A stretch of DNA of 54,445 nt. Source: Actinomycetota bacterium (GTDB taxonomy: Bacteria; Actinomycetota; Actinomycetes; Nanopelagicales; Nanopelagicaceae). The position numbers and the translations under genes are program-made. Below the pieces are notes generated by a model that was not told where the DNA came from, did no database searches, and was given only the letters and a program-made list of their open reading frames with translations. The DNA is taken from assembly GCA_009698615.1 (NCBI GenBank), contig WLPU01000012.1:1-54445 (forward strand), given 5' to 3'. Positions 1 through 54,445 of this stretch are shown here, one piece after another (within the stretch, counting starts at the first letter, position 1; every line of letters starts with the position of its first letter).

Positions 1-24
1 ATCGTTATCTTTAGGAAGGCGCCC

Positions 25-870
25 ATGTTACGGATCGCAGTACCAAATAAGGGATCATTAGCAGAGTCTGCAGCTGCGGTATTGCGTGAAGCTGGATATC
101 GTCAACGCAACGACGAACGTGATTTGGTTTTGTTCGATCCAGAAAATGATGTTGAATTTTATTACCTACGACCTCGAGATATTGCTATCTATGTCGGATC
201 TGGCGAGTTAGAAGCAGGGATTACCGGGCGGGATTTGTTGATCGATTCAGGGGCGATGGCCCATGAAACGCTATCTTTAGATTTTGGTAAATCAACTTTC
301 AGATTTGCAGCAGCGAGTGATCGAGATTGGAAAGTAACCGATTTGCAAGGTAAACGAATCGCAACCGCTTACCCCGGTTTGGTTAAAAATTTTCTAGACA
401 AGATGTCCATCACGGCTACGGTTGTGCGATTAGATGGCGCAGTAGAAAGTAGTGTTCGTTTGGGCGTTGCTGACGCAATTGCTGATGTGGTGAGCACTGG
501 TAACACATTGCGCCAGGCAGGATTGAAAGCTTTTGGAGATCCGATTCTCGCAAGCGAAGCAGTGGTAATTTCGCGTCAGGCAAGCGTTATCGCACCCGGT
601 TTAGATATTTTGATTCGGCGCCTTCAAGGTGTAGTTATTGCTCGACAGTACGTTCTTCTTGATTACGATGCTCCCAATGAGGTGATCGAAAAAGCTTGTG
701 CGATTACACCTGGCCTTGAATCGCCAACAATCTCACCTTTACAAAAGAAGGGTTGGGTTGCAGTGCGTGCAATGGTGTTACGCAAGGACACTAATCGTTT
801 GATGGACGAATTATGGGCTTTGGGTGCACGAGGAATTCTAGTTACTGATATTCACGCTTGCAGACTCTGA
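25..870 (+). CDS. hisG: ATP phosphoribosyltransferase (long form)
   Basis: Catalyses the first step of histidine synthesis, joining ATP and PRPP to give phosphoribosyl-ATP in the cytoplasm. The 281-residue protein has the long-form layout: catalytic part to about residue 205 with the PRPP loop [14 protein letters not shown] at 154-167, then a C-terminal ACT-like domain that in this family binds histidine for feedback inhibition. The ATG has a good Shine-Dalgarno (AGGAAGG, 7 nt upstream). Its last 19 bases overlap the 3' end of convergent serB. hisE commonly lies upstream in actinobacteria, but that would be outside the window. Confidence 0.96.
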
Positions 871-2072
871 TTGTCAGCCTCTTCGATATCTTCACGAGCA
901 ATACCCATGAGATAGAGGACTGAATCTAGATAAGGTTGTGATACCGCACTATCTGCTAATGCGCGAACTGCCGGCTTAGCGTTGAATGCGATTCCTAAGC
1001 CAGCCGCGGCGATCATATCTAGATCATTGGCTCCATCACCGATAGCGATAGTTTGCTCAATATCTACATTGACGATTTGAGCGAAATCCCTCAATGCGGT
1101 TGCCTTTGCAGCACGATCAATCACCGGACCGGTCAGGCGTCCAGTAATCTTCTTATCAATAATCTCCAGGGTGTTCGCTCGGTAATTTTCGATTCCCAAT
1201 TCGTGCATTAAAGGCTCTATAACTTGCAGAAAACCGCCAGAGACGACAGCCACCGTGTGGCCCAAACGTTGCAAAGTTCGCACCAATGTGCGAGCTCCCG
1301 GAGTTAGAACAATCTCAGAACGAACTTGGGCCAACGTCTCTTCCGGCAATCCGGCAAGGAGTGCCACTCTTTCGCGCAAAGATTGCTCAAAGTCAATCTG
1401 ACCAGCCATTGCTCGGGATGTAATCTCCTTGATCTTCTCACCAGCGCCCGCATGAACGCCTAGCAGTTCTATTACCTCTTGTTGGATGAGAGTTGAATCC
1501 ACATCCATAAGTACCAATTTTTTTGCAAAACGCATAAGACCGCCGGGTTGAACGGCAATATCAATCCCATGTTCAATAGTTAGATGTGCAAGTGCGCGTC
1601 GAATTTCCCTGACCGGCGCACCCGATACAACGAATTCCACTGCAGTCACAGGATAAGAAGCAGTCCGAAAAATGCGTTCGATGTTAGCGTTACGTTCTGC
1701 AAGGACGCCCGCAATCGCCGCGATTGCAATTGGCTTCAAAGGGTTACCCAGTGCCACCACGTGCAATAAGCCGGCTTTGACAGCAATGGATTCTTGCGCC
1801 ACCTGTGAAAATGAGACAGCGATATCTACGTTCAATTCAGTGGCGCATGTGATGAGATCTTGCTCAATGGATTGTGAGTGATTCGGATCTAGAGATATAA
1901 GTGCGGTCAAGATCAGTCTTTCACGGATTGTTACTTGTTCAATGTCGAGAATAGAGACGGAGAAAGGGGATAAACATTCAAAGAGCGCTTCGGTGATCCC
2001 TGGTTTATCTATCCCTGATAGAAGTATCAGGCCAGTAAAAGAGTCATCGGCGATTGGTGGCTTCTGCATCAT
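852..2072 (-). CDS. serB: Phosphoserine phosphatase with ACT domains
   Basis: Dephosphorylates phosphoserine to serine, the last step of serine synthesis. The first ~175 residues are ACT-type regulatory sequence and the rest is a HAD phosphatase. The nucleophile motif DVDST is at 190-194 and the Mg-binding [10 protein letters not shown] lies around 342-351. At 406 residues it matches the long actinobacterial SerB form rather than the ~220-residue catalytic-only form. There is no Shine-Dalgarno; a TAATCT box ends 6 nt before the ATG, suggesting a leaderless transcript. Convergent with hisG. Confidence 0.95.
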
Positions 2073-2078
2073 TGGCAG

Positions 2079-2084
2079 AGATTA
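2079..2084 (-). promoter_or_regulatory. -10 box of leaderless serB
   Basis: On the minus strand TAATCT is followed by 6 nt and then the serB ATG, so transcription would start at or next to the start codon. A TTGACC lies upstream, but only 14 nt from the box, so I do not claim it as the -35. Confidence 0.5.
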
Positions 2085-2153
2085 TCGTGTTGAGGCGCGG
2101 TCAAGTGGCAAATTCCCACTTCGCCAGCCTCTTGCCAGTATCTTTGTTCATCT

Positions 2154-2942
2154 ATGAGTGGAAGAACAGTTCTTAACGTCTCAAACGTCTCTGTTCGACG
2201 CGGTGACCAGATCATTCTTGGTCCTGTCGATTTTTCGGTTTCTGAAGGTGAACGTTGGGTAATACTGGGTCCAAATGGTGCCGGTAAATCAACTCTTATC
2301 AAGATGCTTGCAACTATGAGTTTTCCAACTACTGGATCGATTGAAGTTCTTGGTGAACGATTGGGAAAAGTTGATGTGTTCGAATTGCGTCCTCGAGTTG
2401 GTTTTTGCAGTTCAGCCATGACAGAAAATATCCCTGGGGATGAGCTCGTACGCGATGTTGTTCTCACCGCGGCTTATGCAATCGTTGGGCGCTGGAATGA
2501 GGAATACGATTTATGGGACGAATCCCGCGCGATCGCATTGTTGACAACTTTCGGAGTACGCGAATTAGGGGAGAGACTTTTCTCTACTTTGAGTGAAGGA
2601 GAGCGTAAGCGAGTCCAGATTGCTCGGGCCTTGATGACAGATCCAGAAGTTCTTTTACTCGATGAACCTGCTGCTGGCTTAGATCTCGGTGGACGTGAGG
2701 ATCTGTTGCGGCGTTTCGCTGAATTCTCTATTGATTCAAGTGCACCTGTGACGATTGTAATAACCCACCACATCGAGGAGATTCCGGAAGGCACTACGCA
2801 CGCGCTCTTGCTCAAGAATGGTTTAATCGCCGTTTCTGGTCCTGTAGATCAAGTTATTACGAGTGAGCATATAAGCGCAGTTTTCGGCTTACCGTTGAAT
2901 GTAACAAAAGATGGCGGTCGCTTCTACGCGAGAATTGGCTAG
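2154..2942 (+). CDS. ABC transporter ATP-binding protein
   Basis: ATPase subunit of an ABC system, 262 residues. Walker A GPNGAGKST is at 39-47, the signature LSEGE at 146-150 and Walker B LLLDEP at 167-172. The short single-domain architecture resembles the stand-alone YlmA/ModF-like ATPases that often sit beside serB in actinobacteria. No permease gene is adjacent, so the partner and substrate are unknown. The ATG has no Shine-Dalgarno; a TATCTT hexamer lies 9 nt upstream. The gene is followed by a strong terminator at 2991-3035. Confidence 0.88.
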   Translation: MSGRTVLNVSNVSVRRGDQIILGPVDFSVSEGERWVILGPNGAGKSTLIKMLATMSFPTTGSIEVLGERLGKVDVFELRPRVGFCSSAMTENIPGDELVRDVVLTAAYAIVGRWNEEYDLWDESRAIALLTTFGVRELGERLFSTLSEGERKRVQIARALMTDPEVLLLDEPAAGLDLGGREDLLRRFAEFSIDSSAPVTIVITHHIEEIPEGTTHALLLKNGLIAVSGPVDQVITSEHISAVFGLPLNVTKDGGRFYARIG

Positions 2943-2990
2943 CACTCGCAGTTGTCACGAACGGGCGGATGTGAATGACTTTTCGAGCAA

Positions 2991-3035
2991 AAGCAAAGCT
3001 GGGTCCGATTGCTCGAACCCAGCTTTGCTTTTTTT
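2991..3035 (+). terminator. Rho-independent terminator
   Basis: A 14-bp perfect stem (2991-3004 with 3017-3030) and 12-nt loop run into a T-tract (3028-3035), ending the ABC ATPase transcript. The reverse strand has a weaker T-run, so it may also serve the convergent permease gene, which ends at 3050. Confidence 0.9.
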
Positions 3036-3049
3036 GAGCAGTTCTGCGA

Positions 3050-4486
3050 TTAACTCAACCAAGCGTTGATCGGAGAAGTTAGGAAGTAGACCATGAAGAG
3101 TCCGGAGATTAACAAAAGAAGTGGGTGCAATTCTTTGCGACGTCCTTGGACAATTCGGATAACAACATGTGAAACGAATCCTGCACCAATACCGACGGAA
3201 ATGCTGTAGGTGAAGGGCATCAGGATAATTGTTAGGAATGCTGGGATAGCGATACCCAAATCTTCCCAATCAATCGATTTGATTTGAGTCATCATCAAGA
3301 AGCCGACGATAACAAGTGCTGGCGTAGCTGCTTCGTAGGGGATCACTGCAACAAGTGGCGCCAGGAATGTAGTGAGAAGGAAACACAGGCCGGTGACTAC
3401 GGAAGCCAATCCAGTTCTCGCGCCTTCTCCAACACCCGAAGCAGATTCGATGTAGGAAGTATTAGATGAGATACCTGCTGCACCGCCGGCTGCTGCTGCA
3501 ATGGAATCGACAAGAAGAATTCGGCCTGCATCAGGTACGTTGCCGTCACGGTCAACTAGTCCGGCTTCGTGACCAATTGCAGTCATTGTGCCCATCGTGT
3601 CAAAGAAATCCGCTAGTAGAAGAGTGAAGACGATCAGGATTGCTGAAACAGCAGTGATCTTTCCAAAGGAACCGAAAAGATTAAAATGTCCCAAGAGACC
3701 AAAATCTGGTGAAGCAACAACCTTGGTTGGAATCGTTGGAACATTAAGACCCCATCCTTTTGGATTGACCTTGTCTGGTGCAATGAAATTGGGTCCAATC
3801 TTGAACGCAGATTCAATTGCAACAGCAGCGACAGTGGCGCAAGCGATACCAATGAGAAGAGCACCCTTGACTTTTTTCACCATCAGGGCAACTGTGAGAA
3901 ACAAGCCGAAGGCAAAAACTATGATCGGCCAACCGACCAATGTGCCTCCATCACCCAAAGTTACTGGCACGGGGCCAGAGCCTGTCCGACGAACGAAGCC
4001 AGAATCAACCAATCCGATAAGGGCGATAAATAGTCCGATGCCTACCGAAATAGCTATCTTGAGTTGAGTTGGTACTGCGCGAAATACTGCGGTTCTAAAC
4101 CCAGTAAGAACTAGTACCGTGATGATCAAGCCTTCTAGAACGATGAGCCCCATGGCATCGGCCCACGTCATCTTCGAAGCTATGCCTACAGCTACGAAAG
4201 TATTGAGGCCAAGTCCTGTTGCAAGTGCTAATGGGAAGTTTGCAACCACTCCCATCAGAATTGTAAGAACGCCAGCTATGAGCGCAGTTGCCGCCGCGAT
4301 CATGGCTAAATTGGGATGACTTCCATCACCACCAAGGAATTTGCCGTCACCATCTTTTGCAAGACCGATGATCAACGGATTTAAGGCGACTATGTAAGCC
4401 ATGGTGAAGAAAGTAACTACTCCGCCACGGACTTCTCTGGCCACAGTCGAACCACGTGCAGTTATTTTGAAATAACTATCGAGCAT
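3050..4486 (-). CDS. NCS2-family purine (xanthine/guanine/hypoxanthine/adenine) permease
   Basis: Polytopic membrane transporter of 478 residues. The N-terminal segment (GGVVTFFTMAYIVALNP, about 22-38) is characteristic of the AzgA/GhxP branch of NCS2, which takes up adenine, guanine or hypoxanthine; the exact base cannot be read from sequence. Many hydrophobic segments span the whole length. The ATG at 4486 has a Shine-Dalgarno AAGGGG 6 nt upstream (4493-4498). The leader before it can form mutually exclusive stems, one of which hides that site. apt and tdk a few kb away suggest a nucleobase/nucleoside salvage role. Confidence 0.9.
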   Translation of the reverse strand: MLDSYFKITARGSTVAREVRGGVVTFFTMAYIVALNPLIIGLAKDGDGKFLGGDGSHPNLAMIAAATALIAGVLTILMGVVANFPLALATGLGLNTFVAVGIASKMTWADAMGLIVLEGLIITVLVLTGFRTAVFRAVPTQLKIAISVGIGLFIALIGLVDSGFVRRTGSGPVPVTLGDGGTLVGWPIIVFAFGLFLTVALMVKKVKGALLIGIACATVAAVAIESAFKIGPNFIAPDKVNPKGWGLNVPTIPTKVVASPDFGLLGHFNLFGSFGKITAVSAILIVFTLLLADFFDTMGTMTAIGHEAGLVDRDGNVPDAGRILLVDSIAAAAGGAAGISSNTSYIESASGVGEGARTGLASVVTGLCFLLTTFLAPLVAVIPYEAATPALVIVGFLMMTQIKSIDWEDLGIAIPAFLTIILMPFTYSISVGIGAGFVSHVVIRIVQGRRKELHPLLLLISGLFMVYFLTSPINAWLS

Positions 4487-4590
4487 GACTTACCCCTTAC
4501 TGTTTTGGTATCGGGGGTGTTTGCGACCCCGTGTGGCTTCACGGCCCACAAGCCGGGGGAAGATGGAGCGACGCTATCGCGAGGACCTTA
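4487..4590 (-). promoter_or_regulatory. Switch-like structured leader of the NCS2 permease
   Basis: Read on the minus strand, this 104-nt leader contains four complementary blocks: A CCCCCGG (4553-4559), B CGGGGT (4526-4531), C ACCCCC (4513-4518) and D AAGGGGT (4492-4498), where D includes the Shine-Dalgarno. A can pair with B around an inner hairpin TGTGG/CCACA (4546-4550 with 4532-4536). B can instead pair with C. C can also pair with D. So A:B would free C to block the ribosome site, while B:C would expose it. A small hairpin GCGA/TCGC (4568-4580) lies 5'. It is not a canonical purine, ZTP or PRPP riboswitch that I recognise. A TAAGGT box overlapping the yczE stop (4585-4590) could be its promoter. 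Confidence 0.5.
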
Positions 4591-5286
4591 TTACTGATGA
4601 GTAAGGCGAGCCATCACGCCGAAAGAGACAGCCACGGCTTGGCCGATCAGCAGTGCAAAAAGAGCTGTCCCGAGTCCGAAATGGCCCCCAAGAATAACCC
4701 CTATGGTAAGCACAATTGTCTCGATGACTAAGCGTACCCGGCCAACTCTGATGTGCGTTTTTTGGTGAAGCCCGGTCATCAATCCATCTCGAGGTCCTGG
4801 ACCTAGACCACAGGTGATGTAAATGCTTGAAGCAATTCCAACGAGTGCCACGCCCAAAAGTGCGAGCAACAATCCAGAAGCGAAAGAATGTTGGAGCGGA
4901 ATATGATCCACACCTATCTGTAATGCAAATGCGATTACCACGATGTTTGCAATGGTTCCGAAACCCGGACGTTCTTTCAACGGAATCCACAACAATAAAA
5001 CCCCGCAACTTACAAGAAACGTTGCCCACCCCAAAGAAATACCAGATCTTTTGGAGATTCCTTCAGAAAGGACAACCCAGGGTGAATTGCCCAAATGGGA
5101 TTGAACCAACAGCGCTTCGCCGATTCCAAAGAGAAATAATCCGAAACCGAGAATCAACATTCTTAAAGGGGATAGATCCCAACGGTTTGAGGCGCGCCAA
5201 GGGGTGTGTGGAATAGTTCTGTGAGGGCGTAGCCAGTGTGCTGCGAGGTCCACAATTTTTTTCGACGATGACTTCGACGATGACAT
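4591..5286 (-). CDS. YczE/YitT-type integral membrane protein
   Basis: A 231-residue membrane protein of the YczE-like family, function unknown. After a basic, polar N-terminus of ~40 residues come about five hydrophobic segments, the first near residues 42-62. The conserved glycine-rich stretch GLGPGPRDGLMTGL lies around 160-173. The start is an ATG with no Shine-Dalgarno but a TAAGGT box 6 nt upstream, so it is probably leaderless. It is divergent from uppP and upstream of the purine permease, but the permease appears to have its own leader. Confidence 0.8.
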   Translation of the reverse strand: MSSSKSSSKKIVDLAAHWLRPHRTIPHTPWRASNRWDLSPLRMLILGFGLFLFGIGEALLVQSHLGNSPWVVLSEGISKRSGISLGWATFLVSCGVLLLWIPLKERPGFGTIANIVVIAFALQIGVDHIPLQHSFASGLLLALLGVALVGIASSIYITCGLGPGPRDGLMTGLHQKTHIRVGRVRLVIETIVLTIGVILGGHFGLGTALFALLIGQAVAVSFGVMARLTHQ

Positions 5287-5292
5287 TGACCA

Positions 5293-5298
5293 ACCTTA
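5293..5298 (-). promoter_or_regulatory. -10 box of leaderless yczE-like gene
   Basis: TAAGGT on the minus strand, then 6 nt, then the ATG; no Shine-Dalgarno is present. It faces the uppP promoter in a 61-base divergent spacer. Confidence 0.5.
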
Positions 5299-5335
5299 GC
5301 GCACGTTGATCCCCTGGGATGTATCGCGATTACGG

Positions 5336-5341
5336 TAGTTT
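5336..5341 (+). promoter_or_regulatory. -10 box of leaderless uppP
   Basis: TAGTTT followed by 6 nt and the uppP ATG, with no Shine-Dalgarno. A second candidate, TACGGT at 5331-5336, would give a short untranslated leader instead. Confidence 0.45.
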
Positions 5342-5347
5342 TACAAC

Positions 5348-6208
5348 ATGGGGATTTCATATTTACAGGCAATTGTCACGGGGCTTATTCAGGGCATTAC
5401 GGAATTATTTCCTGTTTCTAGTCTAGGTCATGCCGTGTTGGTTCCTGCGTGGATCGGTGGGTCATGGAGCCGATTCACTACCGACCCGAACTCACCCTAC
5501 CTAACGATCACAATTGCGCTGCATTTGGCAAGCGCGCTTGCACTGTTGTTAGTGTTTCGAAATAGATGGATCGATTTGGCCAGCGCTGGATTCAATAGTC
5601 TTCGTCGACGTCCTTCGATCGAAAGTACAGTTTTTTGGAGGATTGTTATTGCGACCTTACCGGTTGCTACTTTAGGTTTTATATTCGAAAAATCATTGCG
5701 AGAATTGTTTTCCAAGCCTTTTGCATCGGCCTGTTTCCTAACGATAAATGGTGGACTTTTGATCGTGGCTGAGAAGAGATCTCGATCTTCACGTGAAACC
5801 GAATCAATAATGTCTGAAAATCAGCATATCGCTGAAAGGGTTAGTATCGGTGGAGCGATAGGCATTGGATTTGCTCAATCATTTGCGCTCTTTGCTGGCG
5901 TCAGCCGTTTTGGAATTTCGATGAGTGCGGGATTACTACGAGGCTTGAAACATTCCACAGCCTCAGATTTTGCATTTTTGCTAGCACTTCCGGTTATCTT
6001 GGGAGCTTCTATCGCCAAACTTCCAGATCTCTTTCTTGCGCAAAATTCGCACATGGCGGGACCGATCCTGGCAGGCTCGTTCGTCTCATTTCTAGCAACT
6101 TATGCCTCAATAACTTTTCTGGTTCGATGGTTTAAAACGCGAACGCTCTACCCTTTTGCAATGTACTGCTTTGCTATTGGAGTGATCTCGATCATTAGGT
6201 TTGCTTAA
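5348..6208 (+). CDS. uppP: Undecaprenyl-diphosphate phosphatase (UppP/BacA)
   Basis: Membrane phosphatase that recycles undecaprenyl pyrophosphate to the lipid carrier used for peptidoglycan. The 286-residue protein shows both family motifs: QGITELFPVSSLGH near residue 15, with the catalytic glutamate and serines, and the SR-containing loop GVSRFGISMSAG near 190. It has about eight hydrophobic segments. The last base of its TAA stop is the first base of the next gene's ATG, so the two are translationally coupled. Confidence 0.95.
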   Translation: MGISYLQAIVTGLIQGITELFPVSSLGHAVLVPAWIGGSWSRFTTDPNSPYLTITIALHLASALALLLVFRNRWIDLASAGFNSLRRRPSIESTVFWRIVIATLPVATLGFIFEKSLRELFSKPFASACFLTINGGLLIVAEKRSRSSRETESIMSENQHIAERVSIGGAIGIGFAQSFALFAGVSRFGISMSAGLLRGLKHSTASDFAFLLALPVILGASIAKLPDLFLAQNSHMAGPILAGSFVSFLATYASITFLVRWFKTRTLYPFAMYCFAIGVISIIRFA

Positions 6209-6945
6209 TGTTTCCAGGTATAGGAACACTGCTCAACGTAATAGCGATCTTGTTGGGCGCAAGTGCAGGAGTATTGTTAGGTTCCAAATTGCCTTCGCGG
6301 ACACGTTTACTTATTACAGATGTCCTGGGGTTAGTAACGCTTTTGGGCGCTGCAGGGGCCATTCGTAGCTTGTGGGCACCCCGTTTTCTAGCAGCACTTC
6401 CTACGGGTTGGAGTTTGTTATGTGTGTTGACTTCTTTGCTCATTGGTGGATTTATTGGTTCGATGGCGAAACTGGAGGATCACTTAGATAGTTTTGGTGA
6501 AAGATTGCGCCAACGTTTTGGCGCCTCCGATGACAGCCCTTTCGTTGAAGGTTTCGTATCGGCATCGTTGCTTTTTGCTATCGGTCCTCTAGCGATTTTG
6601 GGAAGTATTAGCGATGGCATGTCGACCGGGGTGGAACAGTTGTTGCTGAAAAGCACTTTAGATGGTTTCGCGGCGATGGCTTTTGCCGCTTCTTTAGGAT
6701 GGGGCGTTGCATTGGCGTTTATCCCTGTTGCGATCTATCAGGGTTTTTGGACTGTGGTTGGTTTAGGCCTTGGTTCGGTTCTGGTGGATTATCAAGTAGA
6801 TGCGATGACCGCAACGGGTGGAGTGATGTTGTTATGTATTGGATTGCGTTTGCTCAAACTCAAGGAGATTGCTGTAGGCAATTTACTGCCCTCTTTGGCG
6901 GTGGCACCATTAGTGGCTCTAGTTCTGCATTCGTTCGTTAACTAG
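6208..6945 (+). CDS. DUF554 membrane protein
   Basis: A 245-residue membrane protein of the DUF554 (YdfK-like) family, function not established. It begins MFPGIGTLLNVIAILLG, typical of the family, and has about seven hydrophobic helices. The sequence GSISDGMSTG near residue 133 and a glycine-rich C-terminal half also fit. It shares one base with the uppP stop codon (TAATG arrangement), so it is expressed with uppP. It ends 9 bases from the convergent alcohol dehydrogenase gene. Confidence 0.85.
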   Translation: MFPGIGTLLNVIAILLGASAGVLLGSKLPSRTRLLITDVLGLVTLLGAAGAIRSLWAPRFLAALPTGWSLLCVLTSLLIGGFIGSMAKLEDHLDSFGERLRQRFGASDDSPFVEGFVSASLLFAIGPLAILGSISDGMSTGVEQLLLKSTLDGFAAMAFAASLGWGVALAFIPVAIYQGFWTVVGLGLGSVLVDYQVDAMTATGGVMLLCIGLRLLKLKEIAVGNLLPSLAVAPLVALVLHSFVN

Positions 6946-6954
6946 TTAGGACGT

Positions 6955-7995
6955 TTAGAAAGTGGAAGCATCAATGACGAAGCGATATTTGACGTCGCTA
7001 GCAACGGTACGATCATAGGCAGTGTTCACGTAGTCTGCTTTGATGACTTCAACATCGCTGACAATGTTGTGTTCGCCACAAAAGTTCAACATTTCTTGAA
7101 GTTCGGGGATTCCACCGATCATGGACCCAGCCATGGACCGCCGTGCACCCAACAACGTTCCAACATTCACCGCATAGGGTTTTCCAGGTAAGCCAATCAC
7201 CACCAGAGTCCCATCCAATTTTAATAGATTCAAGTAAGCATTAATATCTAATTCCGCAGAAACGGTATTAAGAATCAAATCAAATGTGCTCGCGAGGGGT
7301 TTAAGAGCGGAAATATCTTTTGTCGAAACAAAATCATGCGCACCCATCGCTAAAGCATCCGATTTTTTTGCAGGCGAATGCGAAAGGACTGTCACATGAG
7401 CTCCCATAGCGGCAGCAAACTTAACGCCCATATGACCGAGGCCGCCAAGTCCCATAATTCCAACTTTCATGCCTTTCTTGGCACCCCAGTGACGCAGTGG
7501 CGAATATAAAGTGATTCCTGCGCACAACAGCGGGGCAACACCCGTAGCCGGGAGGTTTTTAGGGACATGCACTGCATATTTTTCGTCGATTACAAATACA
7601 TTTGAGTACCCACCGTAAGCCACAGTTGATCCATCACGTTCAAGTGTGTTGTAGGTGCCCGTCATACCTTCAAGGCAGTATTGCTGTAGCCCAGAAATAC
7701 AGTTTACGCACACTCGGCATGAGTCAATAAAAACACCAACGCCGATGGAATCCCCTATAGAAAATTTTGTAACGGACGGACCAATTTCGCGAACGACTCC
7801 GACGATCTCATGGCCTGGAACCATGGGAAAAATTGCAGGGCCCCACTCTTCACGGGCTTGGTGGATATCAGAATGGCATATGCCTGCGTAAGAAATATCT
7901 AAAGCAACATCGTAAGCACCTAATGCACGGCGTTCGAAGCTAAAGGATTCTAATGGCGCGCTGGCTTTCTTTACCGCTAGTCCACGTGCTTGCAT
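6955..7995 (-). CDS. Zinc-dependent NAD(P)-linked alcohol dehydrogenase
   Basis: A 346-residue medium-chain dehydrogenase of the YahK/cinnamyl-alcohol type that interconverts alcohols and aldehydes; substrate unknown. The catalytic zinc ligands are the Cys in ICHSD near residue 39 and the His-Glu of PGHE near 60. The structural zinc cysteines lie in CRVCVNC and the following C at about 93-107. The Rossmann loop GLGGLGHMG is near 171. A Shine-Dalgarno GGAAG precedes the ATG. The gene lies downstream of tdk and apt on the same strand, with a 26-base gap to tdk. Confidence 0.92.
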   Translation of the reverse strand: MQARGLAVKKASAPLESFSFERRALGAYDVALDISYAGICHSDIHQAREEWGPAIFPMVPGHEIVGVVREIGPSVTKFSIGDSIGVGVFIDSCRVCVNCISGLQQYCLEGMTGTYNTLERDGSTVAYGGYSNVFVIDEKYAVHVPKNLPATGVAPLLCAGITLYSPLRHWGAKKGMKVGIMGLGGLGHMGVKFAAAMGAHVTVLSHSPAKKSDALAMGAHDFVSTKDISALKPLASTFDLILNTVSAELDINAYLNLLKLDGTLVVIGLPGKPYAVNVGTLLGARRSMAGSMIGGIPELQEMLNFCGEHNIVSDVEVIKADYVNTAYDRTVASDVKYRFVIDASTF

Positions 7996-8021
7996 TGTGA
8001 CTTCCGTTCGTTGGATGGGAA

Positions 8022-8666
8022 TTAGATCTTGAAGGGTAGCGGTTGAGTTGACGTATGGGCGGCACGAGAAGCCCTTGCCGTCACTTCCCGCATGTGATGT
8101 CGGCGACAGAGAACTTCATAGGCGATTTCTTGCGCGGGGGAGACATCGCCTACGACTACTTGTTCACCTTCTGTCACCATTGTTCCGCCAATTGTTCGAG
8201 CATTATGCGTTGCACGAGCCCCACACCAACAAAGTGCCTCAACTTGCAACGTATTGACTCTATCTGCCAGCTCTACCAATCTTGCCGAACCTGGGAAAAG
8301 CTTGGTTCTAAAATCACTCAAAATTCCAAATGCAAAAACATCGATGCTCAAGCCATCTACGATCTTTGCAAGTTGTTCTATTTGCTCTGGTTGATAAAAC
8401 TGAGCCTCATCACAAATTACGTAATCAACTCTCTCGCCCATTGATAGTTGATCAACCACGAATCGATGTAGATCCAATGTTGGATCAACTTCTAGCGCTT
8501 CGCGTTGCAGCCCTAGGCGAGAGGAAATAAGGCCGGTGCCAGCGCGATCCTTACTCGTGAATATCAAACCAGCACGCCCACGACTTTGGTGATTATGTGC
8601 AGTTTGCAAAGCCAAAGTGGATTTACCGCTATCCATGGTTCCGCAGTAATAGATCAATTCCGCCAT
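8022..8666 (-). CDS. tdk: Thymidine kinase (type II)
   Basis: Phosphorylates thymidine to dTMP in nucleoside salvage. The 214-residue protein has the P-loop GTMDSGKST at 9-17, the Walker-B-like motif VICDEAQF near 83 and zinc-lasso residues in the C-terminal half (CWCG, and a later CRRHH). An SD-like AGGATG precedes the ATG. It sits between apt and the dehydrogenase on the minus strand, 16 bases after apt, so the nucleobase and nucleoside salvage genes are probably co-transcribed. Confidence 0.96.
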   Translation of the reverse strand: MAELIYYCGTMDSGKSTLALQTAHNHQSRGRAGLIFTSKDRAGTGLISSRLGLQREALEVDPTLDLHRFVVDQLSMGERVDYVICDEAQFYQPEQIEQLAKIVDGLSIDVFAFGILSDFRTKLFPGSARLVELADRVNTLQVEALCWCGARATHNARTIGGTMVTEGEQVVVGDVSPAQEIAYEVLCRRHHMREVTARASRAAHTSTQPLPFKI

Positions 8667-8682
8667 GGATCACATCCTGCCA

Positions 8683-9216
8683 TCAACGTGCGAAGATGAC
8701 GTGCAATGGGGTATGAGGTACATGCTCAGCAAGCTTTGCCCGCCCATTTAACGAGGTAATTTCAAGAACCGTTGCAGCACAGGCAACGACTCCGCCTGCT
8801 CTTTCAAGGAGACGCTGACCTGCCAAGAGGGTGCCGCCGGTTGCTAAGACGTCATCAATCAGAAGAACTCGTCCATGTTTGCTAATTGCGTCTTGGTGAA
8901 TTTGTAGAACGTCAAGGCCGTACTCAAGTCCATAGCTTTCTTCGTGTGTCGCAGAGGGCAATTTCCCTGCTTTACGTAGCGGCACGAATCCCTTTCTTGC
9001 TCGCTGCGCCACTGCAGCTGCGAAAATAAAGCCGCGAGCTTCGATACCAGCCACGTAATCAATGTCATCACATAATGGTTCGAGTTCTTCTATAACACTG
9101 TTGAATGCCTGAGCATCCGCAAGCAGGGGCGTGAGGTCTTGAAACACAATTCCTCTATGAGGGTAATCTACGATCTCACGTATGAGCCCAAGAGCTCGCT
9201 TCAACCCTGCGTCCAT
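8683..9216 (-). CDS. apt: Adenine phosphoribosyltransferase
   Basis: Converts adenine and PRPP to AMP. The PRPP-binding motif VLLIDDVLATGGT lies at about 116-128 and the upstream VAGIEARGF segment is typical of the family. I chose the second in-frame ATG (9216) because it has a GGAGG five bases upstream; starting at 9228 would add four residues. The product is then 177 residues. In many actinobacteria apt lies in secD-secF-apt-relA; here it heads a salvage cluster with tdk. Confidence 0.94.
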   Translation of the reverse strand: MDAGLKRALGLIREIVDYPHRGIVFQDLTPLLADAQAFNSVIEELEPLCDDIDYVAGIEARGFIFAAAVAQRARKGFVPLRKAGKLPSATHEESYGLEYGLDVLQIHQDAISKHGRVLLIDDVLATGGTLLAGQRLLERAGGVVACAATVLEITSLNGRAKLAEHVPHTPLHVIFAR

Positions 9217-9255
9217 ATGGGCCTCCATACATGATTGTGGCCTCGTCTTTTTTTG

Positions 9256-9339
9256 TGTCCGAACGGGGACTTGAACCCCGAAGCCCTTGCGGGCACTAGC
9301 ACCTCAAGCTAGCGCGTCTGCCAATTCCGCCACCCGGAC
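9256..9339 (-). tRNA. tRNA-Leu(GAG)
   Basis: An 84-nt cloverleaf on the minus strand with a long variable arm, as expected of tRNA-Leu. The acceptor GTCCGGG pairs with TTCGGAC, with discriminator A. The anticodon arm CTAGC-TTGAGGT-GCTAG reads GAG (codons CTC and CTT). The T-arm is CGGGG-TTCAAGT-CCCCG. CCA is not encoded. Confidence 0.97.
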
Positions 9340-9351
9340 GAGTGCGGGGTA

Positions 9352-9380
9352 ACGATAGCAACGTGTAGCCCTAGCTACAA
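9352..9380 (-). promoter_or_regulatory. Promoter of tRNA-Leu
   Basis: On the minus strand TTGTAG (9375-9380), a 17-nt spacer and TATCGT (9352-9357) lie 12 nt before the tRNA 5' end, a normal sigma-70-type arrangement. The hairpin-forming sequence TGTAGC-CCTA-GCTACA (9364-9379) overlaps the -35. Confidence 0.55.
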
Positions 9381-9442
9381 AGTCGAGGCCCGAACACGGG
9401 TCTAGGTAGAAGAAATAGGACCAATGAGGGGAGAATACGAAC

Positions 9443-10747
9443 ATGTCATATACCCCACTTGAACAAGATGCGATCACTCTGTGCCAAGAAATGATTCGAA
9501 TTCCGAGTGTAAATTTTGGTGACGGAAAAGGTAATGAACGTGAGATTGCTGATTACGTTGTAGCAAAGTTGCTGGAAGTAGGAATATCTAGTCAAATTTA
9601 TGAGTCTGCACCTGGGCGATGCAACGTTGTGGCAAAGATCGAGGGCTCAGATACGGGGCGCCCAGGACTGGTTGTTCACGGACATCTTGATGTAGTGCCC
9701 GCGAATGCACCGGATTGGTCGGTAGATCCTTTCTGCGGAGAGATTCGTGACGGAATGATTTGGGGCCGGGGCGCACTCGATATGAAAAATATGGATGCGA
9801 TGATGCTTGCCGTATTTCGTCAATGGGCGCGTAGCGGCAAGAAGCCGCCGCGTAATATTGTTTTGGTTTTTTTCGCGGATGAAGAGGCCGGAAGCATTTT
9901 TGGGTCAAGATGGATGGTGAAAGAGCATCCAGAGGTTTTTGCTTCATGTTCTGAGGCGATCTCAGAAGTTGGCGGTTTTTCTGTAACTGTAGGCAATGGT
10001 TCGCGCTTATACCTAGTAGAGGCTGCGCAAAAGGGTATTCACTGGATGAAACTCACGGCACACGGCAGAGCAGGGCACGGTTCAATGGTAAATAATGAAA
10101 ACGCTTTAACAGCCCTATCTGCGGCGGTAGCAAAAATAGGTACTTACGTTTGGCCTCAGAGGTATACAAAGACGGTCAAAATGTTTTTCACACAGCTTGC
10201 CAAAACAACGGGGAAGCCGTACGACGAGCAAGATTTGCGACCACTCTTATCCGAATTAGGCAGTACTGCTCGGATGATCGGTGCAACACTCGCGAATTCC
10301 GCGAATCCAACAATGCTTCAAGCCGGATATAAAGCGAATGTTATTCCTCAAAGTGCTTCAGCGGTGATCGATGGGCGTTTCCTACCTGGTTTTGAAAACG
10401 AATTAAGTCAGACGATTCGCGAAATAGTGGGCCCCGACATAGATATTGAAATGATGACCCGAGATATTGCACTCGAGGTGGATTTTGAAGGAGATTTGGT
10501 AGAGGCGATGTGCAATGCCCTTTTACTTGGTGACCCAGAGGGGATTCCAGTTCCATATTTGATGAGTGGTGGGACCGATAACAAAGCTTTGTCGGAATTG
10601 GGCATCGTGGGTTATGGGTTCTCGCCTTTACGCTTACCACCAGAGTTGGATTTTATGTCTCTTTTTCATGGCGTGGATGAGAGAGTTCCAGTTGATGGAT
10701 TAACTTTCGGAGTTAATGTCCTAGAAAATTTCCTAGAAAACTGCTGA
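9443..10747 (+). CDS. M20-family metallopeptidase / deacylase
   Basis: A 434-residue zinc hydrolase of the M20 family (DapE, ArgE and carboxypeptidase relatives), cytoplasmic, removing an amino acid or acyl group from a small amide. Metal and catalytic motifs are present: HGHLDVVPA near 79-87, GRGALDMKN near 110 and DEEAGS near 144. The middle insertion (about 190-300) is the dimerisation domain. This form is common in actinobacteria and is not dapE itself, so I give no symbol. Shine-Dalgarno GGGGAG precedes the ATG. It ends 5 bases from the convergent reductase. Confidence 0.9.
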   Translation: MSYTPLEQDAITLCQEMIRIPSVNFGDGKGNEREIADYVVAKLLEVGISSQIYESAPGRCNVVAKIEGSDTGRPGLVVHGHLDVVPANAPDWSVDPFCGEIRDGMIWGRGALDMKNMDAMMLAVFRQWARSGKKPPRNIVLVFFADEEAGSIFGSRWMVKEHPEVFASCSEAISEVGGFSVTVGNGSRLYLVEAAQKGIHWMKLTAHGRAGHGSMVNNENALTALSAAVAKIGTYVWPQRYTKTVKMFFTQLAKTTGKPYDEQDLRPLLSELGSTARMIGATLANSANPTMLQAGYKANVIPQSASAVIDGRFLPGFENELSQTIREIVGPDIDIEMMTRDIALEVDFEGDLVEAMCNALLLGDPEGIPVPYLMSGGTDNKALSELGIVGYGFSPLRLPPELDFMSLFHGVDERVPVDGLTFGVNVLENFLENC

Positions 10748-10752
10748 TTCGT

Positions 10753-11697
10753 TCAACCCGACACTTCATCTAAAGCTTGGCGAACGATTGCCGGAAGAGT
10801 GATCTCTTCTGAGGTTAAAATTCCACGCAACTGTGCGCCCGTTCTCGCGCCAATAATCGCGCTTGTTACTCCGATTGCATCGCGTACCCAAGCAAGTGCA
10901 ATCTCTAGAGGCGAATAACCTAACCCTTCTGCAGCAACACAAACCGCTTCAACAATACGTGACGCGCGTTCATCTAAGTAGCCTTCAACGAATCCAGCAA
11001 AATGCGCACTGGCACCTCGCGAATCACTTGGCACACCGTTGCGATACTTACCAGTGAGCACGCCTCGTCCTAGAGGCGACCATGCTAGAAGACCAACATT
11101 GAGTTCGTTGATACAAGGAAGCACTTCTTTTTCGATTCCGCGATTAAGGAGCGAATACTCACTCTGAATAGATGCGATTGGGGCCTTGCTAGGGATTGAT
11201 TCTTGACGAGAAATTGCGCGTGCAGTTTGCCATCCCGAGTAGTTGGAAATTCCTACGTAGCGGGCTTTACCGCTGGAATAGGCGAAGTCTAAAGCCGATA
11301 ACGTGTCGTCCAAGGGGTTGGAGGGGTCCCAGGCGTGAACTTGCCACAGATCAACATGATCAGTACCAAGCCTTAGTAAAGACTTTTCCAACTCTGCGAT
11401 AAGAGCGCCACGGGAGGCATTCAACGTGCGCACGCCATTGACGAATGAAATCCCAGCTTTCGTGGCGATAACTACATCATCTCTTTTAAAGAGTGCACCG
11501 ATGAGTCCACCAATTAATCGCTCGCTATCTCCATCCCCGTATACCGCTGCAGTATCCAGAAAGTTTCCGCCTGCATCCAAATACGCCCTACATTGGTCGG
11601 CCGCTTCGTGTTCGTCGGTATCTCTGCCCCATGTCATTGTTCCAAGACCTAAACGGGTAAGAGATAGGCCGCTTGAACCCGCTCGTCTAGTTTCCAT
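10753..11697 (-). CDS. Aldo/keto reductase
   Basis: A 314-residue TIM-barrel NADPH-dependent oxidoreductase; substrate unknown. Catalytic Asp and Tyr are in DTAAVYGDGD (48-57), Lys in VIATKAG near 79, and His in WQVHAWDP near 119. The nucleotide-binding C-terminal segment IGARTGAQLRG is present. The ATG has no Shine-Dalgarno but a TAGGGT box 6 nt upstream, so it appears leaderless. It is divergent from the phosphatase-DUF3090 operon across 75 bases. Confidence 0.92.
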   Translation of the reverse strand: METRRAGSSGLSLTRLGLGTMTWGRDTDEHEAADQCRAYLDAGGNFLDTAAVYGDGDSERLIGGLIGALFKRDDVVIATKAGISFVNGVRTLNASRGALIAELEKSLLRLGTDHVDLWQVHAWDPSNPLDDTLSALDFAYSSGKARYVGISNYSGWQTARAISRQESIPSKAPIASIQSEYSLLNRGIEKEVLPCINELNVGLLAWSPLGRGVLTGKYRNGVPSDSRGASAHFAGFVEGYLDERASRIVEAVCVAAEGLGYSPLEIALAWVRDAIGVTSAIIGARTGAQLRGILTSEEITLPAIVRQALDEVSG

Positions 11698-11703
11698 GGA
11701 ACG

Positions 11704-11709
11704 ACCCTA
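11704..11709 (-). promoter_or_regulatory. -10 box of leaderless aldo/keto reductase gene
   Basis: TAGGGT on the minus strand followed by 6 nt and the ATG; no Shine-Dalgarno. Confidence 0.5.
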
Positions 11710-11772
11710 GCAAGGCAAGAGCTCAAAAATGCCGATAACCTACCTACCTTAGGTGGAAATATTGGGGGAGTG

Positions 11773-12462
11773 ATGACTTTAGTTGCACTGATCCGGCACG
11801 GTCATTCCACTGCCAACCTGCGTGGAATTCTTTCTGGACAGCTGCCTGACGTTCATTTAAGTGAAAAAGGGATGCAGCAAGCTAAAGAGCTTGCTGTGCG
11901 TTTAGGTGAAGTACCGGTAAAAGCGATTCTTGTAAGTCCCATGGAACGATGTATTGAAACTATCAGTCCATGGGTGGAGGAATTCTCGCAAGATCGTAAG
12001 GTTGTAGTCACACCAGATTTAATCGAAGTCGATTACGGGTCTTGGAGTGGGAGAAGACTTCGATCCCTTTCAAAAGAGCCATTATGGAAAATTGTGCAAT
12101 CGAATCCATCGCGTGTGGCATTCCCGCAGGGTGAATCCATAGCGGGAATGCAGGCGCGAGCTCTGCGTCCGATTTACAGCTCGATTGCATCCCGGGGTAA
12201 AGGCGTCGTATTGGTTGTATCGCACGGCGATGTTATTAAGTCAATTATTGTTTCAGCTTTAGGTTTACATCTGGATGAACTACAACGGTTCGTTATTGAC
12301 CCTGGCTCAGTTTCCATACTCGATTTTGGTGCGGCGAAAGCGCGTTTATTGCTCTTGAATGATTCTCGTTCGGTAGTTACTGATTCCTTATCAAGTGTTC
12401 CTCAAAAGCGTCTTCTTGTTGGAGGCGGTGCAGGTATCACAAAGCGGGGCGCCGGAAAATGA
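11773..12462 (+). CDS. Histidine phosphatase family protein (MSMEG_4193-like)
   Basis: A phosphoglycerate-mutase-like phosphatase of about 229 residues. The catalytic LIRHGHST motif is near the N-terminus and the second catalytic histidine is in VSHGD near residue 153. In actinobacteria this member is consistently followed by DUF3090, SCO1664-type and mshC genes, as here; the substrate is unknown. I chose ATG 11773 over the in-frame GTG 11770 because GGGGGAG is then at a workable distance. Its stop overlaps the next start (ATGA). Confidence 0.88.
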   Translation: MTLVALIRHGHSTANLRGILSGQLPDVHLSEKGMQQAKELAVRLGEVPVKAILVSPMERCIETISPWVEEFSQDRKVVVTPDLIEVDYGSWSGRRLRSLSKEPLWKIVQSNPSRVAFPQGESIAGMQARALRPIYSSIASRGKGVVLVVSHGDVIKSIIVSALGLHLDELQRFVIDPGSVSILDFGAAKARLLLLNDSRSVVTDSLSSVPQKRLLVGGGAGITKRGAGK

Positions 12463-13007
12463 AGCGTGTTATTCACAACTTTGATTCACCCGACCGATTT
12501 GTAGCCGGAACGGTTGGCCTACCCGGTGAGCGAACGTTTTTTCTGCAAGCCTCATCCGGAAATAAAGTCACAAGTGTTGTACTGGAGAAGGCGCAAGTTT
12601 TCGCCATAGCCGAGAGAATTACTTTTATGCTCAAAGAACTCAAACGTAATCAACTCTCTCTGGCACTGGAAATCCTTCCTTTGGATGAACGTCCCTTAGA
12701 AATGCCAATCCTTGAGGAGTTTCGAGTGGGAATCATGTCCCTATCCTGGCTATCCGACCGTGAAAAGGTTTTATTGCAGCTCCAAGCGCTCACAGAGAAT
12801 GTTCCCGAAAACGATGAACTCATTGAAGACGACGTTGAAGATGCGCCGGATCTTTTACGGGTACTAATTAGCGCGGGCCAAGCGCAAAGTTTTGCGCAGA
12901 GAGCAATCTCATTAGTCAATGCCGGACGTGAACCCTGTGCTTTTTGCGGTTTACCACTTGATCCTGCGGGCCATGTTTGTCCGCGAGCCAATGGATATAG
13001 ACGTTAA
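12459..13007 (+). CDS. DUF3090 zinc-ribbon protein
   Basis: A 182-residue conserved actinobacterial protein of unknown function. The C-terminus carries a probable zinc-binding cluster CAFCGLPLDPAGHVC (about 161-175). An acidic patch (ENDELIEDDVED) lies near 125. The N-terminal half resembles a beta-rich fold with a FFLQAS motif. It overlaps the phosphatase stop codon by 4 bases and is followed 4 bases later by the SCO1664-type gene, so these three form a coupled unit next to mshC. Confidence 0.85.
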   Translation: MKRVIHNFDSPDRFVAGTVGLPGERTFFLQASSGNKVTSVVLEKAQVFAIAERITFMLKELKRNQLSLALEILPLDERPLEMPILEEFRVGIMSLSWLSDREKVLLQLQALTENVPENDELIEDDVEDAPDLLRVLISAGQAQSFAQRAISLVNAGREPCAFCGLPLDPAGHVCPRANGYRR

Positions 13008-13011
13008 AAGC

Positions 13012-13710
13012 ATGGTTCAAGGAACTATTTGTACTGGAAATCTTGTCGTTACTGGCCGCTTAGTAGACGCCTCCAATGCCACGTTATATGCGTTAGCAAC
13101 ATCTGATCAGTTAGAAATAGCTTGTATCTACAAACCCATCGCTGGAGAGCGCCCTCTTTGGGATTTCCCAGAAGGCACATTGGCTGGGCGTGAATATGCC
13201 GCATATCTTGTGAGTCAGGCAAGCGGACTAAATATTGTCCCTTTCACAACGTTACGAGAGGGTCCCTTTGGTTTTGGGATGGTTCAGGAATGGATTGATA
13301 TTGATCCTTCAGTCGATTTGATGGAGTTATATTCGAAAGATATCCCTGCGCTGCGTTCGATCGTTCTCTTCGATGCGATTATCAATAATACAGACCGAAA
13401 GATCGGTCATCTTTTACCTACATCACAGGGCCATATCTTTGGATGTGACCATGGAGTTACATTCCATGTAGATAACAAGTTGCGTTCGGTGCTGTGGCAA
13501 TGGTCTGGGGCGTCACTTCACGAATCCGAAATACTCTTGTTGCAGGGATTGCGCAGTTCATTGAAAAACGAACTTGGCGTGGTCCTTGGCGAACATATTT
13601 CGCAGGGTGAGTTGCGCGCCCTTGATGCACGCATAGATGCCCTTTTGTTGAAGCAGGTGTTACCCATTCCCACAGATGATTGGCCTTCAGTTCCGTGGCC
13701 GCCTTTCTAA
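13012..13710 (+). CDS. SCO1664-family protein (PI-kinase-like fold)
   Basis: A conserved actinobacterial protein of about 232 residues, distantly related to phosphatidylinositol 3-/4-kinase-like folds; activity unknown. Supporting segments are KPIAGERPLWDFPEGTLAGRE near 36, NNTDRKIGHLL with the conserved Asp-Arg near 125, and HIFGCDHGVTFH near 143, which resemble the catalytic and metal-binding loops of that fold. I place the start at ATG 13012, 4 bases after the DUF3090 stop; ATG 12991 is an alternative. It precedes mshC by 22 bases. Confidence 0.8.
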   Translation: MVQGTICTGNLVVTGRLVDASNATLYALATSDQLEIACIYKPIAGERPLWDFPEGTLAGREYAAYLVSQASGLNIVPFTTLREGPFGFGMVQEWIDIDPSVDLMELYSKDIPALRSIVLFDAIINNTDRKIGHLLPTSQGHIFGCDHGVTFHVDNKLRSVLWQWSGASLHESEILLLQGLRSSLKNELGVVLGEHISQGELRALDARIDALLLKQVLPIPTDDWPSVPWPPF

Positions 13711-13720
13711 GAATTTCGTT

Positions 13721-13726
13721 TAGGAT
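13721..13726 (+). promoter_or_regulatory. -10 box of leaderless mshC
   Basis: TAGGAT followed by 6 nt (containing a GGA too close to act as a ribosome site) and the mshC ATG. mshC may therefore be transcribed separately as well as from the upstream operon. Confidence 0.4.
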
Positions 13727-13732
13727 GCAGGA

Positions 13733-14974
13733 ATGAAATCATGGGCGCAGGTATATGTACCGCCAATCGATTCGCGTTTCAATTTTCCTGCGCTGAGCGT
13801 GAAGAATTCATCTACTCAAGAACTACTTCAACTTCCAATAAAAGATATCTATCGGATGTACGTGTGCGGAATCACTCCATACGATGCAACGCATCTAGGG
13901 CATGCGGCGACATATATTACTTTTGATCTCATCAACCGATACTTGTTGGCTATGGGCAAAAAGGTTCTTTTCGTTGAAAATGTGACCGATGTAGATGATC
14001 CTTTGTTGGAGCGCGCCATAAGAGATGGCGTGGATTGGCGCGATTTGGCGATTTCGCAAATTGAGCTTTTCCGTAGTGATATGACCAATCTGCACGTGAT
14101 TCCACCGGTTGATTTCATAGGCGCAGTTGAATCAATCCCCTTAGTGATTGATTGCGTTGAGGATCTCATGACAAAAAATGCAGTTTACGATGTAGAGGGA
14201 GATCTGTATTTTAGTGTTCGTAGGGATCCTGAGTTCGGTTCACGTTCGAAACTTCCTACAACAGTAATGATGGAGATTTCTGCCCAAAGGGGTGGTGATC
14301 CGAAAAGAGTTGGGAAACGTGATCCACTGGATCCATTGTTATGGATGAAAGAGCGCTCTGGGGACCCATCGTGGCCAGGATCGCTTGGATCTGGCAGGCC
14401 CGGTTGGCATATTGAATGTTGCGCTATCGCCTTGAAGTATTTGCACTGCGATCGTGCTGAAGAATTTCTTATTGACATTCAAGGTGGCGGAAGTGATCTG
14501 ATATTTCCTCACCACGAGATGGGAGCCTCTCAAGCCCGAATTTTGTCCGGGAAACCTTATGCGCGAGCCTACGTTCATGCGGGAATGATTGGGCTTGACG
14601 GCGAGAAGATGAGTAAGAGTTTAGGCAACCTTGTTTTTCTCTCCAAACTTATTGAATCTGGCGCAGATCCAATGGCGGTTCGCATTGCTTTGATGAGCCG
14701 TAATTACGGAGATGATGACATGTGGCATGAATCTCGCTTAGATACTGCCACACAACTTCTTAATCGCTTACAAAGCCTCTTAGGCCGTAGCGATGTAGCT
14801 CCAACCGATAGCGTGATTTCACAGATAATTGTTTCACTTTCTGAGAATTTAGATACACCAAAAGTTATTGATCTCCTGAATCAATGGTGCACTTCTACGG
14901 AGACTGGCCTCCGAGGCGGCAATGCCGGAGAACTCGCCCGCGCAATCGATACCTTGCTCGGTATCGCTATTTAG
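13733..14974 (+). CDS. mshC: L-cysteine:1D-myo-inositol 2-amino-2-deoxy-glucopyranoside ligase
   Basis: Joins cysteine to GlcN-inositol with ATP in mycothiol synthesis, the actinobacterial redox buffer. The 413-residue protein is a cysteinyl-tRNA-synthetase paralogue: HIGH-like HLGH near 49, zinc and cysteine site CGITPYD near 43 and HIECC near 222, and KMSKS at about 286. Its position after phosphatase-DUF3090-SCO1664 separates it from true cysS. The TAG stop abuts the stop of convergent PAC2 with no bases between. Confidence 0.94.
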   Translation: MKSWAQVYVPPIDSRFNFPALSVKNSSTQELLQLPIKDIYRMYVCGITPYDATHLGHAATYITFDLINRYLLAMGKKVLFVENVTDVDDPLLERAIRDGVDWRDLAISQIELFRSDMTNLHVIPPVDFIGAVESIPLVIDCVEDLMTKNAVYDVEGDLYFSVRRDPEFGSRSKLPTTVMMEISAQRGGDPKRVGKRDPLDPLLWMKERSGDPSWPGSLGSGRPGWHIECCAIALKYLHCDRAEEFLIDIQGGGSDLIFPHHEMGASQARILSGKPYARAYVHAGMIGLDGEKMSKSLGNLVFLSKLIESGADPMAVRIALMSRNYGDDDMWHESRLDTATQLLNRLQSLLGRSDVAPTDSVISQIIVSLSENLDTPKVIDLLNQWCTSTETGLRGGNAGELARAIDTLLGIAI

Positions 14975-15817
14975 TTATTCGGCGCTTCTGCGCCGCAAAT
15001 ATTTCTCAAACTCTCGCGCAATTGCATCTCCAGTAGCTGAGGGAAGATCCGCAGCATCCTTGCTTTCTTCTAGAGCGCGTACATACTCCGATATTTCGTT
15101 GTCTTCACGTGCAAGCTCATCGACATCAATCTCCCAGTTTTGCGATTGCGTGGGGAGATCCCCTTGAGGAATAGATATGTTGAGAAAATCTTCAAGTGCG
15201 TTGATCAACGCGAGTGAGGCCTTGGGGGAAGGCGAATTAGGAGCGTAGTGCGGAACCGCACTCCACAATGAAATGGCATCCATGCCTCTGCGTTGGGCCC
15301 CGTCTTGGAGCACTCCAAGGATTCCAGTGGGGCCTTCATATTTACTTGTTTCGACTGCCAACCGTTGTGCGATCTCAGGGCTTGCCCCGGTTGCGCTTAC
15401 CGAAATTGGCCGCGAATGAGGTGTATCGGCAAGAAGCGAACCTAATGTGATGATCAAGGAAATTTCTAGATCATCAGCAATGTCCAAAATATCGTTCGCA
15501 AATTTCTTCCATCTCATCGATGGTTCTACACCCTTAACAATAACGATATCAAAATTGAGATGTGGCGTCGAAAGTCCAACTATTTGCGTACCGGGCCACG
15601 TCAGATACCTTTTTTGGAGATCATCGAGGGATACAGTGGGACGATTAACTTGAAAATCATAAAAATCTTCAGAATCAACGTGTGCAATTACAGTAGAGGG
15701 CCAGAGGGATATCAGGTGATCCAGCGCCAAAGAGGCCGCAGATCCTGCATCATTCCAACCACCGAAGGCTGCGATCATTACTGGCGCCCGCAACGCTGGA
15801 ATGTTCACAATGTCCAT
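14975..15817 (-). CDS. PAC2-family protein (proteasome assembly chaperone-like)
   Basis: A 280-residue protein of the PAC2 family found throughout actinobacteria. The N-terminal FGGWNDAGSAA signature is at about 18-28. Relatives share a fold with eukaryotic proteasome-assembly chaperones, but the bacterial role is unproven. This window lacks proteasome genes at their usual site, so a proteasome role here looks unlikely. SD-like AAGGTGAGG lies just before the ATG. It is divergent from metH with almost no spacer. Confidence 0.85.
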   Translation of the reverse strand: MDIVNIPALRAPVMIAAFGGWNDAGSAASLALDHLISLWPSTVIAHVDSEDFYDFQVNRPTVSLDDLQKRYLTWPGTQIVGLSTPHLNFDIVIVKGVEPSMRWKKFANDILDIADDLEISLIITLGSLLADTPHSRPISVSATGASPEIAQRLAVETSKYEGPTGILGVLQDGAQRRGMDAISLWSAVPHYAPNSPSPKASLALINALEDFLNISIPQGDLPTQSQNWEIDVDELAREDNEISEYVRALEESKDAADLPSATGDAIAREFEKYLRRRSAE

Positions 15818-15828
15818 AGCCTCACCTT

Positions 15829-15838
15829 ACGGTAACCT
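15829..15838. promoter_or_regulatory. Overlapping divergent -10 boxes for PAC2 and metH
   Basis: On the minus strand TACCGT (15829-15834) precedes the PAC2 ATG by 11 nt. On the plus strand TAACCT (15833-15838) precedes the metH GTG by 7 nt. The two hexamers share two bases, so the polymerases would compete. Confidence 0.4.
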
Positions 15839-15845
15839 CGCCCAA

Positions 15846-18800
15846 GTGACGACACAGATGAATTCCTTGCGCAAGGCTCTGGGTGAGAAGACGATTATTG
15901 CTGATGGAGCCATGGGCACGATGCTCCAAGCGGCCAATCCAACTTTGGATGATTTTCAAGGCCATGAAGGATGTAATGAAGTTCTTAATGTCTCTCGTCC
16001 AGACATTGTTCGTAGGGTACATGACGAATATTTACAGGTTGGTGTCGACGCGATTGAAACAAATACTTTTGGTGCTAACTGGGCCAACCTCGCCGAATAT
16101 GGGATAGCGGATCGGATCTATGAGTTGGCTTTTGCCGGCGGAGTCATTGCGCGCGAATGTGCCGACCGATTCTCAACCATAGATAAGCCGCGCTACGTGC
16201 TTGGTTCTTTAGGCCCTGGAACTAAGTTGCCAAGTCTTGGACATACAACTTATGAGAATTTACGTAACACGTACTTCACTGCTTCAAAGGGTTTGGTAGA
16301 TGCCAAAGTCGATGCGCTATTGATCGAAACAACGCAGGATCTTTTGCAAGCCAAGGCTGCGGTCAACGGTGCACGTAACGCAATTGTTGAATCCGGTCGA
16401 GATGTTGTTCTTATTGTGCAAGTTACAGTGGAAACGACCGGCACTATGTTGCTCGGCTCAGAGATCGGGGCAGCCCTTAACGCTTTAGAACCTCTCGAAA
16501 TCGATTTCATTGGCCTAAACTGTGCAACAGGTCCAGCTGAAATGTCGGAGCATCTACGCTATTTAAGCAAAAATGCGCGTGTGGGGATTTCAGTGATGCC
16601 CAATGCAGGTCTCCCCATTCTTGGAGCCACAGGCGCCGTCTACCCACTCCTACCTAATGAATTTGCTGCCTCTCTTTCGGGTTTCGTCTCTGATTACGGT
16701 GTAAATCTTGTCGGCGGTTGCTGCGGAACAACTCCTGAGCACATGAAACAAGTGATTGTTGCAATTGCTGAAAAGAAAGCGAAAACGAGAATATGTATCA
16801 ACGACCCTGGAGCTTCCTCTATCTATCAATTTGTTCCTTTTCGCCAGGACCTCACCTACATGGCTATTGGAGAACGTACGAACGCAAATGGTTCCAGAGC
16901 ATTTAGAGATGCCTTGCTCGCCCAAGATTGGCAAACATGCGTAGAAATAGCTAGAGATCAAATCCGCGATGGCGCCCACATGCTTGATCTATCCGTGGAC
17001 TATGTTGGACGAGACGGTGTTGCGGATATGACCGAACTAGCGAGTCGTTTCGCTACGGCCTCCACTTTACCTATTGTTTTGGACTCCACCGAACCTGCAG
17101 TGATTAAGGCTGGACTTGAACAGCTAGGCGGTCGAAGTGTTATCAATTCAGTGAATTTCGAAGACGGAGATGGGCCTAGTTCCAGATTCGCCAAAGTGAT
17201 GCCGCTAGTTAAAGAACATGGAGCGAGTGTGATTGCGCTGACCATAGATGAAGTTGGCCAAGCGCGCGACTGTGAATGGAAATTGCGTGTAGCACGTCGC
17301 CTTATTCAGGAATTAACGCTCACTTGGGGAATGTCCACCGGGGACATTCTTATAGACTGTTTGACTTTTCCAATTGCTACCGGCCAAGAAGAAACTCGCA
17401 AAGATGGTATCGAAACCATCAATGCGATCAAGCGCCTCAAAATTGAATTCCCTGAGGTCCAGACAACTTTAGGCGTAAGTAATGTGTCGTTTGGCCTCAA
17501 TCCTGCTGCCCGCATCGTTCTTAATTCTGTCTTCCTCCATGAAGCAGTTGCCGCCGGACTTGATTCTGCAATTGTTCATCCTTCCAAAATAACTCCGATG
17601 GCCAGAATTGATAATCGACAACGTGAAGTTGCGTTGGATCTCATTTACGACCGTAGAAAATTTAATGGAGAGGACTGCGTATATGATCCTCTGACAGTAT
17701 TTTTGGATCTGTTCGAAGGCGTTGAAGTTACTTCAAACCGCTTATCGCGAGCCGCTGAGCTCGCTGCTCTCCCGCTCACCGAAAGATTATCCCGGCGAAT
17801 CATTGATGGCGAAAAGGTAGGCCTCGAAGAAGACCTGCAAACGGCGATCTCTGAAGGACTTGCGCCTCTTACAATTATTAATGATCACCTCCTTGAAGGT
17901 ATGAAAGTGGTCGGCGAGCTCTTTGGTAAAGGTGAAATGCAATTACCTTTCGTACTGCAAAGCGCAGAAGTAATGAAAAGCGCGGTAGCCCACCTAGAGC
18001 CCTTAATGGAAAAATCGGGTGCTGACGGACGAGGAGTTATTGTTTTAGCAACAGTTCGAGGCGACGTTCATGACATAGGGAAGAATCTTGTTGATATTAT
18101 CTTGTCAAATAACGGTTATCGGGTTGTAAATATCGGGATTAAGCAAACCATCAATCAGATTATTGACGCCGCAACAGAGTCCAAGGCGGATGCAATCGGC
18201 ATGAGTGGGCTGCTTGTTAAATCCACAGTAATTATGAAAGAAAATCTAGAAGAGTTAACTTCTAGAGGATTAGACCAGAAATGGCCGATTGTTCTCGGGG
18301 GAGCAGCTCTTACTCGCGCGTACGTCGAACAAGATTTAGCCTCTTTATTTGCCGGAGAAGTTCGTTATGCACGAGATGCATTTGAAGGACTTTCCTTAAT
18401 GGATGCCATTATGGCCGTGAAACGGGGCGACCCAGGAGCCCAGCTCCCCGCATTAAGACAAAGGCGAGTCAAAACCGTTGCGACGAAACAATCGTCCATC
18501 GAAATCGATACGGTTCGAAGCGATGTTGCATTAGACATTGATATTCCTGCACCTCCATTTTGGGGTAGTCGAATCGTTAAGGGAATTCCACTCTCGGAAT
18601 ACTCGGGGATGCTCGATGAACGTGCACTTTTTGTCGGTCAATGGGGAATGAAATCCAACAGAGCAGATTATGAAGAGATGGTTGAAACTCAAGGGCGACC
18701 ACGGTTGCGTTCACTTCTCAATCAAGCCCAAGCACAAGGGTGGCTTAATGCCGCCGTTGTTTATGGTTATTTCCCCTGCGTGAGCGAAGGAAATGATTTG

Positions 18801-19337
18801 ATCATTCTTCATCACGAAGGGCCAAATAGCGGTAAGGAGCGGCTTCGTTTTAGCTTCCCTCGTCAAGGCCGAGATAGGCGTCTATGTATCAGTGATTATT
18901 TCGCCGCATCCGATAGTGCGCGAACCGATGTAGTGGCTTTCCATGTTGTCACGATGGGTAGTGAAGTGAGCGCGGCAACCGGAAAATTGTTTTCGGAGAA
19001 TGCATACCGCGAATACCTTGAGTTGCATGGCCTTTCGGTTGGCTTAACTGAAGCTCTTGCTGAACACTGGCATGCCAGAATCCGTGAAGAGCTGGCTGTT
19101 AGAGATGCTGATTCGAAAGATTTGCAAGGCATCCTCGATCAGGGTTACCGAGGTTCGCGATATTCGTTTGGTTATCCCGCGTGCCCGGATTTGGAAGCAC
19201 AGGTTCAACTCTGCGAACTTTTGGAACCTCGGCGCATTGGAGTAGAACTTTCGGAGGAGTTTCAATTGCATCCGGAACAATCTACATCTGCCATCATCGT
19301 CCATCATCCTGAGGCCAAATATTTCAATGCGAACTGA
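15846..19337 (+). CDS. metH: Cobalamin-dependent methionine synthase
   Basis: Transfers the methyl group of 5-methyltetrahydrofolate to homocysteine through methylcobalamin. All four modules are present over about 1,163 residues: homocysteine domain with zinc cysteines (GLNCATGP, GGCCGTTPEH), pterin-binding domain (ERTNANGSRAF), cobalamin domain with DVHDIGKN, and the C-terminal AdoMet reactivation domain with GYPACP. I chose GTG 15846 because TAACCT lies 7 nt upstream and no other in-frame start is supported; ATG 15858 is the alternative. There is no room for a cobalamin riboswitch. It overlaps the following HAD gene. Confidence 0.95.
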   Translation: MTTQMNSLRKALGEKTIIADGAMGTMLQAANPTLDDFQGHEGCNEVLNVSRPDIVRRVHDEYLQVGVDAIETNTFGANWANLAEYGIADRIYELAFAGGVIARECADRFSTIDKPRYVLGSLGPGTKLPSLGHTTYENLRNTYFTASKGLVDAKVDALLIETTQDLLQAKAAVNGARNAIVESGRDVVLIVQVTVETTGTMLLGSEIGAALNALEPLEIDFIGLNCATGPAEMSEHLRYLSKNARVGISVMPNAGLPILGATGAVYPLLPNEFAASLSGFVSDYGVNLVGGCCGTTPEHMKQVIVAIAEKKAKTRICINDPGASSIYQFVPFRQDLTYMAIGERTNANGSRAFRDALLAQDWQTCVEIARDQIRDGAHMLDLSVDYVGRDGVADMTELASRFATASTLPIVLDSTEPAVIKAGLEQLGGRSVINSVNFEDGDGPSSRFAKVMPLVKEHGASVIALTIDEVGQARDCEWKLRVARRLIQELTLTWGMSTGDILIDCLTFPIATGQEETRKDGIETINAIKRLKIEFPEVQTTLGVSNVSFGLNPAARIVLNSVFLHEAVAAGLDSAIVHPSKITPMARIDNRQREVALDLIYDRRKFNGEDCVYDPLTVFLDLFEGVEVTSNRLSRAAELAALPLTERLSRRIIDGEKVGLEEDLQTAISEGLAPLTIINDHLLEGMKVVGELFGKGEMQLPFVLQSAEVMKSAVAHLEPLMEKSGADGRGVIVLATVRGDVHDIGKNLVDIILSNNGYRVVNIGIKQTINQIIDAATESKADAIGMSGLLVKSTVIMKENLEELTSRGLDQKWPIVLGGAALTRAYVEQDLASLFAGEVRYARDAFEGLSLMDAIMAVKRGDPGAQLPALRQRRVKTVATKQSSIEIDTVRSDVALDIDIPAPPFWGSRIVKGIPLSEYSGMLDERALFVGQWGMKSNRADYEEMVETQGRPRLRSLLNQAQAQGWLNAAVVYGYFPCVSEGNDLIILHHEGPNSGKERLRFSFPRQGRDRRLCISDYFAASDSARTDVVAFHVVTMGSEVSAATGKLFSENAYREYLELHGLSVGLTEALAEHWHARIREELAVRDADSKDLQGILDQGYRGSRYSFGYPACPDLEAQVQLCELLEPRRIGVELSEEFQLHPEQSTSAIIVHHPEAKYFNAN

Positions 19338-20001
19338 AGCTCCTATGTTTTCTGGCGTGCTATTCGATATGGACGGAACTTTGGTTGATAGCGAACCCTT
19401 ATGGCTTGCAACTGAAACACAACTTATGGCCAGATATGCGTATTCCTGGTCTGCGATCAATCAGGCTCAGTGTTTAGGTGGACCATTAGATCGCGTTGGT
19501 AGTTATATGAATTCACTTGTCGGGGATGTTGAATCCGGCCCGTTTTTTACTGACGAATTGGTTCGGATGATGGAGCTTAGTTTGCAATCCGGTGCCCCAC
19601 TAATGCCGGGAGCTCATGAATTGATTGCACTCCTCACCCGTCTCCAGATCCCGATGGCTCTAGTTTCGGCAAGCCCTCGAGTTCTTGTTGATGCAGTGTT
19701 GATGAATTTTTCAACACATCCATTTAAAATTTCAATTTCCAGTAATGATGTGAACTTGGTTAAACCCGATCCGGAAGGTTACCTCAAAGCCGCAAATTTC
19801 CTCGGTGTAAAAATTGCAGATTGTTTGATTCTGGAAGATTCTGCAACTGGTGTTGAGGCTGGATCTCGCAGTGGAGGCGCCGTTGTTGCCATACCTCATC
19901 TAGTCCCGATACCAAACAGTGAAAGAGTTCAAACAATCGGTTCTTTGGAAGAGCTTTCAGAATCAGCCTTAAGAGACTTCTACGCAATGTGGCATTATTA
20001 A
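19327..20001 (+). CDS. HAD-superfamily phosphatase (beta-phosphoglucomutase-like)
   Basis: A 224-residue HAD hydrolase acting on a small phosphorylated compound, identity unknown. Motif I FDMDGTLVDSE is at about 12-22, motif II Ser in LVSAS near 117, and motif III/IV KPDP and LEDSATGVEAG follow. The cap position suggests the phosphoglucomutase/phosphatase subfamily. The start overlaps the metH stop; ATG 19345 is also possible. Its TAA shares three bases with the stop of the convergent nuclease gene. Confidence 0.88.
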   Translation: MRTEAPMFSGVLFDMDGTLVDSEPLWLATETQLMARYAYSWSAINQAQCLGGPLDRVGSYMNSLVGDVESGPFFTDELVRMMELSLQSGAPLMPGAHELIALLTRLQIPMALVSASPRVLVDAVLMNFSTHPFKISISSNDVNLVKPDPEGYLKAANFLGVKIADCLILEDSATGVEAGSRSGGAVVAIPHLVPIPNSERVQTIGSLEELSESALRDFYAMWHY

Positions 20002-20753
20002 GAAGAAAATGCTGGACAAATCGATTTAAACGAACACCAATCACACAGTCGCGATGGATGCGGCGGCCAAGAATTCTCTTGAGTAGCCGAAAGGATTGAG
20101 GTGGCGACTTCGAAAAGGCCAACCTCTGTTTCGATCAAATCATCTGCAGTTGGTGCGCTTCGGACGACTTCGGAGCTACCTAGATATATCAGTTGCAGTA
20201 AACGTGGGATGACGCCAGTATTTCGCCAATACACGAGAGCATAAATCTTCAATTGGGATAGTGCCTTACCTTGCCATCTAGGTTGCGGGGCTTTACCTGT
20301 TTTGTAATCCACTATTCGAACTTCACCAGTTGGTGCGATGTCCATGCGGTCAACGTATCCATGTACATAAATGTTTTCAGAAAGATTCAATTCAACGTGC
20401 ATTTCTCGATGTGCAGCATCAAAGGAATTCGGCTCTTCCAGAAGAAAATAGGTGGCGAGTAAAGCGGCAACTCGATCGTCCCATTCCTTCTGGCTTGTAA
20501 TCAGCGCCTCGAGACCTGGGACTTCCTCTTTTTGTATCTCCCATAAAGTAGGTATCAAGGAAAGGGCTAAATCCAGATTTCGCAAGCCTTGAGGGGAATC
20601 AAAGAGTTTTTCAAGAACCGAGTGGACAAGTTTGCCGCGTTCTGCGTCGATACTGATCTGTTCTGGAAGTTGGTCCACTACACGGTACTTATAAAGTTGG
20701 GGACAGTTGTTAAAGTCAGTAATTCGGCTGGGAGAAAGGCGAATTTGATTCAT
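19998..20753 (-). CDS. RecB-family PD-(D/E)XK exonuclease
   Basis: A 251-residue nuclease related to the nuclease domain of RecB/AddB and to Cas4. The catalytic core GYVDRMDIAP and VRIVDYKTGK (about 134-157) has the Asp and the D-x-K pair. An N-terminal cysteine in FNNCPQLYKYR (18) and the C-terminal cluster CDWCSFKSIC (237-246) would hold an iron-sulfur cluster. It normally lies beside trmI in actinobacteria, as here. No Shine-Dalgarno; TATCTT 6 nt upstream suggests a leaderless start. Confidence 0.9.
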   Translation of the reverse strand: MNQIRLSPSRITDFNNCPQLYKYRVVDQLPEQISIDAERGKLVHSVLEKLFDSPQGLRNLDLALSLIPTLWEIQKEEVPGLEALITSQKEWDDRVAALLATYFLLEEPNSFDAAHREMHVELNLSENIYVHGYVDRMDIAPTGEVRIVDYKTGKAPQPRWQGKALSQLKIYALVYWRNTGVIPRLLQLIYLGSSEVVRSAPTADDLIETEVGLFEVATSILSATQENSWPPHPSRLCDWCSFKSICPAFSS

Positions 20754-20759
20754 TCCATC

Positions 20760-20765
20760 AAGATA
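20760..20765 (-). promoter_or_regulatory. -10 box of leaderless RecB-like nuclease gene
   Basis: TATCTT on the minus strand, 6 nt, then ATG. It is back to back with the trmI promoter. Confidence 0.5.
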
Positions 20766-20791
20766 CTCGCCTTGGGGTGCTCAAGTACGCC

Positions 20792-20797
20792 TAAGAT
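20792..20797 (+). promoter_or_regulatory. -10 box of leaderless trmI operon
   Basis: TAAGAT, 6 nt, then the GTG start of trmI, with no Shine-Dalgarno. It would drive the ten-gene run up to ppm1. Confidence 0.5.
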
Positions 20798-20803
20798 GCT
20801 CCC

Positions 20804-21658
20804 GTGTCTACTCCAGGCTATTTCAGCTCCGGTGATCGTGTTCAACTTACCGATCCCAAAGGGAAGTTGTACAGCTTCACGCTTATTCCCGGTAAGGAGT
20901 GGCATACACATAAAGGCTGGATCGTGCATGACGACCTCATTGGGATTCCAGAAGGTTCGGTCGTGGCAACAAGTGCCGGTTTACGTTTCACTGCATTCAA
21001 ACCGCTACTTGCAGATTACGTCCTGTCGATGCCTCGCGGCGCAACGATTGTTTATCCCAAAGACGCAGCACTTATCGTGGGTTTTGCTGACATATATCCA
21101 GGCGCGCGCGTTCTTGAAGCCGGCGTTGGTAGCGGGGCCTTAACGATCTCATTACTTCGTGCCGTAGGTGCCGCTGGTTTTGTTCACTCAGTCGAACGCA
21201 GAAATGAATTTGCCGAAAATGCCACCGCAAACGTGTCGCACTATTTTGCACAGGCACCAAACAATTGGCGCTTAACCTTGGGATCTGTCCAGGAACTCAC
21301 TTTCGCCGATCAATTCGATCGAGTTATCTTGGACATGCTTGCACCGTGGGAGTGCGTTGATACAGCGGCTCAGGTCCTGCGACCTGGGGGAGTCTTCCTG
21401 GCTTATGTTGCGACTACGACGCAACTTTCTGAAACTGCAGAAGCGATCAAGAAAGATGGCCGTTTCACCGAACCCGAGAGTTCGGAGTCGTTGATTCGCG
21501 GCTGGCACCACGAAGGATTAGCTGTTCGTCCACAGCACCGAATGATCGGGCATACTGGATTTCTTATACAGTCACGAAAAATGGCTCCTGGTGTTGAGGT
21601 CTTACAACGGCGTCGTCGCCCCTCTAAAGGTTCATACGATGAGCTCTCGCAAGACTGA
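20804..21658 (+). CDS. trmI: tRNA (adenine-58-N1)-methyltransferase
   Basis: Methylates A58 in the T-loop of tRNA using AdoMet. The 284-residue protein opens with the family-specific FSSGDRVQLTD and carries the AdoMet loop LEAGVGSGALTISLLRA at about 104-120. The start is GTG, apparently leaderless. In most actinobacteria it is followed by the Pup-proteasome cluster (arc/mpa, dop, pup, prcBA, pafA) before pafB; here pafB begins inside its last 20 bases. Confidence 0.93.
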   Translation: MSTPGYFSSGDRVQLTDPKGKLYSFTLIPGKEWHTHKGWIVHDDLIGIPEGSVVATSAGLRFTAFKPLLADYVLSMPRGATIVYPKDAALIVGFADIYPGARVLEAGVGSGALTISLLRAVGAAGFVHSVERRNEFAENATANVSHYFAQAPNNWRLTLGSVQELTFADQFDRVILDMLAPWECVDTAAQVLRPGGVFLAYVATTTQLSETAEAIKKDGRFTEPESSESLIRGWHHEGLAVRPQHRMIGHTGFLIQSRKMAPGVEVLQRRRRPSKGSYDELSQD

Positions 21659-22592
21659 AAGACTCATCAACCTAACAATCGCTTTGTTAGCCACCAAAAG
21701 ATATTTAACGAAATCTGATATTTTTCGAACGATTGAAGGCTACGCAGGAAGCTCCGAATCCAAAGAGCGCATGTTCGAAAGAGATAAAGATGAGTTACGG
21801 GCAATCGGAATTGTCATTGAAGTCGGAGGTTTGGATCCGTTTTTTGATGATGAAGCCGGTTATCGAATTCGACCAGAGGAGTACAGTCTCAATCTTGGAG
21901 CTCTTACTGGAGTTGAAATTGCACTTCTTTCATTGGCAGCCGAAGCGTGGAAAGGTGCGGCATTAAGTGCATCGGCGCAAACGGCCCTCTTGAAATTGCA
22001 TTCGCTAGGCATCCAATCTGATTTCGATGCAATTCCCAGTATGGCACCAAATCTGAATATCTTCTTCCCATCATTTGGTGTGATTGCGCAAGCCATTGCT
22101 GCTCGGAAAGAAATTGATTTTCTTTACATCGACAAGGATCTGAATCGCCATATGCGACGCCTCCATCCTTTTGGTGTAGGCAATCGTGGGGGACGTTGGT
22201 ATTTGGTTGGCCTTGATGTCGATAAAAATGAGCAACGTACGTTCCGCTTAGATCGCATCGACGGTGATGTAGTCGCTGTAGGCCTATCGGAAGCTTTCGA
22301 AGTGCCGCCGCAATTCTATTTGGTGGATTTTTTACAAACCAATATTTTTGAGCCTGTGGATTCTGCTCTTGTTGCGATCAGACATGGAAAAGGACATGTA
22401 TTGCGCAGGCAAGCCACGATTACAGAAACCGGTGAGGAATTCGATAGATGCCAGATTCCATTTTCGAATTTATCTCAATTTGTTGAAGTGCTCTTGTGGC
22501 ACGGAAACGATGTGATCGTAATCTCACCAGATTCGGTTCGATCCCAGATTATCCTGGCTCTGGAGAGGGTAGTTGAAGCACATTATGTCTAA
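21639..22592 (+). CDS. pafB: PafB, WYL-domain transcription regulator
   Basis: Half of the PafBC activator of the RecA-independent DNA damage response in mycobacteria. About 317 residues: an N-terminal winged helix beginning SSRKTERLINLTIALL, then a WYL domain (GRWYLVGLDVDKNEQRTFRLD region around 180) and a C-terminal WCX segment. I chose ATG 21639 because homologues begin with this RKTERL motif; the longer reading adds 16 unrelated residues. It overlaps trmI by 20 bases. It is retained although the proteasome genes it was named for are missing from this site. Confidence 0.92.
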   Translation: MSSRKTERLINLTIALLATKRYLTKSDIFRTIEGYAGSSESKERMFERDKDELRAIGIVIEVGGLDPFFDDEAGYRIRPEEYSLNLGALTGVEIALLSLAAEAWKGAALSASAQTALLKLHSLGIQSDFDAIPSMAPNLNIFFPSFGVIAQAIAARKEIDFLYIDKDLNRHMRRLHPFGVGNRGGRWYLVGLDVDKNEQRTFRLDRIDGDVVAVGLSEAFEVPPQFYLVDFLQTNIFEPVDSALVAIRHGKGHVLRRQATITETGEEFDRCQIPFSNLSQFVEVLLWHGNDVIVISPDSVRSQIILALERVVEAHYV

Positions 22593-23529
22593 AGAGTCGA
22601 AAGAGTTAGGTTCCGATCGGATTCTGCGATTGCTAGATCTTGTGCCGTTCCTGACCTCTCATCAAGGGATTGGTATTTCAGATTTGGCAGACCAATTTTC
22701 TGTGACGCAAGATCGAATTTTGGAGGACTTATCTACGCTATGGATGTGTGGTTTGCCTGGCTATACGCCACTAGAACTTATCGATCTATCTTTCGATTCC
22801 GGTTACGTCACGATTCGTAATGCCGAAACTTTGGCGAAACCACGGGCGCTATCTTCGGAAGAAGTTACAGCTTTGCTTCTGGGCCTGAACTACCTTATGG
22901 ATCAAATATCAGATGCGGACTCAAATCTTCGAGAGATCATTGAAAAGCTTATTGTGAAGATTCCCCACACTGCCTCAGATGTGCACCCAGGTCAAGTACT
23001 GGTGAGTCACGCCGTGCCAGCAACATATCGAGCGACCTTGTTGGAAGCAATCAAGGCGAGAACTCATCTGGATCTGATTTATCATTCATTGAACGAGGAT
23101 GAAATGGGGCATCGCATCATTGCCCCGGTAGAGATTCGACAGGAACGTGGAGTCGAATATCTCTTAGCATTTTGTTTTTCTGCGGGGGATTATCGAAGTT
23201 TTCGACTTGATCGAATACAAGGCATTAGCGACTCGTCTCAAGAATTGCCTCCTACCCTCACCAAATCCTCGCCCTCGGTTCCAAAAATGCCAGCTGTAGT
23301 GCGAGTGCTAGGGTCGATGCGAATGGCAAGCGAAAAATTCCAATTGAACAATTCCTCTGCCGAAACAGTCCAGATGGTGGAATATTTCAGTGAAGACTGG
23401 CTTATGCGTCAAATTATGAGTTGTAGCGGCGAAGTTGTTTTGCTCGAACCTAGTCACGCCGTTCTACGCATAAGGCAACGCGCGGCTTTAGCCTTGGCTG
23501 CCTATTCTACGGATTTCAAAAGACCCTAG
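22585..23529 (+). CDS. pafC: PafC, WYL-domain transcription regulator
   Basis: Partner of PafB, 314 residues, same helix-turn-helix-WYL-WCX plan. HTH residues lie in GISDLADQFSVTQDRI near 31-46; the WYL core (EYLLAFCFSAGDYRSFRLDRI) is around 190. Two starts are possible: ATG 22585, overlapping the pafB stop, and TTG 22573, which has GGAG upstream. Pairing of adjacent pafB and pafC suggests a heterodimer, as in mycobacteria. A 64-base gap then leads to tatA. Confidence 0.9.
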   Translation: MSKESKELGSDRILRLLDLVPFLTSHQGIGISDLADQFSVTQDRILEDLSTLWMCGLPGYTPLELIDLSFDSGYVTIRNAETLAKPRALSSEEVTALLLGLNYLMDQISDADSNLREIIEKLIVKIPHTASDVHPGQVLVSHAVPATYRATLLEAIKARTHLDLIYHSLNEDEMGHRIIAPVEIRQERGVEYLLAFCFSAGDYRSFRLDRIQGISDSSQELPPTLTKSSPSVPKMPAVVRVLGSMRMASEKFQLNNSSAETVQMVEYFSEDWLMRQIMSCSGEVVLLEPSHAVLRIRQRAALALAAYSTDFKRP

Positions 23530-23593
23530 ACTCGCTCTCCGAGGTAGCGTACGCTTCGTTGACGCCTACGGATCGATTCTGGAGAAGAAAAAA

Positions 23594-23779
23594 ATGTTCC
23601 TTAAAGAGCCTAGCCACATCCTGCTACTTGTTCTCGTACTAGTTTTTCTTTTTGGTGCGAAAAGACTTCCAGATTCTGCCCGTTCCATTGCGAAATCAAT
23701 GAAGATATTTAAGACTGAAATGAAGGATCCTAAAGAGGATCTTAAGAAGTCAGACACTGAAGGCGGCTCGGAGAACTAA
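23594..23779 (+). CDS. tatA: Sec-independent translocase protein TatA
   Basis: Pore-forming subunit of the twin-arginine export system, 61 residues. One N-terminal transmembrane helix (about 8-21) is followed by the hinge FGAKRLPDSARSIAKS and a charged amphipathic tail, the family pattern. Shine-Dalgarno GGAGAAG precedes the ATG. It lies 2 bases before tatC. No tatB is seen, which is common in this phylum when TatA serves both roles or TatB is elsewhere. Confidence 0.94.
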   Translation: MFLKEPSHILLLVLVLVFLFGAKRLPDSARSIAKSMKIFKTEMKDPKEDLKKSDTEGGSEN

Positions 23780-23781
23780 TC

Positions 23782-24567
23782 TTGACATCGGCCACCACTG
23801 GCGGTCGAATGCCGCTACTTGATCATCTTCGCGAGTTTCGGCGTCGCATTTTACGTTCTTCAATAATAATTCTAATTGCCTCTGGTGTTGGTTGGTATTT
23901 CTATAATCCCATCATCAATACTCTGGCCAAGCCAGTGTGCGATCTAGGCGCTGCTAGAAGTTCAGGCTCTACCCACTGTGGCTCGTTATTTATCAATGGG
24001 GTATTGGGACCTCTAAACCTCCAAATCAAGGTAGCGCTCCTGACTGGAGTGATTATTTCAGCTCCATTATGGCTATTTCAATTGTGGTCATTTATTGCTC
24101 CCGGGTTGCATCGCAAGGAAAAAAGGAACTCCATTCTTTTCTTAGTCGCAGCAACGCCTTTCTTTGCTGGAGGAGCGGCGCTAGGGTATTCAATTCTGCC
24201 CATTGCGATAAAAGTGCTATTTGGTTTCACTCCAAATTCTCTCAATAACCTAGTGAAATTTGATGACTATCTTGATTTCGTTCTGCGGGTCATATTGCTC
24301 TTTGGCTTAGCTTTCGAACTTCCGATCTTTCTGGTTTCACTCAATCTCATCGGCTTGATCTCGGGACGCGCAATTCTCAATCCTTGGCGACTGTGGATCT
24401 TTGGTATTGCGTTGTTCACCGCCTCATTCACTCCGACAGGTGATCCGCTAACCATGGCCCTGCTTGCATGTCCCTTGATAGGGCTTTACTTTCTAGCTGG
24501 TGGTATCGCTCTTTTGGTAGATAGGAGACGCGCTAAGCGCGCAAACATTTCTGACAGTGGTCTGTGA
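23782..24567 (+). CDS. tatC: Sec-independent translocase protein TatC
   Basis: Signal-peptide receptor of the twin-arginine system, 261 residues with six hydrophobic helices. Conserved segments include [15 protein letters not shown] at 12-26, PLWLFQLWSFIAPGLHRKEK near 94 and the glutamate in FGLAFELPIF near 176. The start is TTG, placed two bases after the tatA stop. Its TGA overlaps the next gene's ATG. Confidence 0.95.
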   Translation: MTSATTGGRMPLLDHLREFRRRILRSSIIILIASGVGWYFYNPIINTLAKPVCDLGAARSSGSTHCGSLFINGVLGPLNLQIKVALLTGVIISAPLWLFQLWSFIAPGLHRKEKRNSILFLVAATPFFAGGAALGYSILPIAIKVLFGFTPNSLNNLVKFDDYLDFVLRVILLFGLAFELPIFLVSLNLIGLISGRAILNPWRLWIFGIALFTASFTPTGDPLTMALLACPLIGLYFLAGGIALLVDRRRAKRANISDSGL

Positions 24568-25436
24568 TGTGGGCCCTTGTAGTGAATCCGACCTCCGGGC
24601 AAGGTTCTGGAAGACGTGTCGGAGCTCAAGTTGCACAATTCCTATCGAATCGATCAGTTCCATTTAAAATTATCGAAACCAATTCGGCGAAATTGACGAG
24701 TGCGAGTTTGAGAAGTTTTCTCGGATCTAACCCGAATTCTGAAGGTGTAATTGCCGTTGGAGGCGATGGTTTAGTTCATCTTGTGATCCAGATAGTTGCC
24801 CAAACTAAAGTTCCTGTCGCCTTCATCCCAGCCGGGACTGGAAATGACTTTGTGCGCGCTCTGGGATGGCCACTTAACGATATTAACGAGCAAATGCGCT
24901 CAATGTTTTCAACGCCACCGCACTACATTGATCTTGGCAAATCAGGTTCTGATTGGTTTGCTGCCATTCTTTCAACGGGCTTTGATTCGCTTGTTAACGA
25001 AAGAGCTAACGGCATGAAATGGCCCAGAGGTCGAATGAAATACAATGTTGCAATGGCGCGCGAGCTTCCATTCTTCAGCCCGCGCGAGTATTCACTAGTT
25101 TTGGATCGAAAGCAGATTAAAACAGCAGCGATGTTAATTGCGGTTGGTAACAGCAGGTCCTACGGGGGAGGAATGAATGTTTGTCCGGATGCGCAACTTG
25201 ATGATGGGCTACTGGATGTGATGATCTTGGCGCCTGTATCGATTCCGGAATTCCTCAAGGTTTTCCCTAAAGTTTACAAAGGTACCCATATCTATCACCC
25301 AGCAGTTAGCATCCATCGCGCTAAGGAAGTTCGCATTGATGCCGATGCAATCGCTTATGCAGACGGTGAGAGAATGGGCCCTTTGCCGATTATTGCCAAT
25401 AGCGTCCCTCAAGCGCTGCTTACCTGGCGAAGATGA
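24567..25436 (+). CDS. Diacylglycerol kinase family lipid kinase
   Basis: A 289-residue kinase of the DAGK/YegS/LCB5 family, phosphorylating a lipid, probably diacylglycerol. The glycine-rich nucleotide motifs are NPTSGQGSGRRVG near the N-terminus, VGGDGLVHLV near 73 and FIPAGTGNDFVRALGWP near 91. I chose ATG 24567 (TGATG overlap with tatC) over the in-frame GTG 24564. It overlaps the helicase start by 4 bases. Confidence 0.9.
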   Translation: MWALVVNPTSGQGSGRRVGAQVAQFLSNRSVPFKIIETNSAKLTSASLRSFLGSNPNSEGVIAVGGDGLVHLVIQIVAQTKVPVAFIPAGTGNDFVRALGWPLNDINEQMRSMFSTPPHYIDLGKSGSDWFAAILSTGFDSLVNERANGMKWPRGRMKYNVAMARELPFFSPREYSLVLDRKQIKTAAMLIAVGNSRSYGGGMNVCPDAQLDDGLLDVMILAPVSIPEFLKVFPKVYKGTHIYHPAVSIHRAKEVRIDADAIAYADGERMGPLPIIANSVPQALLTWRR

Positions 25437-27808
25437 GCACCCCTGCAGAAAGGTATGCAGCATCAAGAAAAAGTTCGGCTTCGCCGATAACAAGTGAATT
25501 CGTAGCATCCCTACCTTTTGCCGTAGATGATTTCCAGTTACAGGGGTGTCAATCGGTGGAAGCTGGCCATGGGGTTCTTATCGCGGCCCCCACCGGCGCA
25601 GGTAAAACAGTTATCGGAGAGTTTGCTGCTTTCTTGGCTCTCAAACACAGTAAGAAATGCTTCTATACGACTCCAATAAAGGCGCTATCTAATCAAAAGT
25701 TTCAGGAATTTGTTGAAAGATTTGGACCCGAAAAGGTAGGGCTACTCACCGGTGACACAAGTATAAATTCAGATGCGGATATTCTTGTAATGACGACCGA
25801 AGTTCTTCGAAATATGTTGTACGCAAACTCGTCAACTCTTACTACTTTAGGTTTCGTCGTGATGGATGAGGTCCACTATCTCGCAGATAAGTTTAGAGGG
25901 GCGGTTTGGGAGGAAGTTCTCATCCATCTGATGGAGAGCGTGCAGGTGATATCACTTTCAGCAACCGTGTCCAATGCGGAAGAGTTTGGTGAATGGCTGC
26001 AAGAGATTCGTGGCGATACAGACGTGATCGTCACTGAAACCAGGCCCGTACCGCTCTATCAACACATCCTTATTGACGGGTCTATGCTTGATCTCTTCAT
26101 AGAAGGCGGAAGAGTTAATCCGGAAATTCAGCGTCGCGAACGAAATGCATTACGACCCACGAAAGCCACACATTACCGACGATCTGATCGCGATGGCGAT
26201 GGACAACGGTTGTCTAGGGCGCAGGTTATAGAACTTCTCAATCGCGAACAGTTATTGCCTGCCATAACATTCATCTTTTCTCGCGTTGGATGCGACGCTG
26301 CAGTACGGCAATGTCTAGTCGCAGGTGTGCGACTCACCACGCCAGAGGAAAGACACGAGATTCATGAAACCGCAATCAAATACACTCAGAACATCGATGA
26401 GGAAGATCTAGAATTACTTGGATTTCAAGAGTGGTTGTCAGCTCTTGAGAGAGGCGTTGCGGCTCATCACGCCGGTTTGTTACCTAGCTTCAAATCAACT
26501 GTTGAAGATCTTTTCCAGCGCGGTCTCATTAAGGCGGTCTTTGCAACCGAGACACTTGCTTTAGGAATCAATATGCCGGCTAAAACTGTGGTCCTCGAGA
26601 AATTGATTAAATGGAATGGTGAAGCACACGTTCCCATTACGCCAGGGGAGTACACGCAATTAACTGGAAGGGCTGGAAGGAGAGGTATCGATATAGAAGG
26701 TAACGCGCTAGTGCAATGGTCTCCGACGGTGGATTCCGCTACCGCCGCAGGCCTTGCATCGACGCGAACTTACCCACTGAAATCTTCTTTCACACCCACC
26801 TATAACATGGCAATAAATCTAATATCACAGCTTGGACGCGATCGTGCTCGCGGGTCACTGGAGTCTTCTTTCGCGCAATTTCAGGCAGACAGAGCAGTGG
26901 TGGGTCTTAGCCGTCAAATCAAGAAAAACGATTCTGCAATCCATGAATTTCAGTTAGAAAGTAATTGCCACCTCGGGGACTTTGCGGGCTATATTTCTAT
27001 ACGCAGAGAGATTCGCGAAACCGAGGCACTTCTTTCCAAACGGACTGCAAAAAAGGGCTTCGATCAAAAACAAAGAACTCATTTGGAATCTGAATTAGGA
27101 GACCAGAAACGCTCACTGCGAAACCATCCTTGCCACGGCTGTAATGATCGTGAGGCGCATGCGCGAATCGCAGAAAGAGCTGACCGACTTCGACGCGAGA
27201 ACGCTGGGTTGACCGCAAGAGTCGAGAATCGAACTAATGTAATTGCGAAAACTTTCGATCGTGTTTGCGATGTTCTCACCGAACTGGAATATATCCGCGC
27301 TGATAAGACTCTGCCGCAAGGCCAGATTCTCGCCAAGATTTATGCTGAATCAGATCTTTTATTAACTGAAGCAATACGTCAAGGTTTGCTGGATAAACTT
27401 TCGGCACCTGAACTTGTGTCAGTGATCTCTTGCGTCATCTTCGAGGCTCGCACGCAAGAAACTTTGGCACCTCGAATTCCAAGTGGCAATGTGCAATCGG
27501 TTCTAGCACAGGTGGTCTCCCTTTGGTCTCAACTAGAAACCCTCGAAAGTAAACATCAGGTTAAGACGCAACGAGAGCCGGATTTTGGTTTTTGTTGGAT
27601 TGCTTTTAGATGGGCAAACGGCCATTCCCTACAAAGTGTGCTTAAGGGCAGCGATCTATCGGTCGGAGATTTCGTTCGTTCTATGCGACAACTTATAGAT
27701 TTACTGAATCAGGTCAGCACAGCAAGTCCCACTCTTCGCCCTCGATGCCGAGAGGCACTCACGCGGATTGACCATGGAGTCGTTGCATACATGGCGGCCG
27801 TCCTATGA
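25433..27808 (+). CDS. Ski2/Mtr4-like DEAD/DEAH-box RNA helicase (HelY-type)
   Basis: A 791-residue ATP-dependent helicase of the Ski2/Mtr4 type. Motif I APTGAGKT is near 53-60, motif II MDEVH near 143, motif III SLSAT near 174 and motif VI QLTGRAGRRG near 411. The C-terminal DSHCT-type region includes CHGCND near 565, a possible metal site. Mycobacterial HelY is around 900 residues, so this copy is shortened. It is coupled to both neighbours by ATGA overlaps and is likely to act on structured or decaying RNA. Confidence 0.9.
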   Translation: MSTPAERYAASRKSSASPITSEFVASLPFAVDDFQLQGCQSVEAGHGVLIAAPTGAGKTVIGEFAAFLALKHSKKCFYTTPIKALSNQKFQEFVERFGPEKVGLLTGDTSINSDADILVMTTEVLRNMLYANSSTLTTLGFVVMDEVHYLADKFRGAVWEEVLIHLMESVQVISLSATVSNAEEFGEWLQEIRGDTDVIVTETRPVPLYQHILIDGSMLDLFIEGGRVNPEIQRRERNALRPTKATHYRRSDRDGDGQRLSRAQVIELLNREQLLPAITFIFSRVGCDAAVRQCLVAGVRLTTPEERHEIHETAIKYTQNIDEEDLELLGFQEWLSALERGVAAHHAGLLPSFKSTVEDLFQRGLIKAVFATETLALGINMPAKTVVLEKLIKWNGEAHVPITPGEYTQLTGRAGRRGIDIEGNALVQWSPTVDSATAAGLASTRTYPLKSSFTPTYNMAINLISQLGRDRARGSLESSFAQFQADRAVVGLSRQIKKNDSAIHEFQLESNCHLGDFAGYISIRREIRETEALLSKRTAKKGFDQKQRTHLESELGDQKRSLRNHPCHGCNDREAHARIAERADRLRRENAGLTARVENRTNVIAKTFDRVCDVLTELEYIRADKTLPQGQILAKIYAESDLLLTEAIRQGLLDKLSAPELVSVISCVIFEARTQETLAPRIPSGNVQSVLAQVVSLWSQLETLESKHQVKTQREPDFGFCWIAFRWANGHSLQSVLKGSDLSVGDFVRSMRQLIDLLNQVSTASPTLRPRCREALTRIDHGVVAYMAAVL

Positions 27809-28704
27809 CTTTGATGCTTCTAGACAGTGCCTCGTTGTGGTATCGGGCGTATTACGGAATGCCCGATACCTTAGTTGCTCCTGATGGGACGCCAGTTAAC
27901 GCAATCCGTGGATATTTGGATATGACCGCAAAGCTCATAACGCAATACAAACCAAAGCGGTTGGTTGCATGCATAGAGGGTGATTGGCGCCCAAGTTGGC
28001 GTGTTGAACTATTTCCAGAGTACAAAGCGAATCGAGTGGATGACACTGGCCAGGAAGAAGAGCCAGACACTTTGGCACCGCAAATTCCAATCCTTTTAGA
28101 TGTAATGGATGCCTTTGGTTTTACTGTAATAGGTATCGATGATTATGAAGCTGATGACGTAATCGCCTCTTTTAGTGTTCAAGAAGAGGGGCCAGTTCGC
28201 ATCGTCACCGGAGATCGAGATCTCTTCCAAATGGTTGACGATAAACGCAACGTCAAAGTTATTTATTTGGCCAAGGGGCTTTCGCAGCATGACCTTGTAG
28301 ATTTACGTTGGATCGCAAAGCGTTATGAAATCCCAGGGGATAGATACGGACTTTTCGCAATGTTTCGTGGTGATCCATCAGATGGACTTCCTGGCGTCAA
28401 AGGTATTGGCGTCAAGGGTGCGGCCGTAATTGCCAATCATTTTGAGAATGTAGATGAAGCGCTTGAGGCGGCCCAAAAAGGGCATCCAGCATTGACACCA
28501 GCCCTTATCAAAAGAATTCTAAAAGGTAGAGACTATTTAACAATTGCACCAAGATTAGTTCAGTGCGCTATAAATATTTCTTTACCGCAAGTTTCGTTGG
28601 CGTTACCTTCCAAACCTGCCGATCTATCCGCAATCTATGAATTGCAAAAAAGATTTGGATTAGGTGCAAGTGTCGATAGATTGATTGCTGCCCTCGGATG
28701 GTAG
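27805..28704 (+). CDS. 5'-3' exonuclease (PolI N-terminal-like)
   Basis: A 299-residue stand-alone homologue of the DNA polymerase I 5' nuclease domain. Metal-binding acidic residues are in LLDSAS (N-terminus), DDYEADDVIASF near 112, IVTGDRDLFQM near 133 and FRGDPSDGLPGVKGIG near 188, the last being the helix-hairpin-helix. It cuts flaps or RNA primers in replication and repair. It overlaps helicase by 4 bases and lnt by 7. Confidence 0.92.
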   Translation: MTLMLLDSASLWYRAYYGMPDTLVAPDGTPVNAIRGYLDMTAKLITQYKPKRLVACIEGDWRPSWRVELFPEYKANRVDDTGQEEEPDTLAPQIPILLDVMDAFGFTVIGIDDYEADDVIASFSVQEEGPVRIVTGDRDLFQMVDDKRNVKVIYLAKGLSQHDLVDLRWIAKRYEIPGDRYGLFAMFRGDPSDGLPGVKGIGVKGAAVIANHFENVDEALEAAQKGHPALTPALIKRILKGRDYLTIAPRLVQCAINISLPQVSLALPSKPADLSAIYELQKRFGLGASVDRLIAALGW

Positions 28705-30131
28705 TTCTCCTAGCCGCTCTGGCCGGCCTGTTGTTAAGTGGGGCCTTCCTCCCTCTTGGTTGGTGGTTTTTGGCCCAACTTTCATTCGTTCTATTGTTTA
28801 TCGCCCTAGAAAGCCGGGGGCTTGCTTGGCGTTTAGCGTCAATGTTTTCGTACTCCTTTGTCTGCTTCGCAGTTGTTCTACATTGGTCTAGCACGTACGT
28901 GGGGGTGCTTCCATGGTTTTTGCTCACCTGTCTAGAAAGCATCTTCTTTTTACCCTTAGCTTTCATAACGCCCATTCGGTCATGGCGCATCTTTCTTTTT
29001 CCCTCCAGTTGGATATTGATAGAGGAACTTCGATCGCATTTCCCATTTGGTGGGTTTGGGTGGGGAAGGGTTGCATTCTCGCAATCGAATTCACCTCTTG
29101 TTTCGATCGCATCTATCGGAGGAGGACCGTTACTTTCATTCATCACTATCTCAATGGCGTTAGTAATTTACCTCTTCATACGTCACAAATCTCGACAGGG
29201 TATTTATATATCCGTGTTGGTGGCAATTGTTGGGGCACTGCCCTTGATGCAATCCCGAACAATTTCTGCTGGCACTGTAGAAGTTGCCGCAGTTCAGGCA
29301 GGCGTGAAACACCTTGGTTTGAACTTCAATGAACGGGCAGCGCAAGTTTTTTACGATCATTTAGCACTTAGCCGCCAATATCTGATTTCTACAAAGGTTA
29401 AACCTGATGTAATCATTTGGCCTGAGAATGCTATAGATATCGATCCGGCAATCCATGTTGAGATAGGTCGCGAATTGAGCGAACTGGCGAATGCATTCCA
29501 AGTTCCAATAATTGCTGGTGCAGTTCTGGGGGAGTCCGAAACTTTGAGGAATGCTTCAATTTTGTGGCGTCCGAAGGTGGGATTGGACGGCGAATACATT
29601 AAGAACCATCTGACGCCATTTGGCGAGTACATGCCCTTGCGTTCGCTAGCTGAATTTATCTCGCCATTCGCACAAAAAGTGTCTGATTTTCATCCAGGAA
29701 GCGATGTACATGTCCACTCAATCAATAGTGCAAGAATATCTCCGATCATTTGTTTTGATCTTCTGGATGATGGACTGGTTACTCGCTTAACTAAACAAGG
29801 CAATGTGATCGCCCTGCAGACCAATAGCGCAACCTTCGGTCGATCTGCCCAGAGCGCTCAGGAATTTGCAATTGCTCGCATTCGTGCAGTGGAACACGGA
29901 CGCTCGATAATCAGCATTTCCACCAGCGGTGTGAGCGGCTTTATTGATCGTTCCGGACAATTTTCTGCATTAACCACTATCAACCAAGCGGTCGTCATCT
30001 CTAAACGCGTGCAGCTTTTCGAAGGTACGACAGTGTCGGACAGGTATAGACCCGGGATTACCTGGTCAGTTATCCTGTTGCCTTATCTTGCTGCACTAGC
30101 ACTTTTGCGACGTAGAGGGGGAAAAATATGA
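28698..30131 (+). CDS. lnt: Apolipoprotein N-acyltransferase
   Basis: Membrane enzyme that N-acylates the lipid-modified cysteine of lipoproteins. The 477-residue protein has about six N-terminal membrane helices, a nitrilase-like domain (about 195-440) and a C-terminal helix. The catalytic triad is visible: Glu in WPENAID near 236, Lys in YIKNHLTPFGEY near 303, Cys in IICFDLLDDG near 355. It overlaps ppm1 by 4 bases. In mycobacteria these two functions are fused in one protein; here they are separate but coupled genes. Confidence 0.93.
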   Translation: MVVLLAALAGLLLSGAFLPLGWWFLAQLSFVLLFIALESRGLAWRLASMFSYSFVCFAVVLHWSSTYVGVLPWFLLTCLESIFFLPLAFITPIRSWRIFLFPSSWILIEELRSHFPFGGFGWGRVAFSQSNSPLVSIASIGGGPLLSFITISMALVIYLFIRHKSRQGIYISVLVAIVGALPLMQSRTISAGTVEVAAVQAGVKHLGLNFNERAAQVFYDHLALSRQYLISTKVKPDVIIWPENAIDIDPAIHVEIGRELSELANAFQVPIIAGAVLGESETLRNASILWRPKVGLDGEYIKNHLTPFGEYMPLRSLAEFISPFAQKVSDFHPGSDVHVHSINSARISPIICFDLLDDGLVTRLTKQGNVIALQTNSATFGRSAQSAQEFAIARIRAVEHGRSIISISTSGVSGFIDRSGQFSALTTINQAVVISKRVQLFEGTTVSDRYRPGITWSVILLPYLAALALLRRRGGKI

Positions 30132-30865
30132 AAGCTCTGGTGATCATTCCCACCTACAATGAAGCTGATTCGATTCTGGAGATTGTTAACCAACTTCTCT
30201 CCTCTACATACAATTTTGATGTACTTGTCGTCGATGACGCTTCGCCAGATGGGACAGCGAAAATTGCGAAAAGTGTCCAATCGCTCCGAATCCATGTGAT
30301 TGAACGCTCGGAGAAAAATGGACTAGGTTCGGCATATCGAGCGGGTTTCACCTGGGCCCTGCAGCGGCCAATCTTCACGCACATCATCTCTATGGATGGC
30401 GATGGTTCTCATCAAGTTAAGGATCTCGCCCCCATGATTTCACTGGCCGACGAAGGATTCGATGTAGTTATGGGAACCAGATGGATGTCTGGAGGCGGGA
30501 TTCAAAACTGGCCGCTGCATCGACAATTGATTTCTCGAGTAGGAACGTTCTATGCGCAAAAAGCCCTATCTATGCCATTTAAAGATCTCACCGGCGGTCT
30601 TCGTCTCTATTCGGCCGCCATTTTGCGCCAACTACGAATCGAAGCCATTTTATCTGAAGGATACTGTTTTCAAATCGAGATGATCCGTGCTATCAATCAA
30701 ACGAACGCGAAGATAGCGCAATCACCAATCGTCTTCATCGAACGAACAACTGGGAACTCTAAAATGAGCCGGGCCATTGTGCACGAAGCATTGAGGCAAG
30801 TAACCATCTGGGGACTCCAGCGTAGGTTCACACCTAACGCCGATAAGTTACATTATGTAAAGTAA
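30128..30865 (+). CDS. ppm1: Polyprenol-phosphate mannose synthase
   Basis: A 245-residue family 2 glycosyltransferase transferring mannose from GDP-mannose to polyprenol phosphate, the donor for glycolipids and mannoproteins. The GDP-sugar site VVDDASPDGTAKIA is at about 35-48 and the catalytic DGDGSHQV near 92. It has no membrane domain of its own, so the adjacent Lnt may help anchor it, as in mycobacteria (inference). It ends 11 bases from convergent gcvP. Confidence 0.9.
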   Translation: MKALVIIPTYNEADSILEIVNQLLSSTYNFDVLVVDDASPDGTAKIAKSVQSLRIHVIERSEKNGLGSAYRAGFTWALQRPIFTHIISMDGDGSHQVKDLAPMISLADEGFDVVMGTRWMSGGGIQNWPLHRQLISRVGTFYAQKALSMPFKDLTGGLRLYSAAILRQLRIEAILSEGYCFQIEMIRAINQTNAKIAQSPIVFIERTTGNSKMSRAIVHEALRQVTIWGLQRRFTPNADKLHYVK

Positions 30866-30876
30866 GAAGAATCAGG

Positions 30877-33726
30877 CTAAGCAAAGGCCTCTATCGGTGG
30901 GCATGAGCAGACCAGATTGCGGTCGCCATAGGCTCCATCGATACGCCCAGTAGTCGGCCAATACTTACCCTTGGCGCCAATCAATTCACCTGGAATCAAG
31001 CCCGTGAGAGTCGCTGGGAAGGCTCCACGCTCTCGAGGGTAGCTCCTCTCCCAATTGGTCGCGGCAATGGCTCCGATGGTGTGCGGTGCATGGCGAAGGG
31101 CTGATTCTTCGACAGCAATCTTTCCATCAATGATCTCTTGAATCTCGCCACGGATTGCAATCATCGCATCGATAAAACGGTTCATCTCGATAACATCTTC
31201 TGATTCCGTAGGTTCAATCATCAAGGTACCTGCAACTGGGAATGACATGGTTGGTGCATGGAAACCAAAATCCATCAAGCGTTTAGCTATGTCATCAACC
31301 GTGACGCCAGAAACTTTCGTGATCTCGCGGACATCGAGGATGCATTCGTGAGCGACGAGACCCTTATTGCCTGTGTACAAGATTGGATAAGAGCTCTTTA
31401 AGCGAGATGCCATGTAATTCGCGTTGAGGATTGCGACCTCAGTTGCATGAGTAAGACCTTCTCCCCCCATCAAACGAATATATGCCCATGAAATTGGCAG
31501 GATGCTGGCAGAACCAAATGGCGCTGCAGAAATTGGACCAGGGCCTGTTGCAGGGCCTGCGAGGGCATCCATCGGATGGTTAGGAAGAAACGGCGCTAAG
31601 TGTGCCTTCGCGATAACGGGTCCAACACCTGGTCCCCCACCACCGTGAGGAATACAGAACGTTTTATGTAGATTAAGGTGTGAAACATCTGCACCAAATT
31701 TTCCTGGTTGCGCTGTTCCTACAAGTGCGTTGAGGTTTGCGCCGTCAACATAAACCTGACCGCCTCCATCGTGAACAAGTTCGCAGATTTCACTGATTGC
31801 CGACTCGAAGACGCCATGAGTAGATGGATAGGTAACCATGAGCGCCGCAAGCGCTGAGCCGTGTTCTGCAATCTTTGCCTTGAGATCATCAACACTGACA
31901 TTTCCAGCATCATCACATTCGATAACAACAACTTTCATGCCTGCCATCACTGCGCTGGCTGCATTTGTTCCGTGCGCACTTGATGGGATGAGGCAGATAT
32001 TGCGCCCCTGATCTCCACGTGAATCGTGATAATTACGGATTGCTAATAAACCAGCGAATTCCCCCTGGCTTCCAGCATTAGGTTGAAGAGATACAGCGTC
32101 ATAGCCGGTGATTTCAACGAGCCATTTGGATAGTTGATCAATTAGAAGTCGTGAACCGCGTGTCTGTTCTACAGGTGCAAATGGATGAAGTGATGCGAAC
32201 TCGGGCCATGTCACGGCTTCCATCTCGGTTGTGGCATTGAGCTTCATCGTGCAAGAGCCCAAAGGAATCATTGTGCGATCTAGTGCCAAATCCCGATCAG
32301 CCAGCGTGCGCAAATATCGCAACATGGCAGTTTCAGAGAAGTAGGTATTAAAGACTGGGTGTTGTAGATAGGCACTTGTACGTTTCACTGAATCGGCAAT
32401 CTGTGAAGCAGATGCGTTTGAAAGTCCCAAGATTTCTAGAACATCAGCAAATGTCTTTTCAGTAGTTGTCTCGTCAAAGGAGATACGGATTGCAGTGTCC
32501 GACACTTTGCCGAAATTAATCTTCTTCGCCTGTGCAGCTTTATGGATAGCCTCTGCATTCTTCACATCTACGGTTACGGTGTCGAAGACGATGTCATTGC
32601 GCGATGACGATACTTTCTGAAGGCGAGATGCGAAACCATGGATGCGCTCTGCTATCTGAGCAAGTCCCTTCGGACCGTGCCACATCGCATAGAAGGCGCT
32701 CATATTCGCAAGAAGAACTTGAGCAGTACAAATATTGCTGGTCGCCTTATCGCGACGAATATGTTGTTCGCGAGTTTGCAGCGCTAAACGGAATGCAGGG
32801 TTGCCATGAGAATCTACGCTCTGGCCTACGAGACGGCCAGGAAGTGATCGTTCTAGCCCAGTGCGAACTGCCATAAAGCCGGCATGTGGTCCACCGAATC
32901 CCATAGGAATACCGAAACGTTGCGCGGATCCCACTGCAATATCAGCGCCCCACTCCCCTGGAGCTTTCAGGAGTGTGAGTGCAAGTAAATCTGTCGCTGC
33001 AATAACGAGAGCGTTCTTAGAATGCGCGTACTGAGTTACTTGCGAATATTCGCAAATTTCTCCAGTTGTATCTGGATATTGAACGAGCAGACCGAAGAAT
33101 TCTCCGTCGAAACCATCACGAGCTACATGGCCAGAATCAACTTCAACGACCTTGATACCGAGTGGCTTTGCACGAGTGATAACAACTGCCTTTGTCTGTG
33201 GATGTACATGCTCTTCAATCAAGAAGACCGCATCATCCGATGTCTTGGAAGAGCGACGAGCAAGAGTCATTGCCTCTGCTGCAGCCGTTCCTTCATCAAG
33301 CATTGAGGCATTTGCAAGTGCTAGTGATGTCATATCGCAGATAACAGTTTGAAATGCAAAGAGAGCTTCGAGGCGACCTTGTGAAATTTCAGGTTGATAT
33401 GGCGTGTATGCGGTATACCAGGCGGGATTTTCTAAAACATTGCGCTTGATTACCGGAGGCGTAATTGTTCCGTAGTAGCCACTACCGATCAAAGATGTAA
33501 AGACTTGGTTCTGGGATGCAATCTGGCGCAGTTCAGCAATGACATCGACTTCACTCTTGGGGCCATCGAGAACGTCTTTGAGTTGCTTTGCGATATGGAT
33601 ATTTTCGGGAACTACATCTGCAATAAACTTCTTGATATCAGAGTAACCCAAGACGCCGAGCATCTGCGCTTCATCGGATGCCGATGGACCAATATGGCGA
33701 TCTTCGAAGTCCTGATAGTTACTCAA
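30877..33726 (-). CDS. gcvP: Glycine dehydrogenase (decarboxylating), single-chain P-protein
   Basis: P-protein of the glycine cleavage system; decarboxylates glycine with PLP and passes the aminomethyl group to GcvH. About 949 residues in one chain, with the PLP lysine in [17 protein letters not shown] in the C-terminal half. I place the start at TTG 33726 because GGGGAG lies 7 nt upstream; TTG 33744 would add six residues. gcvH is 3 kb upstream on the same strand; gcvT is not in the window. No glycine riboswitch precedes it. Confidence 0.95.
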
Positions 33727-33745
33727 CGAACCACTCCCCTGCAAC

Positions 33746-33763
33746 AGTGCCCCTAAGCGTCCT
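33746..33763 (-). other. Small hairpin upstream of gcvP
   Basis: CCCTA and TAGGG (outer arms about 5 bp) frame a short loop roughly 20 nt before the gcvP start. It is too small for a glycine riboswitch. It may just be an RNA-stabilising or spacer structure. Confidence 0.3.
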
Positions 33764-33783
33764 AGGGAAGGAATCTACGAGTA

Positions 33784-34284
33784 TTAGGCGCCTTTCGCCT
33801 TCCGACGTTGAGAGAGTTCGTCGTTATTTTGCCCACTAATTACTTCTCCATCGAGTTCACCCGGCAATGTCGCCAAAGTACCTTCGACTTCACTCCATAC
33901 TTTACCGACTGCAATTCCGAATACACCTTGACCGCCAGCTAAAAGATCGATGATTTCGTCCGGGCTTGCGCATTCATAAATAGAAGCTCCATCGCTCATA
34001 AGGGTCATCCGCTCAAGTTCTGTTACTCCCCGCTCACGCAAATGGTTAACGGCTACGCGAATGTTCTGTAGCGATACGCCAGCATCAAGGAGTCTTTTAA
34101 CGATCTTCAGGACCAAAATATCTCGAAAGCCATAGAGACGCTGCGTTCCCGAACCCATAGCCTCTTGGATGCTAGGTTCTACAAGGCCCGTGCGCGCCCA
34201 ATAATCTAATTGGCGATACGAGATTCCTGCGGCTGAACAGGCAGTTGCGCCCCGGTAGCCAATGCGTTCAAATTCTTTTTCCAT
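33784..34284 (-). CDS. MerR-family transcription regulator (Rv1830-like)
   Basis: A 166-residue MerR protein. The DNA-binding part includes GYRGATACSAAGISYRQLDYWARTG (8-32), shared with the actinobacterial Rv1830 type that sits near gcvH/garA. The C-terminal half lacks an obvious metal-binding cluster. It precedes gcvP by 57 bases, and the two may be co-transcribed. A good promoter (TTGATT-17-TACATT) lies about 40 bases upstream of the ATG. Confidence 0.9.
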   Translation of the reverse strand: MEKEFERIGYRGATACSAAGISYRQLDYWARTGLVEPSIQEAMGSGTQRLYGFRDILVLKIVKRLLDAGVSLQNIRVAVNHLRERGVTELERMTLMSDGASIYECASPDEIIDLLAGGQGVFGIAVGKVWSEVEGTLATLPGELDGEVISGQNNDELSQRRKAKGA

Positions 34285-34322
34285 TAGGGGGAAACTCGTT
34301 TCTGAGGGGAAGGATCTAGGTA

Positions 34323-34351
34323 AATGTACGAGGCATACTCGTTAGAATCAA
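34323..34351 (-). promoter_or_regulatory. Promoter of merR(-gcvP)
   Basis: TTGATT (34346-34351), 17-nt spacer, TACATT (34323-34328) on the minus strand; the predicted transcript start is about 30 nt before the merR ATG. Confidence 0.6.
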
Positions 34352-34352
34352 C

Positions 34353-34390
34353 GACCGACACGATCAAAACCTCAAGTAGAGGTTAACGGT
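34353..34390 (-). terminator. Weak terminator after the 130-aa membrane protein gene
   Basis: ACCTC-TACTT-GAGGT stem followed by TTTTG on the minus strand, overlapping the end of the membrane protein gene. The stem is short, so termination would be partial. Confidence 0.35.
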
Positions 34391-34775
34391 TGCGACGGCG
34401 ACCCCGTAGAGCGATAAAGAAGATCAGGCTCATCGCCAGGCACGCTAAGGTCATCGAAATCTTCCCCGAACTTACTTTCCCGGGCGAAAATAGGGTGAAA
34501 GCCGCTATACCCGCACTAATAAAAGCCATTGCGGCGCACGCTTGCCGCAACCCTCTCTCCCCAGCAAAAGCAGCAACCAATGGGGCAAGTACGGAGGGAA
34601 TGAGCAAAATTACCCCCATAGATCGCAACGCCCACCGAAGTTCTGGAGATAACGCCAATGCACTAACACCCATAGAACTTGCAACCAGGTCCGGCCGGAT
34701 CATCAAGGCCACGGCTCCTAGAAAAAAAAGTCCAGCGGCGATTCGAAGAGCCATTGCTGCGCGATGAATTAACAC
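34383..34775 (-). CDS. Small four-helix membrane protein, unknown function
   Basis: A 130-residue hydrophobic protein that I do not recognise. It has about four membrane helices (roughly 8-28, 47-67, 79-97, 104-123) and a basic tail GRRRNR. The GTG start has no Shine-Dalgarno but TAGCGT six bases upstream, consistent with a leaderless start; ATG 34754 is the alternative. It lies between the DUF151 nuclease gene and merR, where mycobacteria have unrelated small genes. The antisense reading frame in the same place is a shadow. Confidence 0.65.
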   Translation of the reverse strand: MLIHRAAMALRIAAGLFFLGAVALMIRPDLVASSMGVSALALSPELRWALRSMGVILLIPSVLAPLVAAFAGERGLRQACAAMAFISAGIAAFTLFSPGKVSSGKISMTLACLAMSLIFFIALRGRRRNR

Positions 34776-34781
34776 GTGCTG

Positions 34782-34787
34782 ACGCTA
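34782..34787 (-). promoter_or_regulatory. -10 box of leaderless membrane protein gene
   Basis: TAGCGT on the minus strand, 6 nt, then GTG; no Shine-Dalgarno. Confidence 0.4.
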
Positions 34788-34871
34788 ACGAGAAAGGGAG
34801 TATCGCGTCTAGAGCAGAACGCTTTCAAATCCTGCAATACGCAAAGGTAGCCCATGGGAGTTTCTCTCGAA

Positions 34872-35360
34872 CTAAGCGAGAAAATCCTCTGGGTTGATCT
34901 GATCGAGGAACTCTCTAAATCGTTGAACCTCGTCATTGGCTTGCTCGTTCTGTGTTTCAGGAATCTCGATTCCTGCCTCATCGAGTAGAAGCTCACTTGC
35001 GTAAATCTTGCTGGAACAACGAAGCCCAAGTGCCAAGGCATCAGATGGACGTGCTGACACCACAATTTCAGCACCTGATGTTGGGTGCAAGATCAAATTC
35101 GCCATGAAAACGCCCTCGACAATTTCGGTGATCTGAACGGCCACGAGGGAGACCCCCAGGAGGTCCAAGACTTCCTTCATCAAATCATGCGTGAGAGGAC
35201 GCGGAGGTTTCACGCCCTGCTGGGCAAAAGCGATAGCAGTTGCTTCAACGGCGCCTACCCAAATCGGCAGGAAGCGGATTCCATCAACTTCTTTCAACAA
35301 AACGATAGGTTGATTTGAGGGCATCTCAACCCGAACACCCACAACATCTACCGGAATCAT
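34872..35360 (-). CDS. Bifunctional nuclease family protein (DUF151)
   Basis: A 162-residue protein of the DUF151 family, described elsewhere as having DNase and RNase activity. The conserved stretch RPLTHDLMKEVLDLLG is at about 54-69 and SARPSDALALGLR near 103. The C-terminus is acidic (residues ~130-162). Shine-Dalgarno AGGAAG precedes the ATG, 6 bases after the ftsR stop. This is the usual actinobacterial position after garA-ftsR. Confidence 0.88.
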   Translation of the reverse strand: MIPVDVVGVRVEMPSNQPIVLLKEVDGIRFLPIWVGAVEATAIAFAQQGVKPPRPLTHDLMKEVLDLLGVSLVAVQITEIVEGVFMANLILHPTSGAEIVVSARPSDALALGLRCSSKIYASELLLDEAGIEIPETQNEQANDEVQRFREFLDQINPEDFLA

Positions 35361-35366
35361 CGCTTC

Positions 35367-36080
35367 CTAGCGAAGGCGGTGTAAGCCACCGCGTACAAGA
35401 GCGGCATGTAAACGCACAGATAGAGAAGCAATCTCTTTTTGAACTTCCTCTGCTCGAGCCTTTGACTCAGAACTCTTCTGTCGCAGTAATGGCGTAATAA
35501 CTTGTTCGATTAATCCAATCTCACGATCGGCTGCAGATTTGAATGAACGAAGATGTCTTGGTTCAATACCAAAACTGGCCATCTCGGTTACTGCGCGGGC
35601 AATCGCGAGAGCATCAGAATCGTAATGACGGCCGCGAGGTGCAATAAGACCATACGCCTCGAGCTCCACAAGTTGCTCATCCGTCAGGGAACTAGATTTC
35701 AACAGCTCGTCACGAGATAAACGAAGATCGCTCTGCTCGCCAAAACTTGCTGGAGCTAGTTCGCCATCAATTGTTGCTAAACGTGGTGTTGGCGCTCCTC
35801 CTGCAATCTTTGCTGGCTGTAAACCACGATCTAGTGCATCGAGGTTTTCCTTAATAATCCTAAGAGGTAAGTACTGATCTCGCTGGGCAAGAAGCACGTA
35901 TCGAAGACGTTCGAGATCGGAATTCGTAAATTTTCTATATCCCGACGGAGTTCTCTGAGGCTCGATGAGACCCTCAGATTCCAGGAATCGAATCTTCGAA
36001 ATTGTTATGTCTGAGAAATCGCTTCTTAGTTTGCTCAACACTTCCCCGATGCTCAGATAGGCGCGCGCTGGGACACTCAT
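35367..36080 (-). CDS. ftsR: MerR-family regulator of cell division genes (FtsR-type)
   Basis: A 237-residue MerR-like regulator. The N-terminal domain shows LSIGEVLSKL and KIRFLESEGLIEPQRTPSGY, typical of FtsR (Rv1828), which in corynebacteria activates ftsZ. A second helix-turn-helix-like region (SRDELLKSSSLTDEQL near 122) matches the two-domain layout of this subfamily. AAAGGAGG lies before the ATG, and the ATG overlaps the garA stop (ATGA). The symbol rests on gene order plus this domain layout. Confidence 0.86.
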   Translation of the reverse strand: MSVPARAYLSIGEVLSKLRSDFSDITISKIRFLESEGLIEPQRTPSGYRKFTNSDLERLRYVLLAQRDQYLPLRIIKENLDALDRGLQPAKIAGGAPTPRLATIDGELAPASFGEQSDLRLSRDELLKSSSLTDEQLVELEAYGLIAPRGRHYDSDALAIARAVTEMASFGIEPRHLRSFKSAADREIGLIEQVITPLLRQKSSESKARAEEVQKEIASLSVRLHAALVRGGLHRLR

Positions 36081-36529
36081 CTGTTACCTCCTTTAAGAAA
36101 TAGGAGATGGAATTTACCAATTTGAAGTTCATCGCCCATCGACAATGTCGCGTTTGTCGTCGAAAGATCGTTAACGTAGGTACCGTTGAGAGATCCGAGA
36201 TCTTCAACAACGAAATCGCCATTCTTAGACAAGGAAATATTTGCATGCTTTCTTGAAACAGTTACGTCATCTAAAAATATGTCATTCTCGGGAGCGCGGC
36301 CGATAGAAACACCAAGACTGGAGATCAAGAAACGTGACCCTTTATTGGCGCCACGATATGCGATCAGCATCGCATGCTCACCGTTCAATTGTGCAACTGT
36401 CGCACGCTCAGCTTCTGAAAGTTTTTCTAAAATTTGTGAAAGCTGATGAGATTCGGAATCACTCACCACTCCCCTGACTCCTAAATGAAGTGTGGCAGTA
36501 AGGTCACGTTCGGGTTTTCTCGCTTCCAT
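36077..36529 (-). CDS. garA: FHA-domain protein, GarA/OdhI-type
   Basis: About 150 residues. The C-terminal FHA domain has GRAPENDIFLDDVTVSRKHA (about 76-95) and SLNGTYVN (about 109-116), nearly identical to GarA/OdhI, which when unphosphorylated binds 2-oxoglutarate dehydrogenase and glutamate dehydrogenase. I chose ATG 36529 because GGAGG lies five bases upstream. The N-terminal tail lacks the ETTS phosphorylation motif found in GarA/OdhI; a TAT stretch at about 11-13 stands in its place. Confidence 0.88.
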   Translation of the reverse strand: MEARKPERDLTATLHLGVRGVVSDSESHQLSQILEKLSEAERATVAQLNGEHAMLIAYRGANKGSRFLISSLGVSIGRAPENDIFLDDVTVSRKHANISLSKNGDFVVEDLGSLNGTYVNDLSTTNATLSMGDELQIGKFHLLFLKGGNR

Positions 36530-36563
36530 AACTGCCTCCTTTCTAAACTTAAGGTTGAGGCTT

Positions 36564-36592
36564 ACCTTAAACAAGCGTGGCTAGAAGGTCAA
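36564..36592 (-). promoter_or_regulatory. Promoter of garA-ftsR operon with iron-box-like palindrome
   Basis: On the minus strand TTGACC (36587-36592, overlapping the gcvH stop), 17-nt spacer, TAAGGT (36564-36569): close to consensus. The -10 lies inside an inverted repeat, TTAAGGT and ACCTTAA with an 8-nt centre (36549-36570). Its left 12 bases, TAAGGTAAGCCT, match a DtxR/IdeR half-site, but the full site is one base longer than the usual 19. Confidence 0.6.
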
Positions 36593-36969
36593 GCGGTAAT
36601 TTCTATATATTGCTGAGCGGACAACAAATCCGCAGAATGTTCGGTTATTACTATCTCGCAGAGCCATCCTTGGCCATACGGATCGCTGTTAAGGGTTTCG
36701 GGAGCACCAACTAAGGAATCGTTAATCGCAGCAATCGTTCCACTCACCGGAGCATAAATTTCGGAAACACTTTTCGTCGATTCAACTTCACCGCACACCT
36801 TGCCAGCGGTAACTTTTTCCCCCACGTTGGGAAGCTGCACATACACAATGTCTCCCAAGGCGCTCTGCGCGAAATCGGTTATTCCCATGCGCACTCTTTG
36901 GGCAATTTGCGTGTCAGCAATCCATTCGTGCTCTTTTGTGTATTTCAAATCATCGGGTACGTGTGACAC
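36589..36969 (-). CDS. gcvH: Glycine cleavage system H protein
   Basis: Lipoylated carrier of the glycine cleavage system, about 126 residues. The lipoyl lysine lies in VESTKSVSEIYAP (about 62-66), and KYTKEHEW opens the domain. I chose GTG 36969 because GGAGG lies 6 bases upstream and homologues begin here (SHVPDDLKYT); the upstream ATG at 37008 adds 13 residues with no homology. It follows pgsA by 44 bases, where most actinobacteria carry DUF881 and small basic protein genes. Confidence 0.94.
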   Translation of the reverse strand: MSHVPDDLKYTKEHEWIADTQIAQRVRMGITDFAQSALGDIVYVQLPNVGEKVTAGKVCGEVESTKSVSEIYAPVSGTIAAINDSLVGAPETLNSDPYGQGWLCEIVITEHSADLLSAQQYIEITA

Positions 36970-37013
36970 GAAGGTCCTCCATCTCTTGGCACTCTCCCTG
37001 CGAGCCACCCACT

Positions 37014-37574
37014 CTAGTTTGCTCCCGAGAGTTTCCGCCAGCCAGAAATGAAGTAATCAACCCCGGTGGAAAGGTAGAGCCCTACTCCCCACAGCGCGAA
37101 ACTCCAGCCCACTACAAATGCAATATGTCCTAGCGTCGTGTCAGCCAAAGCTAGAAGTAGGAATGGGAACGCATAGAGAAGATTGAAAGTCGCAGCTTTG
37201 CCAGAATACGTCACGGTCAGCAAGCCCAGGCCTCGGCGCTTCATAGCCAAAGTTAAAATCCCTAAAATAAGATCGCGAAGGACAATAACTACAATCAACC
37301 ACAATGGAATAGCGCCACGGATGAGTAAAACTATTAACGTAACGGCGATGTAGGCACGATCAATGGCGGGATCCATAATTTCACCCAAACGCGAGGTTTG
37401 ATTCCACGCCCTGGCCAATTTCCCATCGAAATAATCAGTGGCACCACCCACAGCCAATACCGCAACCGCCCATGCATCGGCATGGCGACTCAATGCTAAA
37501 TAAGCAAAGAGCGGAATGCCCAATGCTCGCAGGAAAGTCAAGGCATTAGGGATCGTATAAATAGTGCGATTCAT
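37014..37574 (-). CDS. pgsA: CDP-diacylglycerol-glycerol-3-phosphate 3-phosphatidyltransferase
   Basis: Makes phosphatidylglycerol phosphate at the membrane; 186 residues with about four helices. The CDP-alcohol transferase signature D-x2-DG-x2-AR-x8-G-x3-D-x3-D is intact at about 47-73 (DYFDGKLAR to DPAIDR). A close homologue (PgsA2-type) sits before gcvH in mycobacteria. Its ATG begins one base after the discriminator base of tRNA-Pro and has no ribosome-binding site, so its mRNA would be leaderless after tRNA processing. Confidence 0.92.
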   Translation of the reverse strand: MNRTIYTIPNALTFLRALGIPLFAYLALSRHADAWAVAVLAVGGATDYFDGKLARAWNQTSRLGEIMDPAIDRAYIAVTLIVLLIRGAIPLWLIVVIVLRDLILGILTLAMKRRGLGLLTVTYSGKAATFNLLYAFPFLLLALADTTLGHIAFVVGWSFALWGVGLYLSTGVDYFISGWRKLSGAN

Positions 37575-37575
37575 G

Positions 37576-37649
37576 TCGGAGCGACAGGATTTGAACCTGC
37601 GACAACCAGACCCCCAGCCTGGTGCGCTACCAAGCTGCGCTACGCCCCG
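37576..37649 (-). tRNA. tRNA-Pro(GGG)
   Basis: A 74-nt cloverleaf on the minus strand. The acceptor CGGGGCG pairs with CGCTCCG, discriminator A. The anticodon arm CCAGG-CTGGGGG-TCTGG reads GGG with G37. The T-arm is GCAGG-TTCAAAT-CCTGT. CCA is not encoded; the next base after the discriminator is C and then the pgsA ATG. It appears to be co-transcribed from cmk-der. Confidence 0.97.
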
Positions 37650-37651
37650 GC

Positions 37652-37665
37652 GGCGATTTCTCGCC
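37652..37665 (-). other. GNRA-type hairpin before tRNA-Pro
   Basis: GGCGA-GAAA-TCGCC on the minus strand sits in the 28-base spacer between the cmk-der stop and tRNA-Pro, just 2 nt before the tRNA 5' end. It may stabilise or separate the two products of a shared transcript. Confidence 0.4.
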
Positions 37666-37677
37666 AGATGTCAGATC

Positions 37678-39648
37678 CTAGTCGCGCTCCCGTACGCGAA
37701 CGGCAACTTGGACCGGTGTACCTGGGAAACCGAACTCTTCGCGTAAGCGGCGCTCAATAAACCGGCGGTAAGAGCTTTCCAAAAATCCTGTAGTAAATAT
37801 GACAAAGCGCGGGGGTGCGATGCCAGCTTGAGTGGCGTAAAGAATTTTGGGTTGCTTGCCTCCACGTACAGGTGGCGGTGTAGCTGCAATCAATGTGCCC
37901 AAGAAGGAGTTGAGTTTGCTGGTGGGTACGCGACGTTCCCAACTTGCGATTGCCGTCCGTAAGGCAGGGGCAAGACGATCCCGATGCCATCCCGTCTTGG
38001 CGGCCAAATTGACCCGCTGGGCCCACTCCACCTGATCCAGATGACGGTCAATTTCCCGATCCAGCGTCCTCTGGCGATCTTCATCTACCAGATCCCATTT
38101 ATTCATGACAAGAATCAATGCTTTTCCAGCTTCCTCAACCATCGTGATGATGCGCAAATCTTGCTCAGAAATCGCAACTGAAGCATCTAAAACAACAACC
38201 GCCACTTCTGCACGCTCGAGTGCAACTTGGGTACGAAGCGTCGCATAATAATCAGTCCCACTTTGTTGATTTGCACGGCGCCGGATTCCCGCAGTGTCGA
38301 TAAATCTCCAGGTCGATCCGCCAAGTTCAATAAGCTCATCAACCGGATCACGAGTCGTGCCCGCAACATCATCAACCAACGAACGATTCTGTCCAGCCAA
38401 AATATTGAGCAAGCTTGATTTACCAACATTAGGGCGACCGATGAGAGCTACTCGACGATATCCATCTTGTACCTGAGCGCCACCAACTTCCGGCAAGACC
38501 TCTGCGATCAAATCGAGAAGGTCTCCGCTTCCGCGGCCATGGAGGGCTGATACAAAATGAGGTTCACCTAAACCTAGATTCCAGAGAATATGCGCATGCG
38601 CCTCATCGACTTCGCCATCGATTTTGTTGGCAACCAAAATGATTGGCTTCTTCATTTTTCGCAGATCTTGTACAAGAACATCATCTTCATCAAGGGCGCC
38701 CACTTGGGCATCGACAACGAAAAGCAAAACATCGGCTTCCTTCATCGCAAGCTCGGCACTCAAACTCACTCCTATTGAGATCCCATCCGGTTTAGATTCC
38801 CATCCCCCCGTGTCCATCACCATGAAATCGCGACCATTCCAATTGCATTCATATGTCACTCGATCACGTGTAACACCTGGCGTATCTTCAACTATTGCTT
38901 CACGCCTACCAAGAAATCGATTGATGAGTGTTGATTTTCCAACGTTTGGACGTCCTAATAACGCAACTATTGGAAGGCCTAGCAAGCGACGTTCTTTGAG
39001 CAACTCCCAGATGCGCTCGGCAGTTTCTTCAAGATTGATCTGAGTTGAGTCAATTTCTATTGCATCACTTGCCATCATCAACGGTGAAGCTTTTCGCGTG
39101 GAATCCGTGGTATCTCGTTCTTCTAGGGAAGCGGCTACTTTCTCCACCTCTGACAGGGATTTTTCATCATGTAACTCGCGATCGCGTCGCACCGCTCGCG
39201 CAGCAAGGTCAGCGGTGAGGAATATCTTCAAGCCAGCATCTGGAGCCACCACGGTTCCAATATCGCGACCCTCCACAACTATGCCTCGTTCGGCTGCAGC
39301 AATTAATTTTTGTTGGAGCAATAAAAGAACTTGTCGAACTTCGGGATAGGTGCTTACTTCGCTCACACGTTCGGTAACTTCGGCAGAACGAATCTCGCGA
39401 GTGATATCTACATCACCCGCAAAAATTTTCGGAGCGTTGGGATCGCTATTGAAAGTCAAAGGTGATTGACCTAAGGATTTCACAAGATCTTTTGGTGATG
39501 TAACTTTATCTCGTAGTGCAAGCCAAGCAACGCCGCGGTAAAGCGCTCCAGTATCTAAATAACTCCAACCAGCACGTTGTGCAATTGCTTTAGCTGTGCT
39601 GGATTTGCCTGCGCCGCTTGGTCCATCAATTGCTATAACGACACCCAT
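37678..39648 (-). CDS. cmk-der: Cytidylate kinase - GTPase Der fusion
   Basis: A single 656-residue chain. Residues 1-220 are cytidylate kinase (P-loop GPSGAGKSS at 9-17, which phosphorylates CMP and dCMP). Residues ~226-656 are Der/EngA, with two GTPase P-loops (GRPNVGKST at 232-240 and GRPNVGKSS at 404-412) and a C-terminal KH-like domain, needed for 50S ribosome assembly. The two genes are neighbours in most actinobacteria, and fusions are known in some (for example bifidobacteria). No internal stop separates them. A TTGTTC-16-TAGACT promoter and leaderless ATG precede it. Confidence 0.95.
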
Positions 39649-39655
39649 AAGGGCG

Positions 39656-39683
39656 AGTCTAGCGGTTAATGAAGTGCGAACAA
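39656..39683 (-). promoter_or_regulatory. Leaderless promoter of cmk-der
   Basis: TTGTTC (39678-39683), 16-nt spacer, TAGACT (39656-39661), then 7 nt and the ATG, with no Shine-Dalgarno. Confidence 0.6.
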
Positions 39684-39690
39684 TCCGCGA

Positions 39691-40740
39691 TCAACGCGCA
39701 GAATGCACGTTCCAACCACGTTCGCGCAGATGCTGGGAAAGAATTTGAGCGCCTTGCGATGAAAGTGCCAGTGTAATGAGGCCCGTAAATTGACCTGGTG
39801 AATGTTCGATGGACAAATCCTCAATATTCACGCCAGCGATTGCGCACTCATTAAACAATTCCGCCAACTGTCCAGCTTTATCTTCAATAACAATTGGTAG
39901 GAAGGAATAATCCCTCGCGCGACCACCATGCTTTCCTGGTATTCGCGCTCTGCCTTCTTGCCCATGTTCAACAAAACTTTTGATCGACTCAGGCGAATCA
40001 ATTCCATCTATAAATTTTTTAAGATCCGTCAGCATCTTTTCAAGAAGCGGAAGAATATGTGCACGATTTTCAAGAAGAATTTCACTCCAAAGTTGCGGAT
40101 CTGACGCCGCTATGCGCGTCGAATCCTTTAGCCCTTGCCCAGATAAATCCATTGCCTGATCCGCGGCGCCTCGAAGTTGCCCCGCCAGCAAGGAGGCTGA
40201 GATCTGCGGCAGGTGCGAGATCAGAGCTACGAACGCGTCATGTTCCTGATGACTCATCACCACGATCGAAGCGTCGAGGGCAACTAAGATTTTCGTGATG
40301 TAGGCGATGACATCTGGGGCAGTATGGACGCTGGGAGTAAGAACCCATCGCCTTCCAGCAAAAAGATCTCCCCGTGCCGATTCAGGACCGCCCACTTCGC
40401 GTCCCGCCAAAGGATGCGTCCCGCAAAACCGTGTAGCAAAACCGGAAATTGTTTCGATTTCCACTTGAGGTTTAGTTTTAACACTACCAATATCCATAAA
40501 GACAGCATTTGGATTGAGTAAAAATTCCCGCGCTGCAACTTCACGAAATGCTGAGGTGGGAGTTGCGATGACAACAAGCCCTGCCGGACCTTCTCCCGGC
40601 TTACCTACCAAATCTTGTGCAAGAAGTGCCCGTTCAGGAACGATATCGACCATAGAGATATCGAAGCCTTGAGCGCGTAACGCCAAACCCAACGAAGTCC
40701 CAATCAAGCCAGAACCAATGATCCGAACGTGCGCAGCCAC
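39691..40740 (-). CDS. tyrA: Prephenate dehydrogenase
   Basis: Oxidises prephenate to 4-hydroxyphenylpyruvate in tyrosine synthesis. The Rossmann loop GSGLIGTSLGLALRA lies at 9-23. The catalytic GTHPLAGREVGG segment is near residue 109. The C-terminal ~75 residues form an ACT-type regulatory domain (IVIEDKAGQLAELFNEC). The 349-residue length fits the actinobacterial type. The GTG start is 3 bases after the aroH stop, so the chorismate-to-tyrosine steps are coupled. Confidence 0.93.
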   Translation of the reverse strand: MAAHVRIIGSGLIGTSLGLALRAQGFDISMVDIVPERALLAQDLVGKPGEGPAGLVVIATPTSAFREVAAREFLLNPNAVFMDIGSVKTKPQVEIETISGFATRFCGTHPLAGREVGGPESARGDLFAGRRWVLTPSVHTAPDVIAYITKILVALDASIVVMSHQEHDAFVALISHLPQISASLLAGQLRGAADQAMDLSGQGLKDSTRIAASDPQLWSEILLENRAHILPLLEKMLTDLKKFIDGIDSPESIKSFVEHGQEGRARIPGKHGGRARDYSFLPIVIEDKAGQLAELFNECAIAGVNIEDLSIEHSPGQFTGLITLALSSQGAQILSQHLRERGWNVHSAR

Positions 40741-40742
40741 CT

Positions 40743-41105
40743 TTATTGCGCCAAATCTTTTCTCAATGAGGCCGCTTCTTTCAGATAAATATGGCTAATT
40801 TCGCTTGAGTCCTTGCTCGTATTGCACCAAAGCATGACTCGAATTATTAAAGGCAAAGCCCCCGGTACATCTATCTCGCTTGCGCACAATAAAGGTACCG
40901 CTCCAAACCCAATTTCTCGTGCAGCTGCGGCTGGGAAATCAGCCGTGAGATCAGGGGTGGCAGTTAGAATGACCGAGATGACATCGATGATTTCAAGTTC
41001 ATTCGCAGCCAAGATTGCAGGTAGTAGTTCTTTTACACCTTTATGGATCTCCGGGATGGTGTTTGACCCAACCGAAATCGCACCGCGAATTGCTCGAACT
41101 GACAT
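40743..41105 (-). CDS. aroH: Chorismate mutase, AroH class
   Basis: Converts chorismate to prephenate, directly upstream of tyrA. The 120-residue protein begins VRAIRGAISV, the AroH-class signature with its active-site arginine, and has LMLW-like IIRVMLWCNT near 85-94 (FYB-type trimer). This class is distinct from the AroQ type. The ATG has no Shine-Dalgarno, and TAGCCT lies 7 nt upstream, so it is probably leaderless. Confidence 0.93.
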   Translation of the reverse strand: MSVRAIRGAISVGSNTIPEIHKGVKELLPAILAANELEIIDVISVILTATPDLTADFPAAAAREIGFGAVPLLCASEIDVPGALPLIIRVMLWCNTSKDSSEISHIYLKEAASLRKDLAQ

Positions 41106-41380
41106 GGGAATAAGGCTACTCCACTGAGTGAAGTTCGCGGCTGTTTAATAGGCATGTCGATACATCTACTTACATGCAAATTACTAAAAAGTTAGAACCA
41201 TTTTCTGGCATTTCCTGCGTCCGTATGGGTACAAGATGAAAGTCTATTTATCGGTTTTCCGACCGTTACTTGTGCGCCAAACACCTCCGTTATGTCGATT
41301 AATCATTATTACGGTAGACGCATATAAGCAATAAATCGACATAAAGATATTTGTCTGCTGCGTGTAATACCCATTTATAG
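41106..41380 (-). other. 275-base gene-free spacer before aroH with inverted repeats
   Basis: The longest gene-free stretch in the window, AT-rich. Contents: the aroH -10 box (41113-41118), a perfect 11-bp inverted repeat TTATGTCGATT / AATCGACATAA (41290-41300 and 41334-41344, 33-base spacer; inward it extends by ATnA with one mismatch), a third copy of ATGTCGAT (41154-41161), and a small hairpin CGGT/ACCG (about 41253-41266). Nothing codes convincingly. It could hold regulatory sites, a small RNA or gene remains. Confidence 0.5.
41113..41118 (-). promoter_or_regulatory. -10 box of leaderless aroH-tyrA
   Basis: TAGCCT on the minus strand, 7 nt, then ATG; no Shine-Dalgarno. Confidence 0.5.
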
Positions 41381-42094
41381 TTAAATAGATAAAGCCTTTT
41401 GCAGGTTAAGAAGTTCAACTTCGTTCAAATCCCGCCATCGCCCTTCCAGGACATCCCCCAATAAAATTGGTCCAAATCGTGTCCGGATCAATCGCAGAAC
41501 ATCTACTCCGACAGCCTCCATAAGGCGTCGAATAATGTGGTATCGACCTTCGTGAATTGTTACTTCTAGCCACGTTGGAGAGAGCTCCTTGAAATCCAGC
41601 ACTCGCCCCAACCCATCTTCCAATTCGATGCCTCGAAGAAGATTCTTTTGGGCATCCCGTGGCAAACTTCCCGCGTATTCAATAATGTAAGTTTTCTCGA
41701 GCCCATAAGATGGGTGAGTAGCCCGAAAAGTAATTTCTCCATCATTAGTGAGCAAAATCAGCCCTTCGCTCTCTTTATCTAATCGACCTACATGAAAGAG
41801 ACGTTCGGTTCGGAGCGAAATAAAATCAGAAAGACTAGGACGCCCTTCGGGGTCATACATAGTAGACACAACGCCTTTGGGTTTATGAAGTGCAAGATAA
41901 GTCTTAGTCAAACTGGGAGTAATTGACTCACCATCAACCATTACGGCAGCCTTTTCGGATTCAACCTTGGCGCCCATCTCACGTACCACGGCGCCATCAA
42001 CGCTCACGCGTCCTTCAGCGATCAATTCATCGGCTCCACGGCGACTCGTGATCCCGGCGTCGGCAATGAACTTATTCAGGCGAATCAAGACCAT
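41381..42094 (-). CDS. rluB: 23S rRNA pseudouridine synthase (RluB/RsuA family)
   Basis: A 237-residue pseudouridine synthase. The N-terminal S4 RNA-binding domain (LNKFIADAGITSRRGADELI) is followed by the catalytic domain with HVGRLDKESEGL, where the Asp is the nucleophile. The usual actinobacterial order scpA-scpB-rluB is kept. The C-terminus NEVELLNLQKALSI is complete. RluB versus RsuA cannot be fully separated by eye, but position and length favour RluB. Confidence 0.9.
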   Translation of the reverse strand: MVLIRLNKFIADAGITSRRGADELIAEGRVSVDGAVVREMGAKVESEKAAVMVDGESITPSLTKTYLALHKPKGVVSTMYDPEGRPSLSDFISLRTERLFHVGRLDKESEGLILLTNDGEITFRATHPSYGLEKTYIIEYAGSLPRDAQKNLLRGIELEDGLGRVLDFKELSPTWLEVTIHEGRYHIIRRLMEAVGVDVLRLIRTRFGPILLGDVLEGRWRDLNEVELLNLQKALSI

Positions 42095-42195
42095 TGCGGC
42101 AATCCAATCTGCTGATGATCACATCGTGTTGCGTGATCGCGCTCAGTCTAGCCGTGAGCCTACCAAGAAGATAATCCGCTACCTCAGAGCTTTGC

Positions 42196-42231
42196 AGAAT
42201 AGAGAGCCTGGCCAGAGCATCTCTCTATTCT
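42196..42231 (-). repeat. Intercistronic hairpin between scpB and rluB
   Basis: Perfect 11-bp inverted repeat AGAATAGAGAG / CTCTCTATTCT with a 14-nt loop, directly after the scpB stop. No U-tract follows, so it is more likely an mRNA stabiliser or processing site than a terminator. Confidence 0.6.
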
Positions 42232-42782
42232 CAATCGGTCAAAGAGTCCAGTACTTCGTCTAGCCTGTCGAGATCTGGCAGGTAAGGCGCCAAGGCCGGT
42301 AGGTCCCCCAAAGAATTGAGTGCCAAGCGCTCCAGGAAGTAATGGGTAGTCACATAAAGGATCGCTCCGGTTTCATGCTCCATTCCGGCCTCCTCCACTA
42401 ATCCTCGGGTTACGAGAGTCTTCATGACCGCCTCGACATTTACCCCCCGAATGGCTGACACTCGCGCTCGAGAAATAGGTTGACGATATGCGATCACGCT
42501 CAAAGTCTCAAGGGCCGCTTGAGTTAAACGTGACTGCTGGCCATCCAAGACAAATTTTTCTACAGCCGCTGAATACTCAGCTCTGCTATAAAAACGCCAG
42601 CCTCCGGTGATCTGGCGCAATTCAAATCCATTCTCGGAGTAACTGGTTTCAAGGCGCGCCAGCGCTTGGATGATCTCATCGATGGGACGCTCCAAAACCT
42701 GAGCCAGGATAAGTTCGGTCACCGGTTCATCGACAACCATCAAAATTGCTTCTATGGAACGATCGAGTTCAGGATTAGACAT
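42231..42782 (-). CDS. scpB: Segregation and condensation protein B
   Basis: A 183-residue partner of SMC-ScpA in chromosome condensation. It has two winged-helix domains: EAILMVVDEPVTELILAQVL near 11-30 and ALETLSVIAYRQPISRARVSAIRG (near 91-114), the latter very characteristic. It overlaps the scpA stop by 8 bases. Confidence 0.93.
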   Translation of the reverse strand: MSNPELDRSIEAILMVVDEPVTELILAQVLERPIDEIIQALARLETSYSENGFELRQITGGWRFYSRAEYSAAVEKFVLDGQQSRLTQAALETLSVIAYRQPISRARVSAIRGVNVEAVMKTLVTRGLVEEAGMEHETGAILYVTTHYFLERLALNSLGDLPALAPYLPDLDRLDEVLDSLTD

Positions 42783-43698
42783 TCATACCACCTTCTGTCT
42801 CGGTCTCTTCTAGAATGACTGGGATATCAAATTCTTCCCCCGCAGCAATCTCTCCGGTTTCAGAACCTGTCCATCTGATCTGCAATTCCCCTAAAGCTAG
42901 GACCTGGTCGAATCTCAATACTCCTTGGCGGTACAGATCTAAAAGGGCGAGGAAGCGCGCCACTACAACTAGGGTGCTTTGGGCATCGGCCACCAAGGTC
43001 CGAAAATTCATGCTCTTGGAGCGACGTAGCGCCTCTACCACCCAACGGGACTCCTCGGCCACACTCACCAACGGTAGGTGGAGATGTTCTAGAGCTACGG
43101 TGGGAGTGATCTTGGGAGTCAGAACTCGCTCGGCAATAGCAGCAAAACGTTCTGCCCCAACTCCAATGAGAACCTCAGGCAAAAGGGCGGCCAGAGCGGC
43201 ATCAAGAGCAACAACCCGAGCGAAGCTTCGATCGGCCAAGGCTATACGTTCTTGGAAGGTTGCTGCGATCTCTTTGAATGCTCGATATTGCAAAAGCCTG
43301 GCGAAAAGTAGGTCTCGTGCTTCTAGTAGCGCCAGATCAGTCTCATCTTCCACCTCACCGCTGGGAAGGAGCCTGGCCGCCTTAAGGTCAAGGAGCGTTG
43401 CGGCCACGACGAGAAATTCAGTGGCCTGATCGAGCTTCCAACCCTCTCCGGAGAGCTCTAGGCCTCTGATGTAGGCAATGAACTCATCAGTGACTGTGCT
43501 GAGGGCAACATCGGTGATATCCATACGATGGCGAGAAATGAGTTGGAGCAAGAGATCGAAAGGGCCGTCAAAATTGTCAAGGTGGACCGCGAATCCGCTA
43601 CTAACTTCGGAGTTGATATCACTTGCCGCGGTTTCCACGAGCGTACGGTACTTCACATTGCCCCTCTTGGCTCGCACTTGCTCTGAGTGCGCGCCCAT
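42775..43698 (-). CDS. scpA: Segregation and condensation protein A
   Basis: The kleisin subunit that bridges SMC heads, up to 307 residues. The N-terminal motif VHLDNFDGPFDLLLQLISRH lies near 38-57 and the C-terminal winged helix near 245-290. An in-frame GTG at 43656 has GGGG upstream and would give a shorter N-terminus; I keep ATG 43698. The C-terminus is acidic (VILEETETEGG). It is divergent from parA. Confidence 0.92.
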   Translation of the reverse strand: MGAHSEQVRAKRGNVKYRTLVETAASDINSEVSSGFAVHLDNFDGPFDLLLQLISRHRMDITDVALSTVTDEFIAYIRGLELSGEGWKLDQATEFLVVAATLLDLKAARLLPSGEVEDETDLALLEARDLLFARLLQYRAFKEIAATFQERIALADRSFARVVALDAALAALLPEVLIGVGAERFAAIAERVLTPKITPTVALEHLHLPLVSVAEESRWVVEALRRSKSMNFRTLVADAQSTLVVVARFLALLDLYRQGVLRFDQVLALGELQIRWTGSETGEIAAGEEFDIPVILEETETEGGMNV

Positions 43699-43741
43699 GC
43701 GTAGAGTCCCACCATAAAGCGGCAGAGAGGTTAGGCGTTAG

Positions 43742-44623
43742 ATGGCTAAATCGACAATTGAAGAGGATGTTGCAACAACTGCAACCCTGCTCAAGCGCAC
43801 CCCTAAGAATTGGCCCACCCCTGCACCTTTGGCTAATCACGGTCCAGCGCGCATCATTCCGATTGTTAATCAAAAAGGCGGAGTCGGCAAGACGACAACA
43901 ACTATAAATCTAGGTGCCAGTCTTGCTGAATTAGGGCGTCGAGTTCTACTGGTTGATTTCGACCCGCAAGGAGCGCTTTCAGTTGGACTCGGTGTGAATG
44001 CTCACGAGTTACAACTGGAGGAAACCGTTTACCAAGTTCTCATGGATCCACTTTCTGATATCGAAAAAATCATTCTTAAAACTTCTGTACCGGGAATGGA
44101 TCTCCTCCCCGCAAATAAAGAACTAGCTACCGCTGAAGTTACACTCGTAAACGAGATGGGACGCGAAAACTTCTTGAAGCGCACTTTAGAATCAGTGCAA
44201 GATTACTACGACGTCATCTTGATTGATTGTCAACCAACTTTAGGTTTACTCACTCTTAACGCGCTGACTGCAGCAGATGGCGTGATAGTCCCACTGCAAT
44301 GTGAATTTTTCGCGCTTCGAGGATTTGCCCAACTTCAAGAGAACTTAGACAAGGTGCGTCTGAATCTCAATCCCTCTTTGAAATTGATCGGAATTCTGGC
44401 AACCATGTATGACAAGAAAACCCTACACAGCCGTGAGGTTCTAGAAAGAATTTTAGAAGCATTCCCAGAGAGTGTTTTTGAAACTGTTATTGCCCAGACT
44501 GTTCGTTTTCCGGAAACAACCGTAGCCGGCGAACCAATCACAACATATGCAAATAGTTCAGGTGGCGCCGCCTCATACCGACGGTTGGCACGTGAGTTAA
44601 TAGCAATCGGAGGATCACGATGA
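43742..44623 (+). CDS. ParA-family ATPase
   Basis: A 293-residue deviant Walker ATPase of the ParA/Soj kind. KGGVGKTT is at 45-52, LLVDFDPQG near 80 and LIDCQPTLG near 160. The ~40-residue N-terminal tail is longer than in MinD/Soj and is typical of the scpA-linked actinobacterial paralogue. No parB is near, so it is an orphan ParA rather than the main partition protein. It is coupled by ATGA to the following ribbon-helix-helix-like gene. Confidence 0.9.
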   Translation: MAKSTIEEDVATTATLLKRTPKNWPTPAPLANHGPARIIPIVNQKGGVGKTTTTINLGASLAELGRRVLLVDFDPQGALSVGLGVNAHELQLEETVYQVLMDPLSDIEKIILKTSVPGMDLLPANKELATAEVTLVNEMGRENFLKRTLESVQDYYDVILIDCQPTLGLLTLNALTAADGVIVPLQCEFFALRGFAQLQENLDKVRLNLNPSLKLIGILATMYDKKTLHSREVLERILEAFPESVFETVIAQTVRFPETTVAGEPITTYANSSGGAASYRRLARELIAIGGSR

Positions 44624-45030
44624 GTCGCAGAGCAAGTTTGCCGGGAGCAGATGAACTTTTTCGTTCGACTACACCCGCACTAAGCGCCGTAAGAGATGCG
44701 CTTCCAGATTCAACTGTAGCGCCAACGCAAAGTTCAACTGCTCCAGTTGTTCGTCCACAGAAGAAAGGCGTGCGCACTACTTCGCGCCGACGTGTCGTCA
44801 ACGTTGATCGTTCACCTTCTGGTCGCGAACGACATGAGGAGAAAATTACTGTCTATCTTTCGCCAGAAGAGTTGTTTGATTTAGATCAGGCTCGCTTACT
44901 TCTGCGTGGAGATCTCGGTCTGGCCGCAGATCGTGGTCGCATTGTCAGAGAATCAATCGCTGTCATTATTGCCGACTTAGAAGCAAAAGGTGATCAAAGT
45001 ATTCTTGCTCGACGACTCCGAGGTCTGTGA
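44620..45030 (+). CDS. Possible ribbon-helix-helix DNA-binding partner of ParA
   Basis: A 136-residue protein with a disordered Pro/Thr-rich first half. The second half reads EEKITVYLSPEELFDLDQAR then a gap and ADRGRIVRESIAVIIADLE: one beta-strand and two helices, as in ribbon-helix-helix proteins. ATGA overlap with parA implies they work together, as ParF/ParG do on plasmids; conserved homologues lie here in Streptomyces. The function is inferred from shape and context only. Ends 3 bases from xerD. Confidence 0.75.
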   Translation: MSRRASLPGADELFRSTTPALSAVRDALPDSTVAPTQSSTAPVVRPQKKGVRTTSRRRVVNVDRSPSGRERHEEKITVYLSPEELFDLDQARLLLRGDLGLAADRGRIVRESIAVIIADLEAKGDQSILARRLRGL

Positions 45031-45033
45031 AGT

Positions 45034-45954
45034 TTAACCTCTGGCTCTAGGGTGCGCGAGGCTGTAACTTTCCCGCACTTTATCTATTGTGATCAGAGTG
45101 TAAATCTGGGTTGTCGTAACGCTCGCGTGACCCAGTAATTCCTGTACGACACGAATATCTGCTCCACCATCCAAAAGATGAGTTGCATATGAATGCCGAA
45201 AAACGTGCGGTGAAACTTTCCCCTCAAGACCCGACTTCTTTGCTGCATTAAGAACAAACTGCCAAGCCGATTGACGACTCAACCTCGTCCCCTTCTGGTT
45301 AAGGAACAACGCACTCGAAGCACGCGAGCTCTTTGCGGCAAGGGAAGGTCGCACCCTTACTATGTACGCACGTAAGGCGTTAGATGCGAAACTACCTAAG
45401 GGAACGATTCTTTCCTTACCACCTTTCCCGCGCACCTTGATAGTTTCAAACTCCACTCCGTCAGCGTCCGCAGTGTGAATATCGCTAACGTCCAATCCAA
45501 CGACCTCGCTGATTCTTGCCCCGCTACCGTAAAGCATTTCTATTAGCGCCCGATCACGCAAGGTTATTAGATCCGATTCTGAATGTGATGCTTCTAAAAT
45601 AGATAAAACCTCCGAGATACTAAGTGCCCTTGGCAACTTACGTATCTGCTTTGATTTCTCGATCTCCACCATCGGATCATCCAAAGAATACTCTTTCGCA
45701 CAATACAGAAAAAATGTACGAAGAGTGGACATCGATCGAGAGATACTCGATGTAACAAGCCCATCACTCTTTAAACCGGCCGCAAAACTAGCGATCGTCG
45801 AAGGATCCACTCTTCCTAATTCTGTCCCCGTACTTACCAAAAACTCCTCTAGGCGGAATAAATCGCGCTTATAGGCAGATATCGTGTTTGCAGCCAATCC
45901 TCGCTCAACTTGTAAATGCAAGAGAAAATCCCTGCTGGCGCTCGAGAGATTCAT
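45034..45954 (-). CDS. xerD: Tyrosine recombinase XerD
   Basis: Site-specific recombinase resolving chromosome dimers at dif. 306 residues with the N-terminal SAM-like core-binding domain (1-95) and catalytic domain carrying the full set: Arg in GSGARISEV near 148, Lys in GKGGKERIVPL near 178, HxxR in HVFRHSYATHLL near 245, His in LLGHAS near 268, and Tyr in IYTLI near 278. ATG 45954 is preceded by TAGAAT five nt upstream (leaderless). It lies after ald and is not linked to a mobile element. Confidence 0.93.
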   Translation of the reverse strand: MNLSSASRDFLLHLQVERGLAANTISAYKRDLFRLEEFLVSTGTELGRVDPSTIASFAAGLKSDGLVTSSISRSMSTLRTFFLYCAKEYSLDDPMVEIEKSKQIRKLPRALSISEVLSILEASHSESDLITLRDRALIEMLYGSGARISEVVGLDVSDIHTADADGVEFETIKVRGKGGKERIVPLGSFASNALRAYIVRVRPSLAAKSSRASSALFLNQKGTRLSRQSAWQFVLNAAKKSGLEGKVSPHVFRHSYATHLLDGGADIRVVQELLGHASVTTTQIYTLITIDKVRESYSLAHPRARG

Positions 45955-45959
45955 CAACA

Positions 45960-45965
45960 ATTCTA
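45960..45965 (-). promoter_or_regulatory. -10 box of leaderless xerD
   Basis: TAGAAT on the minus strand, 5 nt, then ATG; no Shine-Dalgarno. The gap to the upstream ald stop is only 12 bases. Confidence 0.4.
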
Positions 45966-45966
45966 C

Positions 45967-47070
45967 TTAAGAAGCCAAAACTTTGTGCGGATAATTGTGG
46001 GCCAGCGCAACTGCTTGATAGTACACCGAGCCATCATGAACGTTGAGGCCCTTGCGTATTGCATCGCTTCCCCGGACCGCATCCAACCAGCCCTTGTTTG
46101 CGATTGTTAGTGCAAATGGCAAAGTGGCGTTAGTTAGTGCATATGTTGAGGTGACAGGCACTGCCCCTGGCATATTAGCTACACAATAAAAAACACTCTG
46201 ATGAACTTCAAATATTGGTTGCGCATGAGTTGTGGCACGAGAATCTTCAAAGCATCCGCCTTGATCAATGGCGATATCCACCAAAACAGATCCAACTTTC
46301 ATTCGTTTCACTTGTTCGTTGCTCACGAGCTTAGGAGCCTTGGCTCCATGTACCAAAACTGAGCCAACAACTAAATCAGCAGAAGTAATCTGCTGGTCAA
46401 TCGCATGGTGGGAAGCGGCCAACGTCTTAATTCGGCCCCCGTAAATTGTGTCAATGTATTGCAAACGAGGAAGATTTCGATCAATCACCGTTACGTCGGC
46501 CCCCATCCCAAGTGCTATGACTGCTGCGTTTAAACCTGCAACACCACCACCAATGACCACAACTTTCCCCGGTGCTACACCGGGCACTCCGCCAAGTAAT
46601 ACCCCTCGACCGCCATTGGGTTTTTGAAGAAATGCAGCACCAATTTGAGTTGCCATCCGTCCAGCCACTTCACTCATGGGTGCGAGTAGAGGTAAATGTC
46701 CATCCTCTTCAACGGTTTCGTATGCGATGGCAGTAATTCCGCTGGCGATCAGCGCATCCGTGCATGCTTTCGAAGCAGCTAAATGCAGGTACGTGAAAAG
46801 AATTTGAGCAGGTCGCATCTTGGAATATTCAACAGCGATCGGCTCTTTAACTTTCAAAATGAGATCGGCGTTTTCCCACACTTCATCTGATGACGACACA
46901 ATGCGGGCACCTTGAGATGCGAAATCCGAATCCGATATTGCCGACTCAGCTCCAGCGCCTGTCTCAATGAGAACATCGTGACCGGCACGGATGAATTCCA
47001 GGACGCCTTCAGGGGTAATAGCAATTCGAGACTCTTGCAATTTTACTTCTTTTGGTACGCCAACGATCAT
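45967..47070 (-). CDS. ald: Alanine dehydrogenase
   Basis: NAD-dependent interconversion of alanine and pyruvate plus ammonia. 367 residues. It opens [21 protein letters not shown], and the nucleotide loop [21 protein letters not shown] lies near 170-190; the active-site Lys and His are in LHLAAS and the N-terminal RIAIT region. Shine-Dalgarno AGGAG precedes the ATG. It sits between pyrG and xerD, where a NUDIX gene is common in other actinobacteria. Confidence 0.94.
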
Positions 47071-47133
47071 TCTGAACTCCTAAGGAAGAACGCTGCTTCC
47101 TGCACAAAGACTACTCTCGAATGATTCCGCACA

Positions 47134-48768
47134 TTACTTCTTGCGGGCGATCGCCGCTTCAACAAGCCCTGCAAAAAGAGGATGTGGTCTTGTTGGGCGA
47201 GATCGAAATTCGGGATGTGCTTGGGTTCCAACGTAATATGGATGAACATCGGCTGGCAATTCTACGAATTCAACGAGATCGCGTTCTTTATAAATACCTG
47301 AGAAAGTAAGGCCAGCACTTGCTAGCAGTGGGCGATATTCATTATTAACCTCGTAACGATGCCTATGTCGTTCAGAAACCTTAAGCACGCCATAAGCTTT
47401 TGCGACAATTGAATTTGGGAGTAAGACCGCTTCAAAAAGCCCCAGACGCATCGTCGCACCCATATCAGCAACCCCGGCAATTACATCTTTTTGATCCGAC
47501 ATAGTTGAAATAACCGGCGACTTCGTATCAGGTGCAAATTCTGATGAATTAGCATCAACTAAGCCAGCAATATTCCTTGCTGCCTCAATTACCATGCACT
47601 GCAAGCCTAGGCACAAGCCTAAAGTTGGAATTTTGTTTTCGCGCGCAAATCGCAAGGCTCCCAGCTTGCCTTCTATCCCTCGTACTCCGAACCCGCCAGG
47701 TACACAGATTGCATCTACATCCCCAAGTTGGGTCTGTGCGCCTTCGCTGGTTTCGCAGTCATCACTTGCAACCCATTTGATTCCAACTTTTGCGTTGTGA
47801 GCAAAGCCGCCTGCTCGTAGCGCTTCCGTAACCGAAAGATACGCATCTGGTAGATCAATGTACTTACCCACCAATGCAACACGAATATGGTGTGCAGGTT
47901 TATGTACCTTTTCTAGCAGCGAATCCCACTGCGTCCAATCCACATCTTTGAAAGGCAAGTTCAATCTGCGAACCACGTAAGAATCTAAGCCTTCAGAAAA
48001 TAGAACCTTGGGAATGTCGTAAATTGATGGCGCATCAACAGCCGCTACTACCGCTTCTAAATCCACGTCACACATGAGTGAAATCTTCTTCTTCACTGAG
48101 GCAGGAATTTCTCTGTCCGAGCGAATAACTATCGCATCTGGAGCAATACCAATACTGCGTAAAGCTTGAACGCTGTGTTGGGTAGGCTTCGTTTTCAATT
48201 CTCCCGAGGGTCCGATGTAAGGCACCAGGGAAACGTGGAGATAGAAAACATTCTCACGCCCAACTTCTTGACGAATCTGGCGAGCAGCTTCTAGAAATGG
48301 TTGAGACTCTATGTCCCCGACGGTTCCGCCAACCTCTGTAATAACAATATCGATATCTGGGGCTGACATCGCCCTGATCCTTTCCTTTATTTCATTTGTG
48401 ATGTGCGGTATTACTTGTACCGTTTCTCCAAGATATTCTCCGCGACGCTCTCGTGCAATCACTCGGGAGTACACTTGTCCAGTTGTAACATTCGCAGATC
48501 CATGCAAATTTGTATCAAGAAAACGTTCGTAATGCCCGATATCTAGATCTGTCTCTGCGCCATCATCGGTAACAAATACTTCGCCGTGTTGAAACGGATT
48601 CATGGTTCCTGGATCTACATTTAGATAGGGATCCAATTTTTGCATTGTCACGCGCAACCCACGAGAGCGTAATAACCGACCTAGACTTGATGCGGTGAGA
48701 CCTTTTCCTAGGCTTGAGGCTACGCCGCCAGTTACAAATAAATGCTTAGTCACATGAGGTTGGCCCAT
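47134..48768 (-). CDS. pyrG: CTP synthase
   Basis: Makes CTP from UTP with glutamine. 544 residues: N-terminal synthetase with [14 protein letters not shown] near 11-24, then class I glutamine amidotransferase with [11 protein letters not shown] (Cys near 382) and HPEFRSRP near the end. Four-base MGQP start, TAGGTT box 8 nt upstream, no Shine-Dalgarno. A 7-bp inverted repeat lies just upstream. Confidence 0.96.
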
Positions 48769-48776
48769 GGGAGACC

Positions 48777-48805
48777 AACCTATCAGGCAATGAGGGTTAT
48801 TGCCT
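48777..48805 (-). promoter_or_regulatory. pyrG promoter region with inverted repeat
   Basis: TAGGTT (48777-48782) on the minus strand, 8 nt before the ATG. Upstream lies AGGCAAT-7-ATTGCCT (48785-48791 and 48799-48805), a perfect 7-bp inverted repeat between the recN stop and the box, a possible operator. Confidence 0.45.
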
Positions 48806-50526
48806 CATCCACGCATCGCTAGGAGTTCAGCGGCGTGTTCTTGAGCGCTCTTAGAATCTTCGAGCCCTGCAAGCATTCGAGCAATTTCTTCAACGCGTCG
48901 TTCTCCAACAATATTCTCCACATCGCTTTGATTGACCGAACCATCACCGCTTCTTCGAACTACAAAATGCGTATCGGCCCATGCTGCTACTTGAGGAAGA
49001 TGTGTCACGACAATCACTTGTGCGTGTCGAGAAAGTTCATGGAGGCGCCGGCCAACATCAATCGCAGCTTTTCCGCCAACTCCGGCATCTACTTCGTCAA
49101 AAACATATGTCCCCACCGGTTGAGACTGAGCTAATACAACTTCTAAAGCCAACATTACGCGCGACATTTCACCGCCGCTGGCACCTTTAGCAACAGCCAC
49201 CTTCGGTCCATCCTGATGGCTTTGCAAAAGCATCAAAACTTCATCAGCCCCCGTCACGGTAAAAGTGTCCGCGGGAATAGATTGTGAATAATCGGGTGAC
49301 TCAACCTGACATATGAATTGGGTGTGCGGCATAGCCAGTGAATGGATTTCCTCGCTCACTTGCCGAGAGAGCCCGGCGGCAACGACAGATCGCGTTTTGC
49401 TTAATTTCCGGGAGGCACTTTCTAACTCTTTGGCTAGACCCTGCAACTGTGCTTCCAACTGGGCCAGACGTTCGTCACCACCGGAAAGATCGTCGATCGT
49501 TTCTGACACTGCCGTAGAACGAGCTATCAACTCGGCAATTTGTTCATCTGGCGCTCCAGTCTTTCCGAACCTTTTGATGAAAACGCTCAGATCGGCACGC
49601 CGATTTTGCGCCTGATCGAGCCGAAGAGGATCGGCTTCAAGAGAATTTAGATACGAATGTGCTTCTCGGGTTGCATCCTCCAGTAAATAAAAACTCTCCG
49701 ACAAAGATTCTGCGATTTTCGCTATATCAACATCTTTGGCGCCCACCACCTCAAGTTTCTTTCGGGCCAGAGATAACAGGGTCAAAATCCCCGACTCTTC
49801 ATCATCCAAAAATTGCGTCCCTGTCTCCATCGCCATACGAAACTCTTCCACCGAACTCAATCGAATAATCTCGTTTTCCAGCGCGCTAAATTCACCCACC
49901 GCCGGCTTGAGTTTTGCAAAACTTTGAGCAAATTCTGTCAGGTTCGCAATCTCCTCTGCCCTACTCGAAAGACTCGTACGTACTTCAGAGATTCGAGAAC
50001 GTAGTGAGTGGTAAGCGCTATAAATCTCTGAATAAGAGCAGTGGGCTAGAGCAACTTCCTCACCCCCGAAACGGTCGAGAATTTCACGTTGCTTAGGAGC
50101 TTTAGTAATACTCATATTGGCGGCTTGAGCATGTATTTCGATAAGGGATTCGCTCACTTGGGCTAGTACGCTCGCGGCGACGCCAACGCCACCAATACTG
50201 CCTTTGCTTTTCCCGTCAGCAGAAAGAGTCCGAGTTAAGATCACGTGGCCATCCTCCACGACGCCGCCAGTTTCATTAATAATTTCTGAAACATTTTCAT
50301 CAATCTTAAAGGTGGCATTTGCAACAAGTCTCGGGCTGCCTTGCCTCACAAGGTTCGCATCGCTCTTACCGCCTAGAACTAACGAAAGAGCGGTCAATAT
50401 CATCGTTTTTCCTGCGCCAGTTTCACCGGTAAGAACATTAAATCCTGGACCCAATTCTAAACTAGCTTCTTCGATCACTCCGATTCCGCGAATTGTGATT
50501 TCCTCTAAATATGAACGATCACTCAC
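48805..50526 (-). CDS. recN: DNA repair protein RecN
   Basis: SMC-like ATPase for double-strand-break repair. With a GTG start at 50526 (8-base overlap with the NAD kinase stop) the protein has 573 residues; the upstream ATG would overlap ppnK by 71 bases and adds unmatched sequence. Walker A GETGAGKT is at about 34-41, the signature GGEMSRVMLAL and Walker B VFDEVDAG in the last third, with coiled coil between. Order tlyA-ppnK-recN is standard. Confidence 0.94.
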   Translation of the reverse strand: MSDRSYLEEITIRGIGVIEEASLELGPGFNVLTGETGAGKTMILTALSLVLGGKSDANLVRQGSPRLVANATFKIDENVSEIINETGGVVEDGHVILTRTLSADGKSKGSIGGVGVAASVLAQVSESLIEIHAQAANMSITKAPKQREILDRFGGEEVALAHCSYSEIYSAYHSLRSRISEVRTSLSSRAEEIANLTEFAQSFAKLKPAVGEFSALENEIIRLSSVEEFRMAMETGTQFLDDEESGILTLLSLARKKLEVVGAKDVDIAKIAESLSESFYLLEDATREAHSYLNSLEADPLRLDQAQNRRADLSVFIKRFGKTGAPDEQIAELIARSTAVSETIDDLSGGDERLAQLEAQLQGLAKELESASRKLSKTRSVVAAGLSRQVSEEIHSLAMPHTQFICQVESPDYSQSIPADTFTVTGADEVLMLLQSHQDGPKVAVAKGASGGEMSRVMLALEVVLAQSQPVGTYVFDEVDAGVGGKAAIDVGRRLHELSRHAQVIVVTHLPQVAAWADTHFVVRRSGDGSVNQSDVENIVGERRVEEIARMLAGLEDSKSAQEHAAELLAMRG

Positions 50527-51379
50527 CGCGCCAACCTTCAACTGGCAGTTTGAATTTTGCAACCAAGCGATCCGTAAAAACGCTTTCATTCAGATGCGCT
50601 AACGCTACGGCTTGCGAATCTTTCGTCACCGTCACACGATCCCCACGTTTTAACGGAAAAGATCTCAATGAATCTCCAAGTAAAATTGCCCCGTCTGATT
50701 CCAAATCGACCACAATCTCAGACTGAGGAGATACAACCATCGGCTTGGCGAAAAGTGCATGCGCCGAAATAGGCAAAAGTACGAGCGCTTCCACCTCTGG
50801 CCACACGACGGGGCCTCCAGCAGAGAATGCATAAGCAGTCGAACCGGTTGGCGTAGAACAAATCAAGCCATCACATCCCCATCGTGATAATGGTCGGCCA
50901 TCAATTTGAACAAAAAGTTGCAACATGCCATTGGCGCCACGTTCAATAGTGACCTCATTGAGGGCCCAGCCAATAGCCACTTCTTTGCCGCTGCGATGCA
51001 CTTCATATTGAACAACCATCCTCGTTTCGCGGATATATTTCTTCGCCTTAATAACCGCAGCAATCTCCTCTAAGGACGGTCTTTCAATTTCAGCCAAGAA
51101 ACCCACGTGTCCGAGATTGATTCCAAGTAGTGGAATCTGTGTGCCACGCACCGCTTCGGCTCCCCTGAGCATTGTTCCGTCGCCACCTAACACAACAGCG
51201 ATTTCGCAATCGGCTAGATCTTTCTGTTGCAAAAGCTTTACGCCTGTAATGGCAATTTCGATGGTGACGAAAACATTGAATCCGGAAGAAAGAAAATCTT
51301 CAGCCAGTAATCGGGCAGCATCAGTTGCCGCAGGCCGAGTCGGATTAATGACAAGAAGGATTGAACGCTGGGTGCTCAT
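50519..51379 (-). CDS. ppnK: NAD kinase
   Basis: Phosphorylates NAD to NADP. The 286-residue protein has GGDGTMLR near 65-72, GINLGHVGFLAE near 87 and the CDGLICSTPTGSTAYAFSAGGP stretch (near 168-189). The ATG overlaps the tlyA stop by 4 bases, and its end overlaps recN by 8 bases. Confidence 0.95.
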   Translation of the reverse strand: MSTQRSILLVINPTRPAATDAARLLAEDFLSSGFNVFVTIEIAITGVKLLQQKDLADCEIAVVLGGDGTMLRGAEAVRGTQIPLLGINLGHVGFLAEIERPSLEEIAAVIKAKKYIRETRMVVQYEVHRSGKEVAIGWALNEVTIERGANGMLQLFVQIDGRPLSRWGCDGLICSTPTGSTAYAFSAGGPVVWPEVEALVLLPISAHALFAKPMVVSPQSEIVVDLESDGAILLGDSLRSFPLKRGDRVTVTKDSQAVALAHLNESVFTDRLVAKFKLPVEGWRGE

Positions 51380-52164
51380 TGCGGCCCAATAGCAATAGCA
51401 TGATCGAGCGCATCTTCATCGATCGATTCGGCTCCGCGACGAAGCCATAAGAAATATTCTACATTTCCAGCCGGTCCCGGAAGTGGACTTGCAGCGATAC
51501 CAAGTGTTCCTAGACCCACGTCGTAGGCGGACTGAGCAACTTCCATTACAGCAGACTTGCGAAGAATCGGATCGCGCACAACTCCACCGGCGCCAAGTTT
51601 CTCACGCCCAACTTCAAATTGCGGCTTCACCATTAAAACATAATCCGCATTAGCTTTTGAAACCGCCGCTAATGCCGGTAAAACCAGGGTGAGGGAAATG
51701 AAGGATAAATCCGCAACCACGAGATCGATCGGTTCACCAACCATCTCACCGGTGAGATGCCTAATATTCGTGCGATCTAAAATAGCAACGCGTGGATTTT
51801 GCCTAAGCTCCCATGCTAATTGGCCATAACCAACATCTACTGCGACAACTTGTCCTGCACCTTTGCGCAAAAGAACATCGGTAAAACCGCCCGTGGAGGC
51901 ACCAGCATCCAAGCATCGTTTGCCTTCAACGACTATTGGTGTAAAAACTTCCAGGGCGCCCGCCAATTTATGACCGCCGCGAGATACAAAATCATCACGC
52001 TTGCCTTGCAAAACGATGGAGGTTTCGGCATCCACCTGACTCGCTGGCTTAGATGCCGGAATGCCGCGTACTAAAACCGATCGAGATTCAATCAGATCAG
52101 CTGCATGTTCGCGAGAACGCGCTAGGCCGCGTCTGACCAGTTCAGCATCTAAACGCGTTTTCAT
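51376..52164 (-). CDS. tlyA: 16S/23S rRNA 2'-O-methyltransferase TlyA
   Basis: Modifies C1409 of 16S and C1920 of 23S rRNA, which affects capreomycin sensitivity in mycobacteria. 262 residues: N-terminal S4 domain (RLDAELVRRGLARSREHAADL) and FtsJ-type methyltransferase with CLDAGASTGGFTDVLL near 89-104. It follows a 50-residue gene by 9 bases and precedes ppnK by overlap. Confidence 0.94.
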   Translation of the reverse strand: MKTRLDAELVRRGLARSREHAADLIESRSVLVRGIPASKPASQVDAETSIVLQGKRDDFVSRGGHKLAGALEVFTPIVVEGKRCLDAGASTGGFTDVLLRKGAGQVVAVDVGYGQLAWELRQNPRVAILDRTNIRHLTGEMVGEPIDLVVADLSFISLTLVLPALAAVSKANADYVLMVKPQFEVGREKLGAGGVVRDPILRKSAVMEVAQSAYDVGLGTLGIAASPLPGPAGNVEYFLWLRRGAESIDEDALDHAIAIGPQ

Positions 52165-52173
52165 GGAATTTTT

Positions 52174-52326
52174 CTAGAGACCGTCGATGGTAGATAAGGC
52201 GGTATCCAATTTTTGATGCAGTTGCTCAAATCTATCTGCATGCTGCGAAACAGGAATTTGATCGATCTCAAGTAACTCTTCTTTGACCTTTTCTACAAAA
52301 TTCTCTTCTTGTGCGCTTGTTGTCAT
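52174..52326 (-). CDS. 50-residue conserved small protein before tlyA
   Basis: A small acidic protein, mostly helical by eye (EENFVEKVKEELLEID, then FEQLHQKLDTALSTIDGL). Function unknown. Its ATG overlaps the preceding phasin-like stop (ATGA), so it is translated after it. A longer reading from 52485 would run antisense-frame through the neighbour and is not supported. A small gene of this kind before tlyA is seen in other actinobacteria. Confidence 0.7.
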   Translation of the reverse strand: MTTSAQEENFVEKVKEELLEIDQIPVSQHADRFEQLHQKLDTALSTIDGL

Positions 52327-52715
52327 TTGTGACTCTTGCCTTTCAATGGGGCAGACGCCTTTTTCTTCGCGCTTTTTTTCACAGGTGCCGCCGAGCTCTT
52401 CTTGGTAGCTCGTTTGGCAGTGGATTTTTGCGCGCCTTTGGATGTGCCTTGAGCCGCACGTTTGACTCCTTCGGTCGCTCCACAATTTTTTCGAAGTTCA
52501 GCGATCTCCTTTTCCAGAGATTGAAATTCTTCGCGTTTAATGAAGCCCATTTTGGAAACTGACGATTCAACTTCTTCTTCAATTTTTGACTTTACGCTCT
52601 CGCCGCTCTCTTTCACCCAAGCATTCAAAGCCGCGCCCAATTCGCCAGGTGACTTCTCGCCATCGGTCACCTTCGCTAGATAAACTTTAAGCGTGGAGAA
52701 AAGATCGTTAGCCAT
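52323..52715 (-). CDS. Phasin-like coiled-coil protein with histone-like tail
   Basis: A 130-residue protein of unknown function. Residues 1-75 look helical and coiled-coil (LFSTLKVYLAKVTDG, EEEVESSVSKMGFIKREEF, LEKEIAELRK), like polyhydroxyalkanoate granule proteins. Residues ~90-130 are Lys/Ala/Ser-rich (KSTAKRATKKSSAAPVKK), like histone H1 tails, which could bind DNA or RNA. It is next to an SSB and coupled to the small protein. No granule synthesis genes are present here. Confidence 0.7.
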   Translation of the reverse strand: MANDLFSTLKVYLAKVTDGEKSPGELGAALNAWVKESGESVKSKIEEEVESSVSKMGFIKREEFQSLEKEIAELRKNCGATEGVKRAAQGTSKGAQKSTAKRATKKSSAAPVKKSAKKKASAPLKGKSHK

Positions 52716-52766
52716 GGAATTAACTCTTTCATTGATCGACAGGAAGTATCTATGACGCTACGTTAC

Positions 52767-53099
52767 CTAAATTCTGCGTAACTCGCTCGCTTCAACCTGC
52801 CAACGACTGGCAAGCCCTTGTGCTCCTTGCCAGAAACGGCGATGGATAGCCCCAATCACCTCTACCCATTCACCGTCACGCAAAGTCAGGGCGGTGCGCC
52901 TTGAGGGTCCACTCCATGCGGCGATATCGAGGGTATTAACACCATTTCGGCCATCTCGACGAACTACGATTCGAAATTCGACAACGGTATCCCCGCTAGG
53001 CATTTCCTTGACGGTTGGTTCACCGGATACTCGTCCATGCAACAGTGTTTCGTTTCGCGAATAGTCACTTGCAGCTTCAATCTTGGAGGCACTTATCAT
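52767..53099 (-). CDS. Single-stranded DNA-binding protein, short form
   Basis: An OB-fold SSB of about 110 residues, shorter than replicative SSB and without the acidic C-terminal tail (it ends VEASELRRI). The OB core includes LLHGRVSGEPTVKEMPSG and VVEFRIVVRRDGRNG. I chose ATG 53099 because GGAAAG lies upstream; the longer reading adds 21 unrelated residues. It may be a second SSB used in repair or competence-like processes; ssb for replication would be elsewhere. Confidence 0.85.
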   Translation of the reverse strand: MISASKIEAASDYSRNETLLHGRVSGEPTVKEMPSGDTVVEFRIVVRRDGRNGVNTLDIAAWSGPSRRTALTLRDGEWVEVIGAIHRRFWQGAQGLASRWQVEASELRRI

Positions 53100-53189
53100 A
53101 ACTTTCCTTTTCTCGTTGAGAAAATGGATGTTTGCAGGTAGCGCTAACAGGCAGCCGCACAATAAATCGGGGTTGTGGAGAAGAAGTAT

Positions 53190-54089
53190 TTAGAGAGAAG
53201 CGGCGCGTTCTTGTGCATCGGTACTGTCATCACGATCTAACTGGGCGCATTTTCCAAACCATTCACGCGCTTCTTCACGACGTCCCACTGCTTCAAGTGC
53301 ATCGGCATATGCATAACGCAAACGCACCGACCAATCAGCGTTTTCTGTTTTGAGTTCTTTACATGTCAACGTTATGACCGCAGCATCCAATTCACGAAGG
53401 TCGCGTCGAGCACCTGCTGCCACTATTCGCATTTCAATCTCTTGTGCCTTATCCAATTTCTTCACTTCCGCAGATCCAGCCATCTCGAGTGCTTTTTCGG
53501 GTCGCCCAAGACCACGTTCACAATCTGCCATGACGGGCCAAATAGAAACATCGCCCGAAATCCGATGCGCTGCTCTTAGTTCGCGCAAGGCAATTTCGTA
53601 TTTCCCGGCGCGGTAGGCCGCGTATCCGGCACTTTCCCGCGCGATCGCAAGGCGTCCCGCGTGATGGGCAGCGGCCATTCCATGCAAGTGTGCTCGCTCC
53701 GGATCACTATCTATAAATAAATTTACGCATACTAAGTGTCTAGCAACAACTTTCGCGTTATCTGCAGAAAGCGACAGCAACTCAGCTCGTGCGCTTTTCT
53801 CTAACTCTTCACCTGTAACTTCATCAGGGATCAATGGTTCAACTATTCGTGGACGAAAACGCGTTGGGTCACTGGAGCGCCCTAAAGGAGTTCTAGGAGA
53901 AACTGATCGAGAACCACCACTCGCGCGATTGCGATCGGAATTCGAACTCGATGCACGAGCACCTTTGGAACGATCACTGCTAGGTCGGTCAGAACGTGGG
54001 CGATCACTGCTAGGTCGCGAAGATGGACGACCGGAACTTGAACTAGAAGATGGACGCGAATCATTCGAATGATTAGGTGGTCTGTCCAC
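53190..54089 (-). CDS. Tetratricopeptide-repeat protein with Ser/Arg-rich N-terminus
   Basis: About 299 residues. Residues 1-70 are a disordered Ser/Arg/Asp-rich stretch built from short repeats (SSDRP, PRSDRP). The rest holds TPR-like helices (ESAGYAAYRAGKYEIALREL, CERGLGRPEKALEMAG, YADALEAVGRREEAREWFGK). Proteins like this are found near tlyA in other actinobacteria; role unknown. I chose GTG 54089 because GGAGG lies five bases upstream; ATG 54101 has a poorly spaced GAGG. Confidence 0.8.
   Translation of the reverse strand: MDRPPNHSNDSRPSSSSSSGRPSSRPSSDRPRSDRPSSDRSKGARASSSNSDRNRASGGSRSVSPRTPLGRSSDPTRFRPRIVEPLIPDEVTGEELEKSARAELLSLSADNAKVVARHLVCVNLFIDSDPERAHLHGMAAAHHAGRLAIARESAGYAAYRAGKYEIALRELRAAHRISGDVSIWPVMADCERGLGRPEKALEMAGSAEVKKLDKAQEIEMRIVAAGARRDLRELDAAVITLTCKELKTENADWSVRLRYAYADALEAVGRREEAREWFGKCAQLDRDDSTDAQERAASL
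53971..54056 (-). repeat. Short tandem repeats coding the Ser/Arg linker
   Basis: Within the TPR gene, a 17-bp unit (CGATCACTGCTAGGTCG) occurs at 53971-53987 and 54001-54017, a 30-base period, and an 11-bp unit (GAAGATGGACG) at 54019-54029 and 54046-54056. They are in frame, so repeat expansion would lengthen the linker without a frameshift. Confidence 0.75.
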
Positions 54090-54154
54090 GATCTCCTCCA
54101 TTTCCTCGTCACATCTCAAAGAGAAAAATTAATAAATTGAGATTACATTAAAAA

Positions 54155-54190
54155 AGATAAGGGGCACTTAATTAAAAGTGCCCCTTATCT
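54155..54190 (-). terminator. Rho-independent terminator of the rRNA operon
   Basis: A perfect 14-bp stem (54156-54169 with 54176-54189; one more pair possible at 54155/54190) and 6-nt loop, followed on the minus strand by a T-run, just after 5S rRNA. Confidence 0.93.
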
Positions 54191-54201
54191 ATTAAAGGAT
54201 G

Positions 54202-54318
54202 TTCGGCAACGTTCTACTCTCCCACAAGGTCACCCGTGCAGTACCATCGACGCTGTGAGGCTTAACTTCCGGGTTCGGAATGGAGCCGGGTGTTTCCCTC
54301 ACGCTATGGTCGCCGAAA
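54202..54318 (-). rRNA. rrf: 5S ribosomal RNA
   Basis: About 117 nt on the minus strand. Its ends pair (TTCGGC with GCCGAA), and the interior has universal 5S segments, for example CATTCCGAACCCGGAAGTTAAG and GATGGTACTGC with GGGAGAGTAG. The exact ends may differ by one or two bases. Confidence 0.95.
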
Positions 54319-54342
54319 CTCTATTGAGATATCAATCTTTTG

Positions 54343-54365
54343 GTTCTCGACCGTATCTCGAGAAC
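54343..54365 (-). other. Stem in the 23S-5S spacer
   Basis: GTTCTCGA pairs with TCGAGAAC around a 7-nt loop in the spacer between 23S and 5S, likely a processing structure. Confidence 0.55.
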
Positions 54366-54393
54366 CACACAGTGGACGCGTAGCAGCTTTGTA

Positions 54394-54445
54394 GTTAAAT
54401 CCTCGGCCTATTAGTACCGGTCAGCTCCGAGGCTTGCGCCTCTTC
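54394..54445 (-). rRNA. rrl: 23S ribosomal RNA, 3' end (partial)
   Basis: Minus-strand sequence contains the conserved 23S 3' segment GAGCTGACCGGTACTAATAGG followed by CCGAGG. Only about 52 bases are in the window, and the gene continues past its end; the exact 3' end is approximate. Confidence 0.93.

Follow-up and report, generated by a model that had tools for sequence, protein, structure and literature searches.

The analysed window is a stretch of 54,445 nucleotides, contig C4 of a 1.5-Mb genome that is 99.98% complete. Judged from Cls, its nearest named relatives are actinobacteria from fresh water that bear the labels Planktophila or Nanopelagicaceae, and the family is accordingly called Nanopelagicaceae here. 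Its members are tiny, and few freshwater bacteria are as abundant as those of the acI group. On the minus strand the order of the features is a cmk-der fusion, 28 nt, tRNA-Pro(GGG), a single C, cls and gcvH (Table 1). The ARAGORN call of the tRNA also takes in the C at 37575, while the Rfam call runs from 37649 to 37576. The layout given in the original prediction, with the discriminator A73 at 37576 followed by one C and an ATG at 37574-37572, was reproduced with ARAGORN, with Rfam and in the sequence itself, and cls starts at tRNA position 75. As had also been predicted, the CCA of the tRNA is not encoded (C-A-T follows A73), no Shine-Dalgarno sequence fits between the tRNA and the ATG, and a later in-frame start costs the conserved N-terminus, since no alternative start retains the IPNALT motif. 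Upstream of the ATG the frame of cls contains no start codon before a stop is reached.

Table 1. Features at the tRNA-Pro(GGG)-cls junction, in minus-strand order
Feature	Position	Strand	Description
cmk-der fusion (cytidylate kinase / GTPase Der)	37678..39648	-	Upstream gene, 28 nt 5' of the tRNA
Hairpin GGCGA-GAAA-TCGCC	37652..37665	-	Two bases 5' of the tRNA; kept in most junction-bearing relatives
tRNA-Pro(GGG)	37576..37649	-	74 nt; discriminator A73 at 37576; ARAGORN and Rfam RF00005 (58.5 bits)
C74	37575..37575	-	Sole base separating A73 from the start codon; tRNA position 74
Probable cls, CDP-alcohol phosphatidyltransferase	37014..37574	-	186 aa; Pfam PF01066; NCBIfam ClsA versus pgsA scores
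gcvH (glycine cleavage H protein)	36589..37008	-	Downstream, 5 nt past the cls stop

The loop of the upstream hairpin is mostly GNRA-like across the junction loci. Nine sequences with a tetraloop pair to 100% and one pair covaries (GC/GU/AU), a result that is not significant against shuffled sequences (58/500). The hairpin may possibly form the 3' end of the upstream der mRNA once RNase P has cut. Elsewhere in the same genome, small contigs carry two genes that resemble tRNA-Gly(ACC), score low and have an encoded CCA (G000:C14:1882-1953 and C21:2547-2618); they are possibly tRNAs of mobile elements.

The gene after the tRNA had been taken for pgsA. Its product reaches 208.3 bits against the NCBIfam model ClsA NF053678 (curated cut-off 240), by far the best family, and 88.4 bits against the pgsA model TIGR00560, below the cut-off of 109.1. 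The true pgsA lies on contig C12 of the same genome (G000:C12), where a paralogue passes the pgsA cut-off with 126.6 bits, and a second paralogue on contig C3 passes the cut-off for phosphatidylinositol phosphate synthase. The pgsA identity of the gene at 37014..37574 was dropped because of the ClsA and pgsA scores (208 versus 88 bits). Judged from the family scores, the gene is probably a cardiolipin synthase (cls) of the eukaryote-like actinobacterial type; cardiolipin synthases of the CDP-alcohol type are known in actinobacteria (PMC5695855).

The junction is conserved in related genomes, as the original prediction required. Relatives were found by homology to Cls, which recovers the loci without assuming any spacing between tRNA and start codon; the same holds for the pdtaR loci recovered by homology below. 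In all 13 distinct der-tRNA-Pro(GGG)-cls loci, A73-C is followed directly by ATG or GTG, so that the one-base spacing is found in 13/13 loci with the tRNA. The tRNA-Pro(GGG) is present in 12 of the 21 genomes of genus g1 and is always situated between der and cls. In the remaining nine genomes no close match to it was found anywhere in the genome, and cls lies a few bases from the stop codon of der, abuts it or overlaps it. The Pro junction was also seen in genera g3, g5, g25 and g27. Because the Cls of g3 and g5 is about 50-60% identical to that of the window, the junction is probably old. The Cls tree, weakly supported, implies that the state of the junction changed at least five times; this is consistent with, but no proof of, an old junction followed by several losses. 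A narrowly drawn search pattern undercounts the Pro junction, missing genera with GTCCCG acceptor stems, which are picked up by a wider pattern. The wider pattern presets the spacing, and its counts were therefore kept out of the statistics and replaced by a census of offsets. The matches to the pattern at class level are mostly due to chance, or are tRNAs with an ORF of 12-61 aa behind them.

For the census, the Rfam tRNAs of the window genome and of three further family genomes were collected and their flanks scored at every offset, with mechanically defined ORFs of at least 70 codons, not curated gene calls. Among the matches listed from these four Nanopelagicaceae genomes, an ORF begins exactly at position 75 in 15 of 160 tRNAs, the four genomes being related and the 15 cases not all independent. 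At any other offset between -12 and 60 the mean is 0.67 ORF starts. A distant actinomycete used as class-level outgroup gave no position-75 start in 36 tRNAs. Ten distinct tRNA-gene pairs are represented. The window genome has four junctions, Pro(GGG)-cls, Ala(TGC)-ppiA, Leu(CAA)-pdtaR and Leu(CAG)-gdpD, the last three being located on G000:C27 and G000:C23. The other pairs in the census are Ala(GGC)-leuS, Arg(TCG)-YeiH-like, Arg(TCT)-orn, Ala(GGC)-SDR, Asn-ACT protein and Met-homocysteine S-methyltransferase, and a pattern search in other genomes added Lys-transporter and Leu(GAG)-apt. The names YeiH-like, SDR, ACT and Lys-transporter were read from the sequence without a family match. The cultured acI strains Ca. 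Planktophila versatilis and IMCC25003 also have several such junctions. In genus g5 (G024:C59) a tRNA-Ile is followed by a 38-aa ORF of the DLW-39 family with GTG at position 75. A specific link to phospholipid synthesis, as originally proposed, is not borne out, since the junction also serves pdtaR, ppiA, leuS, orn, apt, gdpD and a homocysteine methyltransferase; with genes of such mixed function, the position-75 start looks like a general expression layout. At the junctions there is zero leader and no Shine-Dalgarno room between tRNA and RTG. Genes situated farther from a tRNA often have a Shine-Dalgarno-like run, as is often the case for ppiA without the junction, for example AAGGAG where the tRNA is 37 nt away.

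Position 74 is a C in essentially all tRNAs, both in the 160 listed from the four family genomes and in the outgroup; the single exception in the census is presumably a misaligned gene. The full CCA is encoded in only 46 of the 160 tRNAs, among the matches listed. The same pattern, C74 encoded nearly without exception and C75 and A76 mostly not, was noted across G000, G295, G075, G021 and G036. Cleavage inside the CCA of Propionibacterium acnes, in which tRNase Z is absent, is always between the Cs (PMC3848588), and most CCA-encoding tRNAs of Streptomyces coelicolor are likewise cut between the Cs (PMC4681348). If the cut is made here as in those two species, after C74, the downstream RNA would for that reason begin exactly with the start codon. 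Some CCA-encoding tRNAs of P. acnes are instead cut a few bases farther downstream; such a cut, if used in Nanopelagicaceae, would remove the start codon and count against tRNA punctuation. S. coelicolor has tRNase Z, and the cut after C74 need not be the work of one enzyme everywhere.

The original prediction pointed to RNase Z. No RNase Z was found in six Nanopelagicaceae genomes from five genera, the best matches being ComEC-like and RNase J-like ORFs at 20-25 bits; the genuine RNase Z of the outgroup scores 125 bits with the same model and 472 bits with the NCBIfam model specific to it. A wider search for metallo-beta-lactamases in five of the six genomes gave just RNase J, ComEC-like and glyoxalase-like proteins. 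The 3' nuclease acting at these junctions is thus probably not RNase Z, to judge from these searches. About 70% of the tRNA genes are without an encoded CCA in a family where RNase Z was not found in six genomes.

The junction, its recurrence and conservation, the encoded C74, the absence of Shine-Dalgarno and -10 sequences and the failure to find RNase Z in the genomes searched were read from the sequence. The best-supported reading of the locus, with a probability of roughly two in three, is tRNA punctuation, in which excision of the tRNA with a cut after C74 frees a leaderless cls mRNA, the layout being shared by other tRNA-gene pairs. The tRNA-Pro(GGG) and cls, which are adjacent on the same strand, would be part of one transcript. 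RNase P would cut at the 5' end of the tRNA and a 3' tRNA-processing endonuclease directly behind C74. The tRNA would then lack just CA, and the mRNA released downstream would have RTG as its first three bases, on which ribosomes would initiate by the leaderless route. In mycobacteria, leaderless initiation requires an ATG or GTG at the 5' end, and such a codon suffices (PMC4633059). The same layout would serve several further tRNA-gene pairs in the family. On this reading the claim that cleavage at the tRNA 3' end would release a leaderless mRNA holds in its main part; a one-base leader would not result, since a cut after C74 would give no leader at all. No report of leaderless mRNAs made by processing at bacterial tRNA ends was found among open-licence papers.

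Other explanations of the layout were weighed. Tight spacing could result from genome compaction, with tRNA and gene co-transcribed and translation starting at an internal site, either of the uncut precursor or of a 3' fragment that still bears some tRNA sequence. The genomes are compact, and the abutting or overlapping der and cls of the tRNA-free relatives agree with this. Compaction alone, however, predicts a spread of small gaps, and in the four family genomes just one ORF with 70 or more codons begins within the 10 bases past the junction position (at offset 3), against 15 at offset 0. This near-miss is a gene of 364 aa behind a tRNA-Phe of G075, with the sequence C-GTT-ATG. The folded acceptor stem, moreover, has no room for a Shine-Dalgarno sequence, and we regard internal initiation as unlikely.

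A promoter within the tRNA gene could instead initiate transcription at the RTG and so produce an ordinary leaderless mRNA. Leaderless initiation is widely used by actinobacteria, and bacterial leaderless mRNAs are thought to come mainly from transcription starting at +1 or from the action of stress toxins. Those of mycobacteria arise by transcription and not by processing (PMC4633059). Nanopelagicaceae appear to share the habit: TANNNT is found at -12 of RTG starts 10 times in the window, versus 1-2 times at most other offsets, and the peak at -12 recurs in other family loci (29), which indicates that leaderless genes made by transcription are common in the family. At the junction starts listed, however, TANNNT is absent from -12 to -7 in every case; these bases belong to the acceptor and T-stem and are fixed by tRNA function across many unrelated tRNAs. 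An internal promoter also leaves unexplained why many different tRNAs share one register, and it has a low probability, on the order of a one-in-ten chance.

The junction could also be a matter of chance, or of an inherited accident in the calling of starts, the true starts lying downstream. Behind C74, chance alone would put an RTG in about 1/30 tRNAs, and in some of the ORFs GTG or TTG codons are present further along. The excess in the census (15 versus 0.67 per offset) is hard to reconcile with this, and so is pdtaR. In 22/22 family loci recovered by homology, pdtaR follows tRNA-Leu(CAA)-C-ATG, while the number of residues ahead of the core ranges from 2, as in MKILVAEDE, to an extension of 31, their sequence varying too. 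In 11 of the 22 loci no start codon besides the position-75 ATG is available up to the core's first codons. Judged from these loci, the spacing to the tRNA is what is fixed in pdtaR, and the N-terminus is not. In proteins of the MKILVAEDE type a later start would delete the ILVAEDE core, just as it would delete IPNALT in Cls, and the accident is very improbable.

That RNase Z cuts after A73, as it does after the discriminator in other bacteria, leaving a one-base C leader in a device that ties tRNA maturation to phospholipid synthesis, can be given hardly any weight in view of the enzyme not being found in the six Nanopelagicaceae genomes and of the unrelated functions of the junction genes.

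The tRNA punctuation preferred here is best known from mitochondria. The punctuation model was reportedly put forward by Ojala in 1981 for animal mitochondria. There, as would be the case here, 5' and 3' tRNA nucleases free messages whose start lies at or near the 5' end and which are translated without a leader. Unlike the mitochondrial arrangement, the Nanopelagicaceae junctions are found on a bacterial chromosome, concern only some of the genes and place the start at position 75 after an encoded C74. The mitochondrial 3' cut is made by RNase Z (ELAC2), the enzyme not found in the six genomes, and the present case is a proposal read from genome sequence. In Escherichia coli, the tRNA and mRNA of metY-nusA and tyrU-tufB are co-transcribed and parted by processing, and the mRNA has a normal leader with a Shine-Dalgarno sequence, unlike the junction genes, which have room for neither. 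The leaderless mRNAs of mycobacteria, Streptomyces and P. acnes resemble the proposed messages in the 5' RTG, in the lack of a Shine-Dalgarno sequence and in the use of both ATG and GTG. Their ends, however, are transcription starts 7 bases past TANNNT, while at the junctions the box is missing and tRNA processing is proposed. P. acnes and S. coelicolor are also actinobacteria with the cut between C74 and C75 that is proposed here, and P. acnes is likewise without tRNase Z. The accessible parts of the two studies tie this cut to no mRNA start; in Nanopelagicaceae it would coincide with the start codon.

For the family as a whole, the evidence leans slightly towards tRNAs acting as general punctuation, an endonuclease that replaces RNase Z cutting after every C74 and selection having repeatedly brought start codons to position 75; excision of the tRNAs would thereby mature leaderless mRNAs of housekeeping genes. 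If true, this would be a constitutive, processing-based route to leaderless mRNA in free-living bacteria, parallel to that of mitochondria. The junctions would then give a genomic footprint of the nuclease responsible for the actinobacterial cut between C74 and C75, its cut site being readable from the permitted start positions.
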